Origin: Palaeococcus pacificus DY20341
GTDB lineage: Archaea; Methanobacteriota_B; Thermococci; Thermococcales; Thermococcaceae
Length of the DNA: 64,000 nucleotides
NCBI RefSeq assembly: GCF_000725425.1
Contig: NZ_CP006019.1
Coordinates: 930,001 to 994,000, forward strand
Reading direction: 5' to 3'
How positions within the stretch are numbered: position 1 is the first letter of the stretch; each line of letters starts with the position of its first letter. Both the position numbers and the translations under genes were made by a program. This document shows, piece by piece, positions 1 to 64,000 of this stretch. The notes below the pieces were generated by a model. It saw only the letters and a list, made by a program, of their open reading frames with translations. It had not been told where the DNA came from and made no database searches.

Positions 1-237
1 AAGCTTACAAACTCGCTTTTGTGGCGTACAGACCATATTTTAGAGACCTTAAACCTAACTGGAAAGCTAGATGAAGATGTATACAGATTGCTAATGGATT
101 TAAAATCAAAGAGGAATAAGTTTATCCATGAGGGGAAGCCTATCAAAAAGGAAGATGCTGGAAAAGTACTTAGTTTTGCTATCTTAATCCTGAGGGAAGA
201 AATTAAGAAAATAACAGGTGATTTCCATGATGAGTGA
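1..237 (+). CDS. HEPN-domain protein, 3' end only
   Basis: The reading frame is open from the first base of the window to a TGA at 235-237, so the gene begins upstream; 78 residues are visible. The tail carries RNKFIH, which fits the R-X4-H signature of HEPN RNase domains, inside a helical, lysine/glutamate-rich context. HEPN domains occur in toxin-antitoxin modules and as RNase parts of restriction-linked suicide systems. The last codons overlap the start of hsdS, which suggests co-transcription and translational coupling with the restriction locus. No partner nucleotidyltransferase is visible because the upstream side is cut. The domain call rests on one short motif; it could also be a helical, non-catalytic DUF86/HEPN relative. 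Confidence 0.55.
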   Translation, partial: KLTNSLLWRTDHILETLNLTGKLDEDVYRLLMDLKSKRNKFIHEGKPIKKEDAGKVLSFAILILREEIKKITGDFHDE

Positions 238-1510
238 AACTAAGTTCAAAAAAACCCCAATCGGCGAGATTCCAGAGGATTGGGAAGTTGTGAAGTTAGG
301 AAAGATAATCGGTTATATAAAAGGCAAAAAACCAAAAATCGTCGCAAAAGAGCCTAAAGATGGATGGTTGCCATATCTCTCGACAGAATATTTACGGAAC
401 AACAATCCAACTCAATTTGTAAAGATAACTGGGAATGAAATTATAGTCGAAGATGGGAATATCCTTCTTTTATGGGATGGCTCTAATGCTGGCGAGTTCT
501 TTTTAGCAAAGAAGGGTGTATTGTCGTCAACTATGGTAAAAATATTCTTGAAAAAAGATGTTTATGATTCGCTGTTCCTATTTTATCTTTTAAAACATAG
601 GGAACCTTTCTTAAAAGGTCAAACAAAAGGCACTGGGATACCCCACGTGGATAAAAATGTTCTTAATGCTTTGCTTCTTCCCCTCCCACCTCTCCCCGAA
701 CAAAAGAAAATCGTCGAGATTTTGAGAACTGTTGATGAAGCGATTGAAAAAACAGACTTAGCAATCGAAAAGACGGAGCGCTTAAAGAAGGGCTTGATGC
801 AGAGGCTTTTGACCAAAGGAATCAAGCACGAGCGGTTCAAGAAGACCGAGCTAGGGGAGATTCCTGAGGAGTGGAAGGTTGTAAGAGTTAGAGAGGTTTT
901 AGAACTATTAACAGACTATGAGGCCAATGGTAGTTTTTCTAAATTAAAAGAAAACGTAAGAGTATATGACACACCAAATTATGCATGGTATGTAAGAGCT
1001 ACAGACTTAGAACATAAGCAATATCCTCCCGATGGTGATGTAAGGTACGTGGATAAAGAAAGCTATGAATTTCTTAGAAAGACAAAATTATTTGGTAGAG
1101 AGTTGTTAATGGTAAAACGAGGAGAAGTCGGGAAGGTTTACATTATGCCTCATGTTAAAATGCCTGCAACATTAGGCCCTAATTTATATCTGTTAAAACT
1201 AAAAAATGAACTTGTGGATAATGTGTTTCTGTATTACTATTTTACATCTCCTTTTGGAAAAAGAGAGCTTAAACGTAGAAATGCTCCAACAACTTTGGGA
1301 GCTCTTTACAAAGAAGATGTCAAAAACTTTAGAATTCCTCTCCCACCCCTCGAAGAGCAAAAGAAAATCGCTGAAATCCTTATGACCGTTGATAAAAAGC
1401 TCGAACTCCTGAGAAAGCGCAAGGAAAAGCTTGAGAGGATTAAGAAGGGCTTTATGAAGGATTTGCTGACGGGGAGGAGGGTATCTGTTACAACCGAAAA
1501 GCATAAATAA
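230..1510 (+). CDS. hsdS: Type I restriction-modification specificity subunit HsdS
   Basis: This 426-residue protein is the DNA-recognition subunit that directs the HsdM methylase and HsdR translocase. It has the usual two-fold layout: two target-recognition domains, each opened by a related segment (PIGEIPEDWEVVKLG near residue 10 and ELGEIPEEWKVVRV near residue 205) and closed by a helical spacer beginning LPPLPEQKKI or LPPLEEQKKI. The two recognition halves differ, as expected for a bipartite asymmetric site. An AGGTGAT Shine-Dalgarno at 216-222 fits the ATG at 230 (spacing 7) better than the in-frame GTG at 218, which lies inside that site. hsdM is not seen downstream, so it should lie upstream of the window; hsdR follows after one inserted gene. 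Confidence 0.93.
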   Translation: MSETKFKKTPIGEIPEDWEVVKLGKIIGYIKGKKPKIVAKEPKDGWLPYLSTEYLRNNNPTQFVKITGNEIIVEDGNILLLWDGSNAGEFFLAKKGVLSSTMVKIFLKKDVYDSLFLFYLLKHREPFLKGQTKGTGIPHVDKNVLNALLLPLPPLPEQKKIVEILRTVDEAIEKTDLAIEKTERLKKGLMQRLLTKGIKHERFKKTELGEIPEEWKVVRVREVLELLTDYEANGSFSKLKENVRVYDTPNYAWYVRATDLEHKQYPPDGDVRYVDKESYEFLRKTKLFGRELLMVKRGEVGKVYIMPHVKMPATLGPNLYLLKLKNELVDNVFLYYYFTSPFGKRELKRRNAPTTLGALYKEDVKNFRIPLPPLEEQKKIAEILMTVDKKLELLRKRKEKLERIKKGFMKDLLTGRRVSVTTEKHK

Positions 1511-1531
1511 TGACAACAATATACCGTTAAC

Positions 1532-1774
1532 ATCCCGGTGGGCCTCCTGCTCCTGATGATCTCGGGAACCGTCAGCCCCGACATAGTTTCAGCAGTCGTT
1601 GGGGTGATTGACATGGTGGTTCGAGCAACTTCAAGGTTCCCGAGATGGGGGGCGGCCCTCCTCCGGACTTCTGGGGGCGACGGAAGGAGGGAGAAGGAGG
1701 CCCGGGGGTAGAGGCTCGGGAGGGCCACCCCTAGGAGGGCGCGGTCATGGGGGTTCGAATCCCCCCGTCCCCCG
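1532..1774. other. G+C-rich patch, probable remnant of an integrated element
   Basis: Between hsdS and the next gene about 240 bases switch abruptly to roughly two-thirds G+C (by eye), while the flanks are A+T-rich. On the + strand a frame with no convincing start reads as a hydrophobic stretch (PVGLLLLMISGTVSPDIV) followed by an Arg/Gly-rich tail, ending at a TAG near 1711. The codon use differs from the neighbours, so this could be the 3' end of a foreign gene. The patch ends in a tRNA 3'-end-like sequence. I favour a leftover of a plasmid or virus that integrated by a tRNA-targeting integrase. A structured RNA is the alternative; I could not fold the patch into a tRNA, SRP RNA or RNase P RNA. 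Confidence 0.4.
1749..1774 (+). repeat. tRNA 3'-end-like sequence (T-arm plus acceptor strand), possible att site
   Basis: Five G, the T-loop TTCGAAT and five C form a perfect T-arm, followed by CGTCCCC, which has the length of a 3' acceptor strand. No matching D-arm or anticodon arm is found upstream, although GGGGGCG near 1672 could pair with the acceptor strand through one G-U. Partial tRNA 3' ends are typical attachment-site scars of archaeal integrative elements. Whether an intact tRNA elsewhere in the genome shares this end cannot be seen here. Confidence 0.4.
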
Positions 1775-1807
1775 ATTCATCTCCTAAAATTTGGAGGGCC
1801 AGATTAT

Positions 1808-2995
1808 ATGAGAAAGGATAATGAGTGGGATACTTGGAAAGAACTTACGAAGAATGGCCCACTTCCTTTAGTTTCACTCGCATATCTAGTAGCAGTTTAT
1901 ACAGTACATAGTTTATGCACCAACATTCAGTGTTTTATTCCTGAGTTCTTAGTTGTAACGACCGGAATCATATTGGTTATTTGGCTAATGAAGAAGTATC
2001 ACGAAACTACCTTGAGAATAAACCGGGAGAAAACTGCTCAAACTACAATCAAACTTATGGAGAAGTACTTCTCTCCTCTAATTTTGGATTTCTTTAAGGC
2101 TCTTGAGCGCAGAGGAATTTTAACTCTGTCCGAGATTGAAAAACAATTGTTCGATAACCTTTCTTTAGCGTTTTTGGTAATAGAACGAGGCGAAGCACTA
2201 GATAAAATTGACAAAAGGTTAAAATATATCATTAGCAATATTCTTGATCAGAAAAATCCAACCCAGTACCGACCATTCCCAAGCATTTCTACGATTTTTA
2301 GACACTTTATGCTCTCAGTAGTTTCAGAGTGGGATACAATAGACAAGGTCATTCCATTTAACCCTAGTCCGGGATTTTCATTATTCCTCGTAATCCCTCG
2401 AAAGAACTCCAAAAACTTGGAAGACAAAATCATAGAGGAGTATCGAAACTATGTTGCTCACTTATACGAGAGTGTTCAAAATGACCCAAATATCGAAGAA
2501 ACCCATAAAAAAATATTTACTAGATGGTTTAATGAATTCTCACCTCCATCCAATCCTATTATCATTGTCGCTTACCCATATCAGACAACAATTGATGTGC
2601 TCTTAGAACGTCTTCCAACAGTAAGCGGAGCAACAGAGGAATACATTAAATTTATCCTTGAATCAAAAATACTTAGACAAAGTTTAGAGATTGGAAATAT
2701 CAAATTAGCCTACTTGTTTGAAGCTGCTAGGTATAACGAGAGTATAGTGAATAAACTCATCAAACTCGATAAAAGACTCAAAATGAAGCTAGGTAATGGA
2801 TCACAGATAACTTTAACTGAATTCATAGGTCTATTGCATCCATATAATCGCCTTTTAACTTCAGTGCAATCTATAGATCCACAGTTATACAATGAAATAA
2901 TCTCGAATACTGGGCCTCTTGCTAATCTTAGAAGGCTAATTAATGATTTAAGACTGGCCATGTATGGAGTACAACCTCAAGGGGAAATGGTTTAA
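1808..2995 (+). CDS. Uncharacterised membrane-anchored protein inside the type I R-M locus
   Basis: This 395-residue protein matches no family I recognise. Residues about 18-62 contain two hydrophobic segments (PLVSLAYLVAVYTVHSL and FLVVTTGIILVIWLM) that form a short N-terminal membrane hairpin. The remaining ~330 residues are soluble, mostly helical and rich in Ile, Asn, Leu and Lys, with no cysteine cluster or nucleotide-binding loop that I can see. The start is fixed by GGAGGG at 1793-1798. The gene sits between hsdS and hsdR and shares their direction. It is more A+T-rich than hsdR, which suggests separate acquisition. It could be an anti-phage effector or membrane tether that uses the R-M locus; that role is inferred from position only. 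Confidence 0.75.
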   Translation: MRKDNEWDTWKELTKNGPLPLVSLAYLVAVYTVHSLCTNIQCFIPEFLVVTTGIILVIWLMKKYHETTLRINREKTAQTTIKLMEKYFSPLILDFFKALERRGILTLSEIEKQLFDNLSLAFLVIERGEALDKIDKRLKYIISNILDQKNPTQYRPFPSISTIFRHFMLSVVSEWDTIDKVIPFNPSPGFSLFLVIPRKNSKNLEDKIIEEYRNYVAHLYESVQNDPNIEETHKKIFTRWFNEFSPPSNPIIIVAYPYQTTIDVLLERLPTVSGATEEYIKFILESKILRQSLEIGNIKLAYLFEAARYNESIVNKLIKLDKRLKMKLGNGSQITLTEFIGLLHPYNRLLTSVQSIDPQLYNEIISNTGPLANLRRLINDLRLAMYGVQPQGEMV

Positions 2996-3053
2996 TCATA
3001 AACATCCGAGCTCTTTAATGCCCGCTTTGTTTATCAATAAACAGGTGACCCCC

Positions 3054-6005
3054 ATGCCCGCTCAAACTCCCGAATACTCTCAATGTGAAAAACCCACAAT
3101 CGAAAGGCTCACCTCTAAGGGCTGGCATTACAAACGAGGAATCGAAGTCCTTGAAAATGAAAAAGAGCCCCTCTTAACTTCTCGATTAAAGCGTGCTCTA
3201 ATGAGGATAAACAACATCAGCGAAGATGAAGCCAATGAAGTTATTAATATCCTAAAAATCACTCCTTCAGGAGTCGAAGGGTCAAGAAAAATGCTCCACT
3301 ACATAAAAGAAGGCGTTCCCCTAAAGGACAAAGAGGACAACACCATAAAAACCGTCCAGCTAATAGATTACGAAAACCTCAATAACAACGAGTTTTTGGT
3401 TGCTAACCAAGTAGGATATCCATTTAAAACAAAAATTCCAGACATTGTTCTCTACATCAATGGAATCCCTCTCGTGATAATTGAGTGTAAGCGGTTAAAG
3501 AAGAGCTGGAAAAAAGCTTACAAGCAGATTAAGGGCTATGAAAAAGAGATGCCTGAGCTTTTCAAGTACGTCCAGTTTGGCGTTGGGATTGGTGATAGGG
3601 TGGTTTATTTCCCCATTGTTCCATGGCTCAAAGATGTGCCGGTCTACGAGTGGAAAGGAGAAAGCTTTGACGACCTCGACAACCTTGCCGAGCTCCTAAC
3701 TCCTTCAACTATCCTCGACATTTTGAGATACTTCATCTTTTACCGCGAGAATAAGGGAGTTTTTACAAAAGTGCTTCCAAGATATATGCAGTATAGAGCA
3801 GTGGGCAAAGTGGTCGAGAGAGCGGTGAGCTATGCGAAAGGAGAGATCAAGAGGAATAAAGGATTGATATGGCACTGGCAGGGGAGCGGAAAAACCTTAA
3901 CTATGATATTCTCCGCTTACAAGATTAAGCGCCTTTTAGGGAACCCCACGATTTTCTTTGTTGTTGATAGGCGAGAGCTTGAGGAGCAGCTTGCTGGAGA
4001 GCTTAAAGCCGTCGGGCTTAGCTTTGAAGTCATAAGCTCTATAAAAGGTCTCAAAGAGGTTCTGATGCACTCGGATGGGAAGAGGGGCATTTTCATAACA
4101 CTAATCCATAAGTTCAGAGAAGAAGAGCTAAGGGAGGTTAAAGAGGCCCTTGAAAAGGTGAGCAAAAGGAGAAAAACAATAATGAACCGCAGGGATGTTA
4201 TAGCTTTCATTGATGAGGGCCATAGAACCCAGTACGGGGAATTAGCCTCTACAATGCGCACCATTCTTAAAAACGCCTCATTTTTTGCCTTTACGGGAAC
4301 TCCAATATCAAAGAAGGAAAGGGACACCTATGCAACTTTTGGCTACGATGATGAGCCCTACCTGGACAGGTACTTCATAATAGACTCCATTGCCGATGGT
4401 TTCACTGTTAAAATAGCATATCAAGCAAGGCTCGAAGAGAGGGTCCACTTAAAAAAGGATTACTTGGAGGCGTTCCTCTCGTCTAAGCTCGAAGAAATTC
4501 CGGAAGAGTATCGTGGGAGGGTCAAAGAAGAGCTTAGAAAGAAGTTGGACATGATAAAATTGCTCCTAAAGAATCCGAAAAGGATTGATGTAATAGCTGA
4601 GGACATCGCGAGGCATTATCAGGAGAATGTTAATCCATTTAAGGCCATGGTGGTTGCGGTCGATAGGGAAGCTTGTGTTCTCTACAAGAGAGCTCTCGAC
4701 AATATTCTTCCTAAAGAGTACAGCGAAGTGGTGATGACATTCAACCAAAACGATCCCGAGATAGTGGAAAAGTACCACGATGAACTCAAAGAGAGGTTTC
4801 AAAATAAGAGCGACGAAGAGATAAGAGAAGAGATAGTCACGGCGTTTAAGAATAAGGAGCATCCAAAGATACTAATCGTGACGGAGATGCTTTTAACTGG
4901 TTTTGATGCTCCCATACTGCAAACTATGTACTTGGACAAACCTTTAAAGGAGCACCGCCTCCTCCAGGCAATAGCAAGGACAAACAGGCCGTTCTTTAAG
5001 AATGGGGAGAACATCAAAGCTTTTGGTCTCATCGTTGATTACGTTGGAGTCTTTAAAGATCTTAAGAAGGCATTGGAAATCTATGATGAGAGAGATATAA
5101 AGGGCGTTGCCTACGACGTTGATAAAATTAAGAAGGAGCTTAGAAGCAAGATAAATGAAGCCATGAAGTTCTTTGAGGGAGTTGTGGTAAGTGATGACAG
5201 GGAGGTAATAATGGAGGCTGTAAAGCTTCTTTTCCAAAACAACACGTGGGAGGAATTCCAAAAGCTATACAAGGAGATCAGGTATTATTACAAACTCCTA
5301 AAGGAGGATAGGTGGGAGTTTAGGGATACCTTTTCATGGCTCACGGAGGTTTACTATGCCTATAATTCAAAGATTAATGGTCTCGATCCGGAGATTGAGC
5401 AAAAAATGGACGAGTTCCTCAGCGAAGCCCTCAAGTTCATTCATGAGACGGTAGATGTGGGAAGGATTAAGAGCGAATTCCCAATAATAGAGCTCGATGA
5501 AGAGTTTCTGAAAAAGGTAATGAAAAAGACCCACAAAGAAAGGGCCTTTTACGATCTGCTCTTTGCAGTTAGGCACTACATAAACACGCACAAAGGCCCA
5601 ATTACGGAAGACTTAGTTGAGCAGGTGGAGAGCATTATAGACAGATGGAAGAAGAGAAAAGAAGACATAGAGCGGCTTTATGAAGAAATACTTGGTGTAG
5701 CTCAAACAATCCAGGAAAGGGAGAAGGAAAGAAAGGCACTCAATTTGAGTGAGCTTGAGTACTCCCTTGTAACTGTGCTAAAGCGCCACGTTAGGAGCGA
5801 CACCCAAAAACTGATTGGAGATATTAAAGACCTTCTCAAGGAAACTGAAAGATTTAGGTTCTCTCGGTGGCAGGAAAAAGCTGATGTAGTAAGTGATGTC
5901 TCTAGGGCAACCATGCTTTTCCTAGTTCGCAGATACCAGGGGAGAATAGACAACATCATAAAGGCAAGGGATGAGGTTCTTGAGGTGTTGAAGCGTTGGA
6001 GCTAA
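3054..6005 (+). CDS. hsdR: Type I restriction enzyme HsdR (endonuclease/translocase subunit)
   Basis: The 983-residue subunit cuts DNA after ATP-driven translocation. The N-terminal part has the PD-(D/E)XK nuclease core (PDIVLYINGIPLVIIECKR). The SF2 motor follows with Walker A (HWQGSGKT), a DEAH-type box written DEGH (FIDEGHR) and motif III FTGTP; the C-terminal third is helical. A good Shine-Dalgarno (AGGTGA, 3043-3048) stands five bases before the ATG at 3054, so I prefer it to the in-frame ATG at 2964, which lies inside the preceding gene. The protein ends by overlapping the next gene by ten bases. All motifs are intact, so the enzyme should be active if HsdM exists upstream of the window. 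Confidence 0.95.
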   Translation: MPAQTPEYSQCEKPTIERLTSKGWHYKRGIEVLENEKEPLLTSRLKRALMRINNISEDEANEVINILKITPSGVEGSRKMLHYIKEGVPLKDKEDNTIKTVQLIDYENLNNNEFLVANQVGYPFKTKIPDIVLYINGIPLVIIECKRLKKSWKKAYKQIKGYEKEMPELFKYVQFGVGIGDRVVYFPIVPWLKDVPVYEWKGESFDDLDNLAELLTPSTILDILRYFIFYRENKGVFTKVLPRYMQYRAVGKVVERAVSYAKGEIKRNKGLIWHWQGSGKTLTMIFSAYKIKRLLGNPTIFFVVDRRELEEQLAGELKAVGLSFEVISSIKGLKEVLMHSDGKRGIFITLIHKFREEELREVKEALEKVSKRRKTIMNRRDVIAFIDEGHRTQYGELASTMRTILKNASFFAFTGTPISKKERDTYATFGYDDEPYLDRYFIIDSIADGFTVKIAYQARLEERVHLKKDYLEAFLSSKLEEIPEEYRGRVKEELRKKLDMIKLLLKNPKRIDVIAEDIARHYQENVNPFKAMVVAVDREACVLYKRALDNILPKEYSEVVMTFNQNDPEIVEKYHDELKERFQNKSDEEIREEIVTAFKNKEHPKILIVTEMLLTGFDAPILQTMYLDKPLKEHRLLQAIARTNRPFFKNGENIKAFGLIVDYVGVFKDLKKALEIYDERDIKGVAYDVDKIKKELRSKINEAMKFFEGVVVSDDREVIMEAVKLLFQNNTWEEFQKLYKEIRYYYKLLKEDRWEFRDTFSWLTEVYYAYNSKINGLDPEIEQKMDEFLSEALKFIHETVDVGRIKSEFPIIELDEEFLKKVMKKTHKERAFYDLLFAVRHYINTHKGPITEDLVEQVESIIDRWKKRKEDIERLYEEILGVAQTIQEREKERKALNLSELEYSLVTVLKRHVRSDTQKLIGDIKDLLKETERFRFSRWQEKADVVSDVSRATMLFLVRRYQGRIDNIIKARDEVLEVLKRWS

Positions 6006-6664
6006 ATTATGAAGTGGTTGTCAGAAATGTGAAGAATCCCAGGATAGAAATAAATGCCAAAGGTAATGTTAAAGTAATAGTCCCACCAAGCCAAGACCCA
6101 GAAGATATTATAAAGAAAAAAAGGGCTTGGATAGAGAGCAAGCTCAATGAACTTGAACAAATTAAAAAGCAGTTCGGCCCGCTCTCGAGCAAGTTTCTTT
6201 TTAACGGCGACTTTTACTCCTTAATCCAAGGTGAGGATTTCTTTGTTAATCCTAAATTTAAAGTAGTCTCCCTGCCCTACGGTGACTTTAAAGTGTTGAA
6301 GAAGTGGCTTAAAGATAGACTTAGGGAAGAGCTTGACTTTAAAGTCCGTCTCTTTGCTTCTATCATGGATGTTAAGTACCGTAAAGTGTACATCAGGTTC
6401 CAGAAGACAAAATGGGCAAGCTGCTCTAAAAAAGGGAATTTGAGCTTTAACTTAGCATTAATGGCGCTCCCCGAAGGGTTAAGGGATTACGTGATAATCC
6501 ATGAACTCGCCCATTTGAGGGCACCGAAACATGGAGACAAGTTTTGGGGGCTTGTAAAGACTTACTATCCCGATTATGCCGAAGCTAAAAAGAAGCTAAG
6601 GTTTTTTTGGCTCCTCCTAGAGTGGAATGAGGTATGGCAAAATTTGAGAGAAGTTAAGGTTTAA
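5996..6664 (+). CDS. YgjP-like (DUF45) zinc metallopeptidase-domain protein
   Basis: This 222-residue protein has the YgjP/WLM-like signature: [16 protein letters not shown] in the middle and the zinc motif HELAHL with a downstream histidine (APKHGDKFW). It starts at a TTG inside the end of hsdR, with AGGTG eight bases before it, so it is translationally coupled to hsdR. YgjP-family genes are frequent companions of type I hsdR in bacteria and archaea; the substrate is unknown. Here it is the fifth gene of the same-direction defence array and is followed by an EVE-domain gene. Confidence 0.85.
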
Positions 6665-6698
6665 ATTGATCAAATGCAAGTTTATTGTGGTGATTATT

Positions 6699-7130
6699 AT
6701 GGCCTACTGGCTCTGCATAACTAATAGAGACAATTGGGAAGTTGTCAAGAAGAAGAATGTTTGGGGCGTGCCAAAGAGGCACAAGAACACAATAGCAAAA
6801 GTAAAGCCCGGTGATAAGCTCCTCATCTACGTCAAGCAGGAGCGCAAAGACAAACAAATCTTAGAACCAAAAATCGTTGGGATTTATGAAGTTGTGAGCG
6901 AGGTTTACAGTGACTCCACAAAAATCTTCAAGTCTCCACCTCACTCAAACGAGACTTATCCATTAAGAGTCAAAATCAAGCCCATAAAGCTTGGCGAAGT
7001 TGAGTTTAAGCCTTTGATTCCAAAATTAAAATTCATCACAAACAAGAAGCGTTGGAGCGGCCATTTGATGGGTAAAGCCATGAGAGAAATTCCAGAAGAG
7101 GACTACAAACTGATTGAAAGTCTGTTTTAA
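6699..7130 (+). CDS. EVE-domain (PUA-like) protein
   Basis: A 143-residue EVE-domain protein. The start [13 protein letters not shown] and the pattern [13 protein letters not shown] followed by IVGIYEV match this PUA-superfamily fold, which binds modified bases in nucleic acids. The ATG at 6699 has GGTGAT four bases upstream; an in-frame TTG at 6666 would add eleven residues without a better ribosome site. EVE proteins are often coded beside restriction systems and are thought to sense modified DNA or RNA, which fits its place at the end of the hsd array. Its exact ligand cannot be read from sequence. Confidence 0.82.
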
Positions 7131-7426
7131 CCTTTAAATTTTGAATAACAACCTCGAAACATTCCGCCATCCGATAGGATACTTGAGCGTTAGCGTAAGG
7201 TTTGAAGAGTTTGTATGTCTTCAAAAAACGGAAATTTTAATTTAAGCTCAAGTGGAAACCAGCGAATCTAACTTGTTTTTCTCCCCCCAACGTCCGAAGG
7301 ACGCTCTCATCAGTAAAACACTGTAAAACGAGCAAGTTTGAAGGGAGCTAACTCGAAAAACAGAATTCTAAAATGGACATACCAGCTTTGATCAAACTTT
7401 TGCTTGGCAAAAGTTTGTGAGAAGTA
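7131..7426. other. Non-coding stretch between EVE gene and tRNA-His
   Basis: No open frame of useful length is seen on either strand. The stretch is A+T-rich, with one small hairpin (CGTCC-GAA-GGACG, 7291-7303) and a longer perfect inverted repeat close to the tRNA end, listed separately. It marks the border between the defence genes and the core genome. Confidence 0.6.
7393..7417. repeat. Perfect 11-bp inverted repeat with 3-nt loop
   Basis: CAAACTTTTGC and GCAAAAGTTTG are exact reverse complements separated by TTG. The element lies ten bases beyond the 3' end of tRNA-His, on the downstream side of that gene. It may be a transcript-end hairpin, a protein-binding palindrome or a trace of an integrated element; sequence alone does not decide. 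Confidence 0.7.
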
Positions 7427-7504
7427 TGGGGCCGGGGCCGGGATTTGAACCCGGGCTAGGGGATCCACAGTCCCCTGTGCTAACCAGGCTACACCACCCC
7501 GGCC
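7427..7504 (-). tRNA. tRNA-His (GTG)
   Basis: Read on the minus strand it folds as a full cloverleaf: acceptor GCCGGGG/CCCCGGC, D-arm, anticodon loop with GTG, T-loop TTCAAAT and an encoded CCA. The base before the acceptor is a G and the discriminator is a C, giving the G-1:C73 pair that identifies histidine tRNA. The coordinates include G-1 and CCA. Confidence 0.97.
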
Positions 7505-7545
7505 ATGCCGCTTCCTTCGGAAGCCGACACTTACTCATGGGCATA

Positions 7546-7563
7546 GATTTATAAAGTTTTCGC
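7546..7563 (-). promoter_or_regulatory. BRE/TATA promoter of tRNA-His
   Basis: On the minus strand GCGAAAACTTTATAAATC gives a BRE-like element plus a TATA box. It lies about 47 bases before the mature 5' end, so the precursor would have a leader of roughly 20 nt, which contains a small hairpin (GCTTCC-TTC-GGAAGC, 7510-7524). The same 18-mer, with one change, stands before tRNA-Met at 20445-20462. Confidence 0.75.
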
Positions 7564-7590
7564 AAACTAATTCAAGCAGGGGTGAGCATA

Positions 7591-8208
7591 GTGAGAGCAA
7601 AGAGAGAAGCGCTCGTGAGCTTGTTCACCGCACTGAAGGAGAGAAAAGTAGATGCAGATATAATAGACCTCCTCATGCTCATAAACTCCATCAAAGGTAT
7701 CTATACAACCTCATCATGCTCCGGAAGGATAGGCATCTTAGAGGAGCCGTACCTAGGCTCAAAGCCCCTAAGCAGATGGCTCTTAAAAAAGCACGCCCCA
7801 ATTATGTTTGAAGAAGCAAAGGAAAGCCTAAAAAATGCTGAGAGGGGCATGATATCCCTAAAGTCCCAGCCTCCGATATTTCACATCGTAGCGGAAGACT
7901 TGAGACTAGCAAAGAAAGTCCACGAGCTTGGTCTAGCGTCAGGCTTTAAGTACACGACTTTCAAGGCTTTAAAAGGAAGCAGGGTTCTGGTTGAGATAAA
8001 CGGAACGGAGTATCTAACCGCCCCTCTGGGAAAGGATGGGAGGATTTTAGCAACGGATGAGCACTTAGCTTTCAGTGTTGAGATGGGAAATCAAATGCTT
8101 ATTCGGGCAAAATCTAGGATTCCTAGGCTCTGGGAGAACTTTGAAAAGCTGAAGGCCAATTTGGGGGAAGACAATCTCTTTTACGAAGTTAAATCAAAGC
8201 TCGAGTAA
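7591..8208 (+). CDS. taw3: tRNA wybutosine/wyosine-synthesis methyltransferase Taw3
   Basis: A TYW3/Taw3-family protein of 205 residues, an N4-methyltransferase acting on the tricyclic base at position 37 of tRNA-Phe. The family core INSIKGIYTTSSCSGRI is present near residue 32, followed by the typical PPIFHIVAEDL segment. A strong site (GGGGTGA, 7579-7585) stands five bases before the GTG at 7591; the earlier in-frame GTG at 7582 lies inside that site and is rejected. The gene is monocistronic, lies divergent to tRNA-His and may share its palindromic TTTATAAA region. Confidence 0.9.
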   Translation: MRAKREALVSLFTALKERKVDADIIDLLMLINSIKGIYTTSSCSGRIGILEEPYLGSKPLSRWLLKKHAPIMFEEAKESLKNAERGMISLKSQPPIFHIVAEDLRLAKKVHELGLASGFKYTTFKALKGSRVLVEINGTEYLTAPLGKDGRILATDEHLAFSVEMGNQMLIRAKSRIPRLWENFEKLKANLGEDNLFYEVKSKLE

Positions 8209-8234
8209 TCTTTCATCACTTTTTAAAACGCGGC

Positions 8235-8252
8235 ACCGCAAGATTTATAAAT
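8235..8252 (+). promoter_or_regulatory. BRE/TATA promoter of tRNA-Arg(TCT)
   Basis: ACCGCAAGATTTATAAAT stands about 31 bases before the mature tRNA start, the distance expected for archaeal TFB/TBP promoters. The first 17 bases recur exactly before the tRNA-Phe/tRNA-Gly pair at 28292-28308. Confidence 0.8.
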
Positions 8253-8278
8253 ACTATTCTTTGATTTAAGCTTGACAT

Positions 8279-8355
<77 letters not shown>

Positions 8356-8413
8356 TCCATCAAACCCCTAGTTTTAAGATAGGTTCTTAGAGCATCTAAA
8401 TGGGGGGATTGGG

Positions 8414-8554
8414 ATGGCGGTGTTGAAGGCTATTAAAGTTAAAGATAGAGACGGAGAAACCTTCTTTAAGTGCCCAAGGTGCGGCATGCTCTTTAGAAAG
8501 AGCAAAGATTATGTAAAGCACGTTAACAAGTCCCACGGTCACCTCTTCAAGTGA
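8414..8554 (+). CDS. Small C2H2 zinc-finger protein
   Basis: A 46-residue frame with a ribosome site (GGGGGGATTGGG) just before its ATG. The product has a single classic zinc finger: CPRCGMLF followed by HVNKSHGH, giving C-X2-C and H-X4-H ligands, with a short basic C-terminus. Very small proteins of this type are conserved in Thermococcales as far as I recall and may bind nucleic acid or protein; no defined role is known to me. The gene stands alone between tRNA-Arg and a membrane regulator, with a TTTTAAGATA-type promoter upstream. Confidence 0.82.
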
Positions 8555-8636
8555 TTCTAATTTGATTTTTCTCTTCTTGGTTCGTTTTCTAAAAAGTTTT
8601 TTAAGCATCTTTCCTTAATCATTATAAGGAGGGATA

Positions 8637-9638
8637 ATGTTGGATAGGAAAGTGCTTTTTATACTTGGCATACTGCTGGCTTCACTGGTTCCCCTCTCTG
8701 CGGTGAGTGCCCAGAATGATAAGAATGTCTATTACGATATTATCATAGTGAGGAATGATAATCTCATTGATTATATTGTTGCTCTGCCCTATGCTGCGGC
8801 ATTTGACATACCAATCCTCCCTGTAAACCCAACGCAACTTGATGAGCAAACGAAAGCCCAGCTCTACTCTTATGCCCAATTGGGATGGAAGGAGATCCTA
8901 ATCGTGGGAAATACAAATGCTGTTAGTGCAGAGGTTGAAAATGAACTTATGCGGATGGGGTTCAACGTTAAGAGGGTTGGTGGAGAATATAGAACCGACA
9001 CAGCTGAGAGGTTAGCTACTCACTTTTACTCCCATTCAGACATCGTGTTTTTAGCGAGTTCAAGTGATTATGGTTCCGCTTTGGTGGCGGCGAAGTTTGC
9101 GATGGAGTATAAAGCTCCGCTATTACTAACGCTCGACAACGACTTATCCGAACCTGCTGAAAATGCCCTCAAGGAGTTGGGGGTAACTCAGGTTGTAATG
9201 GTTGGAGCGGGGCTTTCATCAAACATACAAGAAAAACTTGAAGCAGAAGGATACACTGTTTTCTGGTACGCTAAGTATTTGGATACCCTTCCTAGGAAGC
9301 CTAAAGAGGAAGCGCCTGAATCTCCGTACAAATACTTAATAATGGGTGCAGTTCTTGCATTAGTCCTTTCACTCCCTGTTGTAGTGTACTATGGTAAAAA
9401 GAGATGGAGCGCTAACGTAGTTCCTGTGGAAGTGCTCACAGAGAAAGAGCGTATAGTCATAGAGGCTATACTAAAAGCTGGTGGCACTGTAAAGCAGGAG
9501 GACTTGCCTGAGATGACCAACTATTCAAGACCTACAGTGAGCAGAATAATCCAAGAGCTTGAGAAAAAGCAGCTCATATCGAGGGAAAAAGTAGGAAAGA
9601 CGTTCATAGTGAAGCTAATAAAGGAGATTCGTCTCTGA
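8637..9638 (+). CDS. Membrane-anchored regulator: cell-wall-binding-like ectodomain plus cytoplasmic winged HTH
   Basis: This 333-residue protein starts with a signal peptide or anchor (VLFILGILLASLVPLSAVSA). Residues about 30-215 form an extracellular domain resembling cell-wall-binding repeat 2 (KEILIVGNTNAVSAEVENEL; VKRVGGEYRTDTAERLA). A transmembrane helix follows at about 238-258 (LIMGAVLALVLSLPVVVYYG) with basic residues after it, and then a winged helix-turn-helix (LPEMTNYSRPTVSRIIQELEKK) to the end. The layout suggests one-component signalling from the envelope to DNA. The start follows AGGAGGGATA. The ligand and target genes are unknown; the gene is monocistronic. Confidence 0.8.
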   Translation: MLDRKVLFILGILLASLVPLSAVSAQNDKNVYYDIIIVRNDNLIDYIVALPYAAAFDIPILPVNPTQLDEQTKAQLYSYAQLGWKEILIVGNTNAVSAEVENELMRMGFNVKRVGGEYRTDTAERLATHFYSHSDIVFLASSSDYGSALVAAKFAMEYKAPLLLTLDNDLSEPAENALKELGVTQVVMVGAGLSSNIQEKLEAEGYTVFWYAKYLDTLPRKPKEEAPESPYKYLIMGAVLALVLSLPVVVYYGKKRWSANVVPVEVLTEKERIVIEAILKAGGTVKQEDLPEMTNYSRPTVSRIIQELEKKQLISREKVGKTFIVKLIKEIRL

Positions 9639-9718
9639 GGTCCGAAAGCCCTAACCGATCATCATTTTTTTCAGGGTCCTGGCTTTTCTTCATCCCTCTT
9701 TAATAAAAGATAAAGGAA

Positions 9719-10396
9719 TCAAAGCTCGAAGCTCTCTCCCGGCTTGAGGATGACCACTTGAGCTTTTCCACCTACGAGATCCTTAAACTCCTCCGGGTCT
9801 TTAGCTATTGGGGGGAACGTATTGTAGTGCATTGGAACAACGTACTTTGGTTTGAGCAGTTCCACAGCTTTAGCCGCTTCTCTCGGCCCCATCGTGAAGT
9901 GCCCACCTATTGGTAACAGAGCAACATCTATTCCATAAAGCTCAGCGAAGAGCTCCATATCCTTGAAAACGTAAGTATCTCCAGCGTGATAAATATTAAC
10001 GCCATCGAGCTCCACTATGAACCCGCAGGCTGTTCCTATCTCATACTTACCGTTGCTGCTTGAGTGCCATGCCGGCACCTGAACGATTTTAACGCCATCC
10101 ACTTCAGTTGGGCCGTAGTTCATGCCAATCGTTGTTATACCCGCATTGCCCTCCACAAGATAGTTTGCTATGTCGTACATGGCCACAATTTTAGCGCCTG
10201 TCTTTTGGGCAATTGCAACAGCATCACCGAGATGGTCGCCGTGTGCGTGTGTAATTAGTATTAAATCCACTTTTTCAAATTCTTCAGGCTTTGCTGCGGC
10301 GCTCGGGTTCCCTGTCAAGAAGGGATCAATCAAAATGGTCTTCTCTTTTCCTTTAATCTCAAAGGCCGCATGTCCCAAAAACCTAATCTCCACCAT
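9719..10396 (-). CDS. Metallo-beta-lactamase-fold hydrolase (UPF0173/UlaG-like)
   Basis: A 225-residue metal-dependent hydrolase. Metal ligands are visible in HAHGDHLGD, in HAGDTY and in the late PMHYNTFPP. It belongs to the UPF0173 family, related to L-ascorbate-6-phosphate lactonase UlaG; its substrate in archaea is not established. A perfect GGAGGTGAT stands before the ATG at 10396, which is preferred over the TTG fifteen bases upstream inside that site. The gene is divergent from the acyl-CoA synthetase gene. Confidence 0.9.
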   Translation of the reverse strand: MVEIRFLGHAAFEIKGKEKTILIDPFLTGNPSAAAKPEEFEKVDLILITHAHGDHLGDAVAIAQKTGAKIVAMYDIANYLVEGNAGITTIGMNYGPTEVDGVKIVQVPAWHSSSNGKYEIGTACGFIVELDGVNIYHAGDTYVFKDMELFAELYGIDVALLPIGGHFTMGPREAAKAVELLKPKYVVPMHYNTFPPIAKDPEEFKDLVGGKAQVVILKPGESFEL

Positions 10397-10476
10397 CACA
10401 ATCACCTCCAAAGCATATAATAACCTGAGATAACTTAAAGGTTTTGTGTTCTCTGTTTTTAAACTTTAAAAATACC

Positions 10477-10495
10477 AAGGCATCAGTGCCTTTTT
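10477..10495 (+). terminator. Hairpin followed by T-run, upstream of the acyl-CoA synthetase promoter
   Basis: AAGGCA-TCAG-TGCCTT forms a six-pair stem followed by a run of T on the plus strand. It lies before the TATA box of the next gene (ACTTATATAG, 10562-10571), so it is not an attenuator of that gene. It could end an unseen short + transcript or limit antisense transcription. Low confidence. Confidence 0.3.
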
Positions 10496-10593
10496 ATGCT
10501 CACTAAAGCGTTACTTTTACCTATTTGTGGGCAAAAACGACTAATTGTCTATTCTCGGAAAACTTATATAGACTTTCACCGAGGTGAAATACG

Positions 10594-11973
10594 GTGATTG
10601 TAAAAATGACGCTCGATTACTTTTTTAATCCACGCTCAATAGCAGTGCTCGGAGCATCCAATGACCCATTAAAGTTGGGTTATGAAGTCTTCAAAAACCT
10701 CAAAAACTATGGCGGCAAAGTCTATCCAATCAACATTAAAGAGGAGGAAGTTCAGGGCGTCAAAGCATACAAGAACGTCAAGGACATCCCCGATGAAGTT
10801 GACATGGCAGTTATCGTCGTTCCAAAGCGCTTCGTTAAGCAGGCAGTCATTGACTGTGGAGAGAAGGGAGTGAAGGGAATTGTGCTCATTACGGCAGGAT
10901 TTGGTGAAATGGGCGAAGAAGGCAAAAGGGAAGAGAGGGAACTGGTGGAGATAGCCCATAAGTACGGCATGCGCATAATTGGACCAAACTGTGTTGGAAT
11001 AATGAACACTCACAATAACATGAACGCCACGTTCATAACGAACGCTGTGAAGGGAAGTGTGGCTTTCGTTTCTCAAAGCGGTGCTCTGGGAGCAGGAATC
11101 GTTTACAAGACTATCAAAGAAAATGTAGGATTCTCAAAGTTCATAAGCGTTGGAAACATGAGCGACTTGGATTTTGGCGACTTAATGGAAGCTTTGGCGG
11201 AGGATGAAGAAAGCAAAGCCATAGCTCTCTACATCGAGGGCTTAAAGGATGGTAAGAAGTTCATGGAGATAGCAAAGAAAGTCAGCAAGAAGAAGCCCAT
11301 CATAGCCCTAAAAGCTGGAAAGAGTGAAAGCGGTGCTAGGGCGGCTTCATCGCACACGGGAAGCTTGGCGGGAAGCTATGCCATTTATGATGCTGCATTC
11401 AGGCAGAGCGGAGTTTTGGTGGCCAACAATATCGACGAGATGCTGAGCATGGCGAGGGCCTTCACCCAACCTCTGCCAAAGGGCAAGCGCGTGGCTATAA
11501 TGACGAATGCCGGCGGGCCGGGTGTTTTAACGGCCGATGAGATAGACAAGCACGGCCTAAAGTTAGCTAACCTGAAGGAAGAGACCATGCAAAAGCTTAG
11601 GGAGTTCCTACCTCCAATGGCAGCCGTTAAGAACCCGGTGGACATGATAGCAAGCGCTAGAGGCGAAGATTACTACAAGACAGCAAAGCTCCTCCTTGAG
11701 GATGAGAATGTTGATATTCTAATAGCTATTTGTGTTGTTCCAACGTTCGCGGGCATGACCCCTACAGAGCATGCCGAGGGAGTAATTAGAGCGGTGAAGG
11801 AAGTAAACAACGGAAAGCCCGTCTTGGGACTCTTCATGGCTGGCTATGTTAGTGAAAAAGCAAAAGAGCTCCTCGAAAGAGAAGGCATTCCCTCTTATGA
11901 GCGCCCCGAAGACGTTGGAATAGCTGCTTACGCTTTGGCTAAATTCGGTGAGATTAAAAATGGGAATGAATGA
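10594..11973 (+). CDS. ADP-forming acyl-CoA synthetase, alpha subunit (aryl-acid type)
   Basis: This 459-residue alpha subunit of archaeal ADP-forming acyl-CoA synthetase converts an acyl-CoA, ADP and phosphate to the free acid, CoA and ATP. It has a Rossmann CoA-binding domain (FNPRSIAVLGASNDP) and two CoA-ligase domains. The phospho-accepting histidine is His254 in SSHTGSLAG. The GTG start has GAGGTGA six bases upstream. It is followed after ten bases by iorA and iorB, the same arrangement as the Pyrococcus furiosus ACS II gene beside its ior genes, so arylacetyl-CoA from aromatic amino acids is the likely substrate. The beta subunit is not in the window. Confidence 0.92.
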   Translation: MIVKMTLDYFFNPRSIAVLGASNDPLKLGYEVFKNLKNYGGKVYPINIKEEEVQGVKAYKNVKDIPDEVDMAVIVVPKRFVKQAVIDCGEKGVKGIVLITAGFGEMGEEGKREERELVEIAHKYGMRIIGPNCVGIMNTHNNMNATFITNAVKGSVAFVSQSGALGAGIVYKTIKENVGFSKFISVGNMSDLDFGDLMEALAEDEESKAIALYIEGLKDGKKFMEIAKKVSKKKPIIALKAGKSESGARAASSHTGSLAGSYAIYDAAFRQSGVLVANNIDEMLSMARAFTQPLPKGKRVAIMTNAGGPGVLTADEIDKHGLKLANLKEETMQKLREFLPPMAAVKNPVDMIASARGEDYYKTAKLLLEDENVDILIAICVVPTFAGMTPTEHAEGVIRAVKEVNNGKPVLGLFMAGYVSEKAKELLEREGIPSYERPEDVGIAAYALAKFGEIKNGNE

Positions 11974-11983
11974 GGTGGTTTGA

Positions 11984-13921
11984 ATGGCAAAGGTAACTGA
12001 TATGGTTTTATGGGACAAGCCGGGAGAAAAAGTTCTCCTTTTAGGAAACCAGGCAATAGCTAGAGGTGCACTTGAGGCAAACATAGCAGTTTACGCCGCT
12101 TATCCAGGAACCCCAAGCTCTGAGCTAACGGACACCATGGCAATGGTTGCTGAGAAGGCTGGCGTTTACATGGAGTACTCAACCAATGAGAAGGTGGCTT
12201 TTGAGACGGCTTTAGCGGCCGCTTGGAGCGGCTTAAGGGCCATGACCGCAATGAAGCACGTAGGTCTTAACGTAGCCGCCGATACATTCATGAGCGCCGT
12301 TGGAATGGGCGTTGAAGGCGGTTTTGTCATAATGGTCGCTGACGACCCAAGCATGTGGTCTTCACAAAACGAGCAGGACACAAGGGTTTATGCAAAGTTT
12401 GCAAACGTCCCAGTTTTGGAGCCAAGCTCACCGCATGAGGCCAAGGAAATGACCAAATACGCCTTTGAGCTCAGCGAGAAGTTCAAGCACATGGTTATCC
12501 TGAGAACCACAACAAGGATTTCACACGCAAGAGGAGACATTGAGCTAGGAGAGCTCCCTGAGGAGATAAAGCAGGCAAAGAGAAAGTTTGGTGACTTCAA
12601 GAAGGACTCCTCTCGTTTCGTTGACGTTCCATCAAATGCAAGGAGATTCCACCCACAGATCCTCGAGAAGATTGAGAAGATTAGGGAGGAACTCGCGGAG
12701 TGTCCATTCAACTGGATTGAAGGCAAAGAGGATGCAAAAGTTGGTATCATCGCTCCGGGGTTGAGCTATGCCTACGTTAAGGAAGCTCTAGCCTGGCTCG
12801 GCGTTGAGGATGTAAAGGTTCTTAAGCTCGGTACTCCATTCCCAGTCCCATTCAAGCTCGTTGAGCGCTTTATGGACGGCCTTGAGAGAGTTCTAATCGT
12901 TGAGGAGCTCGAACCTGTCGTTGAGGAGCAGATAAAGACATGGGCCTTTGATAAGAAGCTCAGCATTGAGATTAAGGGCAAAGAGATAGTTCCAAGGATT
13001 TATGAGATGACCACGAGAAGAGCCGTTGAAGCCATTGCAAAGTTCCTTGGATTGGAGATGCCAATCAACTATGAGGAGCTCGACGAAAAGTATGAGAAAG
13101 TTAAGGCTATGGTCCCACCAAGACCACCAAGCCTCTGTCCAGCCTGTCCACACAGGAACAGCTTCTACGCCATAAAGAAGGCCACGAAAGGAAAGGCAAT
13201 CTATCCGAGTGATATTGGATGTTACACCCTTGGTCTGCTCCCACCGCTCAACGCTGTTGATACCACCGTCGCTATGGGAGGCTCAATAGGAATCGCTCAC
13301 GGTTTAAGCATTGCTCAAAACGGTGCCATTAACGAGAGCCAGAGAAATGAGGAGAAGAAGGTTATTGTTGCCACAATTGGAGACTCAACGTTCTACCACA
13401 CTGGACTTCCAGCTTTGGCAAATGCAATCTATAACAGATCCAACGTCCTCATAGTTGTCCTCGACAACTTTGTCACGGCAATGACTGGAGACCAGCCAAA
13501 CCCAAGCACAGGACAAACACCCCACGGAATGGGTAAGCAAATCCCAATTGAGGAAGTTGCAAAGGCAATGGGTGCAGATTATGTTGCTGTGGTTGACCCA
13601 TACGACATTAAGAAGACCTACGAGACAATAAAAGAGGCTCTTGAAGTTGAAGGTGTTAGCGTCGTCGTCTCAAGAAGAATATGTGCCCTCCACAAGATTG
13701 GCGAGATGAGGAAGAAGAAGGAGAAGTGGCCAATCTACTACGTGAACGAGGAGAAGTGTACGGGATGTAGGGTATGTATAAACACCTACGGCTGTCCAGC
13801 TATCTATTGGAACGAGGAGAAGAAAGTCGCACAGGTCAACCCAACCATGTGCTGGGGCTGCGGAGGATGTGCGCAAGTGTGTCCATTTGGGGCCTTTGAG
13901 ACTGAGGGGGGAGAGCAATGA
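11984..13921 (+). CDS. iorA: Indolepyruvate:ferredoxin oxidoreductase alpha subunit
   Basis: The 645-residue catalytic subunit oxidatively decarboxylates aryl pyruvates, made by transamination of Trp, Phe and Tyr, to aryl-CoA and reduced ferredoxin. The N-terminal pyrimidine-binding part and the TPP-binding segment ([16 protein letters not shown] with a following [13 protein letters not shown]) are present. The C-terminus holds two ferredoxin-like [4Fe-4S] motifs near residues 591 ([13 protein letters not shown]) and 622 ([12 protein letters not shown]), plus the family motif CPACPHR. The start follows GAGGTGG, and its last four bases overlap iorB. Confidence 0.97.
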
Positions 13922-14526
13922 GGGAGTATAACATTGTAATCACAGGTGTTGGAGGCCAAGGTGTTCTCACGGCCTCAAACATCCTTGGTTGGGCTGCTCT
14001 TAGAGCCGGCCACAAGGTAAGATTGGGAGAAGTTCACGGAATGAGCCAAAGGTTTGGAAGCGTTATCTCCTACGTCCGCTTTGGTGAGGACGTTTATGGA
14101 GCAATGGTGCCCGAAGGAAAGGCCGACGTTTTAATGTCCTTTGAGCCTGTTGAGGCCCTAAGATACATCAACTACCTCAAAAAGGGAGGAATGGTTGTCG
14201 TTAACACAAGCCCAATTCCACCAGTTCAAGTTTCAATGGGCAAAGCTACATACCCAAGCATTGAAGAGATTAAGAAGGTCGTTGAGGAGGACTTTAAGGC
14301 CAAGTGGATAGGCTTCAACGCTGAGAAGCTTGCTCTTGAGGCGGGCCACGTCGTTACAACCAACACAGTTCTCATCGGAGCATTAACCCAAGTCCCAGAG
14401 TTCCCCCTTGGGGAAGATCACGTGAGGGAAGTCATAAGAATAAGTGTTCCACCAAAGGCCGTGGATATGAACATGAAGGCCTTTGACCTGGGAATCAAGG
14501 CCGCAAAAGAGATTTTAGGGCTTTGA
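13918..14526 (+). CDS. iorB: Indolepyruvate:ferredoxin oxidoreductase beta subunit
   Basis: The 202-residue gamma-type domain subunit ([18 protein letters not shown] at the N-terminus, then [13 protein letters not shown]) pairs with IorA. It begins at ATGA overlapping the iorA stop, so translation is coupled. The short T-rich stretch after the stop probably ends the acyl-CoA synthetase-iorAB transcript; the next gene (tbp) converges. Confidence 0.96.
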
Positions 14527-14585
14527 TTTTTCTTCTTTTCTAAATTTTAATTCTCGTGAAAAAGCTAAGTTAAAGAGAAAAGAGC

Positions 14586-15155
14586 TTAGAACTCCCAGCT
14601 CTCTGTTAGTCCGTACTTCTCAAGCTCGTGGAGCAACTTTTTAACAGCTTCCCAGGCGTCGTGTTCGCTTTTAGCGCCACTGCACACGATTTTACCGGAG
14701 CTGAATAGCAAGATAACAGCTCTCGGGTCTTTTACCCTATAAATAACGCCGGGGAACTGCTCTGGTTCGTACTCACAGTTTGGAAGGGCCAAAGCAACGG
14801 CATCGAGGTTAAACTCCATACCAATGTCACCGCTAAACACCATGTTTTGAATGTCTATTTGAGGTGCCCTTTGGAACTTTGCTCCAATCTTTGAGAGCAT
14901 TCCAACGAGCTTTGAAACTGCACCTTCAATGTCTTCAACACTCTTAGCTCCAGTAACGACCAGCTTTCCTGAGCTGAAAACGAGAAGAGCAACTTTTGGC
15001 TCGTCAAAGCGGCAAATAATTCCGGGGAACTCTTCGGGATTGTACTTAGAGTTCGGGCAAATCTCTATTACTTTTTCCAAATCCAAAGAAGTGAACAAGT
15101 CCACAGAGGCAACGATATTCTCAATTCTTAGCTTTACCTTGCTCATATCTACCAC
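14586..15155 (-). CDS. tbp: TATA-box-binding protein TBP
   Basis: The 189-residue basal transcription factor recognises TATA boxes together with TFB. It has the pseudo-symmetric two-repeat saddle: the [18 protein letters not shown] and [15 protein letters not shown] blocks recur as [17 protein letters not shown] and [15 protein letters not shown]. The GTG start has GGGGGTG six bases before it; an ATG three codons later is the alternative. The tail is short, without a long acidic extension. It is transcribed toward iorB and away from the DUF356 gene. Confidence 0.97.
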
Positions 15156-15381
15156 AAATTACACCCCCGATTAGTGGGTTTAAAAACCCTCCTTTTATAT
15201 ACTCCCCCCAGCCTTTTTAAACTTAACCGTATAAAAGGACAAAATCTAGTGCTTTAAACTAACTCTTGTTCATCTTTAGCTGCTTATTATTGTAGTAACT
15301 CCAACTCTCAGTGTTTAAAATTGAACTCCATGGGCATACATTTAAATAGGGGCTCTAAGAAGTTATGGATGGTGAGGAATC

Positions 15382-15768
15382 ATGAAAAACACGATGGTTT
15401 TAGTGAGAACAGACGACTTCCAAAAGGCCATGGTGGCCTTAGCTGATCTTGTGAGATACGGCGGGATGAAGATTAGGGGAGAGCCAAGGATAGTTCCTCC
15501 TGCACTCTCAGATTGGGCTTTTGAGAAAGTGGTGGGAGAGAAGCCCAAAAAAAGGTACAGCGCTCATGTAGTAGCACAGATAGACCTGCCCCCTGCAAAA
15601 GCAATAGGGCGCTTGAGGGAAATTCATCCTCCAGCTCACATAATAGTAATACCTCCCCAGAGCAAGGTTCACGGTGAACTTCTGCGCCTTTGGGGCACTC
15701 TCGAGAAGCTCAAAGGCTTCCACCAGCCTAAGGAAATTAGAAGAGAAAGTAAAGACGAAGAAGAGTGA
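15382..15768 (+). CDS. DUF356-family protein
   Basis: A 128-residue archaeal protein of the DUF356 family, with typical segments VLVRTDDFQKAMVALADL and REIHPPAHIIVIPP. No function is known. A GGTGAGG site precedes the ATG at 15382. The stop codon directly abuts the stop codon of the convergent aMBF1 gene; the junction AGTGATCACT is a palindrome. The acidic C-terminal tail (KDEEE) is probably disordered. Confidence 0.8.
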   Translation: MKNTMVLVRTDDFQKAMVALADLVRYGGMKIRGEPRIVPPALSDWAFEKVVGEKPKKRYSAHVVAQIDLPPAKAIGRLREIHPPAHIIVIPPQSKVHGELLRLWGTLEKLKGFHQPKEIRRESKDEEE

Positions 15769-16302
15769 TCACTTCTTTCTCTTCTTAACTTTAATCCTCG
15801 CTATATCGCCCAGAGTTGGCTCGTAGTCCTTTGGAATCTTTGCTTTCTCCTCGTGGACTTCTTCCACACGCTCAATGAGTGTTATCTTAAAGTACCTCTC
15901 GAGCTTCTTGGCATCATCGATGGTAGGCATGTACTCGCCGTGGGCAATTCTCCTCAGCACATTGACGGAAAGTCCGACTTTATGGGAGAGCTCCTCATAG
16001 CTCAGTCCGCTCTTTCTAATGGCGTTGCTCACTATCTCAGCGTAGTCTTCAACAATGTCCTCGGTGTATAGCGGCCTCTCGCGTTTGGGCATTGTTTTGG
16101 GTCTAGGTCTTGGTCTTGAAACCTCTCTTCTCCTTTCTCTTCCTGTAGGCATAGGGCTCCAGGTTCCGGGTTTTTTCTTTGAGTATCTTTCATAACAGCT
16201 GTTGCAGACTAAGAGTTCCGCTCCTTCGAGCTTTATGGTGTGTCCAGGCCCTCTTATTTGAGCACCGCAGATTTCACAGAGTTTGGGCTGTTTCTTTGGC
16301 AT
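15769..16302 (-). CDS. Archaeal multiprotein bridging factor aMBF1
   Basis: A 177-residue transcription cofactor. The N-terminus is a zinc ribbon (CEICGAQI with a second CNSCYERY pair), followed by a basic, proline-rich linker and a lambda-Cro-type HTH (LSYEELSHKVGLSVNVLRRIAHG). This is the archaeal MBF1 layout; the protein has been linked to translation as well as transcription. The ATG at 16302 is chosen because the upstream GTG lies inside the AAGGTGAT ribosome site. It is divergent from the GNAT gene. Confidence 0.92.
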   Translation of the reverse strand: MPKKQPKLCEICGAQIRGPGHTIKLEGAELLVCNSCYERYSKKKPGTWSPMPTGRERRREVSRPRPRPKTMPKRERPLYTEDIVEDYAEIVSNAIRKSGLSYEELSHKVGLSVNVLRRIAHGEYMPTIDDAKKLERYFKITLIERVEEVHEEKAKIPKDYEPTLGDIARIKVKKRKK

Positions 16303-16374
16303 CACTATCACCTTCTCCTTCTCACTTATACCTTCGTACCGGAGGATAAAAATCTGTCTATTACAACCAACTAA

Positions 16375-16388
16375 GGATTTATAAATCC
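16375..16388 (+). promoter_or_regulatory. Palindromic TATA box upstream of the GNAT gene
   Basis: GGATTTATAAATCC is a perfect 14-bp palindrome containing a TATA box. It is centred about 31 bases before the ATG at 16413, so the GNAT transcript would be leaderless or nearly so, in line with the absence of a Shine-Dalgarno. As a symmetric site it could also serve as a repressor operator or act toward the divergent aMBF1 gene. Confidence 0.55.
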
Positions 16389-16412
16389 TTTTGCATTCAG
16401 TTTCAAATAGGT

Positions 16413-16883
16413 ATGAATGGTCTAAAAATTGAGAAGCTAAAGGAGTGGAATGAGGAGATACTTGAGAGGTTAGTTCAGATTTACATGCAGGGTTATGATG
16501 GGCTAAGAGAGTACGGTGGAGAAGGCGTGGGATATGCTAGGAGGTACTTAAGCTGGTACCTGAAAAAAATGAGAGATGGCTTTTTTGTCGCTAAAATTGG
16601 GGATAACATAGTAGGCTTTGCCGTCTGCGCGAGGGACTGGTATCATAAGTTTTTGGGTGAAAGGGTTGGCTATATCGGGGAGCTCGTGGTTGATAAAGAG
16701 TATCAAGGCCACCATGTCGGCGGTGCTTTAATGGAGGCCTGTTTAGATTATTTAAAAGGATGCAAAAAGATAGCTCTTGAAGTTGGAGTAAAAAACGAAA
16801 ATGCCATACGCTTCTATGAGCGCTGGGGATTTAAGAAAGTAGGAACCGAAGGCAAGTGGGTTGTAATGGTGAGGGAAGTTTAA
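16413..16883 (+). CDS. GNAT-family N-acetyltransferase
   Basis: A 156-residue acetyl-CoA-dependent acetyltransferase. The fold's central strand and pyrophosphate loop are visible ([24 protein letters not shown]), and the C-terminal motif [17 protein letters not shown] is characteristic. The loop QGHHVGG departs slightly from the usual QxxGxG/A but keeps spacing. Substrate unknown (protein N-terminus, amino acid or small molecule). The transcript is probably leaderless. The gene is followed by purA, which has its own ribosome site. Confidence 0.88.
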
Positions 16884-16966
16884 CATTTTCTTGTCAATTT
16901 TCAACCACAATCATTTTAAAGATGCCACCTACATACCTATGGATAACCCTTTTAGGTGAAGAAAAA

Positions 16967-17986
16967 ATGCCAAGCTACATAGTCGTCGGCGGTCAATGGG
17001 GAGATGAAGGAAAAGGTTCTATAATTGCTTATCTTGCCCAAAAAGATGAACCCGATGTTATAGCAAGAGGTGGAGTAGGAACAAACGCTGGACACAGCGT
17101 TTACATAAACGGCATCAAGTACGCGGTAAGGCAATTGCCAACAGGCTTTATGCAAACTAAAGCAAGGCTTTTGGTTGGTGCCGGAGTTTTAGTTGATCCT
17201 GATGTTTTCTTCCATGAGCTTGAGCACCTCAAGGATTTCAACGTCAAAGAGAGGGTGGGCATTGACTACAGGTGCACAATCATAGAGCCCCAGCACAAAG
17301 AACTGGATAGGTCTAACGCTCACCTTCACGGTAAAATAGGAACCACAGGAAGCGGTTGCGGCCCAGCAAATGCAGATAGGATCATGAGAATAGCAAAGCA
17401 GGCAAAGGACATTAAGGAGCTCGAGCCATACTTAACGGATGTTGCTCAAGAGGTTAATGATGCGCTCGATGAAGGTGCTTTAGTCCTCATAGAGGGAACT
17501 CAAGGCTTTGGATTAAGCCTCTACTATGGAAGTTATCCTTACGTTACATCGAAGGATACGAGCGCTTCAGCAATAGCGAGTGACGTTGGAGTCGGCCCAA
17601 CGAGGATAGATGATGTTATCGTGGTGTTCAAAAGCTTCCCAACGCGCGTTGGTGCGGGCCCATTCCCAACGGAGATGAGCGAGGAAGAGGCGGATAAAAT
17701 GGGCCTAGTGGAGTACGGCACAGTGACGGGAAGGAGAAGAAGAGTTGGATGGTTTGACTATGAGTTCGCACGCTACTCCGCAAGGGTCAACGGTGCCACA
17801 ATGCTCGCAATAACAATGCTTGACAAGTACGACAGCGAAGCATTTGGCGTCACCGACTACGACAAGCTCCCACAAAGGGCTAAAGAGTTCATTGAGGGCA
17901 TTGAGGAGCGCGTAGGTGTTCCCGTCGGCCTGATAAAGACCGGCCCGGAAATGGAACACATAATTGATTTGAGAGAGAACATTTGA
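16967..17986 (+). CDS. purA: Adenylosuccinate synthetase
   Basis: The 339-residue enzyme couples GTP hydrolysis to joining IMP and aspartate, the first committed step to AMP. It carries GQWGDEGKG at residues 8-16, GTNAGHS, the [13 protein letters not shown] loop and [14 protein letters not shown]. Archaeal PurA is shorter than the ~430-residue bacterial enzyme, so the length is normal. AGGTGA stands seven bases before the ATG at 16967; an upstream in-frame extension into the GNAT gene is rejected. Confidence 0.97.
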
Positions 17987-18050
17987 TTCCCTTTCTCCTT
18001 TATTCGCTTATTCAAAAAGCTTTTATTTTGGGGTAGCTAGTTAGTAGCGA

Positions 18051-18128
18051 GGGCCCGTGGCTTAGTATGGATAGAGCGTCGCCCTCCGGAGGCGAAGGTC
18101 GCGGGTTCAAATCCCGCCGGGCCCGCCA
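18051..18128 (+). tRNA. tRNA-Arg (CCG)
   Basis: Cloverleaf with acceptor GGGCCCG/CGGGCCC, anticodon stem TCGCC/GGCGA around the loop CTCCGGA (anticodon CCG), T-loop TTCAAAT, discriminator G and encoded CCA. A weak TATA-like GCTTTTATTTTG lies about 28 bases upstream. Confidence 0.96.
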
Positions 18129-18160
18129 TAAGAAACTTTTGCTAATTGATGTTGATGCAT

Positions 18161-19420
18161 TTAGCCCATAGCAATCTTCAACAAAGCACTAACGACTTCT
18201 TCCGCACTGTTTTCCTTCAACAGCTCTTTAGCCATATTCATGTATTCTTCGCTCCCTCTTCTTATGTGCTTCTTTACTTCCCTCTTCATTACTGCTTCAA
18301 CGCCTTTGTTCTGGACTTTGCCCTTTCTAATCGTCACTTTTGCCATCTTTTCTATGTACCTGAGCTTTCTATATTCTCCAGGGCGAATAAACGTTACCGC
18401 TTTACCTTTCTTCCCTGCTCTCCCCGTCCTTCCAATCCTGTGGACGTAGTCCTCGGGGTTTTGGGGTAGGGAATAGTTTATGACGTGCGTCAGGTCGTTA
18501 ACATCAATTCCCCTCGCGGCAACGTCCGTAGCGACGAGGACTTTAGTCCTTTTGTTTTTGAAGCGCCTCAAGGTGTTTTCTCTGCTCCTTTGAGGAATGT
18601 CGCCATTTAGAGCTTCAGCCCTGTAACCCAATTTAACGAGCCTTTTAGAAAGCTCCCTCGTCTCCTTTTTAGTCTGGCAGAAAACTATACCATGAAAGCC
18701 CTCCCCAATGAGGCTGCAGAGAAGGTCAAACTTTTTGGAGGGGGCAACTTCAAAGTACTCCTGCTCGACCAAATTGGGCGCTAAGCTCTCTTCTTCTGTT
18801 CTTATAACCTCATACTCGCCGAGGTATCTTCGTGCTAACCTTAAAATTTCCCTTGGTATTGTCGCAGAAAACAGGAGAACACGCTTGTTCTCATTAGTAT
18901 ACCTCAAAATCTCCTCAATGTCATCGATGAATCCCATATCGAGCATTCTATCTGCTTCATCGAGAATAAAATAATGAATGTTCTCAAGTCTCAAAGTGCC
19001 TCTCTCTATGTGGTCGAGCACCCTTCCAGGAGTGCCAACTACAATGTGCACACCTCTCTCCAATGCCCTAATTTGAGGCCCTATTGGCTGACCTCCGTAA
19101 ATTGGGAGAACACTCAGCTTTTTCTTACCCTTTAGCGAGTTTATCTCGTCAGCAACTTGGATTGCAAGCTCCCTCGTTGGGGCTAATACTATAGCCTGCA
19201 CATGTCTGTTTTTCTCCTCAATCAGCTCAATGAGTGGGAGTGCAAAAGAAGCTGTTTTACCAGTTCCCGTTTGAGATTGCCCAATGAGGTCTTTTTCTCC
19301 ATTTAGAAGTCTTGGAATAACTTCTCTTTGGATGTCAGTTGGTTTTTTAAAACCCTTCCTTTTTACAGCTTTTAGGGTATTCCCTGAAAGTCCTAAATTT
19401 TCAAAACTCAATTTTCTCAA
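18161..19420 (-). CDS. DEAD-box ATP-dependent RNA helicase
   Basis: This SF2 RNA helicase of about 419 residues carries all core motifs: Q motif with PTDIQREVIPRL, Walker A SQTGTGKT, PTRELAIQ, DEADRMLD, SATI, and the C-terminal HRIGRTGRAGKKG. It is a minimal-core enzyme with a basic C-terminus and probably remodels RNA or acts in ribosome assembly or decay. The start is a TTG at 19420 or another TTG nine bases later (SFENLGL); neither has a strong ribosome site. The start lies only ~40 bases after the 3' end of tRNA-Lys on the same strand. Confidence 0.93.
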   Translation of the reverse strand: MRKLSFENLGLSGNTLKAVKRKGFKKPTDIQREVIPRLLNGEKDLIGQSQTGTGKTASFALPLIELIEEKNRHVQAIVLAPTRELAIQVADEINSLKGKKKLSVLPIYGGQPIGPQIRALERGVHIVVGTPGRVLDHIERGTLRLENIHYFILDEADRMLDMGFIDDIEEILRYTNENKRVLLFSATIPREILRLARRYLGEYEVIRTEEESLAPNLVEQEYFEVAPSKKFDLLCSLIGEGFHGIVFCQTKKETRELSKRLVKLGYRAEALNGDIPQRSRENTLRRFKNKRTKVLVATDVAARGIDVNDLTHVINYSLPQNPEDYVHRIGRTGRAGKKGKAVTFIRPGEYRKLRYIEKMAKVTIRKGKVQNKGVEAVMKREVKKHIRRGSEEYMNMAKELLKENSAEEVVSALLKIAMG

Positions 19421-19460
19421 CTCTCTTTATTTCGTTAAAACGTTCCTTTAGAAACGCTGT

Positions 19461-19538
19461 TGGCGGGCCGGCGGGGATTCGAACCCCGGACCTGCGGGTT
19501 AAGAGCCCGCTGCTCTAACCAGGCTGAGCTACCGGCCC
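19461..19538 (-). tRNA. tRNA-Lys (CTT)
   Basis: Minus-strand cloverleaf: acceptor GGGCCGG/CCGGCCC, anticodon stem GCGGG/CCCGC around CTCTTAA (anticodon CTT), T-loop TTCGAAT, discriminator G and encoded CCA. Confidence 0.97.
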
Positions 19539-19569
19539 ATGTCGCGTCCAATCCATAAAGGAGAAGAAA

Positions 19570-19584
19570 CCCTTTATAAATTTT
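19570..19584 (-). promoter_or_regulatory. TATA box of tRNA-Lys
   Basis: AAATTTATAAAGGG on the minus strand, about 38 bases before the mature tRNA-Lys 5' end. It lies back to back with the tRNA-Leu promoter. Confidence 0.6.
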
Positions 19585-19603
19585 TCGGTTAATACCAATA
19601 GAA

Positions 19604-19616
19604 AAGTTTATAAGGG
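19604..19616 (+). promoter_or_regulatory. TATA box of tRNA-Leu
   Basis: AAGTTTATAAGGG on the plus strand, centred about 34 bases before the tRNA-Leu start, in the short space between the two divergent tRNA genes. Confidence 0.65.
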
Positions 19617-19644
19617 CTTTTGAGAGGAGAATAAATCGGCTCGT

Positions 19645-19732
19645 GCGGGGGTTGCCGAGCCTGGTCAAAGGCGCGGGATTGAGGGTCCCGTCCCGTAGGG
19701 GTTCGTGGGTTCAAATCCCACCCCCCGCACCA
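19645..19732 (+). tRNA. tRNA-Leu (GAG)
   Basis: Class II tRNA: acceptor GCGGGGG/CCCCCGC, anticodon stem CGGGA/TCCCG around TTGAGGG (anticodon GAG), a long variable arm (CCCGTAGGGG region), T-loop TTCAAAT, discriminator A and encoded CCA. Confidence 0.96.
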
Positions 19733-19788
19733 ACGCAAGCTTTTCTGATGAAAAATCTCCTAAATTCAAGGTTTCATTAGAATTAAAC

Positions 19789-20238
19789 TCATTCACTCAT
19801 GTCTGGTCTTTCCATGCCCCTTTCATGCCTTTTAGCAGGCCTCAGTGTTATTACCAAAAAAGGAGGCACCTCTCCAATGTAAAGGGCTTTCTTTTCTTTG
19901 CTGATGTAAAAGTGGTAAACTCCATCCTCAATCTCGCTCAGGAACTTTTTTGGGAGAGTAATCTTAGCAAACTTTTCATCTCCAAAGAAAACACACTCAT
20001 AGGCATCATTTATTTTTGAAACCTCCTCCTTAAGTTCCTCCAGCGTTAAAATTTTAGAGTTCAGCTTAACACACACGAGGCTTTTTCTCTTGTCTGTAAA
20101 TATACTCACTTTTTCGTTTACCTTGATCTCATGAGCCTTTTCAAGAAAAGCCCAGAGTGAAGAGTATATCCTATCCAGCTTCCTCCGCTTAGAAAGCCTC
20201 TTTGCTATTCGCTCTTTGGCATGATTGGTCAGCAACAT
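19789..20238 (-). CDS. Hypothetical protein, conserved-looking
   Basis: I do not recognise this 149-residue protein. It begins with a basic helical segment (HAKERIAKRLSKRRKLDRIY), followed by alternating strands and a C-terminal half with KITLPKKFLSEIEDGVYHFYI, LYIGEVPPFLVITLRP and a charged tail. A TTTTAAAGC promoter element lies about 25 bases before the ATG, so the mRNA is probably leaderless. Codon use is like the neighbours. It lies between tRNA-Met and tRNA-Leu. The HAKERI opening recalls small RNA-binding or toxin-like domains, but nothing catalytic is visible. Confidence 0.65.
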   Translation of the reverse strand: MLLTNHAKERIAKRLSKRRKLDRIYSSLWAFLEKAHEIKVNEKVSIFTDKRKSLVCVKLNSKILTLEELKEEVSKINDAYECVFFGDEKFAKITLPKKFLSEIEDGVYHFYISKEKKALYIGEVPPFLVITLRPAKRHERGMERPDMSE

Positions 20239-20315
20239 ATCGAAGCATTAGAAAGTCAGCTTTAAAATTTTGTCCTTTTGATGAAAACTCTCTCCAGAAA
20301 AGTTTGATAGGATAG

Positions 20316-20419
20316 TGCCGGGGCGGGGCTTTGAACCCCGGACCTCTCGGTTTCTCAGGCTCCCCCGAAGGGAGCAACCCTATGAGCCGAGCGCTCTGAC
20401 CAGGCTGAGCTACCCCGGC
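20316..20419 (-). tRNA. tRNA-Met (CAT), elongator, with intron
   Basis: The minus-strand gene has acceptor GCCGGGG/CCCCGGC, anticodon stem CTCGG/CCGAG and anticodon CAT. The anticodon loop is interrupted after position 37 by about 29 nt (near 20352-20380) that fold into a GCTCCC/GGGAGC hairpin, as expected for an archaeal bulge-helix-bulge intron. Introns in elongator tRNA-Met are known in Thermococcales. CCA is not encoded, unlike the other tRNAs here. tRNA-Ile with a CAT anticodon is the alternative, but the intron favours Met. Confidence 0.88.
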
Positions 20420-20444
20420 GCGCCCAATATAGCTCGTGAACATT

Positions 20445-20462
20445 GATTTTTAAAGTTTTCGC
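20445..20462 (-). promoter_or_regulatory. BRE/TATA promoter of tRNA-Met
   Basis: GCGAAAACTTTAAAAATC on the minus strand, identical to the tRNA-His promoter 18-mer apart from one base, ending about 26 bases before the mature 5' end. Confidence 0.75.
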
Positions 20463-20464
20463 TT

Positions 20465-21223
20465 CTACCCTATGGTATCTAATATCATCTTTAAAAGCCT
20501 CTCATCGTTTACGGCTATTATATTGGTCTTTTCCGCTGCACTCAGGCTAAATTTGAGCTCTTTTCCTTTATCATCGGTCACTATTGCCCCTGCTTCCTTT
20601 GCAATCATCACTCCAGCGGCTATGTCCGTAGGCCTCACATAGTTCCTTATGTCTACAACGCCATCGGTCGCTCCTTTGGCCAAATAGACGAGCTCTACGG
20701 CTATCGCACCTAAAACTCTCGTTCTTTTGATTTTTTGGAGTATCCCTATCCCTCTGCCTCTCGTATAGAAGTTTAAAGCTACTGCTCCTTCTTTCATCTC
20801 TCTAACTTTTATGGGTTCCCCGTTTAAGTACGCACCTTTGCCAGGAATGGCTTCATAAACGCTTTTTGTCATAAACTCATATATCATGCTGTAAAATGGC
20901 TCGTCTTTTTTAAACACTGCAAAGCTAAATCCAAATATGGGAATCCCGCGTATGAAGTTGTAAGAACCGTCCAAAGGATCAACTACTACTGTATAATCGC
21001 TCCCTTTATCGACAGTTCCTACCTCTTCACTCACGATATTCACATCTAAAGGCTCCAAATAGTTTAAAATAACATTTTCGGCGATTTTATCCACTAATTT
21101 CGTTTTATCTCCACTTGGACTTACGCCAATGAATTCTCCAGCTTTTTGCTTCCCGAAGAGGGGCAAAATCTCTTTCTCAACTTCCTTTGCTATTTGCAGG
21201 GCAATTTCATTCCACTCATACAT
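20465..21223 (-). CDS. Inositol-1-monophosphatase / fructose-1,6-bisphosphatase (type IV)
   Basis: A 252-residue Mg-dependent sugar phosphatase of the archaeal dual-function IMPase/FBPase class. The metal-binding signature VVDPLDGSYNF is near residue 82, EE of the SEEVG motif precedes it, and the second aspartate motif is YVRPTDIAAGVMIAKEAGA. It acts in gluconeogenesis and in making myo-inositol for compatible solutes or lipids. It starts two bases after the stop of the DUF63 membrane-protein gene, so the two form an operon. Confidence 0.9.
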   Translation of the reverse strand: MYEWNEIALQIAKEVEKEILPLFGKQKAGEFIGVSPSGDKTKLVDKIAENVILNYLEPLDVNIVSEEVGTVDKGSDYTVVVDPLDGSYNFIRGIPIFGFSFAVFKKDEPFYSMIYEFMTKSVYEAIPGKGAYLNGEPIKVREMKEGAVALNFYTRGRGIGILQKIKRTRVLGAIAVELVYLAKGATDGVVDIRNYVRPTDIAAGVMIAKEAGAIVTDDKGKELKFSLSAAEKTNIIAVNDERLLKMILDTIG

Positions 21224-21225
21224 TC

Positions 21226-22032
21226 TTAAACCCCCATTAACATTCTAAGCAAGTTTCTCGTTCCAGGGGCAAAGCCGAGAATGAATATTACCATTTTTAT
21301 GAAATCCATCAGCTCTTTGTCGCTTTCGCTCTCTTGGATTTCCCTCATTATGTAGAGGGCTAGGAGTAGGACAGTGAATTTTAGGAGGTACATTACTGCC
21401 GCAGTGCCTGTTAAATCGATCAAATATCTCGGCAAGACGTGCTGCTCCCAGTATCCCATAAAGTCAACGCCTACAAATGTTGTGGTGGCATCATAAAAGT
21501 GAGCATAGAATATGTAGGAATTCTCCTCAATTAAGCGTATCCTCTTTGAAAGGGCATAAATTACCCCCACAGCAACTAATAGGAAGGGTATGAAGTACTT
21601 TAACGGCTCTGCAGTTAGATTGACCTTGTCAAGGTGCGTGATAAGCAAAAGCAAGTCCAGACCAACCAAAGCCCATCCAAAGTATAGGAATGTTCTCCTC
21701 CAGTCTTCAGAAGCTTTTATTGCTATCAGCAGAGCGGAGAAAGTTATTATGAAAGTCATGAAGTATATGCCCGGTGTTACAGTTAGGAAAGTCCTGGGGA
21801 TTATTGTAGCGTCGGTTAGTGCTCTCGAAAATGCTCCCAAAATCATGTAAGGAATGAGTGCTCTAAAAAAAGCGTTATCATATTTAACGTTAAGCTTTTT
21901 GAGGACCTTAAAAATGCCCATAGCGGCGAGACCTAGGATTATTGCGTATGTAAGCGTATTCACGATATTGTATCCCGTATTGTAAAGAATTGGGTTTACA
22001 AAGTATTCTCTGAAAATCTCACCAACTCCCAT
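21226..22032 (-). CDS. DUF63-family multi-spanning membrane protein
   Basis: A 268-residue archaeal membrane protein with about seven hydrophobic segments, for example LTYAIILGLAAMGIF, MTFIITFSALLIAIK and AAVMYLLKFTVLLLALYI. The pattern FREYFVNPILYNTGYN at the N-terminus and the RALTDATIIPRT segment fit DUF63; no function is known. The ATG at 22032 has GGTGG just before it; an upstream frame extension lacks support. It is the first gene of an operon with the sugar phosphatase and diverges from egsA. Confidence 0.8.
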   Translation of the reverse strand: MGVGEIFREYFVNPILYNTGYNIVNTLTYAIILGLAAMGIFKVLKKLNVKYDNAFFRALIPYMILGAFSRALTDATIIPRTFLTVTPGIYFMTFIITFSALLIAIKASEDWRRTFLYFGWALVGLDLLLLITHLDKVNLTAEPLKYFIPFLLVAVGVIYALSKRIRLIEENSYIFYAHFYDATTTFVGVDFMGYWEQHVLPRYLIDLTGTAAVMYLLKFTVLLLALYIMREIQESESDKELMDFIKMVIFILGFAPGTRNLLRMLMGV

Positions 22033-22135
22033 TTTACCACCGATTAGTTGTTCACATCCAACGTTAAAGCTTTTTCTCTCAACCCTATGGTTTTTAAGTT
22101 TCAAAAACAATACTTTAGCTTAGGAGTGGTGTGAG

Positions 22136-23176
22136 ATGCACTTGATGGAGCTTCCCCGTGAAGTCATTTTGGGTGAGAATTTAAAAGATAAAGTAAGCGA
22201 AGTTGCGAAGCGATTAAAATTAAACGAAAGAGCTCTTATTCTCTACGGCAAAAAAACTAAGAAAATTGCTGGAAATGAGGTTGAGAAACACTTAAAGGAG
22301 GATTTTAATGTTTCTGCGCTCACAATCAAAGCTCCAACTATGCAGGAAGTAGAGCGCGTAATTAGGTTCATAGAAGACAACTCAATAGGCTGGATAATAG
22401 GTGTTGGCGGTGGAAGCATAATCGATGTTGCAAAGCTGAGCTCATTTAAAGCGGATATCCCGTTTATAAGCTTCCCAACTACCGCTTCTCATGATGGAAT
22501 AGCGAGTGCAAATGCTTCGATCAAAGATTTGGGTGCAAAGACGTCCATAAAAGCAAAGCCTCCTATAGCGGTTATAGTGGACGTTAAGGTAATCAAAACC
22601 GCCCCCTACCGCTTTTTAGCAGCTGGTGTGGGGGATATGATATCAAATCTAACCGCTGTAAAAGATTGGCAATTGGCTCACAAGCTTAAGGGGGAATACT
22701 ACAGCGAGTATGCGGCTTCACTCTCGCTAATGAGCGCCAAGATGGTTATTAAAAACGCCGATGTGATAAGGCTTGGCAACGAGGAGAGTGTTAGAAAAGT
22801 TGTCAAGGGTCTAATCTCAAGCAGTGTTGCAATGAGCATAGCCGGTTCATCAAGGCCAGCAAGCGGAGCGGAGCACCTATTTAGCCATGCCTTGGACATG
22901 CTCTTGGAAAAACCGGCACTTCACGGCGAACAATGCGGCATAGGAACAATTGTCATGGCTTACCTGCACGGCTTAAACTGGAAGAAGATTAGGGATACAT
23001 TAAAAAGAGTCAACGCACCTACAAATGCATACGAATTAGGAATCGAACCGGAGTACATCATTGAGGCTTTGACGATTGCACACACAATTAGGCCGGATAG
23101 ATACACCATCTTGGGGAAAGAAGGCTTAACTAAGGAAGCTGCTGAAAAAGCGGCTAAAATAACCGGAATTATTTGA
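22136..23176 (+). CDS. egsA: sn-Glycerol-1-phosphate dehydrogenase
   Basis: The 346-residue NAD(P)H- and Zn-dependent enzyme makes the glycerol-1-phosphate backbone of archaeal lipids from dihydroxyacetone phosphate. The nucleotide loop GVGGGSIIDVAK lies near residue 87; metal-site segments are TASHDGIASANAS, EHLFSHALD and LHGEQCGIGT. Length fits the family. The start follows GGAGTGGTGTGAG; a second ATG three codons in is possible. The UPF0179 gene follows 29 bases later. Confidence 0.96.
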   Translation: MHLMELPREVILGENLKDKVSEVAKRLKLNERALILYGKKTKKIAGNEVEKHLKEDFNVSALTIKAPTMQEVERVIRFIEDNSIGWIIGVGGGSIIDVAKLSSFKADIPFISFPTTASHDGIASANASIKDLGAKTSIKAKPPIAVIVDVKVIKTAPYRFLAAGVGDMISNLTAVKDWQLAHKLKGEYYSEYAASLSLMSAKMVIKNADVIRLGNEESVRKVVKGLISSSVAMSIAGSSRPASGAEHLFSHALDMLLEKPALHGEQCGIGTIVMAYLHGLNWKKIRDTLKRVNAPTNAYELGIEPEYIIEALTIAHTIRPDRYTILGKEGLTKEAAEKAAKITGII

Positions 23177-23205
23177 CTATCATTGTTCATTGAGGAGGTG
23201 TTAAA

Positions 23206-23634
23206 ATGGTGGTCACGTTAGTTGGTGAAAAATTGGCAAAACCAGGGGTAGAGTTCATTTATTATGGGCCTGCTGACCCGTGTAAGACCTGCAGACTTGC
23301 AAGAGTTTGTGTTGGGAATTTAGAGCCCGGAAGGAGGTATAAAGTTCTCAGGATTAGAAACATAGAGCACTCCTGTCCTCTCCATGAAGGCAAAGTTAGA
23401 GTAGTTGATGTTGTAGAACCTGCGATAGAAGTTGCAATAGACCCAAGGTATGCAATAGTGGGCTCAAAGATAACTTTGAGCTTTGTGGAGTGCAGCGATA
23501 TTGATAAAGAAAGCGTCGTCAAGCCCGAGGGGCTTTTTGAAGGTGATATCGTCAAGATACTCGAAATTGTCGGCGAATTCGAGTGCGACGGCAAGAAATA
23601 CAAGATTGCAAAGGTTATGCGCGAAAAGGAGTGA
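23206..23634 (+). CDS. UPF0179-family cysteine-rich protein
   Basis: A 142-residue protein of the archaeal UPF0179 family. The N-terminal half holds [10 protein letters not shown] and a later CPLH, and a fourth group (VECSDID, FECDGKK) lies further on; these could bind a metal or an iron-sulfur cluster. Function unknown. The ribosome site GAGGAGGTG is strong. It probably shares a transcript with egsA and is separated from ahcY by a T-rich stretch. Confidence 0.85.
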
Positions 23635-23704
23635 TTTGTTCTTTTTCTATTACCTCTATAAAAACCCTTTTTAACTTCTTTTTTGATTATCCTCTGGTGA
23701 TAGC

Positions 23705-24970
23705 ATGGACTGCACGAGAGATTATTGTGTTAAGGACATTAGTTTGGCACCAGAGGGAGAGAAGAAGATAGATTGGGTCTCTCGCTTCATGCCTGTTTTG
23801 CAGAGCATAAGGAAGGATTTTGAGAAGGAAAAGCCCTTTAAAGGGTTGAAGATTGCCACTTGTTTGCACTTAGAGATGAAGACGGCCTTCCTATTATTGA
23901 CGCTCAAAGCTGGGGGAGCAGAGGTTTCCGCCACCGCCAGCAATCCATTGAGCACGCAAGATGACGTTGTGGCGGCTTTGGCAAAGAACGGAGTTAAAGT
24001 ATACGCCATTAGAGGAGAGAACAGAGAGGAGTACTACGAAAACATGCACAAGGCTTTGGACATCAAGCCAAACATCCTCATAGACGACGGCGCGGACATG
24101 GTCTCAACAGTGCTTAAGGAGAGGCAAGAATTGATAGAAAACATCTGGGGTGCAAGCGAAGAGACCACAACAGGTGTGATAAGGCTTAGGGCAATGGAGA
24201 AGGATGGAGTGCTTAGATTCCCAATCATAGCCGTTAACGACTCCTACACCAAATATCTCTTTGACAACCGCTACGGAACGGGTCAATCAACATGGGACGG
24301 CATACTTAGGAGCACAAACCTTCTTATAGCCGGTAAAAACGTCGTTGTAGTTGGCTACGGCTGGTGCGGAAGAGGAATAGCCATGAGGGCTAAGGGTCTT
24401 GGAGCTACGGTTATAGTCGTGGAAGTCGACCCGATTAGGGCTTTAGAGGCAAGAATGGACGGCTTCTTAGTGATGTCAATGAACGAAGCCGCTAAAGTTG
24501 GAGACATATTCGTAACATCAACGGGAGACATAAACTGTATCAGGAGAGAGCACTTCGAGGTCATGAAGGACGGGGTAATAATGGCAAACGCTGGCCACTT
24601 CGATGTTGAGATAAGCAAGCCAGACTTGGAGAGCTTGGCTGTGGAGATAAACAATCCAAGACCGCACATAACCGAGTACAAGCTCAAAGATGGAAGGAGG
24701 CTCTACCTCCTTGCGGAAGGGCGTTTAGTGAACTTAGCGGCAGCTGATGGGCACCCAGCTGAGATTATGGACATGAGCTTCGCTTTGCAAGCGATGGCCG
24801 CCAAATACATCAGGGACAACCACGAGAAGCTCGAAAACAGGGTCTACGTCCTCCCAAGGGAGATTGACGAGATGGTCGCGAGGATTAAGCTCAAAGCCAT
24901 GGGCATTGAGATTGAGCAGCTCACTGAAGAGCAAAAGAAATATTTGGAGAGCTGGGAGCACGGGACATAA
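23705..24970 (+). CDS. ahcY: S-adenosyl-L-homocysteine hydrolase
   Basis: The 421-residue NAD-dependent enzyme splits S-adenosylhomocysteine to adenosine and homocysteine, clearing the product inhibitor of methyltransferases. Substrate-site segments ([37 protein letters not shown]) and the NAD loop [11 protein letters not shown] are intact, as is the C-terminal [14 protein letters not shown]. It lacks the insertion of longer bacterial enzymes, as other archaeal versions do. The start has GGTGATAGC upstream. Confidence 0.97.
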
Positions 24971-25217
24971 GTCCCCTTAATTTCCTCTTTTTGGGTTTTG
25001 AATTAAATTTTCGTTTGATAATTCTCAGAGTGCAAGCAAAGGTGGATAATGGGAAAAGAAAACTCACCCCTTCGAGCACTTTGTCGGAATGAACATGCCC
25101 TGCTTCCCCAGATTTCCAAGCCAAATATAGTGGCAAGCGTATCTTTTTTGCCTCAGAAATTTGGAAAACACCATAAGGTTAATTAGAGATGAATTAAAGT
25201 TCGATTGGGGAGCAAAA
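24971..25217. other. Intergenic stretch with no clear gene
   Basis: About 250 bases between ahcY and the nucleotidyltransferase. On the minus strand a short frame reads KSGEAGHVHSDKVLEG and may be a fragment of a decayed gene, but it has no start or ribosome site. No RNA fold was convincing. Confidence 0.4.
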
Positions 25218-25970
25218 ATGAACTGGCAACTCGCTTTAGAAAAGTTCCTTGAGAAATGGAAGAAAAAAGACTTTGTTGAGGCTGCTCTGCTCACGGGGAG
25301 CTATGCAATAGGTATGGAAACTAAGTACTCTGATGTTGATGTTTATATCATCCTTTCCGACAGTGTTGACTGGCGTGAGCGGGGAAATAAAGTAATTGAC
25401 GGTGTTTTAATCGAATACTTTGCAAATCCGCCCAGACAGATCAGACACTATTTTGAAAAAGACTTTAAACAGAACAGAAGAAGTGCTGCGAGGATCATCA
25501 CAATTGGAAAAGTTCTCTTTGATAAAACTGGCATAGCTAAGGAGCTTAAGAAAGAAGCGCTGGAGTACATGAAAAAGCCTTTTCAAAAGCCCGACAAGGT
25601 TTGGATTGAGACGGCGAATTATTTCCTTTGGGACGGCTTAGATGGAGTAAAGGATGCAAAAGAAAGAAATGACCCGAGCTTTTTCTATTTGTACCACCTA
25701 ACCCTTAGCAGAGCCCTTGAAGTTTACTCAAAGTTCCTCTGCATTGAAGTCCCTCCAGCGAGTAAAGTCTATCGCCTGTTCACTAATGAAAAGTTTAGAA
25801 AGGCTTATCTATTCGAGCCATTCCCTGATGAAAAGTTTGTTGCACTGTTTTTGAATGCTATGCAGGAGGAAAAGGTTGAAGCGCTTGAAGAGCTTATCCT
25901 ATACGTTTTTGAGAGGATGGGGAGATTTAGCATCGATGGCTGGCAGTTAAAAACAAAAACGGAGGTTTAG
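25218..25970 (+). CDS. Nucleotidyltransferase-fold protein
   Basis: A 250-residue protein with the polymerase-beta-type signature LLTGSYAIG followed by SDVDVYIIL, the catalytic GS and D-X-D. The C-terminal ~150 residues are helical and may bind substrate, as in kanamycin- or lincosamide-type nucleotidyltransferases. I cannot name the substrate. The ATG at 25218 has GGGGAGC upstream; a longer frame from 25161 lacks a ribosome site. trmO follows after two bases, so the pair is an operon. Confidence 0.8.
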   Translation: MNWQLALEKFLEKWKKKDFVEAALLTGSYAIGMETKYSDVDVYIILSDSVDWRERGNKVIDGVLIEYFANPPRQIRHYFEKDFKQNRRSAARIITIGKVLFDKTGIAKELKKEALEYMKKPFQKPDKVWIETANYFLWDGLDGVKDAKERNDPSFFYLYHLTLSRALEVYSKFLCIEVPPASKVYRLFTNEKFRKAYLFEPFPDEKFVALFLNAMQEEKVEALEELILYVFERMGRFSIDGWQLKTKTEV

Positions 25971-25972
25971 AG

Positions 25973-26623
25973 ATGGAAAAGTTTAATCTGGCCCCAGTGG
26001 GTGTGGTTAGACACTTGGAAGGGAAAACTTTCCTCGAAATCTATCCTGAATTTGCCGAGGCTATTGAAGGCTTAAACGAAGGCGACTGGATTAAGCTAAT
26101 TCTATGGTTCCACGAAAGCGACAATCCAGAAAGGCGGAAAATTCTAAAAGTTCACCCATACAACAATCCCGAGAATCCTCTAACAGGTGTTTTTGCCACT
26201 CGTTCTCCCGTTAGACCGAATCCTCTTGCACTTTACACCGTCCAAATCCACCGCATCGAGGGAAATACGCTCTTCATTGATTGGATAGATGCCCACGACG
26301 GCACTCCAATAGTAGACATCAAAATATTCGTAGAGCGCTTAGATTGCCCAATCCAACGGGAAGTGGACGAGAAAGAGGTTGATATTTGGGGAGCGAGGCA
26401 GATTGGTGGGATCAACTTAATTCCAAGGAGGAATGAGCACCTCGATGAGCTGGAAGAGGTTAAGCCCGAAGAGTACACGGCTCTAATTGTTGAACTTGGG
26501 GAGAAAACAACGTATTTAAATGCAGCCGAGCTGGTGGAGTTAATCAATGCCCTAAATGAGATTTACGAAGAACTACCGGGTGAAATAAAGGATAAGCTGA
26601 AAAGTTTAGGTAAGTCTCTATAA
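25973..26623 (+). CDS. trmO: TrmO/TsaA-like tRNA methyltransferase
   Basis: A 216-residue protein of the TsaA (YaeB/VirR) fold, which N6-methylates threonylcarbamoyl-adenosine at position 37 in tRNA. The family block GVFATRSPVRPNPLALYTV is intact, as is DWIDAHDGTPIVDIK. An ~80-residue C-terminal extension (from RNEHLDELEEVK) is acidic and helical and not part of the minimal domain. GGAGG stands before the start; it directly follows the nucleotidyltransferase gene. Confidence 0.85.
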   Translation: MEKFNLAPVGVVRHLEGKTFLEIYPEFAEAIEGLNEGDWIKLILWFHESDNPERRKILKVHPYNNPENPLTGVFATRSPVRPNPLALYTVQIHRIEGNTLFIDWIDAHDGTPIVDIKIFVERLDCPIQREVDEKEVDIWGARQIGGINLIPRRNEHLDELEEVKPEEYTALIVELGEKTTYLNAAELVELINALNEIYEELPGEIKDKLKSLGKSL

Positions 26624-26698
26624 TAGGCTTCGATGCTCTAACAAACTACTTGGGGCACATTTTTAAACTTTTATGCTCAAATTTTTTTGGTGTGCTTT

Positions 26699-27469
26699 AT
26701 GGTGTATAAAGTCAAGTTTGGAGAGCCTAAGAGAGGATGGGTTGTTTTGGTTCACGGTCTTGGGGAGCACAGCGGGAGGTATGCAAAGATAATAAAAATG
26801 CTGAATGATGAGGGGTTTGCTGTTTACACTTTCGATTGGCCTGGACACGGGAAAAGCGAAGGCAAGAGAGGGCACGCAACGATAGGGCGGGCTATGAAGA
26901 TTATAGACGAAATCATTGAAGAGATTGGAGAAAAGCCTCTCCTCTTTGGGCACAGCTTGGGCGGGCTAACTGTTTTGAGGTATGCCGAGACGAGGCCAAA
27001 GAAGATTAAAGGTGTCATAGCTTCTTCACCCGCTTTGGCTAAAAGCCCTAAAACGCCGGGCTTTATGGTCTGGATTGCGAAGATTTTGGGGACTGTTGCA
27101 CCTTCACTTACCTTGAACAATGGCATAGAGCCCAATCTATTATCGCGCAGTAGAGCAGCTGTGGAGAGATACATTAAAGATAGGCTCATCCATGATAGAA
27201 TCTCAGCGGCTTTAGGAAAAGACCTTTTTGAGAATTTGGAAAAAGCTCATAAAGATGCTGAAAAGATAGAAGTGCCCGTCCTCATTCTTATAGGAACAGA
27301 AGATGTTATTACGCCTCCAGAAGGTGCGAGAAAGCTGTTTGAAAAGCTCAAAGTGGAAGACAAAACGCTGAGGGAGTTTGAAGGGGCTTACCATGAAATC
27401 TTTGAGGACCCTGAATGGGGAGAGGAGTTCCACAGAGCAATAGTTGAGTGGGGGAAGGAGAGAGTATGA
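26699..27469 (+). CDS. Alpha/beta hydrolase (monoacylglycerol lipase/lysophospholipase type)
   Basis: A 256-residue serine hydrolase of the Hydrolase_4 group. The nucleophile elbow GHSLGG, oxyanion segment LVHGLGEHSGRY, acid in LILIGTEDVITPP and the histidine of GAYHEIFEDPE complete the triad. Thermococcal members are thermostable monoacylglycerol lipases or esterases; a cytosolic location is likely since no signal peptide is seen. The ATG at 26699 is preferred to the GTG twelve bases upstream. The stop overlaps the start of the next gene. Confidence 0.9.
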   Translation: MVYKVKFGEPKRGWVVLVHGLGEHSGRYAKIIKMLNDEGFAVYTFDWPGHGKSEGKRGHATIGRAMKIIDEIIEEIGEKPLLFGHSLGGLTVLRYAETRPKKIKGVIASSPALAKSPKTPGFMVWIAKILGTVAPSLTLNNGIEPNLLSRSRAAVERYIKDRLIHDRISAALGKDLFENLEKAHKDAEKIEVPVLILIGTEDVITPPEGARKLFEKLKVEDKTLREFEGAYHEIFEDPEWGEEFHRAIVEWGKERV

Positions 27470-28266
27470 TGTTTGATACCTTTTCCAAATTTCTTGCGTA
27501 CTGGGACGGCAGTGAAGAATCGTGGCTCGCTTATATCAACGAGTATCCGGAGCTCTTTGAAAAGATTAAGCAAGATTATGGGAGATATGGCGAGGATTGG
27601 CATAAATACCTTGTTATTCCAAGGAAGAGGGCGCTTGATGAGCTCAAGCTCGCTCATGATAGGCTTAGTGAGGTCATTCCAAAAGTTGAGGAAAAGATAA
27701 ATGGACTCTTTCCTTTCTTAGATGAGTATCATATTGTGATTTATGTTGGCTTAGGAAATGGAGCGGGGTGGGTTACGGAATTTAAAGGTAAGCCGGCCAT
27801 TTTGTTTGGCCTCGAGAACATTGCGGAGCTTAATTGGTTTGATATGGTTGGAGGGTTAGCGGCCCATGAGTTTGGGCATCTTGTCCACTGGCTGTTAAGG
27901 GGAGAGAACATCGAGAATATTGAGGAAGAGCAGGTATTTTGGCTCTATACTGAAGGGTTTGCCCAAAGAATAGAAGATTGGGTAATCGGTAGGCCCTGGC
28001 ACCTCGAGGAAGAGGGCTGGTTTGAGTGGTGCGAGGGGAATGAAGCACTGATAAAGGCTGAGTTTTTGAAGTATTTGCAAGAGAAAAAGCCGCTAAACAG
28101 GTTTTTCGGCTCTTGGTTCGAAATCTTTGGGAAGAAGTTCTTGGGGTATTATTTAGGCTATAAGTTTATCATCCAGCTTGAAAGGGAGCGTACTCTAGAG
28201 GGGATTGCAAAAATGGATAAAGAAGAGATCAGGGCAAAGATTCTTGAATTTTTGTCTGAGGGATAA
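27466..28266 (+). CDS. HExxH metallopeptidase-like protein
   Basis: A 266-residue protein with AAHEFGHLVHW, a zincin motif, and a glutamate about 25-30 residues later (YTEGFAQRIEDW) that could be the third ligand (gluzincin pattern). The N-terminal part is helical and rich in Tyr and Trp; the C-terminus is amphipathic. There is no signal peptide, so it probably acts in the cytosol. It starts at ATGA overlapping the lipase stop, with GGAAGGAG upstream, which indicates a two-gene operon. The family resembles DUF2268-type predicted Zn-dependent proteases; the substrate is unknown. Confidence 0.75.
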   Translation: MMFDTFSKFLAYWDGSEESWLAYINEYPELFEKIKQDYGRYGEDWHKYLVIPRKRALDELKLAHDRLSEVIPKVEEKINGLFPFLDEYHIVIYVGLGNGAGWVTEFKGKPAILFGLENIAELNWFDMVGGLAAHEFGHLVHWLLRGENIENIEEEQVFWLYTEGFAQRIEDWVIGRPWHLEEEGWFEWCEGNEALIKAEFLKYLQEKKPLNRFFGSWFEIFGKKFLGYYLGYKFIIQLERERTLEGIAKMDKEEIRAKILEFLSEG

Positions 28267-28291
28267 TGCTCTAAAATGTTCACTTCCTAAA

Positions 28292-28309
28292 ACCGCAAGA
28301 TTTATAAAG
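28292..28309 (+). promoter_or_regulatory. BRE/TATA promoter of the tRNA-Phe/tRNA-Gly unit
   Basis: ACCGCAAGATTTATAAAG; the first 17 bases are identical to the tRNA-Arg(TCT) promoter at 8235. It is centred about 33 bases before tRNA-Phe. Confidence 0.8.
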
Positions 28310-28337
28310 GCATTCCTTCCTTCTATTAGTTGGGCGC

Positions 28338-28414
28338 GGGGCGGTAGCTCAGCCTGGGAGAGCGCCGGACTGAAGATCCGGGTGTCGGGGGTTCAAATCC
28401 CCCTCGCCCCACCA
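28338..28414 (+). tRNA. tRNA-Phe (GAA)
   Basis: Cloverleaf with acceptor GGGGCGG/TCGCCCC (one G-U), anticodon stem CCGGA/TCCGG around CTGAAGA (GAA), T-loop TTCAAAT, discriminator A and encoded CCA. It is the substrate on which Taw3 (7591-8208) acts at position 37. Confidence 0.97.
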
Positions 28415-28418
28415 TTCT

Positions 28419-28496
28419 GCGGTGGTAGTCTAGCCTGGTCTAGGACACCGGCCTTCCAAGCCGGTGACCCGGGTTCAAATCCCGGCCACCGCACCA
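28419..28496 (+). tRNA. tRNA-Gly (TCC)
   Basis: Cloverleaf with acceptor GCGGTGG/CCACCGC, anticodon stem CCGGC/GCCGG around CTTCCAA (TCC), T-loop TTCAAAT, discriminator A and encoded CCA. Only four bases separate it from tRNA-Phe, so the two are cotranscribed. Confidence 0.97.
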
Positions 28497-28519
28497 AAAC
28501 CTGTTTTTTCTAAAGCCGC

Positions 28520-29260
28520 TCAAAACAGTTCAGTTATGAGCTTTAAAGCTGTTAATAGCGCTATAGCCGCAAAAACTACCTTAAGCTTTTTGTCGCCCAT
28601 TTTTAGGGCAGTTTTAGCTCCGAGCCAAGAGCCCAATAAAAGTGGGGCTAAAATTAAAAGTGCAGTGTGGTAATCAATACTGCCTTTTGAAGCATAAGTA
28701 AGTGCTGCTATTGAGTTATTAACGAAAATTATCATTTTTGCGGTTCCGTTGGCTTTGAGCATGTCTAAACGAAAAAACAGTCCCAAAGCCGCTATAACTA
28801 TTAAAGTGGATGCAACTCCTAAAATTCCAATGTAAAAGCCTATGAGAAAACCAATTATCGGTACTGCTTTTCTGCTTAGTTTTTGAGAGTTTCTCTTGAA
28901 CTTCGGTTTAGATTTTAAGGTGAAGTAAACTCCTACTGTAAGAAAAATTGCTACGAGTAAATTTGCCTCTTTTTCTGGAAGCGAGAGGAAGAAAGCACTA
29001 CCTAAAACCGCGCCTACAAGTGATGAGAAAGTTAAAGCAGGGGCAATCCTAACATCAACAGCACCACCTTTAAAGTAAGTCAGCATTGAAACCAGTGTTA
29101 AGCCTGCTATAGTGAGCTTTAAGGTCCCAATAGCAATCTTCGTCGGCACATCTAGGAACTTTAAGAGGGATAGAATAACTACGCTGCCTCCGCTCATCAT
29201 GGAACCAATAAATCCTCCACCAAATGAGAGAAGTGCCACTAATATCCAAGAGAGCTCCAT
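28520..29260 (-). CDS. TSUP (TauE/SafE) family membrane transporter
   Basis: A 246-residue protein with seven to eight hydrophobic segments and the duplicated TSUP motif: GGGFIGSMMSGGSVVILSLL at the N-terminus and GFYIGILGVASTLIVIAALG in the second half. The family exports sulfite, sulfoacetate or similar organosulfur anions, which is plausible in a sulfur-reducing heterotroph; the substrate is not readable from sequence. Its 3' end converges on the tRNA-Phe/Gly unit. Confidence 0.88.
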   Translation of the reverse strand: MELSWILVALLSFGGGFIGSMMSGGSVVILSLLKFLDVPTKIAIGTLKLTIAGLTLVSMLTYFKGGAVDVRIAPALTFSSLVGAVLGSAFFLSLPEKEANLLVAIFLTVGVYFTLKSKPKFKRNSQKLSRKAVPIIGFLIGFYIGILGVASTLIVIAALGLFFRLDMLKANGTAKMIIFVNNSIAALTYASKGSIDYHTALLILAPLLLGSWLGAKTALKMGDKKLKVVFAAIALLTALKLITELF

Positions 29261-29335
29261 AATCTATGCTATGCTCCCAATATTTAATGCTTTTGTGACG
29301 CTAAAGTTATATGCCTGGCTGTTAATTGTAGTACG

Positions 29336-29390
29336 TGCAATGATGAGTGAATCCAATGCTGATGGGTGATGAAAGCAAAACCTGAGCGCA
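29336..29390 (+). ncRNA. Box C/D guide sRNA
   Basis: Boxes in order: C ATGATGA (29340-29346), 12-nt guide GTGAATCCAATG, D' CTGA (29359-29362), 3-nt spacer, C' GTGATGA (29366-29372), 9-nt guide AAGCAAAAC, D CTGA (29382-29385). This matches archaeal 2'-O-methylation guides bound by L7Ae, Nop5 and fibrillarin. A TATA-like AGTTATATG (29305-29313) lies about 30 bases before box C. The second guide is slightly short. Targets would contain CAUUGGAUUCAC and GUUUUGCUU. Confidence 0.75.
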
Positions 29391-29442
29391 CATTTATAAG
29401 CCCTTTGTGATTAGCGATAGTAGTTGATAATGGTGAAGTGGA

Positions 29443-30459
29443 ATGATTTTGATTACTGGAAAAAACTACGAGAACGTTTTAGAGAGCAAAAACGAAGAAA
29501 AAATCCTTTTCCCCGAATATGGGAAAAATAGTGAGGAGCTTAAAGCATTTGCTTTCTCGCTTAGGGGAGACGAAATCATCGTGACAGCAAGCCTTGAGCT
29601 GATAGATTTGCTCCTCGAGCGCTTTAAGAGACACGAGGGAGTCCTTATCTATTCGGACACAGGGGAGAGCCTAACCTTCAAAGAGGCCTATGAGCTTAGG
29701 AAATACCTCGACTTTGACTTAAGGGGAGGAGACTTTAGAGATGAAGAGAGGGCCAATGTAATCTTCTGCGAGGGAAAGACGGACTCGAAGTTCTTTAAAG
29801 CAACTTATAAAAAGCTCTTTGGCTTTAAAGAGGTGAAAAAAGTTCCTGAAACGCTCAAACTAATTGAGAGAGTTTTTGAGCGAGAAAACTATGAGCTCAT
29901 AAAAGAAGGAGGAGTTTATCTCGCAATAATCCCAAGTGAGGGCAACTCTGGAGTAATACGGAACCTCGGCAACTTTCTAAGGGCTATGGAAGTCTTTAGG
30001 TTCAAAGTAAACAAAATTGGAATTGCCCTCGATATAGATGAGAGCGAGGAAGTGGTATTCCAATCGATTAGGGGCAAGCTCTCTGGATTTGACTATCAAT
30101 CCCTTGGAAATCGTTTTAAAGTTGAGGAAACTCTAATAGTGCCCCTTTTAATTGGCTATCACGTTAATCATGGTTGCATAGACTGGAAGAAGCCCACAGT
30201 AGAGGACTTAATGATTGAGCTCCTCTCCAGAGAGAGGGTCATCAGGAAAATTGAGAGGGCAATAAACATCCTCTGCATTGACTTAAAGCGCAAACTTAAG
30301 CCCAAAGAGGTTATTTACCTAGCAATGGCTGCAAAGGGCTTTTGGGGCAACCTTGAGGGCTTTTACGAGATGATGATAATGCGGTCAAGGAGGAGAAACC
30401 TTGAGAGCCTTCTAAGGAGGGCCAAGCTTTATGATGATTTGGCTTTCTTAGGGAGGTGA
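29443..30459 (+). CDS. TOPRIM-like (DUF3226-type) protein
   Basis: A 338-residue protein whose central part looks like a TOPRIM nuclease/primase core: VIFCEGKTDSKFF gives the catalytic glutamate and IGIALDIDES the D-X-D pair. The N-terminal ~100 residues and the helical C-terminus are unfamiliar. DUF3226 and OLD-like TOPRIM proteins act in DNA repair or defence, but no ATPase partner is present. GGTGAAGTGG precedes the ATG, and a TATA (CATTTATAAG) lies upstream. Four bases separate it from a HAD hydrolase gene, so the two are translated together. Confidence 0.72.
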   Translation: MILITGKNYENVLESKNEEKILFPEYGKNSEELKAFAFSLRGDEIIVTASLELIDLLLERFKRHEGVLIYSDTGESLTFKEAYELRKYLDFDLRGGDFRDEERANVIFCEGKTDSKFFKATYKKLFGFKEVKKVPETLKLIERVFERENYELIKEGGVYLAIIPSEGNSGVIRNLGNFLRAMEVFRFKVNKIGIALDIDESEEVVFQSIRGKLSGFDYQSLGNRFKVEETLIVPLLIGYHVNHGCIDWKKPTVEDLMIELLSRERVIRKIERAINILCIDLKRKLKPKEVIYLAMAAKGFWGNLEGFYEMMIMRSRRRNLESLLRRAKLYDDLAFLGR

Positions 30460-30463
30460 TGCT

Positions 30464-31144
30464 GTGATAGTCTCCTTCGATGTCTGGAACACACTCTTGG
30501 ATATAAACGTAATGCTTGATGCGTTGAGTTCTTCGCTGGCAGAGCTCTTGGGAATAAGCGATGAGGAAGCGAAATTGGAGATTTTAAAAGCGAGGGAAGA
30601 AATCAAAAAGCTCAGGAAAGCCCAAAAAGGTTCCCCCGAAAGGGCCCTCGAGGAGAGTCAAGAGCTCCTGGCAAAAGAGCTAAATACGAACGTTGAAGTC
30701 GTTAAGAGGGCCGCAGTGAAGGCAGTTCTTAAGGTTGCTGAGGAGATTATCATAGATGGCGCTTTGGAGACGCTCAAGGCTGTTAAAACGGAGCACACAA
30801 TTATTACAGTGGGCAACGTCATGTTCTGGCCTTCCGCTTACACACGCCTAATTTTGGAACGCTTTGGATTAGCGGATTTCATAGACAGGCAGTTCTATTC
30901 GGACGAGCTTAAAGCCTACAAGCCCATGAGGGAGTTCTTTGAAAAGGCACTATCCCATTTCCCGCAGAGTAAGGCTCTGCACATCGGCGACACATTTGAG
31001 GAAGACTTTAAAGGAGCATTAAATGCCGGGCTTTACGCGGTGTGGATTAATCCAGAAGCAGAGGGCGTTAGGAGAATAGAGGAGAGGGGCTTTGAGGTGA
31101 GACAAATTAGAGATCTTTTAGATGTATTGAGGTCTCTGAAGTAA
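30464..31144 (+). CDS. HAD-superfamily hydrolase
   Basis: A 226-residue HAD protein. Motif I reads FDVWNTL: the nucleophilic aspartate is present, but the usual second aspartate of D-X-D-X-T phosphatases is replaced by Trp, as Tyr replaces it in haloacid-dehalogenase types (FDAYGTL). The motif II region TVGNVMFW, the lysine in KAYKPMREFF and motif IV GDTFEEDFKGA are intact; a helical cap follows motif I. The GTG start has GAGGTGAT upstream, overlapping the end of the TOPRIM gene. It may be a dehalogenase-like hydrolase rather than a phosphatase. Confidence 0.85.
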   Translation: MIVSFDVWNTLLDINVMLDALSSSLAELLGISDEEAKLEILKAREEIKKLRKAQKGSPERALEESQELLAKELNTNVEVVKRAAVKAVLKVAEEIIIDGALETLKAVKTEHTIITVGNVMFWPSAYTRLILERFGLADFIDRQFYSDELKAYKPMREFFEKALSHFPQSKALHIGDTFEEDFKGALNAGLYAVWINPEAEGVRRIEERGFEVRQIRDLLDVLRSLK

Positions 31145-31201
31145 AAATTTAAAATTATAAAAGTTTTGGAGCATCTCCAAGGCTGGACATCAAGTTTTTT
31201 C

Positions 31202-34200
31202 TTAACTTTTTGGCTTCAACCAAGCCCCCAATCCCGTCTGCTTCATCCTCTGGTACTCTAAATCCTTCTCCTTGTATCCAAAAGCCTCTAAAATCCTAAG
31301 CACCGCTGGAAGAACTTGATTATGGATGTAGTAGTCGGGGTCGTACTTATGCTTCTCGGGGTTGTATTCCTCCGCTAAAATCACCCTGTCGCTTATCTTC
31401 CCGCTCCCCTTGAGCACAACGTAGCTTATCACAGTTCCGGGCTTCACCTTTATGCCCCTTGCTTCCAAGCGCTTCGCTATGGCCACGTGGGGGCCAGTAG
31501 CTTTATAGTCTTTGAGCTCTCTCGTTATCTGCTCGTGGATGACGAGCTTCTCAACGGGCACTTTGTATTTGGCTAGATCCTCAACGACTTTCTTTACTAT
31601 CTCTGCTGCCTTTTCAACGCTACCCTCCCTTAGAATAGCCTCCAACACTTTAGCTTGAGTTTCCTTAGCTATATCGCTCCAGTCCCTCCTTACTACTTCG
31701 AGGCCCCTCGTTGTAATCTTCCCTTCCTCATCTATCACAGCGTAGCGCTTTTTAGTGACAAAGAAACCCCTAACGTAGAAGCCCTCATACTCGAGCTCGA
31801 GCATTCCAGGCAGCTTTGAGTTTATGTATTTTAAGAACTCTTTAGCCTTCTTTTTGATGCTCTCAACTTTTTCGCCCGGAATTGTTGCATAAAATCCATC
31901 GGTGTCGGCGTAGAGCACTTTAAAGCCTTGTTTTTCGATTTCTTTAATCGTCATGTCAATGTAGTATCTCCCCCATGCCGTAACGCTCTCGGCGCACTCC
32001 TTTGAATACCAGCGTGCTTTTGGATAACCCATATAGCCGTAATATGAGTTGGCCAGGATTTTGACGGCTCGCTGTCTGTAATCGAGCATTTTCTTCTCGA
32101 TTGGATCAATTGTGGCTTTCATCTTCCTCTTTATCTTTTGTCTCGTCTCTATGAGCTCCTCGAGAATGCTTGGGATGAATCCCTTAAAGTCTTTGCAAAA
32201 GCGGTAGCCTACGATTGGAGCTTTGTCGTAGTTTTTGCATCCTTCTTTTTCCACAGTATCCGGAGAAACGTTGTGGGTGACGATTATGGATGGGTAAAGC
32301 GAATTGTGGGTTAATATACCATTAGCGAAGTAGTAAGGGGTTCCTTCAAGTGTTAGATCATAAACTTTGCCTTTGTAGTAATTTTTCGCTGCCTTGACCT
32401 CATCAAGTGCGTAGAAGCCGCTTTCTTTAAGCCGGTACATCTCTTTCTCTGAGATTATTTCCTTCAGAAGGCTCTTTTTGCGTGAGCTTATGAACCCAAC
32501 AAGAACATCGAACTTTACGAGCTCTCCTCTCCATGCGATTTCCAAAATGTGGCGTTTTAAATTCTTGCCCCTTTCTTCGTATTCGTACTCGTATATAGAA
32601 TGCCTAATCCCAAGCTTTTGTAGCATTTTCGAGATTAGCTGAATTGTGTTCCCATTGTTAGTACCCTGTGTGACAACAATAGTCCTTCTTGCGACGTTTA
32701 CCGTTCCATCGCCTTCGAAGAATCCCCTAAGGACTGATGCAGCGTCGAGGTTTTCGATGCCTTTCATAATCTCCTTGATTTTTAGGTAGACGGATTTTTT
32801 GGCACACTGAAGTGTCAGGGCTTTGGTGTTCTTCTTTCTCCTTATTGATGGTTCGCAGTCAAACAGCTTTTTGAAGATGTACTTTATGCGCTGTATAAAC
32901 TCGGTTTCCTCCTCGCCTACCGTTATCTCAACCCGATACTGATGTGAAATCCTGTGTTTTCCTCGTGAGGAGTCGAAATATCTAACGTCTTTTCTTAACA
33001 TGTGCCCTTCCGCTAAGATTATTCCGGCAAGTTCGCTCTTTAGAATTAGCTCCTCAGGAAGCTCTGCTTTTCTTTTTTCTATTTCACCTATTGCCTCAAA
33101 AAGTTCCGTTGTGATGAGTTTCCCTTTGACTTTATTGGTTAGCATGGATTTTGCGTAGCTATCTCTTATAGAAGTCTGTCTTTCTTTTTGGGTAACTATT
33201 GGTAACTTATGGTTGGGGGTGCATCTGAGCCCATTAACATTTACCAGCTCGCCATCGTAGTCATACTCCCATACCTTCAAAACTTTGTGCCATCCATTTA
33301 TTCCTAAAACATAGTCCCCCTCCTTGACTTCGCTTATGTTCACGATGCCTTTATCCTTAACGACGACCTTTGTGTCGGCCGGATGACACCTGAAATCTAA
33401 ATAAACGATGTTGCCCCATAATCCCTTTTCAGGCTCTTTAACGTAGCCTCCCAAATAAGAAGAGCGCATTCTTTTCCTATATTCCTCATCACTTGGCTTG
33501 TTTGGTGCTAATTCATTCCTCTCATAGGCCACCCTTAGGAGATACCACTCCACTAAGTTGCCCGTGCTCGAGCGCGAGACATCCCAAACGCTCTGTCCTA
33601 TGAGCTTTGCTAATTCAACCTCCATAGGGAAGAATTCTTTACCGAGTTCGTAGGTTGCTTTGGCATCTTCCATGGAGTACAAAGCTACCTGTTTAAGTCC
33701 TTCCTCGTTCTCCCATGCCCTCGTTATGTCTTTAGCATAAACTTTGCTCTTCTTCTTTCCTAAAACGGCTTCGTAAACAGCCTCGAGCGTGTATGTGGTT
33801 AATCTTATGGTGTGCCTCACTACGGGGTATAGGTCTAAGTGTATCCTGCCCTTAACTTCCACGGCAAATCTATCTCCCATACGCTGGATTTTAGGCTCGC
33901 TCCCATCTCTCCCAAGAGTAAACTTCAAGCCGAGCTTTTCACAGCGCTTTTTTATGTAAGCAAAGTCGAAGTTGTCGCCATTGTAGGTAATGAGTACATC
34001 GGGGTCTTTTTCCTTCACCACCCTTAAAAAGTGCTTTATCATGTCTCTCTCAGTTGAGACTACCTCAACGTAAGGCTCGTCGATGCGCTTCCAGGTTATG
34101 ACTTTAGCCTCGTCCTCATCGGCATAGCTTATCATAAGGATGGGCCCTTCCCCGAACTCCTCCCCTTCATGATAGAGCGTCTCGATGTCAAAAGCGAGCA

Positions 34201-34609
34201 GCTTAAGCTCCTCGTCTCCTTCCATTGGGATTAGACCTTTATCTATCAAATAGCGCTTTGCAAAGGGAATGTCGTACTCAAATATCTCCAGCACGGCTGG
34301 ATGGGCTCTAATGGCATCTCTAATGGCGGGGACATCTTGGGGATGTTCAAAAACTAAGCGCCAGACACTTATAGGCTCGCCTAAGAACTTTTTCTCAACT
34401 TTTTCTGTCTTCTTAACTTTAACAACCTTGCCGTGCCTCGCAGCGGTGATTTTTTTAATCTCCTCTATTGCGTCGTCGCTCTCAAGAAGCGCGTAAATGT
34501 AGGGTTCAAAACTCCTGTCGTATTCTATTTTAAACTTTTTATTCTCCTTCTTGAAAATCCTAATTACAGGCTTCCCGTTCTCGGTTATGTAATCAGTGTC
34601 GAGAATCAT
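31202..34609 (-). CDS. polB: Family B DNA polymerase with an in-frame intein
   Basis: The precursor is 1135 residues; removal of a 362-residue intein leaves 773, the usual size of Thermococcus PolB. The proofreading domain has [10 protein letters not shown] (D141, E143), YNGDNFDF and [10 protein letters not shown]. The polymerase domain has motif A (DFR joined to SLYPSI after splicing), motif B ([13 protein letters not shown]) and motif C (YADTDGFY). The ATG at 34609 has GGTGAGA upstream; the GTG four codons earlier lies in that site. All catalytic residues are intact, so activity depends on splicing. It is monocistronic. Confidence 0.98.
32303..33388 (-). mobile_element. Intein of the PolB-a type with LAGLIDADG homing endonuclease
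   Basis: The insert interrupts motif A between DFR and SLYPSI. It starts with Cys ([14 protein letters not shown]), has block B CTPNHK, and ends with FANGILTHN followed by Ser+1, so all splicing residues are present. Two dodecapeptide-type motifs (LAGIILAEG and [11 protein letters not shown]) show an intact homing endonuclease. The length of 362 residues and the site match the first intein of the Thermococcus kodakarensis (KOD) polymerase. The b and c sites of this polymerase are empty. Confidence 0.96.
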
Positions 34610-34698
34610 AATTCTCACCAAAGAGTATGTTGCTTTAAAGCCTAATAAATGTTAATGACAACAAAATTAAGAGTTAAAATCAAAAAGAAAAAGGATAC

Positions 34699-35802
34699 TC
34701 AAGTCATTTTTTCTATTGCTTCCCTTAATAGCTCAACAGCCTCTTTTTCTTTTAGATATGCTTTTCTTGTGTCGCTTATTCTTGGAAGCAGTTGAATCCT
34801 TATCCATATTCTTGCCCGTATCTCTTCTAAATCTTCAGTTCTCCAAGCGTGCTGTATGTGTTCTATTGCACTATTGTGTAGCTCTAAGGCTTTTTGTAGC
34901 GTTTCATTGTCCACTCCTAACTCCGTAGCATTTGCATATAGCCCATTGAACTCATCGTAATAGTTAAAGAAGTATTTAGTCCAAAGTTGTGTAAGAGTTA
35001 AGAGACTAAGGTACGTGACCGCGGGAGAGACTCTTTCAAACCTTAAATCATCAATGAATGCTGCCGTATCAACTACGGAATCCCATTCATCAGCTACTTG
35101 GAACACGATAGTTATCTCTTGGTTTCTGTATTCAGTTACATCTAAAGTGCCAGTGAATATTGCCGTAACCTCGTTTAAAGCCACATCATCAGGATCTGGT
35201 ATGTTGGTATAGTTGAGAATATCACCGCCCACGTAAGGTATGTCCCCATTAGGCAATAGAGCTAGGTCTTTCGTTGAACCATTGGGCAGCACTACATATG
35301 CTCTAAAGTAGTCTCTGTATGAACCTACGTAAGAGGGTATTTCATCTGATCCAAACTTCCATTTAAATGTCAATGTCTTGGCATCTCTAGGTACTCTTAA
35401 TGTAATCTTTAGAGTTGCAACATCGTTGATTGTACTTGAAAATACTGGGTGTCCGTCAGGGATTGAGACTCCATTAAGACCGCTGCTTATGCCCACAGAG
35501 GAGTCTCCGGAGAGAACATCCTCCGCATTTCCCGTGCTAAGTATTAAATAAGAATTACCATCTATAGGAAAACCTTGTTTGTTTGCAGTAGCAATCAAAA
35601 TTTGGGAATCAACACCTTTAAACTCCGCTTTTACTAAAGTATTTTTGCTGTCTTCTGAGAGAATAGCAAGGGCTTCTTGTGTCGCATCTCTAGTCACAAC
35701 ACCTCCTTGACCTACAGCAAAGCTCCCCAAAAATGCTGGTATTACTCCCAAGCTAATCAGAAATAATCCAACTATCCACAAGCTCAATAATTTTTTGTTC
35801 AT
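34699..35802 (-). CDS. Secreted choice-of-anchor L-type protein
   Basis: A 367-residue protein with a signal peptide (LLSLWIVGLFLISLGVIPAF). Residues about 40-250 resemble the choice-of-anchor L domain: YLILSTGNAEDVLSGD, FKWKFGSDEIPSYVGSYRDYF and a closing TAAFIDDLRFE. The C-terminal ~110 residues are a helical bundle with no clear membrane anchor and no CGP-CTERM tail, so it is probably released or bound to another surface protein. The ATG at 35802 follows GGGGAT. A TATA-like TTAAATAATATGG lies upstream in a very A+T-rich gap. Function unknown. Confidence 0.72.
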   Translation of the reverse strand: MNKKLLSLWIVGLFLISLGVIPAFLGSFAVGQGGVVTRDATQEALAILSEDSKNTLVKAEFKGVDSQILIATANKQGFPIDGNSYLILSTGNAEDVLSGDSSVGISSGLNGVSIPDGHPVFSSTINDVATLKITLRVPRDAKTLTFKWKFGSDEIPSYVGSYRDYFRAYVVLPNGSTKDLALLPNGDIPYVGGDILNYTNIPDPDDVALNEVTAIFTGTLDVTEYRNQEITIVFQVADEWDSVVDTAAFIDDLRFERVSPAVTYLSLLTLTQLWTKYFFNYYDEFNGLYANATELGVDNETLQKALELHNSAIEHIQHAWRTEDLEEIRARIWIRIQLLPRISDTRKAYLKEKEAVELLREAIEKMT

Positions 35803-35980
35803 ATAAATCCCCAACTAGATATATGTAGCCCATATTATTTAAGATTTTGTATATTGTCCACTTTAAATTAGTCAAATAACAAGAAATAATTGAAAATTTG
35901 TGGAAACTTGTAAAGTTAGAAAATTACATTTATCAATAAAAATCTTAAAAACTGAAGATTAAGAGAAGAGGAAAACCCCT

Positions 35981-36403
35981 TCAAAGGTGGGCGATTGGTG
36001 TCTCAGCACCGCAGGCCTCACACTTGAGGTAGTGGAAGCGTCCTTTCTTGGTAATCTTTGTATCTGGTGCACCACAAACTGGACAGATAACGTAGTCCTT
36101 GAGGTACTTCTTGAACTTGTTGCCTATCAAGTAAGGCGTAAAGCGACCTTGGAGGATTACCCTTCTTCCTTCGAGCGTTCCAGCTGTAGCTACCTCTTTT
36201 AGGATGAACTTTAAGAGGTGCTGTGGATCTCTATTCATTGCCTCTGCTATATCGACGAAGTTGTCTATGATTGTCTTGTTTCCTTCAATCGTCACGGAAG
36301 CGGGTGGAACCTCAAATCTCGATCCGTGGTGCTTAACGTTCTCAGGTAACTCCTCATAAGCCTTCTCTAAAAGCTTTTCATAATCGTAATAATCATACTC
36401 CAT
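35981..36403 (-). CDS. Translation initiation factor aIF2 beta subunit
   Basis: The 140-residue beta subunit of the aIF2 heterotrimer, which carries Met-tRNAi to the ribosome. It has the central fold ([26 protein letters not shown]) and a C-terminal zinc ribbon (CPVCGAPDT and CEACGAETP). It is the last gene of the gins23-mcm-aIF2-beta operon; its ribosome site (GGAGGTGA) lies just after the mcm stop codon. Linking replication and translation genes this way also occurs in Pyrococcus. Confidence 0.95.
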
Positions 36404-36415
36404 TTTTTCACCTCC

Positions 36416-38458
36416 TTATGCTACACGATAATAGCCATCCCTTGGGCTATAAATTTGACCCTCATTAAAGAGCCTCTCAATGAGTTTCCTCGCTTCATCT
36501 TTTTTCATGCCGCTTTCTACGGCTTCACTTATAATATCATCGATTGGTGCTCCCCATTCATTCTTATTCTCCAGCCTCTTTATAATGCTTACCATCCTCT
36601 CAATCTTGTTTATCTGCTTTGAGGACTTACCCACTTCAAGGATTGATATGTCGAGCATTCCCTCTTCATCCATAGCGACCTGCTTTAGAGCATACTCCAT
36701 GATGGCTATAGCTTCCTTAGCATCTTCTCTCGTCACAACGTCACTTAAGCGCATTCTCGCATGAGCTTCGCTCAGTCTTATGAGTGCCTCAAGCTGCCTT
36801 GCGGTTATAGGCATTGGCTTAACTCCTTCTTCGCTGTTCCCCACTTTAGCCCTCTTCCTCATCCTTATGTAGTAGCGCTTAATCTCATCCATAGCTTCTT
36901 TGCTTAGAACAGGATGTATGTTCTTTCTGGCATAGGCTATATACTTCTTAAGCAAATCGTAGGGCACTTTGGGCGCAACGGCCTCCGCTTCTCCCCTTCT
37001 CACTTTTAATATGTGTGTTGCTATATCTGAGTCAATATTCTCGTCTGGCTCATCCAAGAGTACGAATATCAAATCAAACCTGCTCAAGAGCGTTGGTGGC
37101 AAATCAAGCTGCTCTGGAAGTGGTTTAGCTCTATTGAACCTTCCATATTTTGGATTTGCGGCTGCTATAACCGTCGTCCTCGAGTTTAGCGTTGCTGTAA
37201 TGCCCGCTTTGCTTATGCTTATGCTCTGCTGTTCAAGTGCCTCGTGTATGGCGCTCCTATCTCTATCGCTCATCTTATCAAACTCATCAATCAACGCTAC
37301 ACCCATGTCCGCTAATACCAAAACACCCGCTTCGAGCACCCAAGAGCCTGTTAGCTCATCGCGGACTGCAGCGGCTGTGAGACCGGCCGCGCTTGAGCTC
37401 TTACCACTTGTATAAATGGCTCTCGGAGCTAAATTCGCCACATAGCGGAGTATTTGCGATTTTGCGACTCCAGGATCTCCTACAAGCAAAACGTGACTCT
37501 CTCCTCTAAGCTTTGTCCCATCGGGCAATTGTCTATGCACACCGCCGAAGAGGGCCAAGGCTATACCTTTCTTTACCTCCTTGTGTCCCCATATTGCGGG
37601 TGCTATCGAGCCGACTATAGCATCAATTACGTCGGGCCTCTTGGCCAGCTCCCTAATTTTTTGCTCATCCTCGGGTGAAATCTCCAGCTCTTCGACGTCT
37701 TTGCTTATCTGTTCTATGTGGTTGACCTCAAGTATCTTCTTGAAGATGGGCCTCTTTTCCCTGCTTTCCATTATGATTCTCAATACTCCCGTGGCTATGA
37801 CTCTATCACCGGGCAAAGCTACATCAACAAGGTCGTCCAAAAGAATTGCATCTACAAAACGTGGCATTTGACCGCCTTTGAGGCTTTCAGGCCTGTCTTG
37901 GAGCCTAAATGTTTGGAGGTTCATAAATGAGCTCTTTTCAACATCTAGTTCTAGGTTTCTGCTCCCACAATTTTCACATCTCGGGGGCTTAACCATTTGG
38001 GAGTAGGGCCTTTGGAGACGAGTCATTTCATTTCCGCAGTCTTTACACACAAAAACCGACTTTTGCACGAAGGGTTTTACTTCGCTCACCCTCGTGATAA
38101 TTCCCTCCACCTGGATGAGCCTATTTATGTGCTCTGCCCCGAGCTCTTTGACTAATAGAGTGTGCGGCAGGTTGTAGAAGCGGGGGTTAATTTTTAGCTC
38201 TTCTTCATCAAAATCCTCCGACAGAATAATCCTTAAGGCATCTTTTGCTGCTAATATGACTTCCTCAGGATTATCCATGAGTTCCTGAGCGAGAGGAGGA
38301 TTAAAAGCATTTAAATGGGACCAGTCTATCGCTATGGACTTTTTAGGAGTAACCGTGAGCAAGTCTTTGATTTTATTAACATATATTTTATTGCCCTTTG
38401 AGTCAGCATAGCTCCTTAAAAATTCGATAAATCCATGTATCATCTCTTCCTTTTCCAT
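36416..38458 (-). CDS. mcm: Replicative MCM helicase
   Basis: The 680-residue hexameric 3'-5' DNA helicase. The N-terminal domain has a zinc finger (CKDCGNEM and CENCGSRN). The AAA+ domain shows Walker A GDPGVAKSQ near residue 325, Walker B/DEFDKM, sensor TVIAAANPKYG and SRFDLIFVLLDEPD; a winged-helix C-terminus ends the protein. No intein is present. The ATG at 38458 overlaps the gins23 stop (TGATG). Confidence 0.97.
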   Translation of the reverse strand: MEKEEMIHGFIEFLRSYADSKGNKIYVNKIKDLLTVTPKKSIAIDWSHLNAFNPPLAQELMDNPEEVILAAKDALRIILSEDFDEEELKINPRFYNLPHTLLVKELGAEHINRLIQVEGIITRVSEVKPFVQKSVFVCKDCGNEMTRLQRPYSQMVKPPRCENCGSRNLELDVEKSSFMNLQTFRLQDRPESLKGGQMPRFVDAILLDDLVDVALPGDRVIATGVLRIIMESREKRPIFKKILEVNHIEQISKDVEELEISPEDEQKIRELAKRPDVIDAIVGSIAPAIWGHKEVKKGIALALFGGVHRQLPDGTKLRGESHVLLVGDPGVAKSQILRYVANLAPRAIYTSGKSSSAAGLTAAAVRDELTGSWVLEAGVLVLADMGVALIDEFDKMSDRDRSAIHEALEQQSISISKAGITATLNSRTTVIAAANPKYGRFNRAKPLPEQLDLPPTLLSRFDLIFVLLDEPDENIDSDIATHILKVRRGEAEAVAPKVPYDLLKKYIAYARKNIHPVLSKEAMDEIKRYYIRMRKRAKVGNSEEGVKPMPITARQLEALIRLSEAHARMRLSDVVTREDAKEAIAIMEYALKQVAMDEEGMLDISILEVGKSSKQINKIERMVSIIKRLENKNEWGAPIDDIISEAVESGMKKDEARKLIERLFNEGQIYSPRDGYYRVA

Positions 38459-38952
38459 CACTCCTCACCGAGCCATGAAGTTCTCATATTAGACATCTGG
38501 AGGTAGAGCTCCTTCTCCTTTGGTGTGAGTTTGTTTAGTATTTCCAAGCTGTTGGGTCTAAGCATGACTGATTTCAGTATTTTGTTAAACCTCAATCGTT
38601 TGAGCTCTTTGTACTTTTCTTTTAGATTAGCCAGCTTTGTGATGTATGAGCGGAGGGTTTCAGGTGGATATCCACTTGGATTTTCGAGAACTTTATTAAG
38701 GAAATACATGTAGAACTCGGTTCTATCATAGAGAGAACCGTCTATGGTAGCTAAAGGCCTGTTCTCGCGCTCTTCTTTTATGTATCTGTCGAGCTCTATA
38801 ATTATTTTCTCAACTTCATCGATTATCTCAACTACTCCACTTTCCCAAAGCTCCTTTGCCTTCCAATCCTCAATTAGCACCATATCTCCGGGCTTCCAGT
38901 CTCCAAAAGGCCTCATGACTTTAACTGGGATTACAGCTCTCCCCACGAACAT
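38458..38952 (-). CDS. GINS complex subunit Gins23
   Basis: A 164-residue subunit of the archaeal GINS tetramer, which joins MCM and other factors in the CMG-like helicase. A small beta-rich B domain comes first (VIPVKVMRPFGDWKPGDMVLI) and a helical A domain follows, the order that marks Gins23 rather than Gins15/51. The ATG at 38952 has GGGTGA upstream. It overlaps mcm; such gins23-mcm pairs are known in other archaea. Confidence 0.88.
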   Translation of the reverse strand: MFVGRAVIPVKVMRPFGDWKPGDMVLIEDWKAKELWESGVVEIIDEVEKIIIELDRYIKEERENRPLATIDGSLYDRTEFYMYFLNKVLENPSGYPPETLRSYITKLANLKEKYKELKRLRFNKILKSVMLRPNSLEILNKLTPKEKELYLQMSNMRTSWLGEE

Positions 38953-39076
38953 ACATTTCACCCTTTATCCCCGACGAGCCTATGAACAGTAATCGCTCAC
39001 ATTCTTCAAAAAGGTATGTTGAATAACTTCTTAAGGATATCGCAAAATTAAGAAAAGCTAAAAGAAAGGCGTAATC

Positions 39077-40114
39077 TCAAGGAGTCAAGTCCATTGGTTT
39101 TAACTCCTCTAAGAAGTGCTTGGCAAGCTTTATTGTGTTGTCTACATCCCTGGCATCCGTTAGTTCTACTTGAGAGTGCATGTATTTAATTGGGATTGAG
39201 AGAACGGCAGTTGCCATACCTTCTCTGTTGATCTGCATTATGTTTGCATCGGTTCCCGTTGGCCTTGGGCTTGCCTCGACCTGGAGTGGAATCTCGTATT
39301 TTTTAGCAACTTCCTCAGCAAAGGCCCTAACCTTTGGATTTATGTTTGGTCCAACATCCATAACCGGGCCCTTTCCGAGCTCTGGGACAATCTTTCCTTT
39401 GTCTCCCACCTGCTTCGCGAAGGTTACGTCCATGGCTATTCCAATCTCGGGGTCTATTGCGTAGGAAGCAACTCTTGCTCCTCTAAGTCCAACCTCCTCT
39501 TGAACGCTCGCGACGAAGTAAATATCTGCCTCGTGGCTCTCTAAAGCTCTCGCAGTCTCAATCATGGCGTAGAGACAAATTCTATCGTCCAAGTAAGGAG
39601 TGGCAAATCTATTTTCGTTGAGCCTTGTGAAAGCAGGGGCAAACTCTCCAACCGTTCCTATTCTAATGCCCATCTCTTCGACTTCTTCCTTCTTGTCGGC
39701 GCCAACATCAACGACAATTGTGTCCCAATCCGCTGCTTTCTTCCTATCTTCAGGCTTTTGGAGATGCGGTGGAATGTGTCCCACGACACCGTAAACTTCG
39801 CCTTTTTCTCCAAAGAAGCGAATCCTCTGGGCAACGAGAGTCCTTGGATCAACACCACCGACTGGAACTATGTGCAGGTAACCGTTGTTGTCGATGTGGT
39901 TCACCATAACGCCTATTTTGTCCATGTGAGCTGCAATCATAATTTTTGGACCATTGCCTTTTTTGTGGGCTATAACGTTGCCGAGCTTGTCAACTTTAAT
40001 TTCATCAACGTAATCCTTCAAAGCCTCGATTACAACGTCTCTAATTCCCATAAACTCATATCCAGTAACTCCTGGAGCTTCAATCACCTTTTGCATTAAA
40101 TCCCAGTCTACCAT
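39077..40114 (-). CDS. M42-family (TET) aminopeptidase
   Basis: A 345-residue co-catalytic metallopeptidase of the M42 family, which forms dodecameric tetrahedra and degrades peptides in the cytosol. Metal ligands: the His and Asp of [22 protein letters not shown] of VQEEVGLRG, the Asp of AMDVT and the C-terminal HSQVELTD. Deblocking or lysyl specificity cannot be told from sequence. The ATG follows AGGTGATTAAA; the earlier GTG lies in that site. Monocistronic. Confidence 0.93.
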
Positions 40115-40211
40115 TTTAATCACCTACCCGTTTAGACGCTAGTCTTAATGTTAAATCAAGGAGTATTTAAGCTTTCCTAATCTCATTAACTGAAAAGGGC
40201 ACCAAAATAGC

Positions 40212-41207
40212 TTAAACCCTCATCACATAGAAGTAGCGCTCAAGCGAGCCGTGCACCCTTTGATAATATCTTTCTAAGACTTCAAATCCTATTTTCTCCG
40301 CTACTTTAGAAGCATCGAACTGTACAGGAAAAGCTATTGATAAATAGCCGTTTAAAACATCATACATGCTTTCCAACGCTTTTCTATAGAGTTCTTCCCT
40401 TTCACGCCCGGCCAGAGTGGCAGAGGTTCCATAGGGAGGATCCGTCGCTATCGCCTCAAAGCTTCGCTCAAAAATCTCACGGAGCTTTGTAGCGTCGCCG
40501 ACCCTTAGATCATAGTCTTTAACTCCAAAAAACTCCAAGTTGCCCCTCGCTCCCTCCACCATATCCTCTCTTATATCCACTCCATATGCTTTTATTCCCA
40601 TAAGTCCAGCCTCGATTAAAATTCCTCCGAGTCCCATAAATGGGTCTAAAACTTCTTCTCTGGCTCTTGAAAGGTTCACCATGGCTCTTGAGAGCCTTGG
40701 GTGGAGCGAGATGGGCTTGAAAAATGGCCGGTTGTGGGCTTTTCTTTTCTCAAAGCCCTTAGGGTCGAAGTGGATTCTTTTCACGCCGACCCAAAGCTTT
40801 TCACCACAGTAAACCCTAATGACGCTTTTTGGATTCCTTAAGTTCACTTTGAGGCCTTCCTTGGCTATTATTCCTCCCAAGGTGCGCTCAACATCTTTAA
40901 CGTCATGCCTGCAGTTGAGCATTCTTTCCCTTCTAACGGCGAAAGGCTCCTCTAAAAAGCCCCAATCAAGAGCTTCTGCCTTTGAATAGAGTTCATCAAC
41001 ACTATCGGCAGAGAATAGTAAGATTCCAGCTTCATGCGCCATGCCTAGGCGCTCCAAAAAGGAGAACGCACTTTCATCGGCATCTAAAGCCAAGAATAAG
41101 TAGTCTCGCTCAGCTAAATTGAACTTAGGGCTCGCTAATTCGAGCAAAGTTTTAACCTCACCCTCTGCTAGGCTTGGTAGGTTCCCGAGGATTTCCACGT
41201 AGAGCAT
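40212..41207 (-). CDS. tRNA (guanine10-N2)-methyltransferase TrmG10
   Basis: A 331-residue protein with an N-terminal THUMP region, then a Rossmann methyltransferase domain with [14 protein letters not shown] and the catalytic DPPYGTS, typical of N2-guanine methylases. It matches the archaeal enzyme that makes m2G/m2,2G at tRNA position 10. No Shine-Dalgarno precedes the ATG at 41207, and a TTTAAA element about 26 bases upstream points to a leaderless mRNA. It diverges from the nreA gene. Confidence 0.9.
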
Positions 41208-41327
41208 GATTTGAGATTGGGGAGAGGGTTTAAAGCTTTTTTCTATGGAACACCTTCTAAAGAGGCAATCTCTCACTCCACGATTGCTCAAGGGAAATAA
41301 TATAAACTTTAATCCTAAGTGTATATC

Positions 41328-42554
41328 ATGCAACTCTTCAACTCAAAACTCTGTGCTGTTTGCAAAGGGAGAAAATTGCTCTGCGGGAGGCCCACATGTC
41401 CAATTTTAGAGAGGTTTAGGGTAGTTAGAGGTGTAGAAAAGCGGATAAACAAGCGCGAGATTTTTGGTTCATCTCCTCCTGCTATTTTTGTTGGTGAGTT
41501 CGGCTATCCTAAGGTTAGGATAGGGCCTTTAGTCCCGCCAATTGAGGGTAATACCTCCTATCTCGACAGCCCGTTGAAGTGGGAAAACGCAAGCATAAGG
41601 GATGTTTTAAGATACCGCTCGCTCTTAGTCATGGGTGAGACTAAAGCAAACGTTGACGTTAAACGAAGCGGGAGGATTTTAAGCGAGATTCAGGAGCTGG
41701 CAATGTCGATAAGGCCTGTGGACAGCGAGATTCTGCTCAAGAGGAAGCCTATCTTAAAAGTCCTGCCAAGTGAGTTTGCTCCGCCGATAGGACCAAAGGC
41801 CGAGCTTTTGGACTTTGAATTAACGGAGAACCCAAGAATTCCGAGAAAGACAGATTATGTTGTAAGTGATGAACTCAAAGCAGAGCAGGCGATAATGAAG
41901 CTTTACAACTCTGGCTTTGATGAATACTACATAATAAGGCTCCTTTCTGCTGGGCTTTTGGGAATTCAAAAGAAGCTTGTCCCAACGAGGTGGAGTATCA
42001 CTGCCGTGCAAGATATTATCGGCAAGCGCCTTAGGAGGGAGGTTCTCCGTTATGAGTTAATAAACGAGTTTGAGCTTTATTTTTACGAGTTTCTTGGCAA
42101 CCGCTATGTCGTTCTCCTAATGCCTGAAAGTTACGCCTTTGAGCTTTTGGAAGTATGGCTCAAGGGTTCGCTTTTTGGAGGTGAAGAGCCGCAAGTAATC
42201 CATGATTTTGAGGATTGGAGGGGCATTAAGGGATATGCAAACCAAACGGCAGGCGCTTACTACGCAGCGCGCTTGAGCATTTTGGAACACCTTAGGAAGA
42301 GGCGCAGACAGGCAAAGATCTTGGTGTTTAGAGAAGTGACGCCCAAGTACTACGCGCCTGTTGGCGTGTGGCAGATTAGGCTGGGCACAAAGAAGGCTAT
42401 GAACAACATCATTGGAAAATTCCAAACTCTCCAAGAAGCTCTCAATGAAGTTGGGAAACTTTTGGAGCATCCGCTTGAGTACTACCTCAAAAGAAGCGAG
42501 ATTTTGAAAGTTAGGGCAAAGCAGAGGACGTTAGATGATTTTTTAAGGTTGTGA
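41328..42554 (+). CDS. nreA: NreA-family DNA repair protein with PCNA-binding tail
   Basis: A 408-residue archaeal Nre protein. The N-terminal zinc-ribbon-like [11 protein letters not shown] with a following CPIL, and the conserved [15 protein letters not shown] block, are family marks. The last residues [10 protein letters not shown] form a PIP box for the PCNA clamp, as known for NreA in haloarchaea. The ATG at 41328 lies about 26 bases after a TATA (AATAATATAAAC), so the mRNA is probably leaderless. A box C/D RNA overlaps its stop codon. Confidence 0.9.
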
Positions 42555-42608
42555 TGAGCTTCACCGAACTGAGCACTGCGATGATGAATGCACGTCAGGC
42601 TGACGGCT
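42546..42608 (+). ncRNA. Box C/D guide sRNA overlapping the nreA stop codon
   Basis: Boxes in order: C GTGATGA (42551-42557), 11-nt guide GCTTCACCGAA, D' CTGA (42569-42572), 7-nt spacer, C' GATGATGA (42580-42587), 12-nt guide ATGCACGTCAGG, D CTGA (42600-42603). The box C contains the TGA stop of nreA (42552-42554), so the RNA must be processed from, or transcribed over, the nreA mRNA end. Predicted targets contain UUCGGUGAAGC and CCUGACGUGCAU; the methylated base pairs with the fifth guide base before each D box. Confidence 0.85.
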
Positions 42609-42642
42609 TAACCTTTTTAACCTCTCCTCCATATTTTCCTCT

Positions 42643-43758
42643 ATGAAGAAAAAGCTTGCACTCATAAGCCTCGACGGCAATGGCGTTTACAACCTGAAGC
42701 ATATGCCATTTCTCCAGAGCTTGGCGGAGGAGAGCCTTTTTGGCGTAGTTGACTCTATATTTCCAACGCTTACGGACTTGGTGCATACGAGCGTCATGAC
42801 TGGAGTTCCTCCGAAGGTTCACGGTGTCGTTGAAAACGGCTATTACGATAGAACAAACGGAAAAAAAGTGAAGTTTTATGAGTATGAAGTCGTTTTTAAT
42901 CCGCACAATGTAATAAAGGCGAAAACATTAGTGGACATCTTGAGAGAGAAAGGCATTAAGACAGCGAGCATTAGCGGTTATATGATGCCCCCATTTAGTG
43001 GGACGAACGTTAGGATTTTTCCTCCATTCTTCAACGATGATAAGCTCTATAGAGAGCACGGGAGAGACTGGCGTAAGGACAAATGGGTCGCTAATTCGGC
43101 GCTCTACTTATATGAGGAGTATAAGCCTGATTTGCTCTTAGTCCACTTTTGTTCTATAGACGGAACACAGCACGACCATGGAATCGAGAGTGAGGAGACA
43201 CTAAAAGCAGTGAAAACGGTTGATGAAATGCTCGAGCGCCTTTGGGAGCGCTTAAAAGATGAGTATGCCTTCATAATCTTTGCGGATCACGGGCAGGAAG
43301 AGGTGCACACTTGGGTTAATTTGAGGGTGTTTTTGAGAAAGCACGGCATTGAGACGTTAAGTGTCTCTTCTGGTGGCGGTGCACACATTTATTTAAAGGA
43401 CCCAACCCAAGCGGAGGATGCCTATCTAATACTAAAACGCGCCCCTGGGGTTAAGCATGTCTTCTTTAGGGAAGATTTACCCCATCTAGACACGCCCATT
43501 AGTGGAGAGCTCTTAGTGTCAGCTAAAGAAGGCTACTGGTTCTGCTCTTTCTGTAAGGGTATTAAAGGTTCAAGCTATTGGGTTAAAGGCATGCACGGCT
43601 CTCTAAACGAGCCAGTTATGAAAGTGCCTCTGCTCTTGTGGGGTTTTGGTAAGGGGGAGCTTGAAGCGTCACTCTACGACATAGCGCCGACTGTTCTCGA
43701 CTTCTTCGGCATAGAAAAGCCAAGGGATATGATCGGGGAGAGCTTGATAGGAAAGTAA
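42643..43758 (+). CDS. Alkaline-phosphatase-fold phosphodiesterase (NPP/type I phosphodiesterase family)
   Basis: A 371-residue cytosolic protein of the nucleotide pyrophosphatase/phosphodiesterase group. Metal and nucleophile segments are [23 protein letters not shown] (Thr nucleophile), [21 protein letters not shown] and the late GMHGSLN histidine. No signal peptide is present. Likely substrates are nucleotide-sugar or phosphodiester metabolites; not resolvable further. The start at 42643 has no clear Shine-Dalgarno. The pxp operon follows 35 bases later. Confidence 0.88.
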
Positions 43759-43793
43759 ATAAGCCCTTCTCTCCTAATCCCTTCGGTGGGAGC

Positions 43794-44561
43794 ATGAAGG
43801 TTGACCTAAATTCTGACCTCGGGGAGAGTTTTGGAAGATATAAGCTGGGCTTGGATGAGGAAGTCATGAAATACATCACCTCAGCAAACGTTGCCTGCGG
43901 CTGGCATGCTGGAGATCCTTTGGTGATGAGAAAAACTGTAAAATTAGCAAAGGAAAACAATGTCCAAGTTGGGGCCCATCCAGGCTATCCAGATTTGATG
44001 GGGTTTGGCAGGAGGTTCATGACACTAACAAGAGAGGAAGCAAGAAACTACATCCTCTATCAAATCGGCGCACTTTATGCTTTCACAAAAGCGGAAGGCT
44101 TAATTTTGCAGCACGTAAAACCTCATGGAGCTTTATACAACGCACTCGTCAAGGATGAAGAGCTTGCAAGGGGAGTTTTGGAGGGGATAGCGGACTTCGA
44201 CAAAAGGCTCATTTTCGTAGGGCTTTCAACCTCAAAGCCTTTAGAGATGGCAGAGGACATGGGACTAAAAGTTGCTCATGAGGTTTTTGCTGATAGAGCA
44301 TACAACCCGGATGGAACTTTAGTTTCAAGGCGCTTAAAGGGGGCTGTAATTCACGATAAGGAGCTGATAGCGGAAAGAGTAATTTCAATGGTTAAGGATG
44401 GGGGCGTTAAGGCAATCAACGGTGAGTGGGTTGAGCTTAAAGCCGACACAATATGTGTCCATGGGGATAACCCTAAAGCCCTTGAGATTACAGCTTACAT
44501 TAGAAAGCGCTTAGAGGAAGAAGGAGTCAAGATTGTGCCGATAAAGGAGATCGTGCGGTGA
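43794..44561 (+). CDS. pxpA: 5-Oxoprolinase subunit PxpA (LamB/YcsF)
   Basis: A 255-residue LamB/YcsF protein with [31 protein letters not shown] and [13 protein letters not shown], family hallmarks. With PxpB and PxpC it hydrolyses 5-oxoproline (pyroglutamate) to glutamate using ATP, recycling a damage product formed readily at high temperature. GGTGGGAGC precedes the start. The three pxp genes are in order and tightly packed. Confidence 0.95.
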
Positions 44562-44565
44562 TTCT

Positions 44566-45252
44566 ATGCAGTTCAAACCAGCTGGAGACTCTGCCCTTGT
44601 AATTATTTTTGGAAACGAGATAGACGAAAGAATAAACAAAAAAGTCCATGCGGTAGCTGAGGCAATAGAAAAAGCATCCCCGGAGTGGCTCATTGAGATT
44701 GTCCCAACCTATACGAGCGTTTACGTCTATTACGACCCATTGAAAATTGGCTACTCGGAGGTCGTTGAAGCCGTTAAGCCCTTCTTAAATGCAGAGCCTA
44801 AGAAAGAGAAAGCGAGGATTATCGAGATTCCAACCGTTTATGGCGGCGAATTTGGGCCTGACATAGAGTTCGTTGCAGAATACAACGGTTTAAGCGTTGA
44901 TGACATCATTGAAATACACTCAAAGCCGCTCTATCGCATATATATGCTCGGATTTACGCCGGGATTTGCTTATCTTGGCGGCATGGACGAGAGGATTGCA
45001 ACACCAAGATTGGAGAAGCCGCGCTTGAAAGTGCCAGCTGGGAGTGTTGGCATAGCGGGGAAGCAGACTGGAATTTACCCTCTTAAAAGTCCTGGAGGGT
45101 GGAGATTAATTGGGAGGACACCATTGAAGCTCTTTGACGCAAATAGAGAACCTCCCACCCTTCTGCAACCAGGAAACTACATTAAGTTCGTGCCGATAAG
45201 TGAAGAAGAGTTCTGGGAAATTTATAAAAAAGAATGGGGCGAGGAAAGATGA
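44566..45252 (+). CDS. pxpB: 5-Oxoprolinase subunit PxpB
   Basis: A 228-residue protein of the carboxyltransferase C/D domain type, with GFTPGFAYLGGMDERIATPR, VPAGSVGIAGKQTGIYP and SPGGWRLIGRTP. It starts four bases after pxpA and ends by overlapping pxpC, so all three subunits are cotranslated. Earlier annotations call it an allophanate-hydrolase-like or kinase-inhibitor homologue. Confidence 0.95.
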   Translation: MQFKPAGDSALVIIFGNEIDERINKKVHAVAEAIEKASPEWLIEIVPTYTSVYVYYDPLKIGYSEVVEAVKPFLNAEPKKEKARIIEIPTVYGGEFGPDIEFVAEYNGLSVDDIIEIHSKPLYRIYMLGFTPGFAYLGGMDERIATPRLEKPRLKVPAGSVGIAGKQTGIYPLKSPGGWRLIGRTPLKLFDANREPPTLLQPGNYIKFVPISEEEFWEIYKKEWGEER

Positions 45253-46238
45253 TAGAGCTCCTTAAAGTTCCTTCCCTAACGACGATTCAAGATTTGGGAC
45301 GCTTTGGTTATCAAAAGCTTGGCATTCCAGTTAGTGGAGTTATGGATGATTACAGTGCAAGGCTGGTAAATTATTTGGTTGGAAACGATGACAACGCTCC
45401 ATTAATTGAGTTCGTTCTTCAAGGCCCAACGATGAAGTTTTACTCATCCACAGTCTTTGCAGTTGCGGGGGAAGCTGATATTTACCTTAACGGTGTTAAA
45501 ATCGAACCTTGGCAGAGCTATTGGGCTAAGAGGGGAGATGTTTTGGAAGTTGATGTTTTAAAAAGGGGCGTTTATGGATATATCGCCTTTGCTGGTGGAA
45601 TTAAATGCGAAAAAATCTTGGGAAGCTGTGCAACTTATTTGAGGGCTAAGCTTGGAGGGGCGCTAAAAGCAGGGGATAAGCTAAAATTGGGGTATGCAAT
45701 TTTAACCAAAAAGGAAGGAAAAGCTCTTCCGGATGAGTTTAAACCAGAATATCCAAATGAGAGTGAAATTAGGGTAATCCTCGGCCCTCAGCTTGAGCAC
45801 TTCACAAAAGAAGGAATTGAAACCTTCCTAAGCTCGCCGTATGAAGTAACCCCGAACTCTGATAGGATGGGGTACCGGTTGGAGGGACCAAAAATAGAGC
45901 ACTCCGAAAAAGGAGCAGATATAATAACCGATGCGATTCCTTTAGGAGCTATCCAAGTTCCAGCGAATGGGAAGCCAATAATTATGCTGGCTGATAGACA
46001 AACCACAGGAGGCTATGCAAAGATAGCGGTTGTAGCTAAAGTCGATGTTCCAAAAGTAGCCCAAACAAGAGCAGGAGGAAAGCTGAGGTTTAAAGCAATA
46101 AGGGTAGAAGAATCTCAAGAACTGTTAAGAAAGCGAGAGACTTTGTTGAGGAACATAAAAGCACTTTTAGAGGGCAAACTTAGGGCTTACAAGATAAAAG
46201 CACTTGGAGAGGAGTTTGTGGTCTTTACAGAGGTATAA
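45249..46238 (+). CDS. pxpC: 5-Oxoprolinase subunit PxpC
   Basis: A 329-residue carboxyltransferase A/B-domain protein: LTTIQDLGRFGYQKLGIPVSG at the N-terminus, later TPNSDRMGYRLEGP and ADRQTTGGYAKIA. It begins at ATGA overlapping the pxpB stop with GAGGAAAG upstream. The C-terminal ~40 residues are basic and helical. Converges with tyrS. Confidence 0.95.
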   Translation: MIELLKVPSLTTIQDLGRFGYQKLGIPVSGVMDDYSARLVNYLVGNDDNAPLIEFVLQGPTMKFYSSTVFAVAGEADIYLNGVKIEPWQSYWAKRGDVLEVDVLKRGVYGYIAFAGGIKCEKILGSCATYLRAKLGGALKAGDKLKLGYAILTKKEGKALPDEFKPEYPNESEIRVILGPQLEHFTKEGIETFLSSPYEVTPNSDRMGYRLEGPKIEHSEKGADIITDAIPLGAIQVPANGKPIIMLADRQTTGGYAKIAVVAKVDVPKVAQTRAGGKLRFKAIRVEESQELLRKRETLLRNIKALLEGKLRAYKIKALGEEFVVFTEV

Positions 46239-46253
46239 AGGAGAAAAGAGAGC

Positions 46254-47381
46254 TCACCTTGTAATTTTTATCTCTTTCATGAGCTCCAATGGCTCGGGGT
46301 TCTTCTCGAAGTACTTCCTTATGGGTGCTAAGAGTTCTATCAAGTACTCCGCAACGGCGTTCTTGAGGTCTAGTGGGTGGAGCTTTCCTTCGGCAAAGTC
46401 CTTTTTGAGCTCTTCAAAAGTCGTGTATGTCACATCTCCTCCGAACTTTGGTGGTCTGTGTATTGTAAACTCTGTAGGCTCTTCTCTAAAGATTATGTAC
46501 TCTGCCCAGTCCAAAACTGGGTTGTAGTTAACCTCCTTTGCAGGGCAGAACGCCTTTCTAAGCTTTTGCCTTATTTCCTCGGGAGTGTCGTGTATAAATA
46601 CTGCGGAGTATGGTTTGCTCTTGCTCATCTTCATTTGAGTCTTCAGTTCTTTGAACTTCTCCTCACTCTCAATTGGCCAAACTAGGGGCTCTTGGAGGCC
46701 GAGGAGGAGGTGGTGGTGAATTGCGACGGGCTTGAGCTTCTCACCGCTCCACTCAAGTGCGTGGTACTTGAGCTTTTGAGCAACCTCAATCGCTATAACG
46801 TGGGCCTTTCTTTGGTCCATACCGGCGTGTGCTATGTTAACCCCTTGGTAGAATATGTCAGCAACTTGCATCATTGGATAGATGAGCTTCGCAAAATCAA
46901 CGCTCTCGCCCATTTGCCTTCCCATAATCGTTATGGAGCGCATGACCCTCGAGAGGGTCACATTCTTTGAGATATCTATTACTGTCTGCCAGTAATCACC
47001 TTTCTCCAAAATCTCACTCGCTAAGACGAACTCAACTTTGTCCGGGTCGCCGCCCATTACTTTAATGCTCTGCTTCATTCCCTCTTTGAAGTAGCTCAAA
47101 GCAACCTTTTGGATTACCTCTAAGTCTCCACCGAGCTTATCGTTTATCCAAGAGTGCCAGTCTGCTAAAAACACCCTCGTCTTAGCCCCAGCTTTTTGAA
47201 AGTCTGCAATTTTAGCTCCAGCCATTAAACCTGTTCCAAGATGAATGTAACCGCTTATCTCAAAACCTATGTAGTGCTGAAGGGGAACGCCTACTTCTAA
47301 GAGATGCTTCAAATTTTCAACTGTTAAAACCTCTTCGGCAGGCTTTCTCGTTATCAAATTCACTCTCTCTTCAATGTCCAT
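46254..47381 (-). CDS. tyrS: Tyrosyl-tRNA synthetase
   Basis: A 375-residue class Ic synthetase of the archaeal/eukaryal type. It has the HIGH-like ISGYIHLGT, tyrosine-pocket segments (FLADWHSWIND; YPMMQVADIFY) and the KMSKS loop as KMSKSKP. The short C-terminal region recognises the C1-G72 pair of archaeal tRNA-Tyr. The ATG at 47381 follows GGTGGTGAAA. Divergent from the surface-protein gene at 47488. Confidence 0.96.
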   Translation of the reverse strand: MDIEERVNLITRKPAEEVLTVENLKHLLEVGVPLQHYIGFEISGYIHLGTGLMAGAKIADFQKAGAKTRVFLADWHSWINDKLGGDLEVIQKVALSYFKEGMKQSIKVMGGDPDKVEFVLASEILEKGDYWQTVIDISKNVTLSRVMRSITIMGRQMGESVDFAKLIYPMMQVADIFYQGVNIAHAGMDQRKAHVIAIEVAQKLKYHALEWSGEKLKPVAIHHHLLLGLQEPLVWPIESEEKFKELKTQMKMSKSKPYSAVFIHDTPEEIRQKLRKAFCPAKEVNYNPVLDWAEYIIFREEPTEFTIHRPPKFGGDVTYTTFEELKKDFAEGKLHPLDLKNAVAEYLIELLAPIRKYFEKNPEPLELMKEIKITR

Positions 47382-47442
47382 TTTCACCACCTAAGCCAAG
47401 AATGTGCTAATCCTTTAAGGCTTTTACGGGTTTCTTGTTCAT

Positions 47443-47457
47443 AAGGTTTATAACCTT
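47443..47457 (+). promoter_or_regulatory. Inverted repeat overlapping the TATA box of the surface-protein gene
   Basis: AAGGTT-TAT-AACCTT is a perfect inverted repeat whose centre (GTTTATAAC) is also the best TATA box for the gene starting at 47488, about 38 bases downstream. A protein bound here would block TBP, so it is a candidate repressor operator. Confidence 0.5.
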
Positions 47458-47487
47458 TTTATACATAAAAACTTCTTGGTGAACGCC

Positions 47488-50268
47488 ATGAAGAAGCTTG
47501 GTATACTACTGTCTGCTTTGATGCTTTTAGGGGTGTTTGGTGTTGTTTTTGCCAGTGCCGCTACAGTAGCTGTGGATCTGGCACACGGTGAAAATGATAA
47601 ATATCTAGTTGGGGATGTTATTGACAGGGATACAAACGAAACACTTGCCCAAGGAATTATTCCAACTATAACTACAGTGGATTGGGCGTACATTGGAGAC
47701 CCAGCACAAGCTGATGTTCTTGGAATCAAGAATTTGGGCGACAAAATTACGTATGACAGCTTAAAGGACGTTAAAGTCTTGATTATTGGTCAGCCTTCAA
47801 GCCCGTTTGACCCTGAGGAAATGGAGGCCATTGCTCAGTGGTTCAGCGAGGGCGGAAAGGTTCTCTGGGTTGCTGGTGACAGTGATTATGGAAGCGGAGT
47901 ACAAGTTCAGGAGTATGTTGATACTCTTCTCGACCAGCTGGGTGTTAAGCTCAGGCTTGACTTGGCCTCAGTTGAAGACCCACAGAGCAATGCCGGTGCG
48001 GGTTACAGGGTTATCGGTCTTGTGAACCCTGATGAGAACACTCCTGGCAGGAGCATGCTTGTTCAGGGCTTCCAGCATGACGGAAAGGTTCTCTATCACG
48101 GCCCTGGTGTTGTTGCTTGGGTTGATGAGAACGGTGACTGGCATCCATTAGTTGACGGTGAGGTTCCTGAGGGTGTTTACAGGATTGTTAAGACTTCAGA
48201 GGCTGGAACTATTGTTGAGAACAACGATCCTGCAGCTAACATTTACCTGGCAGGTGACGAAGGAGTATTCACACTCCTAGCTGCCGAAATGGTTCCAGGT
48301 GAGAGTGGAACTAACGTCCTTATCGTTAGCGGTGAGTCTCCTTATGGTGACTACGAACCAACCTGGTCACCAAAATACCACGGAGTCGAGCTTGACGGCC
48401 CACAATTTGTCCAAAACATAATAACCTGGGCTATTATGCAAACAATGCCAAAGATGAAAATTGCCATCGATCTAGCACACGGTGAAAACGATAAGTATTT
48501 GACCGGAGACATTCTCGACTGGGATACTAACGAGACTATTGCCCAAGGTATTTTGGACACTGTAACATACTTTGAATGGAGCTACTTTGGAGACCCAGCA
48601 CAAGCTGATGTTCTTGGAATAGAAAACCTCGGTGAAAAGATAACTCTCGAAGGATTGAAAGACGTTGATATTCTCATAATTGGTCAACCCTCAAGTCCAT
48701 TTGACCCAGAGGAGATTGAGGCCATTGCTCAGTGGTTCAGCGAGGGCGGAAGGGCTCTCTGGGTTGCTGGTGACAGTGATTATGGAAGCGGAGTACAAGT
48801 TCAGGAGTATGTTGATACACTTCTGGATCAATTGGGTGTTAAGCTCAGGCTTGACCTGGCTTCAGTTGAGGATCCACAGAGCAATGCCGGTGCGGGTTAC
48901 AGGGTTATCGGTCTTGTGAACCCTGACGAGAATACTCCTGGCAGGAGCATGCTTGTTCAGGGCTTCCAGCATGACGGAAAGGTTCTCTATCACGGCCCTG
49001 GTGTTGTTGCTTGGGTTGATGAGAACGGTGACTGGCATCCATTAATTGACGGTGAGGTTCCTGAGGGTGTTTACAGGATTGTTAAGACTTCAGAGGCTGG
49101 AACTATTGTTGAGAACAACGATCCTGCAGCTAACATTTACCTGGCAGGTGACGAAGGAGTATTCACACTCCTGGCGGCTGAGTTCACCGGTAACGGGCTC
49201 CTCATTGTCAGCGGTGAGTCTCCTTACGGTGACTACGAGCCGACCTGGTCACCGAAGTACCACGGTGTTGAACTCGACGGCCCACAATTTGTCCAGAACA
49301 TGCTGAACTGGATTGCCAGCCAAATCGCCGGAATGGCTCCAGCTGAAGTTTTAAGTGATGTTGCTGAAATCGCTGACCCAGAGGGCGACGACTACGGACC
49401 AGGAACATATGTCTACCCAACAAACGGAGTCTTCGCTGGAGAGGGCCTCTTTGACATAGTTGACTTCAAGATTAAGGAAGGAACTGATAAATATGTATTA
49501 GAGTTCTACTTCAAGAACTTAGGAGGCAATCCATGGAACGGTCCAAACGGCTTCAGCCTCCAGATAGTCGAGGCCTACTTTGACTTCAAGGACGGAGGAA
49601 GCACAGACGCAATCAAACTTGCGGAGAACGGTCCAGGCTCAAATGTCGCTTTAGACCCAGAGCACCCATGGGATGTTGCAATCAGAGCCTTTGGATGGGG
49701 AGGAAACATAGTGCTTCCAGATGGAACAGTTAAGGACTTAACAGTTAGCGCTGACTTAAACAAGAACGTCATAAGGGTTGAGGTTCCAAAGGACTACCTC
49801 CAGATTAACAAGGACTACGGCCTCTATGGAGCAGTCATTGCCGGTTCACAGGATGGATTTGGAGTGGACACCTGGAGAACAGTTGCTGTTGATGCTGAGG
49901 AATGGAAGGGTGGAGGAGCTGACGCAAATGCAGTCATAGCTGGTGTGGCTCCAAGGGTCTACGACATCCTAGTCCCACAAGGATTCACTCCAACTCAAGA
50001 AGAAATGCTCAAGAGCTTTGATGCAGACAACGGAAAGCTAGCCGTCATTAATCTCATCCCGATAGTCGAGAGCGCAAAGCCAACACCTACTGAAACACCC
50101 ACTATTTCAACCACAACTACAACGACCACTACAACAACTACCGTAACTGTGACTGAAACGACAACGGCAACCACGACTACTACAGCCGCTGGCGAGGGAG
50201 TTTGCGGTCCAGCTGCGATAGTAGCTTTGGCATTAGTACCATTGCTCATGAGAAGAAAGAGAGAATGA
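47488..50268 (+). CDS. Large CGP-CTERM surface protein with tandem duplicated domains
   Basis: The protein has 926 residues. A signal peptide is followed by two copies of a ~298-residue domain (about 25-325 and 325-610) resembling GldG/DUF4350-like Rossmann domains (LIIGQPSSPFDPEEMEAIAQ; WFSEGGKVLWVAGDSD). Next comes a region like the glucodextranase C-terminal/DOMON-like domain (DPEGDDYGPGTYVYPTNGVF), a Thr-rich stalk and the CGP-CTERM sorting tail (VCGPAAIVALALVPLLMRR). It is probably anchored and glycosylated on the cell surface and may bind carbohydrate or S-layer. GGTGA precedes the ATG at 47488. The two repeats are almost identical in their DNA core. Confidence 0.88.
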   Translation: MKKLGILLSALMLLGVFGVVFASAATVAVDLAHGENDKYLVGDVIDRDTNETLAQGIIPTITTVDWAYIGDPAQADVLGIKNLGDKITYDSLKDVKVLIIGQPSSPFDPEEMEAIAQWFSEGGKVLWVAGDSDYGSGVQVQEYVDTLLDQLGVKLRLDLASVEDPQSNAGAGYRVIGLVNPDENTPGRSMLVQGFQHDGKVLYHGPGVVAWVDENGDWHPLVDGEVPEGVYRIVKTSEAGTIVENNDPAANIYLAGDEGVFTLLAAEMVPGESGTNVLIVSGESPYGDYEPTWSPKYHGVELDGPQFVQNIITWAIMQTMPKMKIAIDLAHGENDKYLTGDILDWDTNETIAQGILDTVTYFEWSYFGDPAQADVLGIENLGEKITLEGLKDVDILIIGQPSSPFDPEEIEAIAQWFSEGGRALWVAGDSDYGSGVQVQEYVDTLLDQLGVKLRLDLASVEDPQSNAGAGYRVIGLVNPDENTPGRSMLVQGFQHDGKVLYHGPGVVAWVDENGDWHPLIDGEVPEGVYRIVKTSEAGTIVENNDPAANIYLAGDEGVFTLLAAEFTGNGLLIVSGESPYGDYEPTWSPKYHGVELDGPQFVQNMLNWIASQIAGMAPAEVLSDVAEIADPEGDDYGPGTYVYPTNGVFAGEGLFDIVDFKIKEGTDKYVLEFYFKNLGGNPWNGPNGFSLQIVEAYFDFKDGGSTDAIKLAENGPGSNVALDPEHPWDVAIRAFGWGGNIVLPDGTVKDLTVSADLNKNVIRVEVPKDYLQINKDYGLYGAVIAGSQDGFGVDTWRTVAVDAEEWKGGGADANAVIAGVAPRVYDILVPQGFTPTQEEMLKSFDADNGKLAVINLIPIVESAKPTPTETPTISTTTTTTTTTTTVTVTETTTATTTTTAAGEGVCGPAAIVALALVPLLMRRKRE
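47827..48278 (+). repeat. Intragenic direct repeat, copy 1
   Basis: About 452 bp that recur 894 bp downstream with about 14 mismatches (roughly 97% identity by eye). The sequence on the 5' side of the two copies is far more diverged. Confidence 0.9.
48721..49172 (+). repeat. Intragenic direct repeat, copy 2
   Basis: Partner of the copy at 47827-48278, exactly 894 bp (298 codons) later and in frame. The near identity stops abruptly at both ends, which suggests gene conversion. Confidence 0.9.
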
Positions 50269-50283
50269 TTTTTCTTTCTTTTT
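50264..50283 (+). terminator. Pyrimidine-tract terminator of the surface-protein gene
   Basis: A T-rich run (TTCTTTCTTTTT) just after the stop, typical of archaeal oligo-T termination. The same tract occurs after the phosphoesterase gene at 57670. Confidence 0.6.
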
Positions 50284-50334
50284 CCATATAATTTTATGAA
50301 CTTTAACTTAGACCAACGCTCGGAGGTGAACTAA

Positions 50335-51873
50335 GTGAAAAAAATGCTTTCGCTTTTCGTTATACTTGCCCTTTTAATAAGTTCCTTAGCAGTCCCTGCA
50401 AAGGCTGCCGATGGAATTACCTTAGTTGTATTAACGAGGCATGACACTACAATACAGGAGCTTGCAAAGCAAGCCTTTTTGAAGAGCGACATTGCAAAAC
50501 AATACAATATTGTTGACATAAAGTTTAGAAAGGCTCCAGAATCCCAGTGGAAGATATTCATAGAGAGAGGACAGGCAGATATAGGTTGGGGAGGAGGCCC
50601 AACACTTTTTGACAATCTCTACAAGCAAGGTTATCTAGTTCCCATCGACGATCCAAAAGTCTTAGGGCTGCTCGGCACGGATATTCAAGAAAGCATTGCA
50701 GGAATGCCCCTTGTTAGAAAAAGTGATGATGGAAAAGTGTATTGGATTGCAGCAGCTTTGTCCTCATTTGGTTTCACAATTAACAAGGATGTTCTAAAGA
50801 GGTGGAATCTTCCAGAGCCACAGAGGTGGGAAGAAATTGGAAGTGAAGTCTTTGCAATGGATCCTCCCCAAGTGGGAATAGCTGATCCAACGAGGAGTAC
50901 TTCAAACACAAGAATTTACCAAATTGTTGTCCAAGCTTTTGGATGGGAAGAGGGATGGAAAGTTCTAACTTTAATGGCAGCTAATGCTAAGGTCTACGAT
51001 GCGAGCGATGCCGTTAGAGAGGCTGTTATCTCAGGGGATATAGCTGTTGGAACGACAATCGACTTCTACGGTTATACCGCAATGAAGCTCAACCCATCTT
51101 GTGTTTACATAATTCCAAAGGGAGAGAGCGTTCTTAACGGTGATCCAATAGCATTGTTAACAAGCGTTCAGCACAAAGAAGCTGCTCAAGCGTTTATCTA
51201 TTGGGTTCTAACAGAGGGACAAATGATTTGGCTAGATGACAAAATCAATAGAATGCCAGTTAACCCGGCAATATTTAACACTCCAGAGGGCCAGAAGAGA
51301 CCTGATCTAAAAGCTGCCTATGAACTAACTCTCGAGACGCAAGGTATCCAATTTGACGATGCAAAGGCACTCAGCACAGAAAAGGCTCTACAAAACTACT
51401 TCAAGGCAACACTAGTGGATGCCAATCAAGAACTTCACAGAGCTTGGGTTTCTCTAGTTCAAGCTAAGAAGGAAGGCAAAATAACGGAAGATACCTACGA
51501 AAAACTAAAGGAGGAATTGTTAGCTCCTATAAGCTTTAAAGATCCAGACACAGGAGAGGTAGTCACATTTACTGAAGAGTATGCAAGTAAAATTAACGAT
51601 AGATTCCTTACGGATGCCTCATTTAAGGATCAAATAACAAACGAATGGAGAGACGCTGCAAGAGCAAAGTATCAGAAGGTCCTAAACGACCTTAACAAAG
51701 CCATAAGCCAAGGTGGAACCTTAGAACCTACTACTCAACCAACAACTGACTCTCAAACATCACCAACTTCAACTACATCAGAAACTCCAGAGGAAGGTGG
51801 TGTCTGTGGACCAGCTGCAATTTTAGGATTTGCTTTATTGCCACTCTTAGCTCTAAGAAGAAAGAGAGAGTGA
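50335..51873 (+). CDS. ABC transporter solute-binding protein with CGP-CTERM anchor
   Basis: A 512-residue extracellular solute-binding protein. Signal peptide MLSLFVILALLISSLAVPA; a periplasmic-binding-protein fold of the Fe(III)/thiamine/polyamine group (ERGQADIGWGGGPTLFDNLY; SSFGFTINKDVLKRWNLPEPQ). A helical segment follows, then a short Thr/Ser-rich linker and the CGP-CTERM tail (VCGPAAILGFALLPLLALRR). The GTG start has GGAGGTGA upstream. The permease and ATPase genes follow in the same direction. The ligand is not readable; iron, thiamine and phosphate compounds are candidates. Confidence 0.9.
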   Translation: MKKMLSLFVILALLISSLAVPAKAADGITLVVLTRHDTTIQELAKQAFLKSDIAKQYNIVDIKFRKAPESQWKIFIERGQADIGWGGGPTLFDNLYKQGYLVPIDDPKVLGLLGTDIQESIAGMPLVRKSDDGKVYWIAAALSSFGFTINKDVLKRWNLPEPQRWEEIGSEVFAMDPPQVGIADPTRSTSNTRIYQIVVQAFGWEEGWKVLTLMAANAKVYDASDAVREAVISGDIAVGTTIDFYGYTAMKLNPSCVYIIPKGESVLNGDPIALLTSVQHKEAAQAFIYWVLTEGQMIWLDDKINRMPVNPAIFNTPEGQKRPDLKAAYELTLETQGIQFDDAKALSTEKALQNYFKATLVDANQELHRAWVSLVQAKKEGKITEDTYEKLKEELLAPISFKDPDTGEVVTFTEEYASKINDRFLTDASFKDQITNEWRDAARAKYQKVLNDLNKAISQGGTLEPTTQPTTDSQTSPTSTTSETPEEGGVCGPAAILGFALLPLLALRRKRE

Positions 51874-51895
51874 CCTCTTTTTACTTTTTCTTGCC
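51874..51895 (+). terminator. T-rich transcript end after the solute-binding-protein gene
   Basis: CTCTTTTTACTTTTTCTTG directly after the stop; a fresh TATA-like AACTATTTAAATG lies at about 51910, so the permease-ATPase genes may be expressed both by read-through and from their own promoter. Confidence 0.45.
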
Positions 51896-51995
51896 TATTT
51901 TTGAACGGTAAACTATTTAAATGTCCTTCTTGAAGAGGTAAGCACCGTAAATGTAATTAACGAGAAGTGCGTTTAACAAAGGGGAGGTGCTAAAT

Positions 51996-53837
51996 GTGGC
52001 AAAAGTGAGTAAGTGGAGTGAGAAGTTGTTTGGTACACCATTATTCGAACCGTTAGTAGCATTTTCATACTTATTTCCTCTAATCTATCTGGCAATATTT
52101 CTAATAGTGCCTGTGGTAACAATGCTCTTAATCGCCTTTAGCTATGAAGGAACACCGTCACTGCATTGGTTTAAGAACATTTTAAGTTCAAGTTACTATG
52201 TTCAATTTCCTCCACAGGGTGACTTCGTGAATAAACAGATTACTGCAACAGGAGAAACAGTATATCTCTTACGTGGCATTGACTTTGGAGTCATTGTAAA
52301 CTCACTGCTCGTTTCTGGTATTGTGACAATACTGGCTTCTCTTTTGGGAACAATTTTCGCCTTTGTGATGGCAAGATACGATTTTAGAGGTAAGAACTTC
52401 TTTAGAATAGCTCTTTTTGTTCCCCTCTTGGTTACTCCATTCGTAAATGCATATGTAATTAAAAGGATGTTTATTGAGTATGGTATTGTTAACTACATTC
52501 TCCACGATATACTTCATCTGCTTCCATTTAGGATTAAAGTAGACGGTCTAGTGGGTGTGGCAATAGCACAGGCGATGGCATACTATCCGATAGTCTATTT
52601 GAATGCTTATGCAAGCTTTATAAACATAGATCCCACTTTAGAAGAGCAAGCTGAAAACTTGGGAAGTAAAAGCCTACATCTCTTTAGAACAGTTACTTTT
52701 CCGCTAGCACTGCCGGGTATAGCAGCGGGTGCTACGTTAGTGTTCATCTTTAGTTTGGAGGACTTGGCAGCCCCGATTGTATTCCACGGTGATCCATTGG
52801 CAAAGAAGCTCATGTCATTCCAAATCTACAGCAAATTCTTGGGTGAGTTTGGAGAAAGAAGTCCTGAAATTGCTGCACTCTCCATCATAATGCTAGCGTT
52901 AGCTATTTTGGCATTCCTGGGTATTAGAAAATATGTGAGCTTGAGACAATATGCAATGCTGAGCAAAGGTGGAAGGTGGAAGCCAAGAGTTAGCAAGCCA
53001 AAACCCTGGCAAGCAGTGTTGATATATGCATTGCTCCTACCAATGCTTCTCTTCACAATATTCCCACAAATTGGTGTCGTCATGCTATCCCTTGCAAAAC
53101 AATGGAGTGTAACAGTTCTGCCCAATGGTCTTACCTTGAACTGGATAAAGGAAATGATAATAAAACCTGAGGTGAGGAGTGCTATTATCAATAGTCTGAC
53201 ATATGCAGGGGCAGCAGTTATAATGATAATCCTCCTTGCAGTAACATCATCTTATGCCGCTGGGAGATTCAAGGGAGCGCTGAGCCCAGTGTTAGAAAGT
53301 ATAGTTATTCTGCCAATGGCAGTTCCGGGTATAGTCGTGGCAATGGGATACTTCTACTTGTTCTCTTCACTCTTCCCAAACACAATATTGGATCCCATTA
53401 GCATAAACTTCAACCCTGCATTAGTGCTTATAATAGCGTACTCCATCAGACGTCTTCCCTTTGCTGCCCGTTCCGTCTTCGCTGGCCTACAACAAGTTCA
53501 TGTATCGCTAGAAGAGGCTTCAATGAATCTTGGTGCATCTAGATGGAAGACAATCTCAGGTGTTCTCCTGCCATTGATATCACTAAACGTCTTTGGTGGA
53601 GCTATGTTGAGCTTCGTCTACTCAATGAGTGAGACGAGCACAAGTATCACATTAGGTGCTCTCGTTACAGAGAGACAGCCTATGACGGCGTATATGGCGG
53701 ACGTTATGATGTCCGGAGTGGGTAGCGTCCATGTGGTGGCGGCTTTAGGTCTGCTCTTAATTATAGTGCAGATAATCGCAATTGTGCTCGTCAACATGAT
53801 AACTAAGCAGAGGTACTCATTCATAGGTTTGACATGA
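51996..53837 (+). CDS. ABC transporter permease, two fused modules (FbpB-like)
   Basis: A 613-residue inner-membrane protein with about twelve membrane helices in two homologous halves. Each half carries a binding-protein-dependent transport EAA loop (EEQAENLGSKSLHLFRTVTFPLALPG and EEASMNLGASRWKTISGVLLPL, each beginning with two acidic residues). Fused permeases of this size are usual for FbpB iron-type importers. GGGGAGGTG stands six bases before the GTG at 51996; the GTG at 51987 lies in that site. The ATPase gene follows after ten bases. Confidence 0.93.
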   Translation: MAKVSKWSEKLFGTPLFEPLVAFSYLFPLIYLAIFLIVPVVTMLLIAFSYEGTPSLHWFKNILSSSYYVQFPPQGDFVNKQITATGETVYLLRGIDFGVIVNSLLVSGIVTILASLLGTIFAFVMARYDFRGKNFFRIALFVPLLVTPFVNAYVIKRMFIEYGIVNYILHDILHLLPFRIKVDGLVGVAIAQAMAYYPIVYLNAYASFINIDPTLEEQAENLGSKSLHLFRTVTFPLALPGIAAGATLVFIFSLEDLAAPIVFHGDPLAKKLMSFQIYSKFLGEFGERSPEIAALSIIMLALAILAFLGIRKYVSLRQYAMLSKGGRWKPRVSKPKPWQAVLIYALLLPMLLFTIFPQIGVVMLSLAKQWSVTVLPNGLTLNWIKEMIIKPEVRSAIINSLTYAGAAVIMIILLAVTSSYAAGRFKGALSPVLESIVILPMAVPGIVVAMGYFYLFSSLFPNTILDPISINFNPALVLIIAYSIRRLPFAARSVFAGLQQVHVSLEEASMNLGASRWKTISGVLLPLISLNVFGGAMLSFVYSMSETSTSITLGALVTERQPMTAYMADVMMSGVGSVHVVAALGLLLIIVQIIAIVLVNMITKQRYSFIGLT

Positions 53838-53847
53838 GGTGAGGGAA

Positions 53848-54912
53848 ATGGTTAGCGTCAAGCTCGAAAATATTGTTAAAACCTTTGGCGAAACTGTCGC
53901 ATTAAAAGGCATTGATTTAGAAATAAAGCACGGTGAGCTCTTTACACTTTTAGGCCCAAGTGGATGTGGTAAGTCAACAACTTTGAGGATAATTGCGGGG
54001 CTGGATTTCCCAGACAGCGGTACAGTCCACTTCGACCAAGATGACGTCACATACATGAGTTCAAGTGAGAGAGGGGCAGTGTTGGTTTTCCAAAACTACG
54101 CATTGTGGCCTCACATGAGCGTCTATGATAACGTAGCTTACGGTTTAAAGTTAAAGAAGCTTTCAAAACAAGAGATTGACCAAAAAGTTAAGTGGGCGCT
54201 TGAGTTGGTGAGATTGACAGGCTTTGAGGATAGGTATCCTACACAACTGAGCGGTGGACAACAGCAGAGAGTTGCGATAGCGAGGGCATTAGTTGTTGAG
54301 CCAAGAATTCTCCTCTTGGATGAGCCACTCTCAAACTTGGATGCAAAGCTTAGACTTGAGATGCGTTCTGAAATAAGGAGAATTCAAAGGGAGCTTGGCA
54401 TAACAGTGCTCTACGTTACGCACGACCAAGAAGAGGCAATGGCAATAAGCGATAGACTGGCGGTCATGAACGTTGGAACTGTTGAGCAGGTGGGAACGCC
54501 AAAGGAGATATACGAAGAGCCAAGAACAGAATTCGTTGCATCATTCATGGGCAAGACGAACGTCGTTCCAGCAAAAGTTGTGGATAGGGAAGGAGACAAA
54601 GTCAGCGTTGAATTTGAAAGCTATAGAATCGATGGATTGACTTATACTGAGAAAAGCGACGATGTAGTCATCGTAATAAGGCCGGAGCGCATAAACCTTC
54701 ACCCTGTTGATAATGCAGTATCTATTACAGGAAAAGTCGACCTTATAGAATACTACGGCTTCTTCATCGAAGTCGTGGGAATGTTCGGAAATACAAGAAT
54801 CATCTCAAGAACAATAGGTGATAAAGACATTAAGAAGTTAAGGCCACAGGGAGAAGTCACTTTCTATATAAACAGAGAAGACATCTTAGTGCTGCCCAAA
54901 CAAAATCTGTAG
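53848..54912 (+). CDS. ABC transporter ATP-binding protein
   Basis: A 354-residue ATPase with Walker A GPSGCGKST, Q-loop FQNYALWPHM, signature LSGGQQQRVAIARAL, Walker B ILLLDEPLSNLD and switch histidine VTHDQ. A TOBE-type C-terminal domain (from about residue 235) may sense regulator or substrate. It drives the permease encoded just upstream. GAGGTGA precedes the ATG at 53848. Confidence 0.96.
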   Translation: MVSVKLENIVKTFGETVALKGIDLEIKHGELFTLLGPSGCGKSTTLRIIAGLDFPDSGTVHFDQDDVTYMSSSERGAVLVFQNYALWPHMSVYDNVAYGLKLKKLSKQEIDQKVKWALELVRLTGFEDRYPTQLSGGQQQRVAIARALVVEPRILLLDEPLSNLDAKLRLEMRSEIRRIQRELGITVLYVTHDQEEAMAISDRLAVMNVGTVEQVGTPKEIYEEPRTEFVASFMGKTNVVPAKVVDREGDKVSVEFESYRIDGLTYTEKSDDVVIVIRPERINLHPVDNAVSITGKVDLIEYYGFFIEVVGMFGNTRIISRTIGDKDIKKLRPQGEVTFYINREDILVLPKQNL

Positions 54913-54939
54913 CCTCTTATTCTTTTTTATGGTGGTTGT

Positions 54940-55545
54940 ATGCTCGAGATGTTTGAAGAAGGGAAAGTTTACGAGGTTTTGCTTCTCACCAAATCCAATC
55001 TAACTCCTGTTGGAGTCGTTAGAAGGGGTGATAAGCTTTATTTTAAGCTCTTTGGCGGGAAAAGTGCCCGAGAAATAAAAGAGCATCCCTATGCGGTGAT
55101 TCAAATTACTCAAGATGTTGAGCTTTTAGTTAAGAGTGCTCTAAACTTCCCTGTTGAAGTGGAGTTTGAGATGGCTAAAAAAATTCCGCTGAAGAGAGTT
55201 AAAGGACTTCCCGCGATAGAGGGTAGAGTTGAATGGAGTGAGGAGGAGTGGAGCGACGAGCTTGGATGTGTCAGGGTTTTAAAGTGCTCACTAACCCCCA
55301 TTTATCAAGAGCTTTTTCCTCTCCCAATAAGGCCATTAAGTAGGGCAGATTATGCACTTCTTGAGATGGCGGTTTATCTAACGAGGCTTTTTGTTGCAAC
55401 AAGAAAGAACAAAGTTGAGCTTGCAAGGAATATCTATGGGGAAATTTGGAAGCGCTATCAACAATACAGACGATTCGGCGGTAAAAATGAACTTGCGGAA
55501 AAAATAATAGGTCTGAGCTTCATATCAATGCGCTGGAACACTTAA
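54940..55545 (+). CDS. DUF447-family protein
   Basis: A 201-residue archaeal DUF447 protein, thought from its fold to be a flavin-reductase-like split barrel. Recognisable segments are LLLTKSNLTPVGVVRRGDKL and PIRPLSRADYALLEMAVYLTRL. It follows the ABC ATPase after 27 bases in the same direction and may be co-expressed; a functional link to transport is unproven. GGTGG precedes the ATG. Confidence 0.78.
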   Translation: MLEMFEEGKVYEVLLLTKSNLTPVGVVRRGDKLYFKLFGGKSAREIKEHPYAVIQITQDVELLVKSALNFPVEVEFEMAKKIPLKRVKGLPAIEGRVEWSEEEWSDELGCVRVLKCSLTPIYQELFPLPIRPLSRADYALLEMAVYLTRLFVATRKNKVELARNIYGEIWKRYQQYRRFGGKNELAEKIIGLSFISMRWNT

Positions 55546-55547
55546 TA

Positions 55548-55559
55548 CTCAAATTTGAG
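55548..55559. promoter_or_regulatory. 12-bp palindrome upstream of the phosphoesterase promoter
   Basis: CTCAAATTTGAG is a perfect palindrome just after the DUF447 stop and about 15 bases before a TATA-like CCTTATATCTTA (55576-55587). A site upstream of BRE/TATA is where archaeal activators bind. Confidence 0.4.
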
Positions 55560-55616
55560 CACCGTAAAGAGGAAACCTTATATCTTATGGCCGCTAATTT
55601 TTTTGTTGGTGATACC

Positions 55617-57671
55617 ATGAAGAAGGCAATGGCCTTAATTTTAGCTTTGATGATGTTTTCTTTAGTTCAAGTAAACCCAGTAAGGGCTGAGATATTTCCA
55701 AGCGACGTTTTAAAGTTTCCAGCTACGGGAAGTCCCGCAATAGCAAAGCCCGGAGAAACTATAATGGTTCAAACTGTTGAAGGGGTAGAAATTACAAAGC
55801 TCTCAATTGTCTCGATCCTAGACGGCCCTTACGACCTTGAAATTATCAAAAAAGATGGAAACACTATTGTGGCTAGGATACCTAGTGACATTCCTGCGGG
55901 GAGCTACTTCCTTCAGGTGGAGTCAAATAAAGGAGATGCTGTAATACCAAACGGCGTTGTTGTTTATGATGAGTATCCTAAGGTTCTCAGAATTTGGCAT
56001 GTTAGCGATTTGCACGTCACAAGCGGATCCAAAGTAGGATACGTTAGCGGTGAAAAATTCTGCAGGAGTTTGGACAAGTGTGGAGAAAATGCCATTCCCC
56101 TGAAGAGCTACTTTGCAACGGACAGCGCTTTAACTTACGGTGCTATGAGCAGTGATGTAGACCTAATTGTGGCGACCGGTGATGTGGTAGACACTGCTGG
56201 GGATATCGGTGGTTACAAACTTCTAGTGGATACCATAGAAAATGCCGTTGCTACTGGAAAGCCAGTAATATTCGTCAAAGGAAACCACGATGACCCACCG
56301 AACTATTACACAAAGCTCATTGGATTGACAGACTTTAACATAACCATAGGGAAATTCCTCATAATAGGTTTAGATTCTCACGGAGATCAAGCACACCCAG
56401 ATATGAGCCAATTGGAGTGGATGGAGAGCGTTTTAGAGGCGAATCCAGATAAGATACCAATTATTTTAGTGCACCACCCCTATTGGTACAAGACCCCCGA
56501 GGGAAGGAGCGGAAGGATTGAAGGTTACAGCGTTGCTGACGACTGGGACACTATTGCTCCTTGGGTAAGCTACTACTGGATTGGCGGCCCTGAAAGGACA
56601 AGTGAGGAGATTGCAAAGCGCTTCCTTGAGGATGTGGAGAAATACAACATTAAGCTCGTCCTCAGCGGTCACGTCCACGCCGACTATGTCCAGGTTTATA
56701 AGGATAAAAATGGAAATGAGCACTGGTTTGTTACATCAACTACTACAGGTGCCCCGGATAAGAGGGAAGAGGACAACTGGTATGGCTCAAGGATAGTTGA
56801 GATAGATGAGAACGGCAACGTCAAGTTGCCATACATTGAAGACATGTTTGGCACAATATTTGGACCTCTAAGCTCACTCCCAGTCCCACAGGAGTTCATA
56901 GTATTTAGAAAAACAGGTGAAGACGGAAGCGGGGTTAAATTCATTAACGAATACAAGGAGATAAGCGGGAAGTTCGTTTTAGTTGCTCCAGAAGGAGCTA
57001 AAGTGGATGAAGATGCAACAGACATTGATTACAAGCTCTTAGGTGAGAGGACAATTGGAGATAAGCACTACATGCTCTTTGAGATAACAGTTCCTCTTGG
57101 AGAGCACCAATTAGTGGTGAGCAAAGCTCCCGACAACCAAGAGCCTGCTGTAAAGATAGCTTATACCTCGCCATCAAAGATAAAGGCAGGTAAGCCCTTC
57201 AAGGTTTACTATAAAGCCAGCGACAACATTGGAGTTAAAGACACTTACGTTGAGATAATTGTCAATGGAGAAGTCAAAAAGTACGCGGCGATCCCGACGA
57301 AGGGAGACCCCAACAGTGACTACTTCTTCGCCCAGGTGGACGGCGTTGATAGCGAGGACTTCATAATCAGGGCCGTTGCAATAGACTTCAACGGTAACAA
57401 AGCTACCGCCGAGAAGGTTATTGGAAGCCCACAGACCACCACAACATCAAGTACAACCACCACTACCACGACAACTTCAAGCACCACAACCACATCAAGC
57501 ACAACTACAACGACTACCACAACTACTACAACCACTACCACATCAACTACCAGCACAACGACCTCCCCAAGCCCAAGCACAACAACCACCGAAGAAAAGG
57601 GAACATGCGGTCCAGCTGCGATAGTAGCTTTAGCATTAGTACCATTGCTCATGAGAAGAAAGAGAGAATGA
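55617..57671 (+). CDS. Secreted metallophosphoesterase with CGP-CTERM anchor
   Basis: A 684-residue exported calcineurin-type phosphoesterase. After a signal peptide (ALILALMMFSLVQVNPVRA) comes a ~100-residue beta domain, then the dimetal site: HVSDLHVT near residue 130, ATGDVVDT, KGNHDD, LVHHPYW and SGHVHADY. A C-terminal beta domain, a long Thr/Ser stalk and the CGP-CTERM tail (TCGPAAIVALALVPLLMRR) anchor it outside the cell. It may free phosphate or process surface phosphodiesters for the nearby ABC importer. GGTGATACC precedes the ATG at 55617. Confidence 0.92.
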   Translation: MKKAMALILALMMFSLVQVNPVRAEIFPSDVLKFPATGSPAIAKPGETIMVQTVEGVEITKLSIVSILDGPYDLEIIKKDGNTIVARIPSDIPAGSYFLQVESNKGDAVIPNGVVVYDEYPKVLRIWHVSDLHVTSGSKVGYVSGEKFCRSLDKCGENAIPLKSYFATDSALTYGAMSSDVDLIVATGDVVDTAGDIGGYKLLVDTIENAVATGKPVIFVKGNHDDPPNYYTKLIGLTDFNITIGKFLIIGLDSHGDQAHPDMSQLEWMESVLEANPDKIPIILVHHPYWYKTPEGRSGRIEGYSVADDWDTIAPWVSYYWIGGPERTSEEIAKRFLEDVEKYNIKLVLSGHVHADYVQVYKDKNGNEHWFVTSTTTGAPDKREEDNWYGSRIVEIDENGNVKLPYIEDMFGTIFGPLSSLPVPQEFIVFRKTGEDGSGVKFINEYKEISGKFVLVAPEGAKVDEDATDIDYKLLGERTIGDKHYMLFEITVPLGEHQLVVSKAPDNQEPAVKIAYTSPSKIKAGKPFKVYYKASDNIGVKDTYVEIIVNGEVKKYAAIPTKGDPNSDYFFAQVDGVDSEDFIIRAVAIDFNGNKATAEKVIGSPQTTTTSSTTTTTTTTSSTTTTSSTTTTTTTTTTTTTTSTTSTTTSPSPSTTTTEEKGTCGPAAIVALALVPLLMRRKRE

Positions 57672-57687
57672 TTTTTCTTTCTTTTTT
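57669..57687 (+). terminator. Pyrimidine-tract terminator of the phosphoesterase gene
   Basis: The same T-rich run as at 50264 follows the stop. It reaches the convergent helicase gene's stop codon. Confidence 0.6.
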
Positions 57688-59591
57688 CATTTGTAGAACC
57701 TCTTCAAATAGAGCTTCATTCTTTCGAGGTTTACCACGCGCATTGAATCAACCATCCAGTCTGGCAGATCTCTCTTTATGTTTCCCCAAGAAGCCCTGTA
57801 ATCTAAAATAACCACTGCTCCTTTATCCTCCTCGCTCCTGTGAACTCTGCCCGCGGCTTGGGCCAATTTTCGATGGGCCGGCAGATAATAACCGTAGTAG
57901 CGCCCTTTATTGGGGAACTTCTTTTCAAAGTACCTTATTTGGGCTTCAACTCTTGAAGTAGGTCGTGAATATGGAATTCCAACCAAAACGACTCCGTTCA
58001 TTTCATCGCCTACGTAGTCCTGCCCTTCACTGTTCCTTCCACCCATTACACCTAGTAAAACTCCCCCTTCCTCCTTTGATGCCTCCTTGAATGCCCTTAC
58101 CATACGATCGTTTTCTCTGGATGGAGCGTTTCTCTTCTCAATGAATACTCTCTTTCCAACCTCTTCCTGGATCCTCAGGGGCAGATTTGCCGAGATTAAT
58201 CCCTCCAATACTTCATAAGATGCGGTAAAAACGCCGACATTCTTTGGGATTAGCTTTGATGCCTCGACTATGTAGTCTGCCATTTTTTTATAGTTCTCCA
58301 TGCTCCTCTCTGCTCCTCTCGTAGAAACATCTTTGGCAACTAAAACTAGCGCGTTTTCACGCTTGATCATGCGGGGAAACTTCTTCAGCTTTCCTGAGAT
58401 GCCCATAATGTCCCTGAATGCTTCCATCGGTGAGAGAGTCCCTGACATGAATATGGCTGAGCGGACGTTTTTAATTGGCTCAAGAGCCTTTGAAGGGTCT
58501 AAAGCAACGAGCTCAAGGAAGAAGCCATTGTTTCGGCTCAGCATAAATAGATAGTCTTCCCTATCTTTGAGCATAATCCATGAAAGGAGGAACTCTCCAA
58601 CCCTGCCTATGTAAGAGCGGGGGGGTTTATTCTTCTCTATCTTGTCCTCTCTAATTGCATCCCCTACTTCCACCATTTCATTGAGGAACTTAATAAGGAA
58701 GCGGGAGTTTATGTTTAGCACCTCGTGGAGGTGTACGAATAGGGATTCTGGAGTTATAGGCACTTCCTCAATGCTGTAGGCCTCAAGCTTCTCGGTAAAG
58801 AGCTTCTCAACACCTCTCAAGAACACGCTCAAAAAGTTGGCTATCTCATGCTCGTTGTACTCTTCAGCCTCTTTAATAGCCCTTGAAATGCTGATGATGC
58901 TTAATTTATCGCTTAAAGCATTTATGGCTTGGTTGGGGAGGTTGTGAGCCTCATCAAAGATGACTATCAGGTCAGACGTATCGAGATCAAAGTACTTCAA
59001 GAAGTTCTCTCTAATTGGCGGGCTTATCATATAGAGGTAGCTTGCCACTATGACGTCCGCTTTGAAGGCAACCTTTCGGGTAAGCTCATAAGGACAAAAA
59101 TCAAGCATTTCGGAGTACTTTAAAATCTCTGCAGGCTCAGAAGGGTTTCCCAAAAAGTAGTTGGCAATCTCATCGAACTCCTCTTTTTTCTTTTTGACGT
59201 TCTCATAAAAGCTACATCTCTTAAGCTCCCTGAGGTTTTTACAAACTATCATAGCGTTGTAGGCATCGGGTGCAAAGTTGAGAATGTATGTGTGAAGGCA
59301 GAGGTCTTTTCGACTCCTAAACCCAACGCCACTTACGGGAGTTTTTGCATTTATTGCCTTTAGCTCTTCAATGACCCTATCCATCTGCTTGTGCGTCCTA
59401 GCCAAATAGAGCACTTTATATCCCAGCTGCTTAGCGTAGGGCAAAACTCCAGCCAAGACGCTGATTGTCTTTCCAAAACCTGTTGGAGCTTCTATTATGA
59501 TGTTTTCTCCATTCCTAACTGCTTCATCCACTAACTTTATGAACTCCTTCTGATTGGGCCTAAGCTCTCCGTAGGGAAAGTAGTCGCTCAT
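57687..59591 (-). CDS. XPD/Rad3-family DNA helicase with iron-sulfur cluster
   Basis: A 634-residue SF2 5'-3' DNA helicase. Walker A EAPTGFGKT is at 34-42, four cysteines (C98, C117, C126, C166) fit the [4Fe-4S] domain, DEAHNLPN gives Walker B, and the last motif reads QAAGRVHRSEEDKG. It belongs to the XPD/DinG repair helicases; archaeal XPD acts in DNA repair. The ATG at 59591 has GAGTGAT upstream, with another in-frame ATG two codons earlier as alternative. Confidence 0.93.
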   Translation of the reverse strand: MSDYFPYGELRPNQKEFIKLVDEAVRNGENIIIEAPTGFGKTISVLAGVLPYAKQLGYKVLYLARTHKQMDRVIEELKAINAKTPVSGVGFRSRKDLCLHTYILNFAPDAYNAMIVCKNLRELKRCSFYENVKKKKEEFDEIANYFLGNPSEPAEILKYSEMLDFCPYELTRKVAFKADVIVASYLYMISPPIRENFLKYFDLDTSDLIVIFDEAHNLPNQAINALSDKLSIISISRAIKEAEEYNEHEIANFLSVFLRGVEKLFTEKLEAYSIEEVPITPESLFVHLHEVLNINSRFLIKFLNEMVEVGDAIREDKIEKNKPPRSYIGRVGEFLLSWIMLKDREDYLFMLSRNNGFFLELVALDPSKALEPIKNVRSAIFMSGTLSPMEAFRDIMGISGKLKKFPRMIKRENALVLVAKDVSTRGAERSMENYKKMADYIVEASKLIPKNVGVFTASYEVLEGLISANLPLRIQEEVGKRVFIEKRNAPSRENDRMVRAFKEASKEEGGVLLGVMGGRNSEGQDYVGDEMNGVVLVGIPYSRPTSRVEAQIRYFEKKFPNKGRYYGYYLPAHRKLAQAAGRVHRSEEDKGAVVILDYRASWGNIKRDLPDWMVDSMRVVNLERMKLYLKRFYK

Positions 59592-59681
59592 GGGCATCAC
59601 TCATGGGTTTAAGCTTTGAGAATTGATACTTCTCGACACTTTATAAATGCTGTGAAGCTTAAAAATAAATGGAGAAAAAGC

Positions 59682-60845
59682 TCACCCAATCTGGAAGGCT
59701 GAGCTCCTAAGCTCGCCGCGCTCAAAGCGGTGAGGGTCGTACCACTCCCAATCGAGAGGTACTTTGCTCTTTCCTTTAGCTATCAGCTCTGCCATGGCCT
59801 CTCCAACAGCTGGTGCCATCATGAAGCCGTGGCCCGAAAACCCAGCAGCAATATAAAAGCCTTCCAAGTGGTTGATTTTTCCAATAGCTGGGTTGCTATC
59901 GGGCGTTTTTGCATAAAAACCGGCCCACTGTCTTAGAACATGGACATACTTTAGAGCAGGCACTATTTGGGTGGCCCACCTCAGGACACCACGCATGAAG
60001 TCGTATGTGGGGCTTACATCGTCTAAGTTCTTTGGAACGCTCTCAATTCCAGAGCCGCATATAACTCCCCCATCTTCGCCGTCTTGAATGACGTATGAGT
60101 CGTTCCACGCTGGCGGACAGACGAGGGGCTCAATTTGACCTGGCGCTAGGGGTTCAGTCTTTATCAGCTGGTGTTTGTAAGCTTTTATTGGAATGAAATC
60201 CCTATCTAAACCAGCCATTTCGTTTATGAGGGGCGCCCAAGAGTTAGCCGCGTTTACAACAACATCTGCTTTTATGATGCCTTTGGAGGTTTTCACTCCC
60301 TTAACACTGCCGTCCTCTACAATTATGTCCTCCACAGGAGTGTATTCATAAATTTCAGCCCCAAGCTCTTTGGCCTTCTCTGCATAAGCAAAAACCGTCT
60401 TGAATGGGTTGGCTTTTCCGTCCTCTGGATTCCAAGCTCCTCCTAAAAATGGCTCCGTGTTTAGAGGGGGAACTATCTCTTTGGCTTCTTCGGGAGTTAT
60501 GAGCCTCGTGGGAACACCGAATTTATTCTGCAAAGCTATGTTCCTCTTAAAAGCCTCGATTTCTTCTTCACTCGTTGCCAAGAATAAATATCCAGTCTGC
60601 TTAAAGTTTACATCATACTCGAGCTCTTCGCTAAGCTTTTTCCACCTCTCAACACTGTACTTCATGAGCTTTATATTGGCCTCATCAGTAAACTGGGCCC
60701 TAATTCCAGTAGCGCATCTAAAAGTGGAGCCATTTCCGAGGTAGCCTTTTTCAAACACAGCGCATTTAACCCCAAGCTTTGCTAAGTTGTAGGCTATTGA
60801 AAGCCCTATAACTCCACCGCCAATGACAACGACGTCAGTCTTCAT
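59682..60845 (-). CDS. pdhB: Dye-linked L-proline dehydrogenase-type beta subunit (FAD oxidoreductase)
   Basis: A 387-residue FAD-dependent amine/imino-acid oxidase of the DAO/sarcosine-oxidase-beta type. The dinucleotide fold VVVIGGGVIGLSIAYNL opens the protein, and the C-terminus has FYAKTPDSNPAIG and YIAAGFSGHGFMMAPAVGE for FAD binding. In Thermococcus profundus the matching gene makes the proline-oxidising subunit of a four-subunit dehydrogenase, and the gene order here agrees. Proline is the likely substrate, sarcosine or hydroxyproline the alternatives. It overlaps pdhX by 11 bases. Confidence 0.88.
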   Translation of the reverse strand: MKTDVVVIGGGVIGLSIAYNLAKLGVKCAVFEKGYLGNGSTFRCATGIRAQFTDEANIKLMKYSVERWKKLSEELEYDVNFKQTGYLFLATSEEEIEAFKRNIALQNKFGVPTRLITPEEAKEIVPPLNTEPFLGGAWNPEDGKANPFKTVFAYAEKAKELGAEIYEYTPVEDIIVEDGSVKGVKTSKGIIKADVVVNAANSWAPLINEMAGLDRDFIPIKAYKHQLIKTEPLAPGQIEPLVCPPAWNDSYVIQDGEDGGVICGSGIESVPKNLDDVSPTYDFMRGVLRWATQIVPALKYVHVLRQWAGFYAKTPDSNPAIGKINHLEGFYIAAGFSGHGFMMAPAVGEAMAELIAKGKSKVPLDWEWYDPHRFERGELRSSAFQIG

Positions 60846-61104
60846 TCATCTCACCCACCAAAATACCTATTGGAACGGGTCTTATGGGAATTCTCGTCGC
60901 GGGAAGCTTAATCTCCTCAACGCTCTTTCCGGTTTTTCTAGCCAAAATGCTGACTACTAGCGGTAGACACGTCCTTCCCTGACATGGTCCCATCCCAATC
61001 CTTAGAATACGCTTTATCTCTTCGATATCGGTGATTCCCTGCTCGATGAGTTCTTCGATTTCCTCAACTGTTACCTCATTACACCGACAGATTATCCTGA
61101 CCAT
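60835..61104 (-). CDS. pdhX: Small BFD-like [2Fe-2S] subunit
   Basis: An 89-residue subunit with four cysteines in BFD-like spacing (CRCNEVT at the N-terminus and MGPCQGRTC at about 45), which should hold a [2Fe-2S] cluster for electron transfer inside the dehydrogenase complex. GGGGGGAG before the ATG at 61104 decides the start. It lies between pdhF and pdhB with a 1-base gap and an 11-base overlap. Confidence 0.85.
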   Translation of the reverse strand: MVRIICRCNEVTVEEIEELIEQGITDIEEIKRILRIGMGPCQGRTCLPLVVSILARKTGKSVEEIKLPATRIPIRPVPIGILVGEMNED

Positions 61105-61105
61105 G

Positions 61106-61612
61106 CTACTCCCCCCTAACTCTAACAGCCCTAACATCCCAAGCGAGCTCCAACGGCATTTCCACAGTTATTATCGGCGTATCTCCCTTGCTCCTCTCTC
61201 TTGGAATCAGCGTAACTACTTTTCCTCTTCCAACCTCTTTTCCTTCCCTGTTTAAGAGAACCACTTCTTCACCGACCTTTGGAACCGGCAGGAGCTCATG
61301 GGGCATTGTAACCCTTGCTTTATCCCCCAAATAGTGAACCATGAAAAATGCCAATCCGGGGCAGATTTGAACACACAAAGAGCATCCGATGCACTTTTCG
61401 TAATCAACTCTTGGAACCGCATTTGGGTTTTCCATGAGAACCGCGTTAGTGGGGCAAATTTCTTTACAGGGAGTACATGGGATTTCTTGAGGACATTCCG
61501 GAACCGCAACGGGCTTAGCTCTTAAACGCTCTTCACTTGGAAGCCCGACATAGTTTTTGAGTTCCTCAACCGTTAGATAGCCCTCACGGAGAAAGTGCGG
61601 GATTTCGCTCAT
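61106..61612 (-). CDS. pdhF: Ferredoxin-like subunit of the Pdh complex
   Basis: A 168-residue protein with two [4Fe-4S]-type motifs, CPQEIPCTPCKEICP and CIGCSLCVQICPG, between a short N-terminal arm (FLREGYLTVEELKNYVGL) and a beta-rich C-terminal domain. It should pass electrons between the FAD subunits. The ATG overlaps the pdhA stop (ATGA), with GGTGGTGATAAA upstream. Confidence 0.88.
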   Translation of the reverse strand: MSEIPHFLREGYLTVEELKNYVGLPSEERLRAKPVAVPECPQEIPCTPCKEICPTNAVLMENPNAVPRVDYEKCIGCSLCVQICPGLAFFMVHYLGDKARVTMPHELLPVPKVGEEVVLLNREGKEVGRGKVVTLIPRERSKGDTPIITVEMPLELAWDVRAVRVRGE

Positions 61613-63045
61613 TTTATCACCACCTTCTTCAGGCCCTCAAGGACGTGCCTTCCAAATGGGCCACTCCTAAATTCATTTAGCGCTTCCTGGGCCTTCTCAA
61701 TTTCATTTAGCCACTCGGGAGCTGCTACACCTATGCTCAATGCCGCAGCAATTCCAGCGACTTTACCTTCAAGCATGGCCGTTGTTGCCTCTTCTATCCC
61801 CGCAGAATCACCTGCGACAAAGATCCCTTTTATTGTCGTCTCCATCCTATTATCCCTGCACACCACGTGCCCTCCAAGCTCCCTAGCGTAGATTATTTGA
61901 CATCCCACTTGATGGAGAATCTCTATACTCGGCCTAAGGCCGACAGCCAGGGCTATTACATCGACATCAAAGATTTTCTCCGTTCCCGGTATTGGCTTCC
62001 AATTGTCGTCTAGCTGAGCAACAACCGCTCTCTCTACTCTCTCTTTCCCCTCGGCTCTTAGAATAGTATGTCTCGTTAGAATTGGAATCCCCAAGCGTCT
62101 GACTTTAGCAGCGTGAACGAAATAGCCTCCAACTTTTGGCATGGCCTCAACTATTGCTTTAACCTCAACACCTGCCTGTACAAGTTGATATGCCAAAATT
62201 AAGCCCACATTACCAGCACCAACTATTAAAACTCTATCTCCTGGTTTTACCCCATACGTGTTCATTAGAGTTTGAATTGCTCCAGCGCCGTAAACTCCGG
62301 GTAAATCGTTGTTCTCAAAAGGAATCATGCGCTCCATAGCTCCTGTAGCCACTACGACAGCTTTTCCCCTAAACTCCATAAGCTCCTTATTCTTTTTGAC
62401 TGCCACAACGAGCTTTTCTTCCCCATCTTGAAACATTGCTATAGCTGAAGTCTCCATAAACACTTCAATGTTCTCCCGCTTCTTAAGCTCCTCTTCAAGT
62501 ATCTCTGCTATCTTAATACCCCTAACTCCAGCGAACTGCTCCCTCTTTCCAAAGAACTTGTGCGTCTGTTTAACTAATTGACCGCCGAGCATGGGGTTTT
62601 CATCGAGCAATACAACTTTTGCACCAGCATCGGCTGCGTTTATTGCTGCCATTAGGCCAGCTGGCCCTCCTCCTATCACAATTATATCGGCGTTCACTTT
62701 TTGAGCATCTTTCCACTTCGGCGGCTTAGCGTCTCTTGGCAGCTTTGGCTTGTCCACCTGCTTCTCTATCCTCATGCCCTCTTCGACTAATGTTATACAA
62801 GAGCGGACATTTGGAATTCCATTGACTGCAACCAAACAAGAGGAGCACTTCCCTATTGCACAGAAGAGTCCTCTCGGTCTTTCCCTCTTTTCGCTCGTTT
62901 TGTACACCCAAATTCCTGCCGCATGAAGCGCCATTGCTATTGTTTCCCCTTCGTATGCTTCTATCGGTTGTCCTTCGAAGTATATCGTTACTTTCTTGCC
63001 CCGTCTATAATCGAAGTTTAGAATAGGATGTTCATTGAGGCGCAT
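61609..63045 (-). CDS. pdhA: Pdh complex alpha subunit (FAD/NAD oxidoreductase with [2Fe-2S] domain)
   Basis: A 478-residue flavoprotein. The N-terminal ~100 residues form a Fer2_4-type domain (GLFCAIGKCSSCLVAVNG, then RSCIT). The FAD loop IIVIGGGPAGLMAAINA and a second dinucleotide loop VLIVGAGNVGLILAYQL follow. In the T. profundus complex the alpha subunit carries NADH-dye or electron-transfer activity. First gene of the pdhA-F-X-B operon; GGTGA precedes the ATG. Confidence 0.9.
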   Translation of the reverse strand: MRLNEHPILNFDYRRGKKVTIYFEGQPIEAYEGETIAMALHAAGIWVYKTSEKRERPRGLFCAIGKCSSCLVAVNGIPNVRSCITLVEEGMRIEKQVDKPKLPRDAKPPKWKDAQKVNADIIVIGGGPAGLMAAINAADAGAKVVLLDENPMLGGQLVKQTHKFFGKREQFAGVRGIKIAEILEEELKKRENIEVFMETSAIAMFQDGEEKLVVAVKKNKELMEFRGKAVVVATGAMERMIPFENNDLPGVYGAGAIQTLMNTYGVKPGDRVLIVGAGNVGLILAYQLVQAGVEVKAIVEAMPKVGGYFVHAAKVRRLGIPILTRHTILRAEGKERVERAVVAQLDDNWKPIPGTEKIFDVDVIALAVGLRPSIEILHQVGCQIIYARELGGHVVCRDNRMETTIKGIFVAGDSAGIEEATTAMLEGKVAGIAAALSIGVAAPEWLNEIEKAQEALNEFRSGPFGRHVLEGLKKVVIK

Positions 63046-63236
63046 AGACTTTCACCAATGTAAATAGATGTGAATAGCTTTATGAGTGTTTTTTCATAGA
63101 AATGTTATGCACCTTTGGTTAGAAAAGCACTTTCTACGGTTCATCGTGCAGTGTTTTGCTTGTGCTGAGCTCACTAACTTTGAGAGATTACTACAAAAAG
63201 CAAAGATAAAAATGGGGGATAAACCCTGATCGGGCA
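63046..63236. other. Spacer between the two Pdh-type units
   Basis: About 190 bases without a gene. On the minus strand it should hold the promoter of pdhA; no clear palindrome or hairpin was seen. Confidence 0.5.
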
Positions 63237-64000
63237 TCATCCCATTTGAATTGCCTTGGTTCTGAGCTCGCCCTTCTCGAAACGATAGGGGTCGTACCAC
63301 CAGAGCGGTAATTTGGTTTTGCCCTTCGTTATTAGTTCCGCTAAAGCTTCTGCAACGGCAGGAGCCATCATGAAGCCGTGGCCAGAGAATCCAGCAGCAA
63401 TATAGTAGTCGTTTATCTCCTCTATCCTACCTATTGCAGGATTGCTATCGGGTGTTTTTGCGTAAAAACCAGCCCACGTTCTAAGTATCAGCAAATCCTT
63501 TAAAGCGGGGACTATTTTAATAAAGTTCTTGCTGACTTCCTTTACAAACTCATAAGTTGATGTTAGATCATAAGTAGGGCCGTATTCAAGCCCAATTCCA
63601 CCTACTATTCCTCCATGGGCCGTTTGAGTGAGGTAGGCGTGGTTGTGCTTAAAGGATATAACCATTGGATTAATCTGTCCCTGTCTTAATGGTTGAGTGA
63701 TAACCGCTTGGTGCTTGTAGGGCTCAATAGGGATTTTGATCGGAACTTTTGCCATGGCATTTATGAGCTTAGCCCATGCATTTGTAGCGTTGATTACTAT
63801 ACTTGTCCTGAAGAGACCTCTATTAGTCTTAACACCCTTTATTTCACCGTTTTCCATAACGATGTCCTTAACTTCAGTGTATTCGTGTATCTCTGCTCCG
63901 AGCTTCTTAGCTTCTTGGGCAAAGGCTATGGTGGTCTTGAAAGGATCGGCTTTTCCATCAGTTGGATTCCATGAGGCCGCTAAAACATCCTTTGTGTTTA
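63237..64000 (-). CDS. Second PdhB-like FAD oxidoreductase, cut by the window edge
   Basis: The frame is open to the last base, so the N-terminus lies outside; about 253 residues are visible. It aligns with PdhB at 59682-60845 along its length (WNPTDGKADPFKTTIAFA against WNPEDGKANPFKTVFAYA; YIAAGFSGHGFMMAPAV in both) but is clearly diverged, so it is a paralogue, not a recent copy. It could serve another substrate, or another alpha/F/X set could lie upstream. No frameshift is seen. Confidence 0.85.
   Translation of the reverse strand, partial: NTKDVLAASWNPTDGKADPFKTTIAFAQEAKKLGAEIHEYTEVKDIVMENGEIKGVKTNRGLFRTSIVINATNAWAKLINAMAKVPIKIPIEPYKHQAVITQPLRQGQINPMVISFKHNHAYLTQTAHGGIVGGIGLEYGPTYDLTSTYEFVKEVSKNFIKIVPALKDLLILRTWAGFYAKTPDSNPAIGRIEEINDYYIAAGFSGHGFMMAPAVAEALAELITKGKTKLPLWWYDPYRFEKGELRTKAIQMG

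Follow-up and report, generated by a model that had tools for sequence, protein, structure and literature searches.

Evidence for recent gene conversion between tandem domains within a Palaeococcus pacificus surface-protein gene, and a C-terminal tail shared with an unrelated gene

Ectopic conversion of duplicated genes is known in prokaryotes, as in tufA/tufB, where near-identical tracts with sharp edges lie within older, diverged duplicates and are shaped by mismatch repair (PMC6053082; PMC5485169). Archaeal cases in a survey of concerted evolution all came from methanogens (PMC6053082), and in a limited literature search we found intragenic conversion described for no surface protein. The present study analyzes a 64,000-nucleotide window (bases 930001-994000) of the complete 1,859,370-bp genome of Palaeococcus pacificus DY20341, in which one gene shows near-identical tracts, sharp edges and older diverged duplicates of this kind. 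It differs from the described cases in that the partners are two domains in one reading frame, in one species, and the exchange took place once or twice rather than recurrently across lineages. Patterns detected are consistent with a lineage duplication, divergence of the two copies, and then recent gene conversion overwriting the middle of one of them, an account to which we give a probability of roughly 0.9. The conversion is a clear but ordinary event of a kind already known; its value is as a clean natural case inside one reading frame of a hyperthermophilic archaeon, in which the two edges can be seen together with a patch left unconverted between them.

The gene (47488-50268, forward strand) is an intact open reading frame for a secreted or surface protein of 926 amino acids consisting of a signal peptide, two tandem DUF4350/GIFT-like domains, a Glucodextran_C domain, a Ser/Thr-rich linker and a CGP-CTERM tail (Pfam PF14258, PF09822, PF23355 and PF09985; TIGR04288). 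Codon alignment places the first N-terminal domain, copy A with its linker to the second, at 47566-48459 and copy B at 48460-49314, and a Pfam search places Glucodextran_C at 49360-50049. The DUF4350 match reached 53 bits in two stretches against a Pfam cut-off of 30.4, and the tail scored 30.1 bits against a curated cut-off of 21 (36.6 bits in a second scoring). An AlphaFold model of copy A (pLDDT 87.5) had the IFT52 N-terminal domain as its nearest PDB fold. The domains thus belong with the DUF4350, ABC_transp_aux and IFT52 GIFT group by Pfam score and nearest fold, although the P. pacificus protein is a secreted archaeal one with only 11-14% identity to IFT52, and a common function is not implied. 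One neighbor, on the opposite strand, is a tryptophanyl-tRNA synthetase-like gene (named from its sequence), and on the other side lies an ABC transporter set of substrate-binding protein, permease and ATPase; this position suggests that the product could be an accessory surface protein of the adjoining transporter. With its signal peptide, Ser/Thr-rich linker, Cys-Gly-Pro tail and conserved site beside an ABC transporter, the protein resembles other Thermococcales CGP-CTERM surface proteins (TIGR04288), but it has two DUF4350-like domains, against one in those relatives for which the gene region was read.

Relatives of the gene are encoded in 81 of 94 genomes of the family, and there was one such domain per gene at all loci read in detail (the 30 best of the relatives plus further regions), including the same-genus genome G001. 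Because the G001 ortholog and other single-domain orthologs occupy the same site, between the tryptophanyl-tRNA synthetase gene and a substrate-binding-protein gene, the second domain is an extra one, and since all relatives for which this region was read have a single domain, the duplication appears private to the P. pacificus lineage. In protein trees, copies A and B were sisters on both unconverted sides of the tract (support 94/45 on the left and 96/83 on the right) and were then joined by G001, which favors duplication after the split from G001. The duplication might nevertheless predate the species split, as is hinted at by a short loop common to copy B and the G001 ortholog, and trees of that form are not rejected (p-AU 0.12-0.35). 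Copy A has instead the longer loop found in other genera, and this could also be read to mean that the first copy, whole or in part, was acquired from a different Thermococcales species before being homogenised with the copy already present. We consider such a foreign origin improbable, since the two copies are nearest each other on both unconverted sides and copy A groups with Palaeococcus and not with another genus; moreover, it would bear on where the duplicate arose and leave the conversion as it is.

Gene conversion had been proposed by a sequence-only reading of the window, from two in-frame repeats 894 bp apart with about 14 mismatches over about 452 bp and far more diverged DNA upstream of each. 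Exact codon alignment bears this out, with 14 mismatches in 453 bp between 47824-48276 and 48718-49170 and 71.3% identity over the 258 bp of the left flank (47566-47823). The sharp left edge was as described there, but an equally sharp right edge at 48276|48277 and an unconverted patch inside the repeat had been missed. Beyond the right edge, identity is 76.6% over 141 bp, with a four-codon indel. Within the repeat, a first converted tract (copy A, 47824-47922; copy B, 48718-48816) has 2 mismatches in 99 bp, the patch (47923-47979 and 48817-48873) has 9 differences in 57 bp, all of them synonymous, and a second converted tract (47980-48276 and 48874-49170) has 3 mismatches in 297 bp. The best low-divergence interval was exactly 47824-48276, and the edges from a two-state model agreed with the segments of the codon alignment. 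Divergence along the repeat is therefore uneven. Within the diverged left flank, eleven synonymous codons in a row are identical between 47689-47724 and 48583-48618, which may mark another, shorter stretch of conversion. The idea that the tract corresponds to a unit of the fold was rejected on the AlphaFold model of copy A, in which the tract limits fall off any fold boundary and tract 1 both starts and ends inside helices.

Partial identity would also be expected if unequal crossing over had enlarged the array to three copies and then reduced it to two, leaving hybrid copies, and the repeats are indeed direct and tandem. Simple expansion and contraction, however, gives one interior edge per hybrid, while the P. 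pacificus copies contain four; in addition both copy ends are diverged and three copies occurred in no relative examined, so that this route appears, if anything, a shade less probable than a foreign first copy. An artefact of assembling repeats from short reads is very unlikely. The genome, the single one of its species, was produced by 454 sequencing with Newbler assembly and PCR gap closure (PMC4574382) and identity runs between the copies reach about 125 bp, which leaves some residual chance of a local repeat-assembly error; a collapsed contig, though, would make the copies identical, and collapse is hard to reconcile with the 14 differences retained, 9 of them clustered between the tracts, and with two interior edges.

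Synonymous sites separate recent sharing from slow evolution. Synonymous codon differences between the copies numbered 29 of 62 in the left flank, 0 of 29 in tract 1, 9 of 21 in the patch, 2 of 93 in tract 2 and 18 of 37 on the right, in segments that differ from those of the two-state model by two codons at the start of tract 2. Without a break, 75 synonymous codons are identical, whereas 20,000 shuffles gave no run longer than 46; the low-divergence interval had a likelihood ratio of 26.0, and 300 shuffles gave none above 10.2. In eight comparisons with or among relatives neither the run nor the interval test was significant (p 0.19-0.93), and the divergence of the copies from relatives was even over the full length of the domain. 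Nei-Gojobori pS between the copies fell from 0.68 in the flanks to 0.02 in the tracts. The corresponding values were 0.78 and 0.67 for copy A against the G001 ortholog and 0.75 and 0.66 for copy A against a second relative (L011), and for either copy against the two nearest relatives pS in the tracts was 0.66-0.70. The tract was thus recently shared and is not slow-evolving, in agreement with the homogenisation originally suggested, and synonymous sites of the tracts have not diverged between the copies as they should under amino-acid constraint. Purifying selection on protein or nucleotide sequence to keep the tract identical, although many of its residues are invariant and the G001 ortholog has low fourfold divergence in tract 1 (2/11), is scarcely credible when tract synonymous sites are near saturation against relatives and amino-acid identity to them, about 75%, is equal in tracts and flanks; of the selection for identity that had been offered as one reading of the conserved part, there is no sign. 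The other reading offered, recombination in the population that could alter the number of surface domains, likewise gained no support: the one genome available for P. pacificus showed no variation in domain number, and among species the count was one wherever checked apart from the two in P. pacificus.

As a control, the tandem Glucodextran_C repeats of a GH57 gene in the same genome, which are likewise old, diverged evenly and were without a comparable tract (longest run 14 codons, p 0.04). This gene (L060:1627-5649; genome position about 881.6-885.6 kb) has two tandem Glucodextran_C domains related to that of the surface protein. Conversion among the Glucodextran_C domains of the two genes was considered and rejected, as divergence was even and p values weak (0.02-0.04). 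The Glucodextran_C domain of a protein on a contig binned as Candidatus Aerophobetes, Bacteria (L041) is 62% identical to the archaeal one, for which transfer or mis-binning are both possible.

The duplication itself and the two tracts with their sharp edges are shown by the sequence, as is the failure of constraint to account for them. In the history we favor, an internal tandem duplication in the P. pacificus lineage gave two copies of the N-terminal domain, whose synonymous sites then approached saturation. Homologous-recombination repair would, a long time afterwards, have used one copy as template and overwritten about 400-450 bp of the middle of the other, in one or two events; both copies may have been on the same chromosome, or on different chromosome copies if the cell was polyploid. 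With flanks near synonymous saturation and tracts with 2 synonymous changes in about 122 codons, the duplication must long predate the conversion. The 57-bp patch could reflect two separate events with DNA left untouched between them, or local mismatch repair within a single event, and the block of mismatches with the four-codon indel beside the right edge would be expected to stop branch migration. Copy B has atypical residues at the GGKVLW site of tract 1, weakly suggesting a direction from A to B; differences in distance to outgroups were too small to decide it. By analogy, conversion between chromosome copies is plausible given the 7-19 chromosome copies of Thermococcus kodakarensis (PMC4502288), a figure measured in Thermococcus and not in P. 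pacificus, and given that in Pyrococcus furiosus alleles are converted within a few passages and recombination occurs over homology as short as 40 bp (PMC5099854).

The more interesting result concerns the other end of the gene, where homogenisation appears to extend to unrelated genes. The block at 50203-50283 (forward strand), comprising the CGP-CTERM tail, the stop codon and 15 nt of the 3′ end, is identical at 80 of 81 positions to 57606-57686 on the same strand, which holds the tail, stop and 15 nt beyond a metallophosphoesterase gene (55587-57671). The two blocks lie 7.4 kb apart in genes that are otherwise unrelated, and both the linkers before and the DNA after the two 81-nt blocks differ. 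Other tails of the P. pacificus genome showed about 31% agreement at comparable synonymous codons. In G001 (L082 and L086) the ortholog has a different tail, which matches at 68 of 69 positions the tail of a gene from a separate contig, unrelated to it and substrate-binding-protein-like by inspection, and this pair is also identical for 8 nt past the stop.

We surveyed 122 tails in nine Thermococcaceae genomes (P. pacificus, G001 and seven more), a small sample taken from several genera because the genomes are complete or nearly so, and not because of their tails, and with a tail of 20 residues giving little sequence for comparison. Near-identical tail pairs beyond the expectation from codon usage, corrected for the number of pairs, were present in six of the nine (G000, G001, G018, G020, G029 and G071), with shared blocks of 59-126 nt at 94-100% identity, and in all six an ortholog of the surface-protein gene was one partner. 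In G071 the other partner is about 7 kb away with a 708-aa frame at matching distance, and is probably the phosphoesterase ortholog. At one synonymous codon the shared tails of G018 and G020 each follow their own species (CTC against CTG), as concerted evolution predicts. Synonymous sites and the non-coding end together support copying at the DNA level. We lean toward the view that Thermococcales CGP-CTERM tails behave as a cassette that is copied repeatedly from one surface-protein gene to others of the same genome to which it is otherwise unrelated, with the block often including the last linker residues and a short stretch beyond the stop, from a few nt up to about 20, and with concerted evolution within species. 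These observations suggest that DNA-level homogenisation can act on a protein-sorting signal across unrelated genes. If this is general, similarity of tails would be no guide to the descent of the proteins that carry them, and tails may be short sites of recombination in Thermococcales chromosomes, which are highly rearranged.

Elsewhere in the window, two genes resembling FAD-dependent oxidoreductases (59682-60845 and 63237-63998) are paralogs with 73% identity over 215 nt, and they flank a ferredoxin-like gene and a large oxidoreductase-like gene.
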